IMG/VR virus record: IMGVR_UViG_3300032242_001861
Span: 1-25,480 of that record
Length of the DNA stretch: 25,480 nucleotides
Direction: 5' to 3' (one strand)
Source: a virus
Positions 1-25,480 of this stretch are shown here, in pieces. The notes below the pieces were generated by a model, which was not told where the DNA came from, searched no databases, and saw only the letters and a list, made by a program, of their open reading frames with translations. How positions within the stretch are numbered: the first letter of the stretch is position 1; each line of letters starts with the position of its first letter. The position numbers were made by a program, and so were the translations under genes.

Positions 1-255
1 ATCTTCGTGGGCGGCTGCACCCAAATTGATCGAGAACCGCGTCGTGTCAGCCGAGTAGAGGAAGCTGACAAGCTGGTCAATGTGCGGGAATATTTTGTTG
101 TACTGAGCAGGGCTCTCCTCGGGGGCGGACCCGAAGAGATAATAGGATTTCAACGAGGAGTAATCCGCGCGGCGGGTCTCACGAGAGACCAAGCACTTGC
201 GGATCAAGTCTTGGTAAAACGACTCACGGTCGTTGTGGTCCTTTGGGATGATCAT
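1..255 (-). CDS. Portal protein, N-terminal part (runs off left edge)
   Basis: Reading leftward from an ATG at 255-253, an open frame of 85 codons continues in phase to base 1, so the gene is cut by the window edge. The start overlaps the stop of the preceding gene as ATGA, which implies translational coupling. The peptide starts MIIPKDHNDRESFYQDLIRK and continues through FPHIDQLVSFLYSADTTRF. A charged N-terminal helix followed by a 'hIdqlvsfLYs...t.f' stretch is typical of podovirus-type portal proteins. The position downstream of the large terminase on the same strand fits: the portal would form the dodecameric ring through which the terminase packages DNA. Only the N-terminus is visible, so the name rests on a short match plus synteny. 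Confidence 0.62.
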   Translation of the reverse strand, partial: MIIPKDHNDRESFYQDLIRKCLVSRETRRADYSSLKSYYLFGSAPEESPAQYNKIFPHIDQLVSFLYSADTTRFSINLGAAAHED

Positions 256-719
256 TTGTCAAGCTTCAGGTTGTCGTGGTCAGCGTAGTAGCTGGCCGCC
301 ATTGGTCCGCGCGTGAGATTAGCATCTTTGGGAGAAAAGCCAACTTGCTCGTCTCTGACGGGCTTGACCATGCCGCCAAGCATACTCTGCATGTTGTATT
401 TGCCCGCCTCTCCCCACATAACGGCGCTGCCGGGCCGGTCAGCCGGGGGCTGTTCGGGGACGGGGGCATTGTTGCGGGCCAGGTAGCCGGTCTGGTGCTC
501 GCCTTCTTTCGTGGACTTGATGTCCGTCATGTTGAAATCGCTGGCGAGCTTTTTGATGTTGGTGTCATTACGTTTGGAACGGCCACCAATCACGGAGTCC
601 CGCATGGTAGGTGCTCGCAAAATGACCTGAGCCACGTCCGTGCAACCTTCGTCGCATACGGGCTCCCAGCCGGTAAAGTAACCGTGACGAGGGCATTTGT
701 AGTCGCGCATGATAGCCAT
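252..719 (-). CDS. Conserved phage protein with N-terminal zinc-ribbon-like motif
   Basis: This 155-residue protein sits between terminase and portal. Its N-terminus has C9-x2-H12 and C22-x3-C26 (CPRHGYFTGWEPVCDEGC), which looks like a small zinc ribbon. The rest is polar and probably poorly ordered, with short basic stretches (GGRSKRND, NIKKLASDF). The start at 719 is favoured because AAGGGG lies 5 bases upstream, directly after the previous stop codon. The stop overlaps the portal ATG. I do not recognise a function. The position suggests a role in packaging or head assembly, but that is inference only. Confidence 0.72.
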   Translation of the reverse strand: MAIMRDYKCPRHGYFTGWEPVCDEGCTDVAQVILRAPTMRDSVIGGRSKRNDTNIKKLASDFNMTDIKSTKEGEHQTGYLARNNAPVPEQPPADRPGSAVMWGEAGKYNMQSMLGGMVKPVRDEQVGFSPKDANLTRGPMAASYYADHDNLKLDK

Positions 720-728
720 AACATCCCC

Positions 729-1121
729 TTACTTGTTGAACTGTTCATCGAAACTGGGCTTAGAGTAGTCTGACTTGTTCTTGATCCCAACTCTCAAGGC
801 GATCTTTCCGCCGTCAGTTGTCAGGTTCATACTTTTGGCTAATCTGGGCCGGGGTTCCTGCCGGTAAATTAGCCGACGCTTGTTACCCTTATCATATACC
901 ATAACCACGTCGCCACGGGTCATACGCTCCAGCGCTCTGCTCACGGCGATTTGGGTGTGCTCGCTCATTGGAGTGTCCTTGATGTGGAACACGCGTTTGA
1001 GAAGCGACATGCTTAACCCTGACAGCTCCGCAAACATGGCAATGCTCAGCGTCTTGTCCTGGTCTTTCCAGAACCGTTCCATCTGGCGGTAGATTTCCGC
1101 CTTGCTGAGAATTGTCATCAT
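729..1121 (-). CDS. Hypothetical protein with helix-turn-helix-like N-terminal half
   Basis: This 130-residue protein starts at the ATG at 1121, whose ATGA overlaps the terminase stop codon. A longer in-frame extension into the terminase gene is possible but has no supporting ribosome binding site. Residues about 23-70 (TLSIAMFAELSGLS..LLKRVF.. through ..VSRALERM) read like a helix-turn-helix in which a recognition helix is followed by a charged helix. The C-terminal half is basic (GNKRRLIYRQEPRPRLAKS). DNA binding is plausible, and a small-terminase-like or packaging-accessory role is one possibility given the terminase and portal neighbours. That is inference; no family name is claimed. Confidence 0.7.
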   Translation of the reverse strand: MMTILSKAEIYRQMERFWKDQDKTLSIAMFAELSGLSMSLLKRVFHIKDTPMSEHTQIAVSRALERMTRGDVVMVYDKGNKRRLIYRQEPRPRLAKSMNLTTDGGKIALRVGIKNKSDYSKPSFDEQFNK

Positions 1122-2878
1122 TGCCCATAAATACCAATCTGCTTGAGGTAGGTAGAGACATTGCGGCCCACCGATAGTTCTTCCGGCGTTATACATTCTT
1201 GCGCGTTGGAGACCTGACGCGTCAAGCGCTCCATGAGAAGCCGGGGTTGAAGTTGTTCGGCGTAGGCCGCGCAGGCCAGCGCCATTGCAATCACGCGGTC
1301 GTCTTTGCCACGGCCCGGCGCGTGGATGGAACCACCTTCACGAACGATGCCCTTCATTTCCTCCAAGGTTTCCATTGAGACGACGGTCATCATCTGCCGC
1401 TCAAAATAATCCTTGGTGTAGTTCATCATCCGTTCTTTGGAGCCCTGCGTTGTCAGCCAGCCGATAGAGTTGGAGATGCCGCCAAGCGTATCGTTCTTGC
1501 GCCAGATATAGTTAGTCATCGAACTAAGAACGTGCATCAGACCTTTGCCGGTTGCCCCTCCAATGGAGACAGCTTGTCGCTTGAGGTTTCTTAGTTCGTT
1601 AATGACGGCTTGGCCGGGTCCATTAACTTCCAGATTAAGTGTGCTATTTTTATACGCTCCCGCCAGGTGAGCAATAACCCAGGCGAACTGGTAGGTGTTG
1701 AGTTCTGAGGTTGCGAATTCAGCAACTTGGTCGAGACCGTCAGCGTAACATCTAAAGACCTGGATACAGAAACGATCTGCCCAATCGCTACTTCCGTACG
1801 CAGGGTCTGCTCCGATAACGTAATAGGCAGTGTCAATTGGCTCTTCCCAGATTTTAAGCGTGGCGAGCTTGTCCGAGCTTTTGAGGACTTCGGTGTCTTG
1901 GAAGTTTGATCCGAAGGAATATCGGTAGGCGTCAAACTTTTTGTTCTTGGCGACACGGGCGGCCTCCGAGCATCTGGAGTTAGAGAAGAACGATGATCCC
2001 GTCATCACAAAAGCATAGTCTTCCGTGGGCGGGAATTCCTGATACATGAGCGCGTCGTCTTTGATGCCTTCATGCAGCTTCCACCGCCACCAAGCGATCT
2101 GCCGTGAGTTGATCTCAAAGCCGTACATCTTTTTGATGTCGCGGTTCCATTCTTTCTCTTCGCCGGTCAGCCTGCCGTCCCAATAGGTTTTGTAGACAGA
2201 GGACTCAGGATCGACGGAATAGAATTCGTTGCGCCACCATCCGCAGAAGATAGCCCGCTGTGTCTTGGCCTTCTTGGCGGTGACGTACATGTCATGGAAC
2301 ATGTTGAACCCGCGCGCCGTGCTCTCGAACATATAGAGGCGGTCGGGATTAGTCTCTGCAAGAGATGCCAACAGGGACGCCAAGCCCTCCTCGTCGCCCC
2401 AGGAGCTTGTCTCTGTGCCATGAAGGAAGGTGATAGCCTTACCGCGCCCAAGCGTTCCCTTGGCCCTTAGACCGGCCACCTGATAGAACAAGCGAGACCG
2501 ATTGCGCAAGCTCAGCGAGTTTCTGTTGTGGGTGATCTGCGGGATTTTGTATTCCTTGGGCAACCCATCCATGTACATGGCGAGGGTCGTCCTGAACATA
2601 TCCCGGTTTTCTTCGGTGTCTGTCGTCAGAGTAGCTTGGAGGCCAGGATGAGTAAAAGTCCAGTACAGATCAAGAGCCAAGCTAATGGTAGTGATGCCAA
2701 GCTGGCGGCCCTTAAGAATGACATAAAAATGGCAATCATCCTCTAACCCTTTCGCGATCTCGTTCATCACATAAGTCTGCGTTCCCAGAAGCTTGTCCAT
2801 CTTCCGAAGGCCCTGCTCCTTGGTCTCAATCTTGAGCTGAGAGCAGAAGTGGTAGAAGTGCTTCAGGTTAAACGTCAT
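1118..2878 (-). CDS. terL: Terminase large subunit (TerL), ATPase and nuclease
   Basis: This 586-residue protein is the packaging motor that moves DNA into the procapsid and cuts the concatemer. The Walker-A-like loop is KGRQLGITT at residues 56-64. The Walker-B region is LHGTETSSW at 152-160, with E156 as likely catalytic glutamate. The coupling motif is ESTARG at 185-190. The C-terminal RNase-H-like nuclease has D358 in GADPAYG, E417 in LEVNGPG and D526/D527 in KDDRVIA. All key residues are present and the length is normal for the family, so it should be intact. It lies just downstream of three tRNA genes and is followed by ATGA coupling to the next gene. No small terminase could be named with confidence. 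Confidence 0.95.
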   Translation of the reverse strand: MTFNLKHFYHFCSQLKIETKEQGLRKMDKLLGTQTYVMNEIAKGLEDDCHFYVILKGRQLGITTISLALDLYWTFTHPGLQATLTTDTEENRDMFRTTLAMYMDGLPKEYKIPQITHNRNSLSLRNRSRLFYQVAGLRAKGTLGRGKAITFLHGTETSSWGDEEGLASLLASLAETNPDRLYMFESTARGFNMFHDMYVTAKKAKTQRAIFCGWWRNEFYSVDPESSVYKTYWDGRLTGEEKEWNRDIKKMYGFEINSRQIAWWRWKLHEGIKDDALMYQEFPPTEDYAFVMTGSSFFSNSRCSEAARVAKNKKFDAYRYSFGSNFQDTEVLKSSDKLATLKIWEEPIDTAYYVIGADPAYGSSDWADRFCIQVFRCYADGLDQVAEFATSELNTYQFAWVIAHLAGAYKNSTLNLEVNGPGQAVINELRNLKRQAVSIGGATGKGLMHVLSSMTNYIWRKNDTLGGISNSIGWLTTQGSKERMMNYTKDYFERQMMTVVSMETLEEMKGIVREGGSIHAPGRGKDDRVIAMALACAAYAEQLQPRLLMERLTRQVSNAQECITPEELSVGRNVSTYLKQIGIYGQ

Positions 2879-2892
2879 GGTCCCTCGTGTGT

Positions 2893-2969
2893 TGGTGCGC
2901 CCGAAAGGATTTGAACCTCTGACCCTCGGTTTCGTAGACCGATGCTCTATCCGGCTGAGCTACGGGCGC
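2893..2969 (-). tRNA. tRNA-Arg (anticodon ACG)
   Basis: The minus strand folds as a full cloverleaf. The acceptor stem is GCGCCCG/CGGGCGC, and the anticodon stem TCGGT/ACCGA encloses loop CTACGAA, giving anticodon ACG (I34 after editing, reading CGU/CGC/CGA). The T-loop is TTCAAAT. The discriminator A and the 3' CCA (2895-2893) are encoded in the DNA. It is the first of three clustered tRNA genes going left to right. Confidence 0.95.
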
Positions 2970-2973
2970 ATAT

Positions 2974-3048
2974 TGGAGCGGGCGGGGGGAGTCGAACCCC
3001 TCGTCTTCAGCTTGGAAGGCTGTGGCTCTACCGTTGAGCTACGCCCGC
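2974..3048 (-). tRNA. tRNA-Gly (anticodon TCC)
   Basis: The minus-strand cloverleaf has a perfect acceptor stem, GCGGGCG/CGCCCGC, and anticodon loop CTTCCAA giving anticodon TCC (reads GGA/GGG). The CCA is encoded. Two outermost helix pairs are mismatched: A27 with A43 in the anticodon stem and A49 with C65 in the T stem. These could mark relaxed selection or fast evolution, but the loops and tertiary positions look functional. Confidence 0.92.
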
Positions 3049-3056
3049 CTATTGGG

Positions 3057-3134
<78 letters not shown>

Positions 3135-3139
3135 ACATT

Positions 3140-3211
3140 TCAGTATTTGATCAAGCCCATGATCGGCGTCAGACTAGTTGAGCATAGCAACCATCTCTTC
3201 AACCGTTTCAT
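3140..3211 (-). CDS. Possible 23-codon minicistron before the tRNA cluster
   Basis: An ATG at 3211-3209 overlaps the stop of the preceding gene as ATGA. It lies 5 bases after GGAGG, and the frame runs to a TGA at 3142-3140 just before the initiator tRNA gene. The peptide would start MKRLKRWLLCSTSLTP. The ribosome binding site and overlap are the only support. No homology is recognised and the frame may be fortuitous. Confidence 0.2.
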   Translation of the reverse strand: MKRLKRWLLCSTSLTPIMGLIKY

Positions 3212-3444
3212 TCAATCCTCCATACCCTGAAGCCGTCGTCCATCCTCCGGGTTGCGTACTTGCGAGAGTACGCCTTTCCAAACCGGCTGATCAAGCTGCG
3301 TGAGGTCTGCAAGAAAGACTTCGCATCCATATCCCCATAGGCCACGAAGAAGCTGTCGCCAACCTCCATCTCCGCCAAGGGAAACCGGTACTTCGGGGGA
3401 CGCGTGGTGTAACCCCTCATGGGCACACCAGGTTCTATCAGCAT
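3208..3444 (-). CDS. Small conserved phage protein (FPLAEMEVGDSFF...RVWRIE type)
   Basis: This 78-residue protein has the pattern FPLAEMEVGDSFFVA at residues 21-35, a middle helix (SLISRFGKAY) and a terminal TRRMDDGFRVWRIE. The same pattern recurs in many phage and plasmid small proteins of unknown function; I recall it as a DUF but did not check the number. A GAGGG site 7 bases upstream supports the ATG at 3444. It is the first gene of the leftward unit driven by the promoter at 3472-3499. An alternative, out-of-frame reading of the same DNA was rejected because it lacks this family pattern. Confidence 0.75.
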   Translation of the reverse strand: MLIEPGVPMRGYTTRPPKYRFPLAEMEVGDSFFVAYGDMDAKSFLQTSRSLISRFGKAYSRKYATRRMDDGFRVWRIE

Positions 3445-3471
3445 GTTTAACCCTCAAACATTATTTACGCA

Positions 3472-3499
3472 ATCATACTGTAATAATATACAATGTCCA
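3472..3499 (-). promoter_or_regulatory. Leftward sigma70-like promoter
   Basis: On the minus strand TGGACA (3499-3494) is followed after 16 bases by TATGAT (3477-3472). Each hexamer is one base from consensus. The expected start near 3465 leaves a leader of about 20 bases containing the GAGGG site of the gene starting at 3444. It would drive that gene, the tRNAs and the terminase-portal unit. Confidence 0.6.
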
Positions 3500-3578
3500 G
3501 ATAATTTTTGGGGGTAGCGCGATGTGGGGCACTCACTTCTGAGAGCTCGTGGACCCACCTCCTTTCCCTTTGTTCTGG

Positions 3579-3728
3579 TTCTACAGTCTCTGTTTGGTAA
3601 ATACATCATTACACATTCCTACACTGGTAATAGTAGGTTTACACATGTGTAGTATGGTAATCATGGTATTCTACAGCCTACCCATGTCCAATGTAGAATT
3701 CTACAGAGCGCGGGGGTAGGTACATACA
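3579..3728 (+). repeat. Five-unit array with exact 30-base period (operator or iteron array)
   Basis: Units start at 3579, 3609, 3639, 3669 and 3699. Each begins with a related octamer: TTCTACAG in units 1, 4 and 5, and TTACACAT in units 2 and 3. The first three also share TGGTAA at offset 17 (3595, 3625, 3655). The array includes two perfect palindromes, TACACATGTGTA (3640-3651) and TGTAGAATTCTACA (3692-3705). A 30-base spacing is close to three helical turns, so bound proteins would sit on one face of the DNA. Confidence 0.6.
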
Positions 3729-3764
3729 GACCGTTCTGTCTAGTCCTGAGATTGAACCTGTATC

Positions 3765-3823
3765 TTATGTAGTATCATATATACCACATACCCTATATGT
3801 ATATAATATATATAGGGGAGCTC
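3765..3823. other. AT-rich tract with TATA-rich inverted repeats
   Basis: The stretch is dominated by TATA steps (for example GTATATAATATATATAGG at 3799-3816). It follows the periodic array directly. Such a tract could melt easily and act as an unwinding element, or it could contain promoter -10 elements. The sequence does not decide between these. Confidence 0.4.
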
Positions 3824-3849
3824 TTTAATTGCTACGTTCAAGTAGTGTC

Positions 3850-3879
3850 ATGAGTGAAAATAATTCACATAAAACTCAT
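3850..3879. promoter_or_regulatory. Nested inverted repeats upstream of rightward promoter (operator candidate)
   Basis: The outer arms are ATGAGT (3850-3855) and ACTCAT (3874-3879). The inner arms are GTGAA (3854-3858) and TTCAC (3864-3868). They end 8 bases before the -35 element at 3888, a common place for an activator or repressor site. No binding protein can be assigned. Confidence 0.35.
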
Positions 3880-3887
3880 TTTATAGC

Positions 3888-3915
3888 TTGACGGCTATTC
3901 CAAGTGTGCTATTGT
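3888..3915 (+). promoter_or_regulatory. Rightward early promoter
   Basis: TTGACG (3888-3893), 16 bases, then TATTGT (3910-3915), preceded by TG at the extended -10 position. The predicted start is near 3922, giving a leader of about 26 bases for the gene starting at 3948. It would serve the early genes from 3948 to 5904. Confidence 0.5.
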
Positions 3916-3918
3916 CAT

Positions 3919-3937
3919 CTTGTCACTGAATGACAAG
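3919..3937 (+). promoter_or_regulatory. Hairpin or operator overlapping the first early ribosome binding site
   Basis: CTTGTCA (3919-3925) and TGACAAG (3931-3937) form a perfect 7-base inverted repeat around CTGAA. The right arm runs into the AAGGGG site of the next gene. As RNA it could partly hide that site; as DNA it lies at the predicted transcription start and could be an operator. Confidence 0.35.
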
Positions 3938-3947
3938 GGGACACACA

Positions 3948-4160
3948 ATGAAATATCAAGTTTACGGCGATTATGGTTATGAAGCAGAGTGCCTCCTGGA
4001 GGAATTCGCTACCCTGGCAGAAGCTAAACGCTGGGTGCAAGGGTACACGCGCCGCGATATGGGCGGGTATCAAGTTGTCGAAGTTTTAACCTTTGCCAAC
4101 AATAATCTGGCAGGCGAGATGATCCTACATTTCAGCGTGGGAGATGATCACAATGCTTAA
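3948..4160 (+). CDS. Small early protein, unknown function
   Basis: This 70-residue protein starts MKYQVYGDYGYEAECLLEEF. The ATG at 3948 is chosen over the in-frame ATG at 3930 because AAGGGG lies 7 bases upstream of it, and because 3930 lies inside the hairpin. A compact alpha/beta fold is suggested by the pattern 'yqVygdyGyea..l.eef.tlaeAkrWv.gy...d.GGYqvvevl'. This resembles small phage proteins that pair a sensor-like strand with an 'A..W' helix, but I cannot name a family. It is the first gene of the rightward early unit. Confidence 0.65.
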   Translation: MKYQVYGDYGYEAECLLEEFATLAEAKRWVQGYTRRDMGGYQVVEVLTFANNNLAGEMILHFSVGDDHNA

Positions 4161-4233
4161 CCTAATCACTGCAATCATGACACTGGTTTCATTCGCTACA
4201 GTTGGGGCGTTAATCGCCCTGGCTTTCATCTAA
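4153..4233 (+). CDS. 26-residue hydrophobic peptide (small membrane protein)
   Basis: The ATG at 4153 overlaps the end of the preceding gene by 8 bases, and GGGAG stands 9 bases upstream. The peptide starts MLNLITAIMTLVSFATVGAL and continues IALAFI before TAA. After the first few residues it is essentially one transmembrane helix. The 8-base overlap is the same arrangement used repeatedly at 9447-11583, which supports real translation. Function is unknown; small phage membrane peptides can act on host envelope proteins or in lysis timing, but nothing here shows which. Confidence 0.45.
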   Translation: MLNLITAIMTLVSFATVGALIALAFI

Positions 4234-4245
4234 CATTGCAAATCC

Positions 4246-4265
4246 GAGCCGCTTACGGGCGGCTC
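4246..4265 (+). other. Intergenic hairpin before the clamp-like gene
   Basis: GAGCCGC (4246-4252) pairs with GCGGCTC (4259-4265) around a 6-base loop. No run of T follows, so it is not a standard terminator. It may shield or process the mRNA between the small peptide gene and the clamp-like gene. Confidence 0.4.
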
Positions 4266-4301
4266 CAGTGTGCAATGCCGCACAATTAGGGGAACGTTAT
4301 C

Positions 4302-4913
4302 ATGATTATCAATCTCAAGGCCTTGAAAGCCGTTGCGCTGTTCTGTTCCAAAGAGGAAACACGCTATTACCTGAAAGGCGTCAATCTACAGTTTCGGTCT
4401 GATCATGTGATCATGGTTGCTACTAATGGGCACTACCTGACGGCTTTGCGTCAGTCCCTGGAAGAGCCGCTCGACAGTCCGATTGCAGATACCATCATCC
4501 CAATCGAATTGATTGACCGTATCAAGCTTTCCAAGCACTTGGACGTTTGCGAGCTTTACGTCGACAAAGGACGGATCACGATTACCTACTGCGGCGCGAC
4601 CTATGCGGACGGGGCGATTGACGCAAGCTTTCCAGACTGGCGCCGTGTTTCCCCGTCCAGCGTGTCGGGCGAAACTGCGCAGTTCGATGCGGCTTATCCC
4701 GCGCTGTTCCTCAAGGCGGCCCGCATGTTCGCAAAGGACGCTCAAATCAGAATAGGGCACAATGGCCTATCGCCTGCGCTGGTTTCCTGGCTCCCAAGTG
4801 AAGCCGGTTTGGACGCTTTCGGCGTGCTCATGCCAATGCGCACAAAGGACCATATGACCGTTCCCCCTATGTGGGCAGGCGTCATTGCGTCCAGCGTCTC
4901 ACAAGCGGCGTGA
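4302..4913 (+). CDS. Truncated DNA polymerase III beta-clamp-like protein
   Basis: This 203-residue protein matches the middle of bacterial sliding clamps. Residues about 18-50 (EETRYYLKGVNLQFRSD..VMVATNGHYLTAL) follow the domain-2 pattern 'etRyyLnGv.le......vATdGhrLa'. Residues about 66-90 (IPIELIDRIKLSK) and 92-118 (ITITYCGATYADGAID..FPDWRRVSP) follow the domain-2 end pattern '.idG.fPdy.rviP'. The length is just over half of a normal clamp (about 366), with the first domain and much of the third missing. The start is supported by AGGGGAA about 10 bases upstream. It may form an unusual ring, load onto host polymerase or act as a decoy; which of these cannot be told from sequence. Confidence 0.7.
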   Translation: MIINLKALKAVALFCSKEETRYYLKGVNLQFRSDHVIMVATNGHYLTALRQSLEEPLDSPIADTIIPIELIDRIKLSKHLDVCELYVDKGRITITYCGATYADGAIDASFPDWRRVSPSSVSGETAQFDAAYPALFLKAARMFAKDAQIRIGHNGLSPALVSWLPSEAGLDAFGVLMPMRTKDHMTVPPMWAGVIASSVSQAA

Positions 4914-4923
4914 CGCCTCGCAG

Positions 4924-4941
4924 CGCCCCCTACGGGGGGCG
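4924..4941 (+). other. GC-rich hairpin with UACG tetraloop after the clamp-like gene
   Basis: CGCCCCC (4924-4930) pairs with GGGGGCG (4935-4941) around TACG. C-UACG-G belongs to the extra-stable UNCG tetraloop class. An alternative outer pairing, TGACGCC (4911-4917) with GGCGTCA (4938-4944), competes with it. No T run follows, so mRNA 3' protection is more likely than termination. Confidence 0.5.
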
Positions 4942-4985
4942 TCACCGGGCGCCATAATGGCGGACGATAGCAACGGGGACGAACA

Positions 4986-5273
4986 ATGAGCAATTCATAC
5001 AATGGCTGGACGAACTATCCGACTTGGCGGGTTCACCTGGAGATGTACGATGGGCAGAGCCCGCGCGACATCATGGGCAGGCGTCCACATGACTTCTATG
5101 AACTGGCGGACGTTCTGAAAGACCAGACGCAAGAATTTATGGAAATGGACGGCAAGGGACTTGTCCTGGACTATGCGCTTGCGTTCCTGTCGGACGTGAA
5201 TTGGCAGGAAATCGCCAAGCACATCATGGAAGCCTATGCGGACGAAGACGAAGACGAAAGCGAAGACGCCTAA
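4986..5273 (+). CDS. Small phage protein with NGWTNYPTW motif and acidic tail
   Basis: This 95-residue protein opens with SNSYNGWTNYPTWRVHLEM, an N-terminal pattern common to a family of phage and plasmid proteins of unknown function (recalled as a DUF, number not checked). The middle is helical and the C-terminus is strongly acidic (residues about 85-95, ADEDEDESEDA). Such acidic tails can mimic DNA or bind basic host proteins, but that is speculation. ATG 4986 follows GGGGACGAACA, the phage's usual site. It is likely in the same unit as the clamp-like gene. Confidence 0.75.
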   Translation: MSNSYNGWTNYPTWRVHLEMYDGQSPRDIMGRRPHDFYELADVLKDQTQEFMEMDGKGLVLDYALAFLSDVNWQEIAKHIMEAYADEDEDESEDA

Positions 5274-5298
5274 TCTCCAACTGCATAGGGGCCACACT

Positions 5299-5484
5299 AT
5301 GCGAGTAACACCTATCATTCCCATAATCCCGGCTGCGCGCGTACCAGCGCGCCGGGTCCACCCTCAACAACCTATCAAGAAAGAACAGAACCATGACAAC
5401 CGAAACAAAAAAGCCCAGGGGTTTTGCCTTGCTGAGCCCCAGCCGTCGATCGGAAATTGGATCTATGGGAGGCCTGGCCGTTAA
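5299..5484 (+). CDS. Questionable small basic ORF overlapping the KGG gene
   Basis: An ATG at 5299 follows AGGGG by 7 bases, which resembles other starts in this phage. It opens 61 codons starting MRVTPIIPIIPAARVPARRV. The last 92 bases overlap the better supported KGG-repeat gene in another frame. The peptide is rich in P and R, as expected for an out-of-frame reading of a GC-rich gene. If real, it fills the otherwise unexplained gap at 5274-5392. Confidence 0.25.
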   Translation: MRVTPIIPIIPAARVPARRVHPQQPIKKEQNHDNRNKKAQGFCLAEPQPSIGNWIYGRPGR

Positions 5485-5593
5485 GCCCGAAAACCGCGCA
5501 TTCTCAGTCAATACAGAACTTGCGTCCAAAGCCGGAAAGATTGGCGGACTTGCCAAGAAACGGCTTGTCACTGACCGGGAGAGCGGACAATGA
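5393..5593 (+). CDS. KGG-repeat (stress-protein-type) small protein
   Basis: This 66-residue protein carries two copies of the KGG-type repeat. The first is RGFALLSPSRRSEIGSMGG (residues 9-27) and the second is AFSVNTELASKAGKIGG (36-52). The family is known from stress-induced bacterial proteins such as GsiB and is frequent in phages, where its role is unclear. The protein is very basic and probably flexible. The start site has a weak purine-rich leader (AAGAAAGAAC). The stop overlaps the next ATG as ATGA. Confidence 0.75.
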   Translation: MTTETKKPRGFALLSPSRRSEIGSMGGLAVKPENRAFSVNTELASKAGKIGGLAKKRLVTDRESGQ

Positions 5594-5904
5594 ACCTGAC
5601 CGAACGTCGAGCCGCCGTGAAGGCCCAGCTTGCCAAAGCAGTTATCGGACACAAAAAACGCGCCGAGTTGACGCGCGAATATAAAATCCTGACCGCCGGT
5701 CTCCTGGCCGAGAAGATGCAAGCCGATAAATGGCCGCGCGCCGAACCATGCTCAACCGTAAATCCCGGCTTGTGGGCGTCCTGGTGTATCGCCCAGGGCC
5801 GGAGTGAAGGGCCGTCCGAAATTTGGACTGAATTTGACGTGGTGGAGCACATCGTCAAAAATCAGTCTGGTAAGCTCCAGGAAGCCCTTACGCTACCCTA
5901 CTAG
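5590..5904 (+). CDS. Hypothetical protein, helical, 104 residues
   Basis: It is translationally coupled to the KGG gene by ATGA. It begins with a charged helix (MNLTERRAAVKAQLAKAVIG..KKRAELTREYKIL), followed by a W-containing segment (GLWASWCIAQGRSEGPSEIW). No family is recognised. It is the last gene of the first rightward early unit; a perfect inverted repeat at 5927-5950 follows before the convergent gene. Confidence 0.6.
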   Translation: MNLTERRAAVKAQLAKAVIGHKKRAELTREYKILTAGLLAEKMQADKWPRAEPCSTVNPGLWASWCIAQGRSEGPSEIWTEFDVVEHIVKNQSGKLQEALTLPY

Positions 5905-5926
5905 CTCCTACCGCACGCAAGGCGGT

Positions 5927-5950
5927 CAGGCGGGCCTTAAAACCCGCCTG
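5927..5950. terminator. Bidirectional terminator-like hairpin between convergent genes
   Basis: CAGGCGGG (5927-5934) and CCCGCCTG (5943-5950) form a perfect 8-base stem around CCTTAAAA. It lies in the 51-base gap between the rightward gene ending at 5904 and the leftward gene ending at 5956, where a two-way terminator is expected. It lacks a T run on either strand, so efficiency is uncertain. Confidence 0.5.
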
Positions 5951-5955
5951 GCGCA

Positions 5956-6291
5956 CTATCTATCCCAGTATCTGTTCTGTCGCCGCTCTTCGCGCATGTG
6001 AGACGGGTCCATCTCATTCGGATCTAAACAAGGCAAGGTCAGCTTTCCGCCGCTTGTTAAGATAACCTTCCAGGTTTTGAGCGTCTTACGGCGCCCGCAG
6101 CTACCAAGGTATTCCTGCCATCGCTCCCAGACCTGAGCCTGAAGCTTCCCATCTTCGCTTTCGGCCTTGTCCCTTGGGTCAATCACAACGACACCAAAGG
6201 GGTTCACCTGAAGCTGCCCTATCAGCTTGTCGTAAAGCGGATCGGTTCGCGCGTCCTTGATGCGCTTTTCGCTCGTGTCCTGTTTCATCAT
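5956..6291 (-). CDS. Hypothetical protein at the end of the replication-initiation island
   Basis: This 111-residue protein starts at the ATG at 6291, overlapping the stop of the replisome-organizer-like gene as ATGA. It has a charged N-terminal helix (KQDTSEKRIKDARTDPLYDK), a strand-rich centre (NPFGVVVIDP) and a WERWQEYLGSCGRRKTLKTW segment. I do not recognise it. The coupling suggests it works with the replication protein, perhaps as an accessory. Confidence 0.65.
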   Translation of the reverse strand: MMKQDTSEKRIKDARTDPLYDKLIGQLQVNPFGVVVIDPRDKAESEDGKLQAQVWERWQEYLGSCGRRKTLKTWKVILTSGGKLTLPCLDPNEMDPSHMREERRQNRYWDR

Positions 6292-6875
6292 TCGAGCCCC
6301 AAGCCCCGTTTCATGCGAGCCAGGTTCTCCGCCCGGCTGATGACCGGCTGGTTTCCCTGGTAGCCCGATTGCTGCTGCTGATAGCCGTTCGGCCTGAATG
6401 GCGTCACGTTGCCCTGTTCGCGAACCCGCCGCATCCAATTGCGCCAGGTCGCATCCCAATCGGCCTTGACGCCTTTCTGCCCTGGAGCCGATCTGGCCCA
6501 GTCCCGAAACTTCTCAAGCTCCACCCCTTCCGCTTGAAACTCCCTCGGCTTCCAATCCTCAGAAAGACGAGCTGCGCGCTGTGCGCGCTTGACGGGTGTG
6601 GGGGTTAAGGAAGGGGGGTGTATAGTATTACTATAGGGGGATGGGGGGAAACCATCAGGGGGAGAGGGGTCCGCGGAATGTCCCGTGACATGTCCCGTGA
6701 CTGTCACGTGACCGGTTGTTTCCTTCGCTCTTTGCCTGATTTTTCTCTCGCGGTCATTCGCGCGGCGCTGGTCTATTAACGATTGTTTTTCGTCCAGATA
6801 GGTCAGAACCAGGCGCACGATTTCTAGCGTGGCCCCGGCTGCTTCCAACTGTTTTGTAAGCTCTGAGAGTGTCAT
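6288..6875 (-). CDS. Replisome-organizer-like replication initiation protein
   Basis: This 195-residue protein has three parts. There is an N-terminal helical segment (residues 1-50), and a flexible P/S/T-rich linker (about 52-100). The third part is a C-terminal block, LSEDWKPREFQ (104-114) followed by KADWDATWRNWMRRV (137-151). The 'W.p........FrdW......K.DWdatWrNWmrr' block is the usual C-terminal signature of phage replication (O-like or helicase-loader-like) proteins. The ATG at 6875 is chosen because GAGG lies 8 bases upstream; a longer in-frame extension has none. Three near-identical 11-base repeats lie within the linker coding sequence (6679-6712), as in phages whose origin lies inside the initiator gene. 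Its role would be to bring host helicase to the phage origin. Confidence 0.65.
   Translation of the reverse strand: MTLSELTKQLEAAGATLEIVRLVLTYLDEKQSLIDQRRANDRERKIRQRAKETTGHVTVTGHVTGHSADPSPPDGFPPSPYSNTIHPPSLTPTPVKRAQRAARLSEDWKPREFQAEGVELEKFRDWARSAPGQKGVKADWDATWRNWMRRVREQGNVTPFRPNGYQQQQSGYQGNQPVISRAENLARMKRGLGLE
6679..6712. repeat. Three 11-base direct repeats inside the replication gene (iteron candidate)
   Basis: TGTCCCGTGAC occurs at 6679-6689 and 6691-6701. A variant, TGTCACGTGAC, follows at 6702-6712 and contains the perfect palindrome GTCACGTGAC. About 45 bases to the left lies the inverted repeat TATAGTATTACTATA (6621-6635), the most AT-rich spot in a GC-rich gene. Repeats plus an adjacent AT-rich element fit an origin, but the repeats also encode GHVT repeats, so protein-level repetition is an alternative. 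Confidence 0.5.
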
Positions 6876-6898
6876 AGTGCAAACCTCAATAGATTGGG

Positions 6899-6927
6899 TT
6901 GCACGTAAGGAAGACCCCCTGTATATA
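6899..6927 (+). promoter_or_regulatory. Weak rightward promoter candidate for a small RNA
   Basis: TTGCAC (6899-6904), 17 bases, then TATATA (6922-6927). The match to consensus is modest (3 and 4 of 6). It is listed because the spacing is ideal and a strong rightward terminator follows within 90 bases without any rightward gene. Confidence 0.25.
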
Positions 6928-6933
6928 GATGGG

Positions 6934-7016
6934 GTTCCTCCCAGAACGCGCATCCCCTGGCGGGTTAGATGCTTTGAAGGCCCGCAGTGTCCCCCGACAA
7001 GCGGGCCTTCTTTTTT
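6934..7016 (+). ncRNA. Possible small RNA ending at an orphan terminator
   Basis: If transcription starts near 6934 it would yield an RNA of about 83 bases that ends in the terminator at 6976-7016. It would be encoded between two leftward genes (139-base gap). The terminator loop contains TGTCCCCC (6988-6995), which is complementary to the GGGGACA found at several ribosome binding sites of this phage. No expression data exist. The promoter is weak, so this stays a hypothesis. Confidence 0.3.
6976..7016 (+). terminator. Strong rho-independent terminator, rightward
   Basis: GAAGGCCCGC (6976-6985) pairs perfectly with GCGGGCCTTC (7001-7010) around a 15-base loop. TTTTTT follows at 7011-7016, on the plus strand only. 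It lies between leftward genes, and the nearest rightward gene ends 1 kb upstream, so it is oriented against its surroundings. Confidence 0.75.
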
Positions 7017-7509
7017 ACTGTACACCTCCGCGCGCATGGGGCAAGCCGTTTGCTTGCGCGTAACGCTTCAAACCATGCAAGACGCTCGTGTGATCGCACC
7101 CAGACCGGCGGGCTATGTCCGCAATGCTCAGATGGGAGCATTCGCTCGCGACCCGGTGCCAAAAGTAGCGCCTGGCTTCCACGATGTACTTCTGGCGACG
7201 CTTCCCCATCAACATTTTGACTGGCACTTCTGTTTCCCGTGAAACATCCACAAGCACCTGTTGAAAGGTCCGGCGCGTCGTCTCGATCTTCTCCCAAGGA
7301 CACTTGTTCACAACCAGAATGAAATCGCGCTTGGGGTCTATCAGCGGCTTCACCGGAAGCGCATTGTTCACATACAAGACAAAATCAGGAATTTGTGCAG
7401 GTTCTGGCTCTTTCACCGGCTCTTTTGGCTTTGGTGCTGGTCCCTCCCTTAATCTTTTTCTCACCTGTGCATAATGTGTGGATAACTCACGCTCGTAGTC
7501 ACTCAACAT
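7015..7509 (-). CDS. Stand-alone DnaA domain IV protein (DnaA-box reader)
   Basis: In this 164-residue protein, residues about 83-152 match the DNA-binding domain IV of the replication initiator DnaA. The match comprises QQVLVDVSRETEVPVKML, the basic loop GKRRQKYIVEAR (102-113), LSIADIARRSG (127-137) and the signature DHTSVLHG (139-146; DnaA has DHTTVLHA-like). There is no AAA+ ATPase domain. The N-terminal 80 residues have a P/E/K-rich linker (about 24-40) and a short strand region. The start at 7509 overlaps the upstream gene by 11 bases. Expected role: bind DnaA boxes on phage or host DNA, either to direct initiation or to block the host origin or regulate genes. Two perfect boxes lie in its own 5' coding region. 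Confidence 0.8.
   Translation of the reverse strand: MLSDYERELSTHYAQVRKRLREGPAPKPKEPVKEPEPAQIPDFVLYVNNALPVKPLIDPKRDFILVVNKCPWEKIETTRRTFQQVLVDVSRETEVPVKMLMGKRRQKYIVEARRYFWHRVASECSHLSIADIARRSGCDHTSVLHGLKRYAQANGLPHARGGVQ
7466..7485 (-). promoter_or_regulatory. Two tandem consensus DnaA boxes
   Basis: On the minus strand TTATCCACA (7485-7477) is followed after 2 bases by TTATGCACA (7474-7466). Both fit TTATNCACA at all positions and point the same way. They lie in codons about 9-15 of the DnaA-like gene. I found no other perfect box by eye in the window. Confidence 0.8.
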
Positions 7510-7681
7510 GTTTAACTTCCTCTGTTTTTTCTTCTGGCTGCGGCAGGTTGACGCAGGCGTCTAAACCCTTCGCAATGAGGTATTTTACTGCTTCAGTCTC
7601 GCTTTTGAAGCGCTCATTAAACCGAAAATCTTCAATGGCCTGCGCCATTTCGTCACTGAGATTGTACACGCATCGCTTCAT
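7499..7681 (-). CDS. Ribbon-helix-helix-like regulator
   Basis: This 60-residue protein reads MKRCVYNLSDEMAQAIEDF, then a helix with R and E and ETEAVKYLIAKGLDA. The pattern is one short strand plus two helices, as in CopG/Arc-type repressors, which bind DNA as dimers. ATG 7681 is preferred because AGGGG lies 6 bases upstream; an in-frame ATG 8 codons earlier has no such site. It is first in the leftward island and lies next to an imperfect palindrome (7699-7716), so autoregulation and control of the divergent recombination unit are likely. The C-terminal tail (PQPEEKTEEVKHVE) is charged. Confidence 0.65.
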   Translation of the reverse strand: MKRCVYNLSDEMAQAIEDFRFNERFKSETEAVKYLIAKGLDACVNLPQPEEKTEEVKHVE

Positions 7682-7698
7682 GATAGTCCCCTGTTGAA

Positions 7699-7716
7699 TT
7701 GACAATAAATTGTTAA
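7699..7716. promoter_or_regulatory. Imperfect palindrome in divergent promoter region (operator candidate)
   Basis: TTGACAATAAATTGTTAA matches its own reverse complement at 7 of 9 pairs. ATTGACAA occurs here (7698-7705) and again at 7733-7740. The site lies between the ribbon-helix-helix gene and the rightward recombination genes, so it is a natural target for that regulator. Confidence 0.4.
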
Positions 7717-7733
7717 ACCATAACGCAAGTCTA

Positions 7734-7757
7734 TTGACAAGTGGTAATGATGGGCTC
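7734..7757 (+). promoter_or_regulatory. Rightward promoter candidate for the recombination genes
   Basis: A perfect TTGACA lies at 7734-7739, but the bases about 17-18 downstream (CTAATT or TAATTG) match a -10 element poorly. Some promoter is required here because the upstream genes point the other way. An activator-dependent promoter is possible. Confidence 0.3.
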
Positions 7758-7794
7758 TAATTGGGCCTGTCGCATCAGACACACGGGGACAAAC

Positions 7795-8688
7795 ATGGAC
7801 GGATTTAGCAAAGAGGAACGGGCTACGGCCTGGTGGGCAACGGATAGCCGCAGGGCGGTTTCTGGCAATTTATATGAAGTCTTAAGAGAGAAGTGGGGCG
7901 AGATTGAGCGCCCTGATCTCTCAGGCATTGAGGCGGTTCGCATGGGCTTGATGATGCAGCCCGCGATTGCCGATATTTTTACGGACGTGACGAAGATCAC
8001 GACGAGCCCGCTGGATGAACCAGGCACCTGCCGCACCCAGCCGTGGCTCCGCGCGCATTTTGATTTTGTGACTGAAGATGGCGGTCTTCTGGAAGTGAAG
8101 AACTTCAACATCGCGACCATCAACAAATACTCCGAGATGGACGAGCCCATTCGCATCCCAGAGGCCGACTACATTCAGTGCTTGCACGAGGCCGTGGTGC
8201 GCGGCGTTCCTCACGTCTATTTCGCGGTTCTGTTCGGTGGTCAGCAGTTTCGCTACTACAAGCTGGAATTCACGCCCGCTGAGAAAGAGGCGTTCATACA
8301 GCGCGCTGCGCAGTGGTGGGGCTTTGTAAATTCTCGCCTTCTTCCAGAGCCGACTAACTCTGAAGAGGCCACTATACGCTTCCCCAAGAGCATGGAGGGC
8401 TATGTTACCGCAGACGCCACCGTTGAAGCTGTCGCGAAAGAGCTGCGTCATGTGAAGAACCAAATCAAGCAGCTTGAAGAATACGAAGAGAAGGCGACTT
8501 TTGTGCTGCAAAAGTGCATGGGCGAGAGCGGCACGCTGATGAATGTTGCCGGTGAGACGTTGGCTACATGGAAATCAGCGAAAGGCTCAAAGCGTTTTGA
8601 CGCGAAGGCGTTCAAAGAGAGCCACCCTGGCCTTTACGCTGAATATGAAAAAGAAACAGCCGGTTCGCGCCGGTTTCTCGTGAAGTGA
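7795..8688 (+). CDS. YqaJ-type viral recombination exonuclease
   Basis: This 297-residue protein would resect double-strand ends 5' to 3' and load the annealing protein encoded next. The N-terminus shows the family pattern of a helix with an early E/R-rich segment (SKEERATAWW). Further on is HFDFVTEDGGLLEVKNFN (residues about 97-114), where the D and E-x-K form the PD-(D/E)xK nuclease core. EADYIQCLHEAVVRGVPHVYFAVLFGG follows, with the family's Q at the motif after the core. The C-terminal third is a coiled coil (VAKELRHVKNQIKQLEEYEEK) plus a basic end. ATG 7795 follows CGGGGACAAAC; an in-frame upstream GTG lacks a site. It is followed by the RecT-like gene after 7 bases. Confidence 0.85.
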   Translation: MDGFSKEERATAWWATDSRRAVSGNLYEVLREKWGEIERPDLSGIEAVRMGLMMQPAIADIFTDVTKITTSPLDEPGTCRTQPWLRAHFDFVTEDGGLLEVKNFNIATINKYSEMDEPIRIPEADYIQCLHEAVVRGVPHVYFAVLFGGQQFRYYKLEFTPAEKEAFIQRAAQWWGFVNSRLLPEPTNSEEATIRFPKSMEGYVTADATVEAVAKELRHVKNQIKQLEEYEEKATFVLQKCMGESGTLMNVAGETLATWKSAKGSKRFDAKAFKESHPGLYAEYEKETAGSRRFLVK

Positions 8689-8695
8689 GGCTACA

Positions 8696-9454
8696 ATGAG
8701 CAACATGATGGTTCCGTGGACCGACCAGGAAAGGATGGCAAATGCCATTGCCAAATCTGGCCTCTTTGGCCTTAAGAGTGCTGATCAAGTGCTCGCCCTC
8801 ATGGCCGTGGCGCAGGCCGAGGGACGCCACCCTGGTTCGGTGGCCCGAGACTACCACATCATCCAAGGACGACCGGCCCTCCGTGCGGACGCGATGCTGG
8901 CTAGGTTCCAGCAAGCCGGGGGAACGGTGAATTGGCTCAAATATGCGGACGACGAGGTTAAAGCTGAGTTTTCCCATGCCCAAGGCGGTTCTCTCACATT
9001 GTCCTGGACACTGAAGCAAGCCAAAGAGATCGGTCTTGCCGGAAAGGACAATTGGAAGAACTACCCGCGTGCCATGTTGCGTGCCCGTGTGATCTCCGAG
9101 GGAATTCGTACTGTGTACCCTGGAGTTCTCACGGGAGAGTACACCCCTGATGAAGTGATGGACTTCCAGCCCGCGCAGCAGGCCCCCAGAATTGAGGTTT
9201 TGGAGGCTGAGCCCCTGAAAGAAGGGATTGCGCTCTATGTTCCTGACGCGGACGGTTCTGTGAAGGTCTACAAGTGGTGCGCTGGTGAAGATGAGTGGAG
9301 AGACACATATTTGGACCTTTTGGAGAAGGTCAGAAACGCCAAAAAAGTGCCAGAGGCTGAAAAGGCCGAAAAGCTGCACTATCTGAAAGAATACAACGAG
9401 GAAACCATCGCCAGGCTGTTTGGCGAGGAAGAGACCGAGGTGGAAAATGGCTGA
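8696..9454 (+). CDS. RecT-like single-strand annealing protein
   Basis: This 252-residue protein has the central RecT pattern. It comprises VLALMAVAQAEGRHPGSVARDYHIIQGRPALRADAMLARFQQAGG (residues about 32-75, given here in two parts in the family pattern '..G.P.l.aDamla'), then a strand-rich centre and NYPRAMLRARVISEGIRTVYPGVLTGEYTPDEV (about 122-154). It would coat single strands left by the exonuclease and pair them with a complementary strand. The C-terminus (residues about 215-252) is charged and helical. It has an 8-base overlap with the SSB-like gene, so the three are coupled. Confidence 0.8.
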   Translation: MSNMMVPWTDQERMANAIAKSGLFGLKSADQVLALMAVAQAEGRHPGSVARDYHIIQGRPALRADAMLARFQQAGGTVNWLKYADDEVKAEFSHAQGGSLTLSWTLKQAKEIGLAGKDNWKNYPRAMLRARVISEGIRTVYPGVLTGEYTPDEVMDFQPAQQAPRIEVLEAEPLKEGIALYVPDADGSVKVYKWCAGEDEWRDTYLDLLEKVRNAKKVPEAEKAEKLHYLKEYNEETIARLFGEEETEVENG

Positions 9455-9704
9455 TTACAAAAACAAGGACGGTTCAGGCGTTCTGTTCTTCAACGAAGAC
9501 AAGCGAAACGAGAAAGCGCCCGATTATAAGGGAAAACTCATTCTCGACAGGGACTACACGAAAGGCTCAGAAGTGAAGCTTTCGGGCTGGAGAAAGAAAA
9601 CCCCGAAAAACCACCTTGTCTCGCTGGCCGTGGACAACTATTCCGCAAACACGGACAAGCAGTGGCCGAAGCCGGTCAACGAAGACGAAACGATCCCGTT
9701 TTGA
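9447..9704 (+). CDS. Small SSB-like protein with SSB-type C-terminal tip
   Basis: This 85-residue protein begins MADYKNKDGSGVLFFNEDKR and continues with a strand-rich region (KGKLILDRDYTKGSEVKLSGW, HLVSLAVDNYS). This is consistent with a small OB-fold. The last residues, NEDETIPF, closely resemble the DDDIPF tip by which bacterial SSB recruits partners. The gene overlaps the RecT-like gene by 8 bases and the RusA gene by 4, so it sits in a recombination cassette. It may coat single strands or recruit host SSB partners. The fold is inferred, not proven. Confidence 0.6.
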   Translation: MADYKNKDGSGVLFFNEDKRNEKAPDYKGKLILDRDYTKGSEVKLSGWRKKTPKNHLVSLAVDNYSANTDKQWPKPVNEDETIPF

Positions 9705-10186
9705 GTACGATTGTTTTCGTCATTCCAGGAACAGCGCGGGGGAAGCAACGCCCCCGTTTCGCTCGCACAGGACGCGTCTATACGCCCGCGCAGACGGTCA
9801 ACCAAGAGGCGTATATCAAGATGCTGGCGGCAACCGCTATGCGTGGTCTTGCCCCGCTCATAGGCCCATTAGAAGCTACTTTCAGCATAAGCGTGGCAAT
9901 ACCTAAAAGTTTTACGGGGGAGAAGCGAAAACGAATAGAAGAAGGAAAGCTATTTCCTACTTCAAAGCCTGATTTGGACAATGTGGTGAAATTGTTGTGT
10001 GACGCGATGAATGGCGTGGTGTACGGCGATGATATGCAGATTGTCGATCTTTATGTGAGTAAGACATACGCCGTCGCAGGTTCAACAACCGTGATGGTAT
10101 CAATGAAGGGGACAAATGATGGACACGATAGATCCGAAGGTAGCGGGCAAGTGGACAGAGGACCGCATGGAAGCGGTGATGATTGA
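9701..10186 (+). CDS. rusA: RusA-family Holliday junction resolvase
   Basis: From TTG 9701 the protein would have 161 residues, starting MSTIVFVIPGTARGKQRPRF. That is the family N-terminus 'fvipG.p.gK.RpR'. The catalytic region is KPDLDNVVKLLCDAMNGVVYGDD, with the three aspartates expected for RusA (D-L-D and the D in YGDD or DDMQ). RusA cuts four-way junctions so that packaged DNA is free of branches. TTG overlaps the upstream stop as TTGA; a GTG at 9662 would add 13 residues that do not fit the family. The last 23 codons overlap the next gene and look non-conserved. Confidence 0.82.
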   Translation: MSTIVFVIPGTARGKQRPRFARTGRVYTPAQTVNQEAYIKMLAATAMRGLAPLIGPLEATFSISVAIPKSFTGEKRKRIEEGKLFPTSKPDLDNVVKLLCDAMNGVVYGDDMQIVDLYVSKTYAVAGSTTVMVSMKGTNDGHDRSEGSGQVDRGPHGSGDD

Positions 10187-10367
10187 GCTGGGCTCAGAAA
10201 AGGCGAAAGTGAAAAGCTGGTCTCGTCATTACGATGATCTACACAAAAAGTATGAGACGCTTTGTGATGCGCTCTACAAAATTGTTGGGCTTGATGAGTA
10301 CGAGCGTGAGACATGCGTGTGGATTGCAAAGGACGCTTTGAAAGATATTGGGGAGTGGCCGAAATGA
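10119..10367 (+). CDS. Hypothetical, first member of the coiled-coil paralog array
   Basis: The product has 82 residues if the second of two adjacent ATGs (10116, 10119) is used, which gives AGGGG a spacing of 7. It carries a helix with EKAKVKSWSRHYDDLHKKYETLCDALYKI, then CVWIAKDALKDIGEWPK. The end, 'A..AL..I', resembles the ends of the following three proteins (ARTALEG, ARKALEG), so it may be a diverged member. The gene is embedded within the RusA 3' end and coupled to the next gene by ATGA. No function is known. Confidence 0.6.
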   Translation: MDTIDPKVAGKWTEDRMEAVMIELGSEKAKVKSWSRHYDDLHKKYETLCDALYKIVGLDEYERETCVWIAKDALKDIGEWPK

Positions 10368-10588
10368 CAGACAATCTTGTAAAGCGGCTGCGCGGTATGT
10401 GTGGCGACGATGGAATTTTGGCTATCCGCGACATTTACGATCATGATGTTGCAGAGGCCGCCGACCGCATTGAAAAACTGGAGGCGGCGCTGCGGGAGAT
10501 CATTACGCATTGTGAAGTGCCAGAACGGCCAAATGCTAGAGCCTTGAGGCTCATTGCCCGCACAGCACTGGAGGGGGAAGATGACTGA
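10364..10588 (+). CDS. Small coiled-coil protein, paralog A
   Basis: This 74-residue protein starts MTDNLVKRLRGMCGDDGILA and contains AADRIEKLEAALREI and ends ARTALEGEDD. The module 'D(N/D)LVKRLR ... AA(D/E)RI.KLEAALR ... AR.ALEGKD' is common in phages of alphaproteobacteria as remembered, function unknown. The start overlaps the upstream stop as ATGA, and the end overlaps the next start by 8 bases. The short helix around residues 33-50 could be a homo-oligomer coil. Confidence 0.7.
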   Translation: MTDNLVKRLRGMCGDDGILAIRDIYDHDVAEAADRIEKLEAALREIITHCEVPERPNARALRLIARTALEGEDD

Positions 10589-11157
10589 TGATCTTGTGAA
10601 ACGGCTGCGCAGCCCTAATGGGCCATTTAACTGGGAAGATGCTGTTGCAACTTACCTTGAAGCCGCCGAACGCATTCAGAAGCTGGAGGCGGCGCTGCGG
10701 AGCGTTCTCCAGTATCGACTGACAGATGAAGCGTGGGTCAAATTAGGGTTTGATCCTAAAAAAATCCGCGTTGAATTTGATGCTGCCCGCAAAGCACTGG
10801 AGGGGAAAGATGAATAATCGTTATATGGTTATCAGCCCAGACACTCTTGAAGCGATGCGCCGGGCTGGACACGCTGCCAAATTAGAAGTTCGCATCGAGA
10901 AGCTGGAGGCGGGGATAAACGCTTTGGTAAATTGTCAAAGTGCTTTGCCCAGAGCAGCCCTGCGTGAAGCAGCGGCGGATATATTGGATAAAAGAACGTG
11001 GCGCACCGAAGACCAATCGCCGCTTGTTTCACAGAACCACGCATTTAGATTCCGCATCGAGAAGCTGGAGGCGGCGTTGCGGGAGATAGCGGCATTGGGG
11101 TTCTGGGACGGCGACAGCGCGATGAATATTGCCCGCAAAGCACTGGAGGGGAAAGAT
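10460..11157 (+). repeat. Recurrent DNA modules in the coiled-coil paralog array
   Basis: Near-identical segments recur. CTGGAGGCGGCG-type blocks encode the K-L-E-A-A helix (about 10481, 10683, 10904 and 11066). CACTGGAGGGG(A/G)AAGATGA-type blocks, which join a stop to the next start, recur at about 10565, 10794 and 11141. Long identity between neighbouring genes gives substrates for unequal recombination, which could expand or shrink the array. Confidence 0.65.
10581..10817 (+). CDS. Small coiled-coil protein, paralog B
   Basis: This 78-residue protein starts MTDDLVKRLRSPNGPFNWED and contains AAERIQKLEAALRSVLQY and ends ARKALEGKDE. It differs from paralog A in the segment between the two conserved blocks, which suggests duplication followed by divergence. 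GGAGGGGGA precedes the ATG. Start and stop overlap both neighbours by 8 bases, so the whole array would be translated as one coupled unit. Confidence 0.7.
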   Translation: MTDDLVKRLRSPNGPFNWEDAVATYLEAAERIQKLEAALRSVLQYRLTDEAWVKLGFDPKKIRVEFDAARKALEGKDE

Positions 11158-11163
11158 GAGTGA
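10810..11163 (+). CDS. Small coiled-coil protein, paralog C with two coiled-coil modules
   Basis: This 117-residue protein contains EVRIEKLEAGINALVN and, further on, FRIEKLEAALREIAALG, so it carries the conserved helix twice. It ends ARKALEGKDE. The N-terminal MNNRYMVISPDTLEAMRRAG has no match in A or B. This looks like a fusion or internal duplication in the array. It overlaps paralog B by 8 bases, and its stop overlaps the small membrane peptide start by 8. Confidence 0.7.
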   Translation: MNNRYMVISPDTLEAMRRAGHAAKLEVRIEKLEAGINALVNCQSALPRAALREAAADILDKRTWRTEDQSPLVSQNHAFRFRIEKLEAALREIAALGFWDGDSAMNIARKALEGKDE

Positions 11164-11236
11164 GTGTGAGGTTGCAGCCTTTTGGGTTGTGATCTGTATA
11201 TTGGCAATAACTCTAATCTGGGGACTACTGAAATGA
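11156..11236 (+). CDS. 26-residue hydrophobic peptide (small membrane protein)
   Basis: ATG 11156 overlaps the upstream stop by 8 bases, with GGAGGGG upstream. The peptide starts MSECEVAAFWVVICILAITL and ends IWGLLK, a single transmembrane helix with a polar start. The TGA overlaps the next ATG as ATGA. Because it fits exactly into the coupled chain, real translation is likely. It has no recognised function and is too short for most gene finders. Confidence 0.55.
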   Translation: MSECEVAAFWVVICILAITLIWGLLK

Positions 11237-11583
11237 ACTACACAGACGTATTTGCACAAGCCATTGCTACCTTGAGGGAGCGTGGAGAGAAGTATGGCAA
11301 CGCCGCTGAGATGTTTGACCGAACAGCTCGTCTGGCAACGATTATCCTCGACAAAGAAATCTCACCTTTTGAAGTGGCGACTATCCTGAAGTGTCTAAAG
11401 GACGCCAGAAAAAAGAATGATCGGCTTAACGTTGATCACTACATCGACGCGATCAATTACGAAGCGTTCGCGTATCAATTCGCCACCGCAAGCTTGGACG
11501 CCGAGACAGAAGACAAGCTGACAGCCGAGTTTGCCAAGCGTTTCGCCCCCGTCATGCCCGATACAGGAGAATTCAATGTCTAA
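11233..11583 (+). CDS. DUF6378-like protein
   Basis: This 116-residue protein reads ATLRERGEKYGNAAEMF (residues 12-28), then ILDKEISPFEVATILKCLKDARKK and DRLNVDHYIDAINYEAFA. It has the family pattern 'RG..YG.a.e.F...a.l...il...vtp..va..l..lK.aR......ddswvDi.gYaa', recalled as DUF6378 and unchecked. Function is not established; it resembles all-alpha nucleotide-handling proteins such as MazG-like folds, but that is a weak analogy. The gene is coupled on both sides and precedes the glycosyltransferase-like gene. Confidence 0.68.
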   Translation: MNYTDVFAQAIATLRERGEKYGNAAEMFDRTARLATIILDKEISPFEVATILKCLKDARKKNDRLNVDHYIDAINYEAFAYQFATASLDAETEDKLTAEFAKRFAPVMPDTGEFNV

Positions 11584-12367
11584 AAAGAAACCCGCATCTC
11601 AAAAAGTTCCTGCAAGGCGCAAGGTATTTGTCGCCACTCCCATGTACGGAGGTATGTGCACCGGCTTCTACACGCAGAGCATTTTACAGTTGCAAAATGT
11701 ATTTATGCAGAACGGTGTGGAGTCGGCCCTGTCTTTCGTGTTCAACGAGAGCCTGATCCAGCGCGCTCGCAACAGTCTCGCCCATGCGTTCTTGAAGACC
11801 GACAGCACCCATCTTTTGTTCATAGATGCAGACCTACGGTTTGACGCCAATGGCGTCTACAGGATGCTGGAGGCCGACAAGGACGTGATCTGCGGCATAT
11901 ATCCAAAGAAGGAAATTAACTGGCCGATGGTGAAGATTGCCATTGATCAGGGCGTGCCAGTCGAAGAGCTAAAGTGGCACACGGGTTCGTGGGTCATCAA
12001 TCTGGCGGGCTACGAGGGCTCTGCAACCGTCAATGTGAACGAACCGTTCGAGATATGGGCGGGCGGCACCGGCATGATGCTGATCAAGCGCGAGGTTTTT
12101 GAGAAGCTGAAGGAATGGACGCCGATCTATACCAACGATATGACCGACCTGGCGGGCACGATTGGCGAGAAGGACCAAATTTACAACTTCTTCTCACTCA
12201 GCATTGAACCCGGCACCAACCGGCTTCTGTCTGAGGACTATCACTTCTGCCGTGAGTGGAGATTGACCGGCGGCAAGATATGGGCAGCACCCTGGTTGAC
12301 GCCGGGGCACGTTGGCACATACCTGTTTGAAGGTCAGTTACCGCTAGACAAGGAAGCGCCGCAGTAG
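11576..12367 (+). CDS. Glycosyltransferase-like protein (GT-A fold, DxD motif)
   Basis: In this 263-residue protein the N-terminal half matches family-2-like transferases: VFVATPMYGGMCTGF (residues 17-31), RARNSLAHAFLKT (63-75) and FIDADLRFD (82-90) with DAD (84-86) as metal-binding motif. Next come ICGIYPKK and IWAGGTGMMLIKREVF, typical for the acceptor half. Such phage proteins may transfer sugar to DNA, virion or host surface; the acceptor is unknown. ATG 11576 follows AGGAGA and overlaps the upstream stop by 8 bases. Its 3' end overlaps the convergent lipoprotein gene by 34 bases. It is the last gene of the rightward unit. Confidence 0.75.
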   Translation: MSKKKPASQKVPARRKVFVATPMYGGMCTGFYTQSILQLQNVFMQNGVESALSFVFNESLIQRARNSLAHAFLKTDSTHLLFIDADLRFDANGVYRMLEADKDVICGIYPKKEINWPMVKIAIDQGVPVEELKWHTGSWVINLAGYEGSATVNVNEPFEIWAGGTGMMLIKREVFEKLKEWTPIYTNDMTDLAGTIGEKDQIYNFFSLSIEPGTNRLLSEDYHFCREWRLTGGKIWAAPWLTPGHVGTYLFEGQLPLDKEAPQ

Positions 12368-12543
12368 CCTTCACGGCGAGCGTTGTTTGTCTTCACTTCA
12401 ATGATGGTCTGGGGGGTGTCTTTGGATGACCAAGAGACATTCTTCCAGACTCCACATGGGGCTTCATTCGTCTCTACGGTGCCCGTCAGACTTGAGCAGG
12501 CCCCCAGGGGAAGTATCGACAGCATCACCAGCACGAACCGCAT
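12334..12543 (-). CDS. Small lipoprotein, likely outer-membrane spanin (Rz1-like)
   Basis: This 69-residue protein has a hydrophobic signal, MRFVLVMLSILPLG, followed by the lipobox LGAC with Cys16 as lipidation site. The mature part has CGVWKNVSWSSKDTPQTI and ends VKTNNARREGYCG. That ending resembles a short conserved phage protein found after endolysin genes. It overlaps the 3' part of the preceding membrane protein gene by 80 bases in another frame, as in nested Rz/Rz1 pairs. Together they would join inner and outer membrane and disrupt the latter at lysis. The start at 12543 is chosen by the signal. Its 3' end overlaps the convergent transferase gene. Confidence 0.6.
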   Translation of the reverse strand: MRFVLVMLSILPLGACSSLTGTVETNEAPCGVWKNVSWSSKDTPQTIIEVKTNNARREGYCGASLSSGN

Positions 12544-12703
12544 TCTGAACCCTCCTGAGAGCATCCGCATTAGCCGCAGCCTCAACCCCGGCAATGGCGT
12601 CTTCCCTGATTTTGAAGTACAGGCCGGACAAGACAAAAATGATGGAAACCGCAATTAAGAGATAGCGGCCCAAGGGAGTGAAGAGAAGGTTAAACACCAT
12701 GTT
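12464..12703 (-). CDS. Small membrane protein, likely inner-membrane spanin (Rz-like)
   Basis: This 79-residue protein has one transmembrane helix at residues about 13-29 (YLLIAVSIIFVLSGLYF), then a helical periplasmic part (EAAANADALRRVQNAVRAGD) and DGHRRD near the end. The short length and lack of a long coiled coil differ from lambda Rz but match small analogues after endolysins. GGAGGAAC precedes ATG 12703, which overlaps the endolysin stop by 14 bases. The lipoprotein gene nests in its 3' end. Confidence 0.6.
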   Translation of the reverse strand, partial: NMVFNLLFTPLGRYLLIAVSIIFVLSGLYFKIREDAIAGVEAAANADALRRVQNAVRAGDAVDTSPGGLLKSDGHRRDE

Positions 12704-13448
12704 CCTCCATGTGCTTCTTACGGAGAAACCATATGGCCGCCGCCAGTGCGATGATGGCGGACATGATAAGGAAATTAGGGTTGCTGAGTAGACCAATAAA
12801 TTGATCCGCCGTGTCAGACGCGTCTTTTGCCTGCGCAGCGACTTCTTTTGCAACACCCAAGCCTCCGAGGCCAGCCGTGACCAGCGCCGCATTACCCTGT
12901 TTGCTGTCCGCCATTGTTCGTACAGGTACAGGATCGGGATCGGTGCGCTGTTCATGTTCATCCGGCGATGGCTCCTCTTTGACGGTAGAGGTTGCTGTAT
13001 CTTCTCCAGAGGTCCACCAGGCGCTTTCTGCTTGGCGACGGCGCACTAGACCGGGGAGCACTTTACCGCCGCCCTTGGTCCATTTTAGAAGCTCTGCGGG
13101 CACGTCGTTGAACTGCGCCGCGTTTACCTTCTTGAGAAGGGTAGAAGACTTTAGGTTCCCAACGCCAGCATTGTAGGCAAAGTCCACGAGAACGTCGAAT
13201 TGATGCTGGTTTAGGGGCTGGTGAACCATGTTGTGAACGGCGGTCTCGTACTGTTGCAGATCACGCGACAGGATGTCGTCTGCCTGCTGTTGGGTAATGG
13301 TCATGCCGTCACGCGGCGGAGGGGCTCCAGCGGAAGCCGTATGGCCGTAGCCGATAGTGCAGATGCCAGCCGGGCAACGGTAGGCCGTCAGCTTGCAACC
13401 TTCAAACTTTTTGAGAAGGGCGGTCATTCCGCCTGGGCTCATTTGCAT
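12690..13448 (-). CDS. Endolysin, phage lysozyme (GH24) with C-terminal membrane helix
   Basis: This 252-residue protein has an N-terminal lysozyme domain (1-150) with triad E16 (FEG), C25 and T31 (spacing 8 and 5, the E-8-D/C-5-T pattern of T4-type lysozymes) and GYGHT at 33-37. DFAYNAGVGNL and GLVRRRQAE are family blocks. A P/E-rich linker follows, and a transmembrane helix lies at about 226-242 (FLIMSAIIALAAAIWFL) with a basic end. ATG 13448 has AGGAG 7 bases upstream. It cleaves peptidoglycan glycan strands. The C-terminal helix is unusual and could anchor the enzyme or let it act with or as a holin. No N-terminal signal exists with this start. Confidence 0.88.
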   Translation of the reverse strand: MQMSPGGMTALLKKFEGCKLTAYRCPAGICTIGYGHTASAGAPPPRDGMTITQQQADDILSRDLQQYETAVHNMVHQPLNQHQFDVLVDFAYNAGVGNLKSSTLLKKVNAAQFNDVPAELLKWTKGGGKVLPGLVRRRQAESAWWTSGEDTATSTVKEEPSPDEHEQRTDPDPVPVRTMADSKQGNAALVTAGLGGLGVAKEVAAQAKDASDTADQFIGLLSNPNFLIMSAIIALAAAIWFLRKKHMEEHGV

Positions 13449-13458
13449 GGAGTGACTC

Positions 13459-13923
13459 CTATCGGTGAACAATGCCAATAGCAACAAGGGCAATGCAAGC
13501 AAGAGCCACAATCGTTGCAAGAAACGCTGAACCCCACACCATCACACTGTGCATCAGTTCCTCCTGCTCTTTTTCAGCTTCAAGAGCGGCGGCTTTCTGA
13601 TCTTTCTTGATCTGAGTGGTGGCCGAGAGAACCTGATCCCATGCAGCGATACCGAATTCGCCAATGAAATGGTTCTTCAGCTCTGCCATCATGGTTTCAG
13701 CTTCAGCTTTGGCGGCGTAAGCTTCCATCGCTATTTGCTGGGCGGTCTTGCCGCTTAATATGCTGCCTTTGGGGTCCGCTGCTGCACGGGTGATACCGGC
13801 AATGCTTTCGAACAACGAGCCCAGGTCGCCAGCCATGCCCTGTAGCTCTTTGCCCACGGCTATACCGGCCTTGATGGCCTCATAACTGGCTTTGGCTGCG
13901 GCAAGGAGGGTAAGCGGGTCCAT
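13459..13923 (-). CDS. Helical protein with C-terminal membrane helix, holin-like candidate
   Basis: This 154-residue protein starts MDPLTLLAAAKASYEAIKAG, an alanine- and glycine-rich helix. A helical, charged middle follows (AAKAEAETMMAELKNHF, then KKDQKAAALEAEKEQEEL). One transmembrane segment lies at about 131-150 (WGSAFLATIVALACIALVAIGIV). It lies directly upstream of the endolysin. A membrane protein next to an endolysin can be a holin, but the long helical N-terminus also fits a virion-associated protein. The ATG directly follows the previous stop. Confidence 0.6.
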   Translation of the reverse strand: MDPLTLLAAAKASYEAIKAGIAVGKELQGMAGDLGSLFESIAGITRAAADPKGSILSGKTAQQIAMEAYAAKAEAETMMAELKNHFIGEFGIAAWDQVLSATTQIKKDQKAAALEAEKEQEELMHSVMVWGSAFLATIVALACIALVAIGIVHR

Positions 13924-14151
13924 TTACCGGCATCCCCATCTGCGGCGCGCAGCTTTCCCGCGTTCACCCTTCCACTTCTTCGAACGAGCGCAGAAGCTTT
14001 TGTGACGGCCACTTTTGGGGTCTTTGGTAGGGGCTTTCAGCTTCGAACCGGTCGCCTTGTTGTACTTGCGACGGCCCTTCTCAGTGAGGCCGCCGCCAGC
14101 TTTAACGGATTGCTTCTCACCGCGACCGACGCTGAGAGACGGCCCCGACAT
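13924..14151 (-). CDS. Small basic protein, DUF6321-like
   Basis: This 75-residue protein carries KAGGGLTEKGRRKYNKATG (residues 17-35) and LKAPTKDPKSGRHKSFCARSKKW. The pattern 'GLt.KGr.kYnr.tGs.LkaP........KSFCAR' matches a family I recall as DUF6321, widespread in podovirus-type and cyanophage genomes and of unknown function. It has strong positive charge, so DNA packing or binding is possible. The start is by TAATG coupling to the upstream gene. Confidence 0.72.
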   Translation of the reverse strand: MSGPSLSVGRGEKQSVKAGGGLTEKGRRKYNKATGSKLKAPTKDPKSGRHKSFCARSKKWKGERGKAARRRWGCR

Positions 14152-14504
14152 TACAGACCTTCGCCGGGCGTGAAGTAGCACTCGGACGCCGCTTCACCAA
14201 TGAAAGCGATATACATGTTGGTGCCAGGGCTGAACTGGTACGGGATCGTGTACACCTTCACCGAACCAGGCACAGAAACCAGCGCGTAGGCTGGCGTTCC
14301 GTTTTCGGGCACAACCGCCGCCACGTTCGACAAGTTGCTAACCGTAAAGTACACGGGATAACCCGTTGCCCCGGTCGGCTGATGGTTCGCCACGCAAAGC
14401 TGGTTGCACGGTCCATCAGAAGTGACGGTTATGGTTTGGCTACTGGTGGTGACGTTTGCCTTGTACGTCTTCCCCTGAGCTTGAAAAGCTATGTTATTGC
14501 CCAT
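14151..14504 (-). CDS. Small beta-rich virion protein, paralog of the gene at 24797
   Basis: This 117-residue protein is rich in T, S, V and G. It ends with YIAFIGEAASECYFTPGEGL. The gene at 24797-25138 ends FTAITSANTADLYISPGDGM and has the same length and an equivalent Q-x-x-V/C region, so the two are likely paralogs. A decoration or fibre-associated role is plausible. TGATG coupling joins it to the upstream gene. Confidence 0.65.
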   Translation of the reverse strand: MGNNIAFQAQGKTYKANVTTSSQTITVTSDGPCNQLCVANHQPTGATGYPVYFTVSNLSNVAAVVPENGTPAYALVSVPGSVKVYTIPYQFSPGTNMYIAFIGEAASECYFTPGEGL

Positions 14505-14737
14505 CAGACTTCACCCTTCTCCGGCTTGCTGACGGGAGAATTCTTGTAGTCGTCAGGACGACCAGAGAAGTTCCAGACAGACTGAAAGCCCCCCATAGGG
14601 GCCTTGCCGGGGGTGAACGTACCGCCACCGTACCCATAGCCGTCACGGGGTTTCTGGGGACGAATAGGAATGGAATGCGCCCCTAGATTGGGGTGCGCTG
14701 CATCATTCGGGCTGTTCTTGTTGTTGCGGTCTTTCAC
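14504..14737 (-). CDS. Small G/P-rich protein with GTG start
   Basis: The start is placed at GTG 14737 because AGAAGGAG lies 7 bases upstream. An earlier in-frame GTG at 14761 has no site. The 77-residue product begins MKDRNNKNSPNDAAHPNLG and contains RPQKPRDGYGYGGGTFTPG and QSVWNFSGRPDDYK. It looks disordered. Function is unknown; proteins of this kind in this location are probably virion-linked. Confidence 0.6.
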   Translation of the reverse strand: MKDRNNKNSPNDAAHPNLGAHSIPIRPQKPRDGYGYGGGTFTPGKAPMGGFQSVWNFSGRPDDYKNSPVSKPEKGEV

Positions 14738-14954
14738 GGGCAGGCTCCTTCTTAGGTCCACGCGTTTCTTTGGTTAGGCTTGGGATGTAAACCAGCACCG
14801 CAAACCCGACGGCGATGTATAGGCGCTCCATCGACGGAGCATACATGGCCCAAGCAGCGAGACCGAAAGTCATCCACAAACCCATGAGGGTCAGTAGCCG
14901 AGCTGTGACGACGGCCAAGGCCGTGCGCACGAGCGCTATAACAGAAGCATCCAT
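14703..14954 (-). CDS. Two-helix membrane protein (holin-like candidate)
   Basis: This 83-residue protein has hydrophobic helices at about residues 5-40 (possibly two close segments, containing LLTLMGLWMTFGLAAWAMYA) and 43-60 (RLYIAVGFAVLVYIPSL). A charged tail follows (KETRGPKKEPARERPQQQEQ). The N-terminal segment plus the polar, positive C-terminus resemble small holins. It lies some 1.5 kb from the endolysin, which weakens the idea. ATG 14954 follows AGGGGGACAA. Confidence 0.6.
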   Translation of the reverse strand: MDASVIALVRTALAVVTARLLTLMGLWMTFGLAAWAMYAPSMERLYIAVGFAVLVYIPSLTKETRGPKKEPARERPQQQEQPE

Positions 14955-15014
14955 TTGTCCCCCTACCTTCTATCGGAGGGAAGCACCAGGATTTGTTGCA
15001 ATAACGGCCCTTCA

Positions 15015-15042
15015 TTGACAGCCCCGTAGGAGATGTTATGCT
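15015..15042 (+). promoter_or_regulatory. Promoter of the HNH endonuclease gene
   Basis: TTGACA (15015-15020) is a perfect -35. After 16 bases follows TATGCT (15037-15042). Transcription would start near 15049, exactly at the ATG of the HNH gene, so the mRNA could be leaderless. An AGGAG at 15028-15032 lies inside the promoter spacer and would not be transcribed. An alternative, 4-codon frame ATG CTA CCT TTA TGA (15038-15052) is coupled by ATGA to the gene if an upstream start is used. Confidence 0.5.
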
Positions 15043-15048
15043 ACCTTT

Positions 15049-15639
15049 ATGACAAAGAACCGGTACGTCCCACTTAACTGTTCTGTGTGCGATTGCAGTC
15101 TACGCCAGAGGGCGTCTGACCGCAATAGAACAGGAATGTGCATTACTTGCTTCAATAAGTCACGCACAATAATCAATAAAATTGACATACGTCTCAAACG
15201 CATCTGGGTAAATATGCACTCTAGGTGCTTGAAAGCGTCACACAAATCATATCCGAGGTATGGTGGAAGAGGGATAACGATATTTGAGCCGTGGATCTTG
15301 TCTTTTGAAGATTTCCGAGATTGGGCGGTTGTAACCGGTTATCAAGATCATCTTACCCTTGAAAGAATGGATAATGACAAAGGTTATTGCCCTGAAAATT
15401 GTGTTTGGATCGAAAAAGAATACCAATCTTACAACAAGTCGTCAGGTTTAAGTTGGGTTTTGGTTAACGAAATAAGGGCATTGAACAAAACCGTAAATTA
15501 CCGCGTTCTTGCAGAAAAATACGGTGTCCATAAAACAACAATTGTTAGAGTTGTTCAAAATAAAATTTGGGTAGACGCTTCTTATCAGCCTATCCCTCAT
15601 CCTCAGTCAGAAAGCCAGAGCCATATTCCGCGTCCGTGA
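15049..15639 (+). CDS. Free-standing HNH-type homing endonuclease
   Basis: This 196-residue protein has an N-terminal zinc ribbon, C11-x2-C14 and C31-x2-C34. Its core is RIWVNMHSRC (51-60), YGGRGITIFEPW (71-82) and LTLERMDNDKGYCPENCVW (102-120), a pattern shared by many phage HNH and AP2-type mobile endonucleases. The C-terminus (135-173) looks like a helix-turn-helix (NYRVLAEKYGVHKTTIVRVV). It lies on the opposite strand to all neighbours, appears more AT-rich, and overlaps the 3' end of the adjacent gene by 50 bases, as expected for an inserted selfish gene. Confidence 0.78.
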   Translation: MTKNRYVPLNCSVCDCSLRQRASDRNRTGMCITCFNKSRTIINKIDIRLKRIWVNMHSRCLKASHKSYPRYGGRGITIFEPWILSFEDFRDWAVVTGYQDHLTLERMDNDKGYCPENCVWIEKEYQSYNKSSGLSWVLVNEIRALNKTVNYRVLAEKYGVHKTTIVRVVQNKIWVDASYQPIPHPQSESQSHIPRP

Positions 15640-15790
15640 CTTTCTGTTTAATCTTTTCTAAATTCATTGCACGATCTATTACCTTAAGCTTAACTTCAAG
15701 GTCTACAGACGCGTCCAACATGACCGCTTTCAGGAGATCGCTGACGGCTTTTTCGAGATCAGGGTTGATGCCGCTGGTCTTCTTGCTCAT
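15590..15790 (-). CDS. Small helical protein, unknown function
   Basis: This 66-residue protein starts MSKKTSGINPDLEKAVSDLL, followed by KVIDRAMNLEKIKQKV and DAEYGSGFL. The pattern 'KvidRal.LE.iK.k..D.eyGs.F' recurs in small podovirus-type proteins near virion genes as remembered. Its start is coupled by ATGA to the ejection protein gene, and its 3' end overlaps the convergent HNH gene. A small terminase role is conceivable because of length and helical make-up, but not shown. Confidence 0.65.
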   Translation of the reverse strand: MSKKTSGINPDLEKAVSDLLKAVMLDASVDLEVKLKVIDRAMNLEKIKQKVTDAEYGSGFLTEDEG

Positions 15791-18069
15791 TTCACCCGCT
15801 CTTCAATTGCCGTTGCCGCGCGAGGAAGCGCGTACTGGCGAATGCCCTTTTGAATGATGTCTTCAATAAGAGAAAGCTTGGCCGGTTCGGGCAAGGCAAA
15901 CGTGGCAACACGATCCAATTGAGTTTGAATGGCGTCAACAGTCATCTGGTCCATGCCTGTTCTTGTCAAGCTGTCAGAAATGCTGTCTCTAAAGACTTCT
16001 GCGGGAGCCTGACGGTTTTTGGCGGCTTGCTTGCCCATGACGCGCATGATGGCGTTTGCAAGATGATCTTTGCCCTGATTGGTGGACATGAGAACAGGCC
16101 CTGCCGCGTCCCACACGCCTTTTTCTTTGGATAACAAGATTTGTTCAATCCTCGGAATAGCTTCCAGCTTGCCAACAAGCCCCTGGGCAGCTTCTGTTGC
16201 GTCTTTACGCGCCGCGTCGGCTTCCGTTTTCGCAGTCGCTGCAAAGCGGGTTCCTCTACCTGCTAACTCGTCAGCAATTCGAAGATTTTGAAAATAGTCT
16301 GACGCTCTGGTGTAAACGTCTTGAAGCGCAGGATGCCGCAGGAATTCTTGTTTTTGCGCATTCAACCAAGTTTCCGCTTGCGTCACGCTTTTCCCGTTTA
16401 GATTGCGAGCAACATAGTTTGATGCTTCCCTTTGCAAGGTTGCAGTGTCGTTCCCGCTCAAGCGAAGAAAATCATCGACACCTTGGCGACTACCAAAAAT
16501 ATCGTTTGCCAAGTTAACAGGAGCTTTTTTGTAGCGTTCTGGATCGCGCAAATCTACGCCAACTGCGGCCTGACCAGCCTTTCCTTCAAACGGTTGAAGA
16601 ACAGCCGAGCCTTGTTCGTAGATGCTTTGCATACGATCAAAGGGATCACCTATGTATTCGCTCTGGATTTTCCGAATGCTCCCATACAGGTCGGACGCTT
16701 GATTGCTTTTCAAAGCCTCGTATCCAGTGGTCGGCTCACCAAATTTGGCTTGCGTTCCAAGGCGGCGGCGAATGTCATCAAGCGCTTCATAAGAAGTCGG
16801 ATATTCTCGATAATAATTTACAGAACCTTCAGGACCGGCCACTTCCCGAACTCTCAATCCCCGGCTTTGAAGATCAGCAGCTCTTTGTGCAACGGTTGGA
16901 TCGGCGGACGTCCCAAGAAGCGTTTGTTTCCTTTCAATTGCGTTAAGGATTTGACGATAAGCTCCCTCAACGCCTGGCTCAGTAACCTCTGCCAAAGCGA
17001 CTTCTTCGCCTTCTCTTCCAACACGAGCTTTCCTTCGAAGATCAGCAAGAAGTTCTTGGTACGCCCTCGTGCTTTCAACAAGATCGCCGCGATTTTGTTT
17101 TTCTGTAGCAATCCTCAGAACTTCATTGCGCGCCTCACCATACGGCGTTCCGCGCGCTTCAATTCCTTCTTCTTGGTGCCGTATCATGCTCCCGCGAAGG
17201 TTTCTTCCCATCGCGTCAACTTCAGCATCTGGATTGCCAACTTGCTGAAGACGAGCGCGGGCTTGTTCTGTACGTTGACCCGCCAATTGCTCCGCGCGTT
17301 GCCCGCCCGCTTCTAAACGGCCAGCCGTTGCGGTTCCGCGTTGCTGGATGCGCTGCGCCTCGTCATCCAGCATGTTGTACATTTCTCTGGTAGACGCACT
17401 TTTCGGGTCAAACGACATGAGGTTTTGGATCATCCCTTCAATCGCTTTTTTCTCTTCCGCCGAAGCAGCCGTTTCAATCCCTTTTTTGGATAAAAATTCT
17501 TTTGCCGCCGTCTTGATGGCGGTTCCAATTGGCCCCTTGGTTGTTGCCCCAACAAGTCCACCAACGACGCTTGTCGGCATTAACCCTGCGGCTAAACGAG
17601 TTGCTTCTGAAACAAAAGGAGACGCGCCTTTTATTTCCGCAACTTCGCCAGCAGTCTCTCCAAGAAGGCCGCCAGTAAGGCCGCTAAGTCCAGGCAACGT
17701 TCTTCCAATTGCAGGAGCCGCAGCGGTCAATCCCGCTCCCCCAACTTCAAGAGCCCCGCCAAGAACCTTAGCTGGCATGTAAGGGGCCATAGACACGAGG
17801 CCACCAAGTCCTTGCATTGTACGCCCAGCACCCGCTGCCAATTCAGGCCCGACAAGCCCAGCCCCTAACCCAACAGCACCGGCAGTACCTATTTCTGTTT
17901 TGTCGAGACCCCTGCGCCGGTCAGCGATTGGTTTGCCGGGAACCGGAGGCTTAGGGACAACGCCGCCTAATTTAAAATTAGGAACAACAACGTCATCCGC
18001 TAACAAATCTCTACCGCCGCCAGCAGGTTGCGTTGTCGGCTCGTCTGCCAATAAATCCCTGCCAGCCAT
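15787..18069 (-). CDS. Large internal virion (ejection) protein
   Basis: This 760-residue protein carries a repeated GRDLLAD at residues 3-9 and 19-25, followed by a G/A/P-rich region (55-180, with glycine-zipper-like stretches). A long helical part follows, rich in R, E, Q and A (about 215-420, RRKARVGREGEEV, ALDDIRRRLGTQAKF). The rest is helical and polar. Size, composition and neighbours fit internal proteins that are ejected with the DNA in podoviruses and form the trans-envelope channel. No enzymatic motif (for example lytic transglycosylase) was found. It is coupled by TAATG to the upstream gene. Confidence 0.7.
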   Translation of the reverse strand: MAGRDLLADEPTTQPAGGGRDLLADDVVVPNFKLGGVVPKPPVPGKPIADRRRGLDKTEIGTAGAVGLGAGLVGPELAAGAGRTMQGLGGLVSMAPYMPAKVLGGALEVGGAGLTAAAPAIGRTLPGLSGLTGGLLGETAGEVAEIKGASPFVSEATRLAAGLMPTSVVGGLVGATTKGPIGTAIKTAAKEFLSKKGIETAASAEEKKAIEGMIQNLMSFDPKSASTREMYNMLDDEAQRIQQRGTATAGRLEAGGQRAEQLAGQRTEQARARLQQVGNPDAEVDAMGRNLRGSMIRHQEEGIEARGTPYGEARNEVLRIATEKQNRGDLVESTRAYQELLADLRRKARVGREGEEVALAEVTEPGVEGAYRQILNAIERKQTLLGTSADPTVAQRAADLQSRGLRVREVAGPEGSVNYYREYPTSYEALDDIRRRLGTQAKFGEPTTGYEALKSNQASDLYGSIRKIQSEYIGDPFDRMQSIYEQGSAVLQPFEGKAGQAAVGVDLRDPERYKKAPVNLANDIFGSRQGVDDFLRLSGNDTATLQREASNYVARNLNGKSVTQAETWLNAQKQEFLRHPALQDVYTRASDYFQNLRIADELAGRGTRFAATAKTEADAARKDATEAAQGLVGKLEAIPRIEQILLSKEKGVWDAAGPVLMSTNQGKDHLANAIMRVMGKQAAKNRQAPAEVFRDSISDSLTRTGMDQMTVDAIQTQLDRVATFALPEPAKLSLIEDIIQKGIRQYALPRAATAIEERVK

Positions 18070-19592
18070 TAGTCACCTTGAATTTTGAAGCCGCGCTCTC
18101 TTAAAGCCTTTTCGGCTTTCATGACATCTCCGCCAAATCTTGCATTAGCGGTTGCCACAACATCTTCTTGTGTTGCTATTTTAGGTTGTGCGCTTGGTTG
18201 AGCAGTTCTTCTTTGCGCTTCGCCTTCAGATCCAATTGGTAGACTCTGAACATTGCCTCTAGCGCGGATGACATCATCAACCGTAAACGGAACAGCATCA
18301 TGCAAAATTTGTTGATACTTTTTGACAACCGGAACAAACGGCCCTGCGCCAGGACGTACTTCAAAGTAGTCAGAAAGCGTATCCAATTCTTGTCTCATGC
18401 GAGCAAGAAAAATTGCTTTTGCTACAGGACTATCGCCTTCTCTGGCAATTTGAGAACGATAGGCTTCAATGTTTTTACCGCTAGTTGAAGAAGCATAACC
18501 GCCGCCAAGTGAGCGAGCCATGTTTGCTTCTAAACCGCTCACCACTTGTTCAAAAATCCTGTTGTCTTCATCTGTCACAGTACGAGCAAAGGCATTTCTT
18601 AAGCCGTTAGAAATGCTGTTTGCATCTGAACCCGTAATGCCCGCAAACGATCCCAAAACGCTATCTTTTGGGAGAAGTTGAACATTTTTCAAATCTTGAA
18701 TGGACTGTCCCATGCTTTCTGCCACGTTGAACGAATAACGCGTTTCGGCAGAAGCTGTTCTGGTGTCAGGAGCAACGATTGATTGGCCTTCCTTGTCAAG
18801 TATGGGATTTCCAGACCGGTCAGCGTAAACAGTTTTTCCATCTTTCAAGATTTTTATGGGAGCGGGCGTTGTTCTGCTAAAAGCCGTAGACTGTCTTGTC
18901 GTCAGCTCTTCAAGCTTGTTTTTGTGTGTCTGGTAATCTTGACCAATTTTGTTCATGATGGTCTGAATTTCGCCCAGCGATTTATTGCGCGTCATCGCAG
19001 CCAATTCAACAGAACCAATCTTATGGGCAGCCGCTTCAGCCGCCGCAACGCCAGACTGATAGTTGGTCTTTGCAAGCTCGATGGCACGGTCAATGCCGTC
19101 TTTTGCTATCTTGTAATTATTTTCCCATTCTTTGATTGAATTTTCATATTTCTTGGTTTCAAACGCAATGCGATCCTGGTTGCCGGTCTTGTACCCGGTC
19201 AACACGCCAGTCATAGCGTTCATGGCGTTTACGCCGCTAGTAGCGCCTTTTGCCCCAAGAAACAGACCTGCCACAGGTAGAAGCATCGCAAGGCCCTGAA
19301 GGCCCTGCTGTGTGTCTTGCGTGATTACATCTTTCGGGCGAGCGGGCATGTTTTCATACCCTTTGAAAGCTTGTTTTTGAGCATCAGCAAATTGACTGGC
19401 GGCAGCCGCCTTTCCGCTATATGAAGACGCCTCACGAGAAGCTTTTTGTTCCATTTCAGTTTGCGTAGATTTTTCTTTCTCACGCAAAAGACGAACCATT
19501 GGATCAGCAACCGGACCCATAGCATCCGAAAGCCCCGAAAGGCTGGAGTAGAAATCTTCTTTTGGCTTCTCTGCGGTGTCTGTGTCTGCCAT
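18069..19592 (-). CDS. Internal virion or tail protein, helical
   Basis: This 507-residue protein is mostly helical. A hydrophobic, glycine-containing segment at about 98-120 (LQGLAMLLPVAGLFLGAKGA) is followed by a long coiled coil (KYENSIKEWENNYKIAKDG...). A mixed C-terminal part follows (AGPFVPVVKKYQQILHDAV). The single hydrophobic segment and coiled coil again fit an ejected channel protein. It is likely a partner of the 760-residue protein encoded next. Start: ATG 19592 with AAGGTGAAAC upstream, 9 bases after the previous stop. Confidence 0.65.
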   Translation of the reverse strand: MADTDTAEKPKEDFYSSLSGLSDAMGPVADPMVRLLREKEKSTQTEMEQKASREASSYSGKAAAASQFADAQKQAFKGYENMPARPKDVITQDTQQGLQGLAMLLPVAGLFLGAKGATSGVNAMNAMTGVLTGYKTGNQDRIAFETKKYENSIKEWENNYKIAKDGIDRAIELAKTNYQSGVAAAEAAAHKIGSVELAAMTRNKSLGEIQTIMNKIGQDYQTHKNKLEELTTRQSTAFSRTTPAPIKILKDGKTVYADRSGNPILDKEGQSIVAPDTRTASAETRYSFNVAESMGQSIQDLKNVQLLPKDSVLGSFAGITGSDANSISNGLRNAFARTVTDEDNRIFEQVVSGLEANMARSLGGGYASSTSGKNIEAYRSQIAREGDSPVAKAIFLARMRQELDTLSDYFEVRPGAGPFVPVVKKYQQILHDAVPFTVDDVIRARGNVQSLPIGSEGEAQRRTAQPSAQPKIATQEDVVATANARFGGDVMKAEKALRERGFKIQGD

Positions 19593-19601
19593 GTTTCACC
19601 T

Positions 19602-20939
19602 TTACGCGGCTCTTCCGCCGTATAGAGCTGCAAGAGCTGTGAGCATACTCGTTGCCGCCGCACCCGATTGCTGAGACATATTTAGGTTCATCGCCTGAGC
19701 AGACGTTGTTCCTTGCAAACCTAGCTGAGCACCCGTGGTAATGCCCTGAAGTCCTGTTTGGACACCAGCGACTTGACCTGCCAGTTGTTGCTGTATCGCG
19801 CTTGCCATTGTGGGATTGACAACCCCAAACAACGAGTTGGCATACTGTTGTTGAGATGCCAAAAGCCTCTGTCGAAGGTCTTCGATGCTTCTTTCGGCTT
19901 GAGCCGCGCCTACGCCGCCAGAAGATGCGTAACTTTGAGCCGCTTGAGCCTGTGCCGCCGCAAGTTGCTGTTGATAGGCTGGAGCAAGGGCGCCCGTAAG
20001 AGACTGACCATACAAGGTGGACGCTTGTTGCTGCATTGGAGCTACAAGATTTTTCAAATCCTGAGACGCTTGTGTGTACGCCGCCGGAATGGATTGAGCT
20101 GCCTGCGCATAGGCAGGTTGGATCTGATTTTGAGCGTTCTGATACGCCTGTTGGAGAGCCGCAGACGATTTTTTTGCTTGGTTTTGAGAGCTGAGATAGT
20201 TTAATCCAAGCCCGCCAAGGCCAAGAGCCGCGATTAGCTCTTTGGTTCCAAGCGTGCCAAACAGAGTTTGAAAGCCGCTTGTGGCAGGCGTTTTAGTAGT
20301 CAAGTCAATCGGTTGGCCTTCAAGTTCTGCCGCCGCTTCTTTTTCAGCCGCAACTATGCCTTCGGGCGTATCTTCATACGCAACTTTTCCAGTAGGAGTT
20401 GTTTGCGTTGTTGGCCCTGCATACGCCAAAACATTGCTTGGAATATCGCCATATCCGCGCTGAGCTAATGTGGCAAAAGGGTCAGTTGTCGGGCGAGGTG
20501 CTGCTTCTAGCGGAATACCCGCTTCAATTGCAGCATATGTATCAGAGGGAAGTTGGAACGTGTTCCCAAGAGCCATGTTGTAAGCAGCCGGGCTTGGTTG
20601 AGTTAGGCTCTGATCGAAGGGTGTTGTATCCAAACTTCCGTAAGGAGAAGGAGTTGTCGCAGCAGTGTCTATACCGGCTTGCACGCCAGCCGATACGTCT
20701 GTGGGAAGGCTGAAATCAAGCCCGCTGAAATCGAACCCGTCATCGAACTCAGGAAGCCCTGTGTCTGGGTTGATGGTTCCGGACCCGCCCCTTGCCTTTA
20801 ACATAGCAGCTTCACGCGGCGTGATGTGCGCCAACATTGTGTCGCGGCCTCTGCCCTTTTTACGCAGTTGCTCAGCCGCCTTCCGCAGGGGCAGCCGGGG
20901 CATATCGGAGTCCAAGATACGCGCGAGGTTCTTTGCCAT
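19602..20939 (-). CDS. Virion protein with GGSGTINPDTGLPEF motif
   Basis: This 445-residue protein begins MAKNLARILDSDMPRLPLRK and has LAHITPREAAMLKARGGSGT (residues 36-55) and INPDTGLPEF just after it. This 'lahI.p.Ea..L...GGSGT.NP.TGLPEF' motif is widespread near the start of podovirus and other phage virion proteins. The rest is P/T-rich (60-200), then a glycine- and leucine-rich hydrophobic patch (about 233-252), then an A/Q-rich helical array (255-430, repeated QQ.LA.AQAQAAQ). Likely internal or tail-associated. The start is coupled by TAATG to the upstream gene. Confidence 0.7.
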   Translation of the reverse strand: MAKNLARILDSDMPRLPLRKAAEQLRKKGRGRDTMLAHITPREAAMLKARGGSGTINPDTGLPEFDDGFDFSGLDFSLPTDVSAGVQAGIDTAATTPSPYGSLDTTPFDQSLTQPSPAAYNMALGNTFQLPSDTYAAIEAGIPLEAAPRPTTDPFATLAQRGYGDIPSNVLAYAGPTTQTTPTGKVAYEDTPEGIVAAEKEAAAELEGQPIDLTTKTPATSGFQTLFGTLGTKELIAALGLGGLGLNYLSSQNQAKKSSAALQQAYQNAQNQIQPAYAQAAQSIPAAYTQASQDLKNLVAPMQQQASTLYGQSLTGALAPAYQQQLAAAQAQAAQSYASSGGVGAAQAERSIEDLRQRLLASQQQYANSLFGVVNPTMASAIQQQLAGQVAGVQTGLQGITTGAQLGLQGTTSAQAMNLNMSQQSGAAATSMLTALAALYGGRAA

Positions 20940-21964
20940 TACGTCACCGTGGTTCCAACGTCTCTCAGAGACTTGTCCGTGTCACTCCAAACGTTCTTTG
21001 GAGCCTTGTCTTCGCCACCAGCACCCCCAAGCACCGGGCCACTAGGACTATACCCTATGCCGGGAGCTGAGAACAGAGCAGACCCAAGAACGCTTGGAGA
21101 CCCTGCAAACTGGAATGATTGAGATGCGCCAGGCGAAAAAGTTCCGGTTGTAGCTGTAGAAGACGTTCCATTTGTAGCTGTAGAAGACGTTCCATTTGTA
21201 GCTGTAGAAGACGTTCCGCTTGAACCGCCAGAAATACCAAAGCCACCAGATCCACCGGAAATACCGGAACTGCTTTTGTTTCCCGCTGGAAATGCTTTTC
21301 CTAATTCGTAACTAATAGCTGGGCCAAGAAGCCCACTTGCTATCTGTCCCAGCAATCCGTAATTGGAAAGACCTAATCCTTCAGACAAGCCCGCAGACAA
21401 TCCGCCAGACGCGCCGCTGATAGCGCCGGTTCTAAGAGCCGAACTGAGATTTGCGCCGCCAGCTAAAGCACCAGTTGTGCCGCCAATTAATCCGCCTGCG
21501 CCCTTTGTCGCGGCTGCACCCAACGCTGTTGAACCCGCTATAGTAGGCTTAACTGCGTCACTAGGTATTTGGGGGCCTTCTGAACCAACTGCCGAAACTG
21601 CATTTTCCCCGCCAAGTGCTCCAGAAACAGCTCCGCTGGCAAGGGCTCCAACACCGCCTGTAACGCCGCCAACTAAAGCTGCTTTGGCAATATTCTGGTC
21701 ATTGATAGCAGCGCTCAAGGCACTTGTACCAGCACCAAGCACAGCACCGCCAACCGTTGAAGCTACAGTCGCCGTTCCAACAATTGTAGACTCGGCAACA
21801 GCGGCGGATACACCAACTGTTTCAAGAATAGTCGACCCAATAATGCCAGCCGCAGCTCCACCCGTCGCAATTGTAGCTACAACAGCGATAACGGGAACAA
21901 TAACTTGTTTTAGATTGATCCCAAAATCCGCAGCTTTTTGCCCAAACCACCCACCCCAGGTCAT
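20939..21964 (-). CDS. Glycine/alanine-rich virion protein with glycine zippers
   Basis: This 341-residue protein starts MTWGGWFGQKAADFGINLKQ, then a hydrophobic stretch (VIVPVIAVVATIATGGAAAGI). Glycine-zipper repeats follow through about residue 215 (GGVTGGVGALASGAVSGALGG and similar), then an S/G/T-rich region with three GTSSTATN repeats. Glycine zippers pack membrane helices, so it may insert into the host envelope during ejection. ATG 21964 overlaps the upstream stop as ATGA. Confidence 0.65.
   Translation of the reverse strand: MTWGGWFGQKAADFGINLKQVIVPVIAVVATIATGGAAAGIIGSTILETVGVSAAVAESTIVGTATVASTVGGAVLGAGTSALSAAINDQNIAKAALVGGVTGGVGALASGAVSGALGGENAVSAVGSEGPQIPSDAVKPTIAGSTALGAAATKGAGGLIGGTTGALAGGANLSSALRTGAISGASGGLSAGLSEGLGLSNYGLLGQIASGLLGPAISYELGKAFPAGNKSSSGISGGSGGFGISGGSSGTSSTATNGTSSTATNGTSSTATTGTFSPGASQSFQFAGSPSVLGSALFSAPGIGYSPSGPVLGGAGGEDKAPKNVWSDTDKSLRDVGTTVT
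21141..21212 (-). repeat. 24-base minisatellite, three copies
   Basis: Units at 21141-21164, 21165-21188 and 21189-21212 are identical except for two bases of the first. They encode T-S-S-T-A-T-N-G (8 codons). Exact multiples of 8 codons keep the frame, so copy number could vary between phage relatives. Confidence 0.9.
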
Positions 21965-22500
21965 GACTGGACTCCCATTTCTATCCTGTAGACAGGAACC
22001 ATTTGTTGACCGTTATAGGACATTGTTTGAGAAACTTGAAACTGAACGCCTTGATCTCTCAACATCTTGATGTCGTTTGGATCATCAACTTCAAAAATAG
22101 TTTTGTTGATCCCAAAGCTTTTGAGGGATGGGCCAAGAGCCTTAATTCTTTCTGGCGTTTTTTTTGGGTCAAGAGAAAATGAAAATACTTCAGCTGTTCC
22201 AGCAGGAAGTTTTTGAACTTTTTTGTCGTACAAATTGATCAAAAAAACAGTCTCGCCAATTTGCACAAGTTTGGACATTCCAGATTTGGTAAGAGCAGCC
22301 ACTTGCTTGATAAAGCTATCAATGGTTTTTTTGTCTACCTGGGAAGCTTCCAAAAACCGCTTTATGATGTCAACTGAGCTGACAAGCTTGTTGGGCACCT
22401 CGGATTTTGGCTTTGCAGGCGGAACAGCTACCTTTTTTGGAGCCAATCCTGTCTGAAGGCTGCTTGCCTTGATCGGGTTAGGGATTGCGGGCTGCGCCAT
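21961..22500 (-). CDS. Virion-associated protein of unknown function
   Basis: This 179-residue protein begins MAQPAIPNPIKASSLQTGLA, a flexible, P/K-rich start. A helical part follows (SVDIIKRFLEASQVDKKTIDSFIKQV), then a strand-rich domain (GETVFLINLYDKKVQKLPAG; VFSFSLD). The end includes DVQFQVSQTMSYNGQQMVPVYRI-like strands. I do not recognise the family. ATG 22500 overlaps the previous stop (TAATG), and the stop overlaps the next start (ATGA). Confidence 0.65.
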   Translation of the reverse strand: MAQPAIPNPIKASSLQTGLAPKKVAVPPAKPKSEVPNKLVSSVDIIKRFLEASQVDKKTIDSFIKQVAALTKSGMSKLVQIGETVFLINLYDKKVQKLPAGTAEVFSFSLDPKKTPERIKALGPSLKSFGINKTIFEVDDPNDIKMLRDQGVQFQVSQTMSYNGQQMVPVYRIEMGVQS

Positions 22501-22841
22501 TAGAAAACTCCCAGAGATGCGGCTATCTGCGTATGGATCAAATAGTGCTGGCTGATCCACTCGTAGAAATCGTCTTCTTTTCTGAAATCCGCGTCAAGCA
22601 TGTTGAACGGATTGTTAAGATTAAGCACGGCAGCAAAATACTGGTGTTCGTTCTGATGGTAAAGCAGCCAATCGTCAAAGCTGTCAAAATCAACGTCCGT
22701 GATCGGGTATCCAGGCGGGTTTGCTCCTCCAGCAATCAGCGTGTCCCTGAACAACGTATGCTGCAAACTGTTCTCAAACAAAAAGTCTCTCATGGCGTCC
22801 TTGTCGCCGAAGACCACGCTTGAGAGGTTTGAAAAGTTCAT
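22500..22841 (-). CDS. Small helical protein with repeated W-x-x-x-H motif
   Basis: This 113-residue protein has SFDDWLLYHQNEHQYFAAVL (residues about 54-73) and further on DDFYEWISQHYLIHTQIAA. The two 'W...H...H' helices form an internal duplication. The same arrangement is seen in small proteins of podovirus-type virion operons as remembered, function unknown. The ATG is coupled to the upstream gene by ATGA. Confidence 0.7.
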   Translation of the reverse strand: MNFSNLSSVVFGDKDAMRDFLFENSLQHTLFRDTLIAGGANPPGYPITDVDFDSFDDWLLYHQNEHQYFAAVLNLNNPFNMLDADFRKEDDFYEWISQHYLIHTQIAASLGVF

Positions 22842-23050
22842 GGTTTATCCGCTTTGTTGTCCAGCTTGTTGAAGATTTGCTTCAAGATGTCTTTCATTTC
22901 AAGGATGTCAGATCGGTAGTCAATTTTGGTGACATAGTTTGTATGAAGGTCACGCTCTATGTCTCTGACAGCTTCCCATAAGGTTTTTAGGAACCATCCA
23001 GATATTCCGCCAAACCCGCCGATAATTATATTGATGATGTCTTGAGACAT
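22838..23050 (-). CDS. Small protein with hydrophobic N-terminus and coiled coil
   Basis: This 70-residue protein starts MSQDIINIIIGGFGGISGWF and has ERDLHTNYVTKIDYRSDILE, then MKDILKQIFNKLDNKADKP. The hydrophobic, glycine-rich N-terminus plus 'l...YV.k.dyr.di.e.k..l..If.kLd.KaDk' recurs in phage proteins near tail fibres. It is sometimes linked to holin-accessory (XhlA-like) roles, which is uncertain here. The start is coupled by TAATG to the tail fibre gene. Confidence 0.7.
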   Translation of the reverse strand: MSQDIINIIIGGFGGISGWFLKTLWEAVRDIERDLHTNYVTKIDYRSDILEMKDILKQIFNKLDNKADKP

Positions 23051-24789
23051 TAGAAAGTCCCCGTTGTGCCGTTGCGGGCGGGTATGACGCTGATAATGGA
23101 CCAATTGGCATTGTTGGATTGAACAATGACGCCTTGGTATTGGTAGCCAAGAGAATACGACGACAGGTTGTCAATGGTCTGACTGGATGTGGTTGATACC
23201 GTTACCGCGTTGGCGCTGGAGTCAACTTTCTTGATAATGTAAACTTGACCAGAAGCATTTACCGCCGTTGGAAGCGTAACCGTAAACGCAGCCGTTGAAG
23301 CGTTTGCCAAAACCGTATGATCAGTCGTTGTTAGCGTGTACGCTGCTGATTTGGTGACAATTGTAAAATATGCCCCACCAGTCGTCATTGTGGTGAAGAC
23401 CGCCGTTGATGCCGTAACGTTGCCAATCACCGTGTTGTTGACGCTATCAAGTGTCAGAGAAACGCCGTTGATAGTGCCTCCTGTGATAACAACCGCGTTG
23501 GCGTTCTGGGTCGCCATTGTGCCAAACCCAGAGGTTGCAATCGTGACGTTTGCGCGCCCGTTGGCAGAGTCATCAGCCGTCGTAAGGGTAATGTTTGTGC
23601 CGGGTATAAAATTAATGACCTGGCGAGTTCCAACTGCCACACCGTTGTTCTGAACAGTTACAAGTTGTTGCGTCGTATTGGCGGCAACAGTCAGCGTAAC
23701 GTTTCCGGTCAATGCCCCGCCGCCAGTCAAGCCTGTACCAGCAATGACGTTGACAGTATTGGGTACAGCTCCGCTTACCGCCGCGACCGCGATGGCGATT
23801 GCCGTGTTTGACGCCGATGTAAGACGCCCCTGCGCGTCAACCGTGAAACCTCCAACGGTACTTGCATTGCCATAACTCCCTGACACCACAGCCGTATTGG
23901 CGAGATTTGTGGTGACGTTTGCCGACCCGTTAAAGGAAGTACCTGTTAGCCCAGTGCCTAACGTTAGTGTTCCAGTTGTACTAACTGAGATCGTTCCAGA
24001 ACCGCCCAGGCTGATGCTTGTTCCGTTGATCGTAACACTAGAATTTGTTAAGCCCGAGTTGGGAATAGTAGTATTGATTGCCGAAGCTGGAATGCTGATG
24101 GCCGTGTTTGAAGCGGCGTTCAGTTGCCCCTGTCCAGTAACCGTGAATGTCGCAACAGATGATGCGTTGCCGTAAGTGCCAGCCGTGACGGTTGTTGCCG
24201 CAATGTTGAGGGTCACGTTGCCAGTCAAAGCGCCGCCGCCTGAAAGCCCTGTTCCTGGCAAAACATTAACGGTGTTTGGAACCGCTCCCGTGACGTTTGC
24301 CACCGGGATTGTGATGCCAACATTTGACGCGCTGGTAATTCGGCCTTGAGCGTCAATTGCAATCTGGCTAACTGAAGAAGCGTTTCCGTATGTAGCAGCC
24401 GCTACCGCTGTGTTGGCAAGATTTACTGTTACGTTAGCGTTTAAACGCCCGCCGCCAGACATGCCCGTGCCAGCAAGGACATACGTTGTGTTAGGAGTTG
24501 CCCCAACATCTGTAGCCGCAAGGACAACAACTCCAGTCTGTCCGTTCACCGAAATGACAGCGGTATTGTTGTCTACTTTTTCCCAGACAGAGCCATCAAA
24601 CACGGCCCAATCGTTCACTTGCCAATTAGTAATGCCGTTTAGGTTAGTGCTGCCAGCAACAGAGACAAGATAATAGTAGCCCTTGGTGCCAATGCTAGAC
24701 GTAAGCGTGGGTACATTGGAGCTTGCGTTCCAAGTCCCTTGGTAGTTGAGGCTACCAACTCCTGCCAGTCCGCTTGCAACTTTGAGCAT
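23050..24789 (-). CDS. Tail fibre protein with repeated beta-strand modules
   Basis: In this 579-residue protein the N-terminus (14-75, YQGTWNASS ... NDWAVFDGSVWEKVDN) resembles carbohydrate-binding modules in phage fibres. A repeated unit then follows: GTG(M/L)(S/T)GGG at 107, 179 and 351; YGNAS at 134, 207 and 306; AQGR(I/L)TSASN at 147 and 319. Unit length is about 70-100 residues. The C-terminal part (470-570, TLTTTDHTVLANAS, IIKKVDSSANAVTV) matches a beta-rich tip domain seen in many phage fibres. This is the likely receptor-binding or adaptor fibre. Confidence 0.82.
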   Translation of the reverse strand: MLKVASGLAGVGSLNYQGTWNASSNVPTLTSSIGTKGYYYLVSVAGSTNLNGITNWQVNDWAVFDGSVWEKVDNNTAVISVNGQTGVVVLAATDVGATPNTTYVLAGTGMSGGGRLNANVTVNLANTAVAAATYGNASSVSQIAIDAQGRITSASNVGITIPVANVTGAVPNTVNVLPGTGLSGGGALTGNVTLNIAATTVTAGTYGNASSVATFTVTGQGQLNAASNTAISIPASAINTTIPNSGLTNSSVTINGTSISLGGSGTISVSTTGTLTLGTGLTGTSFNGSANVTTNLANTAVVSGSYGNASTVGGFTVDAQGRLTSASNTAIAIAVAAVSGAVPNTVNVIAGTGLTGGGALTGNVTLTVAANTTQQLVTVQNNGVAVGTRQVINFIPGTNITLTTADDSANGRANVTIATSGFGTMATQNANAVVITGGTINGVSLTLDSVNNTVIGNVTASTAVFTTMTTGGAYFTIVTKSAAYTLTTTDHTVLANASTAAFTVTLPTAVNASGQVYIIKKVDSSANAVTVSTTSSQTIDNLSSYSLGYQYQGVIVQSNNANWSIISVIPARNGTTGTF

Positions 24790-24796
24790 CTATTCC

Positions 24797-25138
24797 TCAC
24801 ATTCCATCGCCAGGAGAAATGTAAAGGTCTGCCGTGTTCGCGGATGTGATTGCAGTGAAGTAGGCGTTCGGGATGAACGACACCACTTCATCCGTGCTAG
24901 GCAAGATGTACAACGTGCGTGTTGAGCTTCCCGCAGTAGGAATGACGCAGTTGGATGTTGCTGTTGCAGCATCTGATGCAAATGACAAAAAGCATCCCTG
25001 CGTTGTCGATGCGTTGATGATGCGGTACTGGTTCCCGCCAAGCGTGACAGAGGGGCACTGCACCGGAGTGGGCGCAGATGTTGCCGCCGTCAATTTAACG
25101 GTGTTTCCCGTTACTGTGTAAGCGCCGCTGACTGCCAT
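24797..25138 (-). CDS. Small beta-rich virion protein, paralog of the gene at 14151
   Basis: This 113-residue protein starts MAVSGAYTVTGNTVKLTAAT and ends FTAITSANTADLYISPGDGM. It shares length, T/S/V/A-rich composition and the 'y.sPGeGm' end with the protein at 14151-14504. It sits next to the tail fibre gene, hinting at decoration or fibre-associated function. The ATG at 25138 overlaps the previous stop as TAATG; a longer start 4 codons upstream is less likely. Confidence 0.65.
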   Translation of the reverse strand: MAVSGAYTVTGNTVKLTAATSAPTPVQCPSVTLGGNQYRIINASTTQGCFLSFASDAATATSNCVIPTAGSSTRTLYILPSTDEVVSFIPNAYFTAITSANTADLYISPGDGM

Positions 25139-25467
25139 TATGCGCTCCAAGGAAGCTTGGGTGTTACCACCGGGGGGTTGACTTGATTGGCAATGTTGGT
25201 GGCAAGCCCAGCTTCAATGCTGGCAACCTGCTCTGCGCCCATAGACCCCTGCACCCACCCAACAACCTGATCCTGCGTCAGATCGGCATAGGGCGTGTAG
25301 GGCGAGCCAGCTACGTAAGTCACACCGACCGTACCGTAACTGGTGGCATTGTACGTTCCGTTCGTTGCATTGACGCGCCAGTGAACGGTAAAAACCACAT
25401 CCGTTTGCCCTTCGGATTGTGGATAGCAATCCATTTGTCCAATGACCCAAGTGTTTGTTATGGACAT
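25138..25467 (-). CDS. DUF7936-like conserved phage protein
   Basis: This 109-residue protein reads SITNTWVIGQMDCYPQSEGQ (residues 2-21), TDVVFTVHWRVNATNGTY and further on SPYTPYADLTQDQVVGWVQ and NPPVVTPKLPWSA. The pattern 'itntW...qmdcyp...g.tDvVf.vhWr......ty...yG.vgv.y....pYtpy.dLt.d.v.gWv' is a widespread family I recall as DUF7936. The role is unknown but it is normally near virion genes. ATG 25467 follows GGAGG by 7 bases. The gene is complete; whatever lies upstream is outside the window. Confidence 0.75.
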   Translation of the reverse strand: MSITNTWVIGQMDCYPQSEGQTDVVFTVHWRVNATNGTYNATSYGTVGVTYVAGSPYTPYADLTQDQVVGWVQGSMGAEQVASIEAGLATNIANQVNPPVVTPKLPWSA

Positions 25468-25480
25468 TATTTAGCCTCCA

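Follow-up and report, generated by a model that had tools for sequence, protein, structure and literature searches.

A conserved array of 30-bp-spaced dyads beside an AT-rich tract in an uncultured freshwater phage, with a replication-origin element as the favored but tentative reading

Tandem arrays of the kind described here are already known. Lambda OR/OL is a phage multi-operator region between divergent promoters, and the consensus of the DnaA box is TTWTNCACA. The origins of lambda and Stx phages combine a binding-site array, the O-protein iterons, with an AT-rich tract (PMC7466680), and the origin of plasmid pMBL6842 combines an AT-rich element with GTGTAG/TTTGTA repeats, where RepB and the ribbon-helix-helix (RHH) antitoxin PrpA bind competitively (PMC7848731).

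The window analysed here is the whole 25,480-base stretch of an IMG/VR record of an uncultured tailed phage, a freshwater bacterial virus. It encodes an endolysin, a RecE/RecT/SSB/RusA recombination set and three tRNA genes. According to the ORF list, late genes run leftward from about 3444 and replication-side genes rightward from about 3945. The terminase large subunit gene, terL, lies at 1118-2878 on the minus strand, and the first large rightward gene, at 4302-4913 on the plus strand, encodes a sliding-clamp (DnaN-like) protein (PF02767, 5.9e-11; TIGR00663, 1.7e-10). The PHROG 3007 label of this protein is RusA-like resolvase; given that Pfam and NCBIfam match the sliding clamp instead, the label looks wrong. 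Megablast of the window against named phages returned only short stretches at the tRNA-Met gene, and an Rfam search of 2800-4400 returned tRNAs only. Literature searches that addressed DnaA domains in phages, iterons, phages of fresh water and terminase sites listed no paper on this phage group; subscription journals were covered little, so absence is not demonstrated. Weak hints on the host come from two terL relatives, one placed in a betaproteobacterial metagenome bin and the other in a bin of Balneolaceae.

Between the leftward and rightward genes, a sequence-only reading of the window had described a five-unit array with 30-base periodicity, and all of its positions proved correct. The units begin at 3579, 3609, 3639, 3669 and 3699 with TTCTACAG, TTACACAT, TTACACAT, TTCTACAG and TTCTACAG, respectively, TGGTAA recurs at 3595, 3625 and 3655, and two palindromes lie inside, one of 12 bases (TACACATGTGTA, 3640-3651) and one of 14 bases (TGTAGAATTCTACA, 3692-3705). 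The periodicity is real: the self-match at lag 30 is 57/120, for a dinucleotide-shuffle mean of 30.6 (sd 4.9). In the shuffled-control check, none of 5000 dinucleotide shuffles reached 57 at lag 30 and none of 5000 did so at any lag from 15 to 60; likewise, 17 6-mers recurred at multiples of 30 (shuffle mean 0.14). Tandem Repeats Finder, at a score of 30, did not call the array because the copies are too unlike.

The unit had been taken as a 30-bp block with these starts; a 21-bp dyad, TNNACR-N9-TGTNNA, repeated every 30 bp describes it better and was obtained from a 22-column motif by motif fitting on 12 contigs. Its half-site reads W-T-N-N-M-C-A (92 halves), a profile without the leading TT of the DnaA box. 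The dyad axis, at position 11, was taken from column frequencies; a wide-arm palindrome scan gave no clean axis, and short-width motif fits were uninformative. Sites were scored with a symmetrised matrix in which the central nine bases are ignored. The array holds four copies of the dyad and a weak fifth one, and a conserved AT-rich tract contains a further copy. The predicted sites are S1 (3580-3600, 11.6 bits), S2 (3610-3630, 13.5 bits), S3 (3640-3660, 13.5 bits, overlapping the 12-base palindrome) and S4 (3670-3690, 11.9 bits). S5 (3700-3720) enters the best chain at a 4-bit threshold, scores below 5 bits in the site scan and is kept in the close relatives L002 and L008; the fifth unit is weak and occurs in close relatives only. 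The outlying site, S6 (3783-3803), scores 10.5 bits and was outside the training set. As for the idea that the spacing would place a protein array on one face of the DNA, exact one-face spacing does not hold: 30 bp is 2.86 turns at 10.5 bp per turn, and successive units are therefore turned by about -51 degrees. Elsewhere in the window, outside the array and S6, sites of at least 10 bits number 3 (shuffled mean 3.05); in two near-complete relatives, G002 and G011, 5/9 and 6/9 hits lie outside the array and S6, with shuffled means, summed over two pieces, of 4.15 and 4.5. Such chance-level numbers point to one dedicated locus rather than a regulon.

How, then, does the locus compare with the described systems? 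It resembles the lambdoid/Stx origin in having tandem sites (four to six in that origin, for a dimeric protein) beside an AT-rich tract, the sites here being predicted from sequence (PMC7466680). The lambdoid/Stx origin lies inside the initiator gene, whereas our phage array is intergenic and about 2.6 kb from the initiator-like gene (PMC7466680). The 21-bp dyad, the 30-bp pitch and the outlying site in the AT-rich tract are further differences, and one array class occurs alongside four initiator N-termini, which is not the lambda-O pattern. Since the array lies outside the initiator's variable part and is not inherited with it, we did not file it as a lambda-type origin. The likeness to pMBL6842 consists of an array with an AT-rich element and an RHH gene encoded nearby (PMC7848731), and the half-site here is often TGTGTA or TGTAGA. 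The pMBL6842 repeats, however, are short hexamers, and a motif common to array and promoter lets PrpA bind at its own promoter as well (PMC7848731); no such sharing is seen here. The promoter of the RHH gene in the window lacks the motif, and for this reason the array was not classed as a PrpA-type origin either. With oriC-type DnaA-box clusters the locus has in common a half-site that overlaps the end of the DnaA-box consensus and an encoded DnaA-domain protein, but the array itself holds no DnaA box, the only two in the window being in the DnaA-domain gene. With lambda OR/OL it shares several dyads between divergent transcription units and differs in its strict 30-bp pitch and in sites that lie off the predicted core promoters.

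The unit was also sought in relatives. We scanned 144 sequences, namely the window and L001-L143, many of which overlap on one contig, and the array was found in 19 distinct contigs including the window, that is, in 18 others. Chained-site scores ranged from 29 to 61; in 384 shuffled control sequences the 95th percentile was 17.0 and the maximum 22.0. Training sites came from 12 of the 19 contigs, and the other seven are mostly close to a training contig, with L122 the most independent. Arrays fall into two subtypes, A with TTCTACA/TGGTAA and B with TTACACG/TGTGGWTTA; the window is A-type and differs in this from L003, L009, L012 and L021. Columns of the dyad core are better conserved than the others by 0.28, and 0/20000 random column sets do as well (nine contigs), a constraint that lends support without being independent proof because the core was picked from mostly the same sequences. 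In an alignment of ten sequences (the window and nine distinct relatives, L018 having been dropped as a duplicate of L009), mean pairwise identity is 0.674 for the array, 0.98 for the left promoter, 0.917 for the flank element and 0.907 for the AT-rich tract. Among eight near-complete contigs, the array is present in G002 and G011 only; the five without RHH and DnaA-domain genes have none, and with this matrix none is detected in G023, whose copies of both genes are distant. In the fragment G017, which has the two genes together with the pair of DnaA boxes, a chain of two sites scores 21.5, less than the shuffled maximum. Nothing convincing was found by way of equivalent arrays upstream of terL in distant relatives, except for a 38-base lag in L068.

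These comparisons make it highly improbable that the array is an accident of chance or composition without function. Such an artefact would fit the silence of Tandem Repeats Finder and the closeness of many relatives, but it sits badly with the shuffles (0/5000), with the constraint on core bases and with recurrence in the divergent relatives L011, L014, L015 and L016, as well as in L122, which lies outside the training set. The claim of a protein-site array between divergent transcription units is supported, as far as sequence comparison goes, by the 18 other contigs, the constraint on dyad bases and the promoter-like sites on both sides. The array is real, conserved and functional-looking, and adds a new instance to an already known class of device.

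On either side of it lie further conserved elements. The AT-rich tract (3756-3812; 75.4% AT), a candidate unwinding element, contains a TATAAT at 3802-3807 that is overlapped by S6 and has no clear -35. A counterpart of S6 of at least 9.3 bits occurs at the matching place in 16 of the 18 array-bearing sequences examined, the exceptions being L007, which ends before the place, and L016. Between S4 and S6 the distance ranges from 113 to 145 bp, with no helical phase kept. To the left, a conserved flank element (3500-3534) consists of a T run, a G run and GCGCGATGTGGGG, and S1 starts 49-59 bp from its GATGTGGGG. This G-rich noncoding stretch, TTTTTGGGGG...GTGGGGTGCACG, lies between the leftward promoter and the array, is also found in the array-less L025-L032, and is possibly a packaging or promoter element. 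The predicted leftward promoter of a 78-aa gene, the tRNAs and terL is at 3472-3499 on the minus strand (TGGACA-16-TATGAT); that of the replication-side genes is at 3888-3915 on the plus strand (TTGACG-16-TATTGT, with TG before the -10). Array sites overlap neither predicted core promoter, with 80 bp to the left one and 84 bp from S6 to the right one.

Which protein would fill these sites? We infer two leading candidates of about equal likelihood, an RHH protein (7499-7681, minus strand) and a DnaA domain IV protein (7015-7509, minus strand), encoded by adjacent genes that occur in the same 7/30 records. One or both of these genes are on at least 9/19 array contigs; the rest are fragments. The RHH protein matches phrog_4738, a phage repressor family, at 3e-7, and its predicted model (mean pLDDT 78.8) is closest to NikR, TCP, ParD and PrpA folds, with weak matches (all E>0.1, best E 0.23). 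In the window, its N-terminal strand departs from the common sequence at two residues (C4, N7), a change in step with the A-type array in this one genome only. Possibly L109 and L008 are two parts of a single phage, split at the initiator gene, in which case the common-type RHH strand would accompany an A-type array. The DnaA-domain protein (PF08299, 1.3e-8) keeps the KRR and DHT motifs and aligns to the E. coli DnaA domain structure 1j1v (E 0.01), with no AAA+ domain found. The window and L003 have almost identical DNA-binding domains in this protein, although their arrays are of two subtypes.

Two other proteins were considered. The initiator/primosomal-like gene (6288-6872, minus strand) has an N-terminus swapped among relatives, with at least four types: I in the window; II in L108, L114 and L123; III in L111, L112 and L120; and IV in L122 and L124. 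Its C-terminus is mostly common to close relatives, and the differing N-termini are a sign of module swapping. The N-terminus was rejected as a binder, as the arrays of L009 (type III) and L021 (type II) are almost identical; more generally, four N-terminal forms all occur with the same array class, which makes this protein an unlikely binder. An alternative candidate is a 130-aa helix-turn-helix (HTH) protein adjoining terL (729-1121, minus strand), whose gene comes directly after terL at 96 loci, a count for this terminase family that includes overlapping ones. The protein's model (pLDDT 88.5) matches XRE-type regulators and not terminases, and the protein could be a small terminase or a regulator.

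Both functions that the sequence-only reading had offered, an operator switch and an origin with iterons, remain candidates. We lean toward the origin: our tentative reading, to which we give a probability of roughly 0.4, is that an iteron-like nucleoprotein complex assembles on the array, which would lie at the phage's replication origin or in the region controlling it. The dyads would be filled in tandem and cooperatively by a DNA-binding protein of the phage, dimeric or multimeric, that would bend or wrap the DNA; through S6, the AT-rich tract could then be strained or melted, and the opened tract would let a helicase loader (the primosomal-like protein) act, the replication genes starting just rightward. 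The conserved array, the placement of S6 in the AT-rich tract, the single locus, the sites lying off the predicted promoters, the parallels of layout with lambda/Stx and pMBL6842 and the joint occurrence of the RHH and DnaA-domain genes in those 7/30 records support an origin. Against it, the AT-rich tract is conserved in sequence and not only in composition, which a promoter would also explain; the variable S4-S6 distance counts against a rigid loop; and G023 has no array despite its distant RHH and DnaA-domain genes, and the chain of G017 stays below the shuffled maximum. A close rival, somewhat less favored, is a multi-operator switch in which a repressor or activator, probably the RHH protein, would sit on the array and S6 and, through looping, spreading or upstream activation, set the leftward late operon in balance with the rightward replication operon. 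The position between divergent promoter-like sites, the 0.98 conservation of the left promoter, the overlap of S6 with TATAAT, the match of the RHH protein to a phage repressor family and the joint departure of the window's RHH strand and array subtype from those of L003, L009, L012 and L021 all suit such a switch. It is harder to reconcile with distances of 80 and 84 bp to the predicted core promoters, with S4-S6 spacing that keeps no helical phase, and with the RHH gene's own promoter (7640-7800), where the best score is 6.3 bits and no matching site is seen, nor any excess elsewhere; besides, the link between subtype and protein comes from one genome.

Less likely than either, and on balance doubtful, is that the array and flank element form a cos or pac packaging region, with the array bound by a small terminase such as the 130-aa HTH protein. 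The location upstream of terL, the HTH protein beside terL in those 96 loci, the G-rich element common to L025-L032 (terL 83-84% identical) and the 2/21 contigs with an end no more than about 35 bases from the flank element would all agree with packaging, yet distant relatives that have retained terL and the HTH protein lack the array, the flank element was matched in only 9/58 relatives examined, and the HTH model resembles XRE-type regulators. The two contig ends are moreover on opposite sides, with no pile-up at one base, which is weak evidence against it.

The origin reading also has to accommodate the DnaA boxes. Two tandem perfect boxes lie at 7466-7485 on the minus strand (starts 7466 and 7477), at the 5' end of the DnaA-domain gene. 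They are the only two TTWTNCACA boxes in the window, and G002 and G011 likewise have one tandem pair only; no such box occurs within the array. Both are kept as TTATNCACA in 16/16 sequences examined, the sole amino-acid change in the stretch being Ser to Cys in L110, on the N (the degenerate base) of a box. Synonymous variation is seen in codons beside the boxes, and multiplying the window's own codon fractions over the six codons gives 1.4e-4. The pair, 3.8 kb from the array, may be the real DnaA-type origin or an autoregulatory site, and it makes it less secure that no origin exists besides the array. No clear origin signal emerged from GC skew in two near-complete relatives.

The array thus offers a defined, testable cis-element in an uncultured phage group, with exact sites and two named candidate binders. 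A more specific proposal, which we regard as improbable at present, is that the DnaA-domain protein binds the origin by recognising inverted half-sites akin to the end of a DnaA box, the origin staying constant while the helicase loader swaps its N-terminus among at least four types. Were the origin reading true, a phage origin would have remained constant while its loader protein was recombined, which would bear on the shuffling of phage replication modules and on the reuse of DnaA-domain proteins.

Two features elsewhere in the window were noted in passing. The leftward late operon contains, at 15049-15639, a plus-strand ORF of 196 aa that lies in a stretch of low GC (0.416) and looks by eye like an inserted HNH-type gene. 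A 24-bp tandem repeat at 21141-21217 (3.2 copies, 96% matches) lies inside a leftward late-region ORF.

Follow-up and report, generated by a model that had tools for sequence, protein, structure and literature searches.

The window analysed here covers an entire virus record (25,480 bases). Its minus strand carries a short operon in which a small repressor-like gene, a gene for a protein with domain IV of DnaA, a primosomal-like gene and a small conserved gene follow one another. Among the relatives this order is constant, with a RecE/RecT-type operon diverging from it. The repressor-like gene is kept in relatives, and its stop codon overlaps the start of the domain IV gene. The features of the locus are as follows, in the direction of transcription of the operon.

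7682–7740, no strand: intergenic region from which the repressor-like/DnaA-IV operon and the RecE/RecT operon diverge
7499–7681, minus strand: small repressor-like protein upstream (PHROG 4738, transcriptional repressor; synteny)
7015–7509, minus strand: stand-alone DnaA domain IV protein, 164 aa (PF08299 above cut-off, relatives, structural model)
7444–7500, minus strand: N-terminal helix, residues 4–22, with the peptide motif HYxxVRxRL (alignment and model)
7477–7485, minus strand: DnaA box 1, TTATCCACA (TTATGCACA in L002 and L139; one mismatch in L140)
7466–7474, minus strand: DnaA box 2, TTATGCACA, identical in 18 of 18 aligned sequences
7048–7266, minus strand: DnaA domain IV, residues 82–154 (Pfam, model, fold search)
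6899–7016, plus strand: putative oop-like small RNA, conserved in 15 sequences
6288–6875, minus strand: primosomal/DnaT-like protein, starting MTLSEL (PHROG 3992 and 1408, C-terminal match)
5956–6291, minus strand: small conserved protein after the primosomal gene (synteny)

The original prediction held that the 164-residue protein has the DNA-binding domain of DnaA without the AAA+ ATPase, and profile, fold and contact residues all agree with it. Residues 84–148 match PF08299 (Bac_DnaA_C) with 35.2 bits, above the Pfam cut-off of 31.5. The NCBI model of DnaA (TIGR00362) matches at the C-terminus only, with 24 bits against a cut-off of 343.9, so that the protein does not qualify as full-length DnaA and represents domain IV without the AAA+ part; a profile search of the 164 residues likewise gave no match to AAA+ domain III. 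The AlphaFold2 model consists of a helix (residues 4–22), a disordered linker and a confidently predicted domain (residues 82–154; pLDDT about 95 over residues 81–150). When compared with the PDB using Foldseek, its best eight matches were all DnaA structures with a probability of 1.00, at E-values of 0.006–0.18 for this short domain; the proposed structural check was therefore passed. In an alignment of 36 sequences, R105, R113, S128, D139, H140, T141, V143, L144, and H145 are invariant. By alignment to PDB entry 1J1V, and in our own numbering, R105, R113, D139, H140, T141, and H145 correspond to R399, R407, D433, H434, T435, and H439 of Escherichia coli DnaA, which means that equivalents of the box-contacting residues R399 and D433/H434/T435 are all present and invariant. 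R399 and T435 are needed for box binding in E. coli (PMC5742627). The N-terminal HYxxVRxRL motif is common to many distant phage DnaA-IV proteins.

Two perfect DnaA boxes in the same direction, 2 bases apart, had been located at about codons 9–15 of the gene, and they lie exactly there, at 7477–7485 and 7466–7474. Both are on the coding strand of the DnaA-IV gene, separated by a gap of 2 bp (11 bp from start to start), and together they occupy codons 9–15 of the reading frame. The 25,480-base record contains no other perfect TTATNCACA site. Under a first-order Markov model, about 0.02 perfect boxes are expected in 0.9 kb at these loci, so that two adjacent boxes are not a matter of chance; from the codon usage of the phage, the probability that the peptide LSTHYAQ is encoded with both boxes is about 6e-5. 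Two one-mismatch sites inside the gene (TTGTTCACA at 7304 and 7364) are not conserved among relatives and were set aside.

The pair is conserved wherever close relatives keep the gene, as the original prediction required. A first search yielded seventeen viral loci with relatives 46–93% identical, all of which have both boxes, at ATG+24 and ATG+35. As one of the seeds of this search was N-terminal, it was repeated with the C-terminal domain alone, which added L139 and L143 (about 42% identical), both with the pair, and L140, in which box 2 is intact and box 1 has one mismatch. Apart from this single altered copy of box 1, the pair is thus found intact, and it lies at exactly the same place in 17 relatives that are about 42–93% identical. 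A codon alignment of 18 sequences, from which near-duplicates were left out, revealed no synonymous difference at codons 9–15 in 1024 comparisons, while the rate is 0.26 at codons 1–8, 0.30 at codons 16–24, and 0.42 in the rest of the gene. No other stretch of seven codons is invariant in these sequences, and the permutation P value for such a run of seven columns is 1.5e-5. Among the sequences with two perfect boxes, the sole residue change is at codon 10 (Ser to Cys in L002 and L139), at the N of the box consensus. The HYxxVRxRL peptide by itself needs no box, since the sister clades of L152 and L159 encode its His-Tyr as CACTAC and have no box at that point.

Beyond the gene itself, the pair comprises every perfect box in the window and in the genomes G001 (35.4 kb), G002 (36.5 kb), G004 (24.3 kb), and G012 (15.2 kb). 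In G006 and G005, four of the five and two of the three perfect boxes, respectively, lie in the DnaA-IV gene or just upstream of it. The two sister clades also have perfect boxes in or beside the gene, but at other positions. In the L152 clade, one perfect box shares bases with a putative −10 element in front of the operon (TTGCGC-17-TATAAG), and the gene itself contains others; L155 has two boxes, one perfect and one with a single mismatch, whose spacing is again 11 bp; and L159 has two boxes inside the gene, 33 bp apart. Two complete phages related through their terminase and recombination genes (MW202753 and MW202825) contain neither a domain IV protein nor the tandem pair. Given the invariant codons, the pair being the sole perfect site, the boxes of the sister clades and the lack of the pair in relatives without the gene, the two boxes are a DNA element that is under selection and tied to the gene.

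These findings on gene and boxes concern a single lineage of uncultured phages. No perfect box was found close to the more distant domain IV genes, nor to those of HTVC203P, HTVC034P, Skadi-4, and MW202496, and we therefore rejected the idea that phage domain IV genes generally have boxes nearby. Tandem pairs, mostly of the form TTATCCACA-GG-TTATCCACA, also occur in many other viral contigs (L019–L137), where the domain IV protein is absent on the stretches examined. We accordingly rejected the pair as an indicator of such proteins and their genes, as 119 of 119 of these loci lack such a gene on the stretches around the pairs, which is what the check covered (its positive control worked). The host was sought through relatives of the TerL protein; those of 69–79% identity come from bins labelled beta- and alphaproteobacteria, Balneolaceae, and Patescibacteria, which gives no single host, and no domain IV gene lies near them on the stretches examined.

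The next gene of the operon had been described as replisome-organizer-like, and the C-terminus of its product (6288–6875, minus strand) does resemble phage primosomal and replication-initiation proteins. A gene of this helicase-loader type follows the DnaA-IV gene in the window and in the relatives, as judged from PHROG similarity, which for the window protein covers the C-terminal part only. The gene is a mosaic with exchangeable N- and C-terminal parts in an otherwise constant order. In the window, the N-terminus is modelled at low confidence (mean pLDDT 58) as a helix followed by a long helix. L002, L007, L011, L012, and L140 combine the same C-terminal region with another N-terminus, which, as scanned in L002, resembles DnaD-like and replication-initiation proteins, and L141 has a further N-terminus with similar matches. 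The box pair is present with either kind of N-terminus (partly in L140). Between the DnaA-IV and DnaD-like genes of L002 (3169–3531), L007, L011, L012, and L140 lies an extra open reading frame whose product weakly resembles Mrr-type nuclease domains.

Between the DnaA-IV and primosomal genes, on the opposite strand, lies a putative small RNA with a convergent promoter and a terminator, the arrangement characteristic of oop. The putative promoter (TTGCAC at 6899–6904, a 17-bp spacer, and TATATA at 6922–6927) retains its −35 and −10 elements in 15 sequences. The terminator stem (6976–6985/7001–7010) pairs along its whole length in 15 sequences and shows compensatory changes, and the T run that follows it (7011–7016) overlaps the stop codon of the DnaA-IV gene. 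No Rfam family matched this RNA.

Elsewhere in the window, the plus-strand gene at 4302–4913 encodes a truncated beta-clamp-like protein whose match to DnaN begins only at about residue 139, in the central domain; its product is probably a phage-encoded partial sliding clamp. A row of small, cross-matching open reading frames at 10116–11163 (plus strand) shares a RIEKLEAALR-like segment and varies in number among relatives. A tRNA cluster at 2893–3134 (minus strand), with one gene each for Arg(acg), Gly(tcc), and Met(cat), adjoins the terminase gene.

Signals of a replication origin were sought around the pair. Its tandem arrangement corresponds to that of the basal unwinding system of bacterial oriC, which also calls for three or more DnaA-trios within 16 bp of a box (PMC8287927), but no trio-like run follows box 2. 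There are two boxes only, and no iteron-like repeats were found in the neighbouring genes, including the DnaD-like ones. No AT-rich element adjoins the boxes; the weakest duplex nearby lies at about 7690–7750, some 210 bp away, and the divergent intergenic region is among the least stable parts of the record. In the window, G005, and G012, cumulative GC skew reaches its minimum no more than about 250 bp from the boxes, whereas in G001, G002, and G006 it does so elsewhere. Where the two coincide, the minimum is also the point at which transcription diverges, and the skew at four-fold sites does not clearly differ between the two sides. Since GC skew is inseparable from gene direction here, it was not counted as evidence for an origin.

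The protein encoded around the boxes is most likely their ligand. Binding would be the likeliest first step, since the domain and its contacts fit the sites and these stay with the gene while shifting within it. In the reading that we favour, to which we give an even chance, the protein binds its own gene and, together with the neighbouring primosomal/DnaT-like protein, marks the origin of the phage in the manner of lambda O. We infer binding by the phage protein, recruitment of the helicase, and origin activity as follows. Domain IV would bind the tandem boxes, which lie on the same face of the helix because they are 11 bp apart; the N-terminal helix or the linker would recruit the primosomal/DnaT- or DnaD-like protein from the next gene; and the recruited protein would load the replicative helicase of the host. 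The phage origin would have its core at the box site, within the gene for its own initiator as in lambda O, and protein bound there would also restrict how much the operon is transcribed. An initiator that represses its own operon combines an origin with autoregulation, and the two are fully compatible.

Autoregulation on its own, in which a DnaA-derived transcription factor binds the pair at the leader or start of its own coding sequence and shuts or road-blocks the early operon with no direct role at the origin, seems rather unlikely but is the most serious of the competing explanations. The L152-clade box over the putative −10 element fits transcription control and counts against the origin reading. 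The gene also lies between repressor-like and replication genes and is followed by the oop-like RNA, which is the place of cII in lambda, and DnaA autoregulates in E. coli (PMC5742627). In the clade of the window, however, the pair is about 200 bp into the transcribed region with no conserved promoter found adjoining it, and the several gene-internal boxes of L155 and L159 look more like origin clusters. We favour an origin over autoregulation alone because such internal clusters occur in several clades, the neighbouring gene is of helicase-loading type, and other repeats are absent. Against the origin stand the small number of boxes, the lack of an AAA+ domain to melt DNA, of trios, and of an AT-rich element beside the boxes, and the distant phage DnaA-IV genes, those of Pelagibacter phages included, that have no perfect box nearby; in addition, the neighbours with a DnaD-like N-terminal domain may recognise DNA themselves.

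As the boxes are perfect general DnaA boxes, full-length DnaA of the host might bind them and stimulate replication or transcription of the phage, as reported near pO of lambda, with the phage protein competing or tuning. Lambda is reported to have DnaA-protected sites downstream of pO (PMC3985674), and at least 119 viral loci have the same tandem pair with no domain IV gene on the stretches examined. We nevertheless consider this improbable, as the boxes are confined to the DnaA-IV gene of the phage, sister clades carry them elsewhere in or beside that gene, the gene-less MW202753 and MW202825 lack them, and no DnaA-trio is available for unwinding of the host type. The original prediction had also suggested a sink that lures host DnaA, which is unlikely in its pure form because there are only two sites and because the boxes of the sister clades lie in or beside the same gene. 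Takeover of the host, with the protein occupying oriC boxes to block host initiation and the pair in its own gene serving feedback control, is very improbable: a domain IV on its own, its contact residues intact, could compete with DnaA, but the gene is embedded in a replication operon. Finally, the boxes could be a by-product of codon choice in an N-terminal motif that is conserved as protein, and HYxxVRxRL is indeed kept in distant relatives without boxes. This explanation is largely refuted by the freely varying codons on both sides of a stretch with no synonymous change in 18 sequences, by the Ser to Cys change precisely at the N position, and by the use of CACTAC for the same two residues in other clades, and it retains the least probability of all.

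A more far-reaching form of the origin reading is a split initiator, in which domain IV provides origin recognition, a separate, exchangeable primosomal protein acts as the loader, and a two-box origin lies in the codons of the initiator. We regard this as possible, at somewhat less than even probability; the absence of trios, the uninformative GC skew, and the DnaD-like N-terminal domain of some neighbours leave it unproven. If the pair is the origin, box recognition and strand opening or helicase loading, which are joined in DnaA, would be separable into exchangeable proteins. DnaA-like phage proteins are scattered through the databases, and here a candidate target is visible by conservation alone, so that function becomes directly testable.

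Phage proteins with domain IV only have been annotated before. The Pelagibacter phages (HTVC203P gp22, HTVC034P gp20, and Skadi), Rhizobium phage RHph_N28_2, and others likewise encode small proteins with a C-terminal domain IV, which in the Pelagibacter phages also lie near genes for a nuclease and a single-strand annealing protein. They share 32–38% identity with the protein described here, over the domain only, and are annotated as replication initiation proteins, for which the literature searched held no test. No description of the target sites or role of a stand-alone phage domain IV was found in the open-access literature, and what appears to be new is a stand-alone domain IV gene that carries its own selected box pair within its coding sequence. 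Bacterial DnaA domain IV (PF08299; E. coli DnaA, PDB 1J1V) has the same fold, helix–turn–helix, box-contact residues, and box consensus, but the phage protein lacks domain I and AAA+ domain III and has, in front of domain IV, a short helix followed by a long, disordered linker rich in Pro and Glu. The basal unwinding system of Bacillus subtilis (DnaA boxes 6 and 7 with DnaA-trios) also has tandem boxes in the same direction, no more than 3 bp apart, whereas in the phage neither DnaA-trios nor an AAA+ initiator were found. The layout matches that of pO/oop in lambda, with ori within gene O (PMC6022878), and with DnaA-protected sites reported downstream of pO (PMC3985674). There, too, origin-like sites lie inside a gene of the replication operon next to a helicase-loader-type neighbour, and oop is a short, terminated, convergent RNA between the gene in the place of cII and the next replication gene. 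The phage differs from lambda O/ori in its DNA-binding domain and in having two DnaA boxes rather than iterons, and its putative RNA, unlike oop, barely overlaps the upstream gene. The phage locus would represent a second, differently built case of the lambda layout, bringing DnaA sites and replication genes together with an oop-like RNA.
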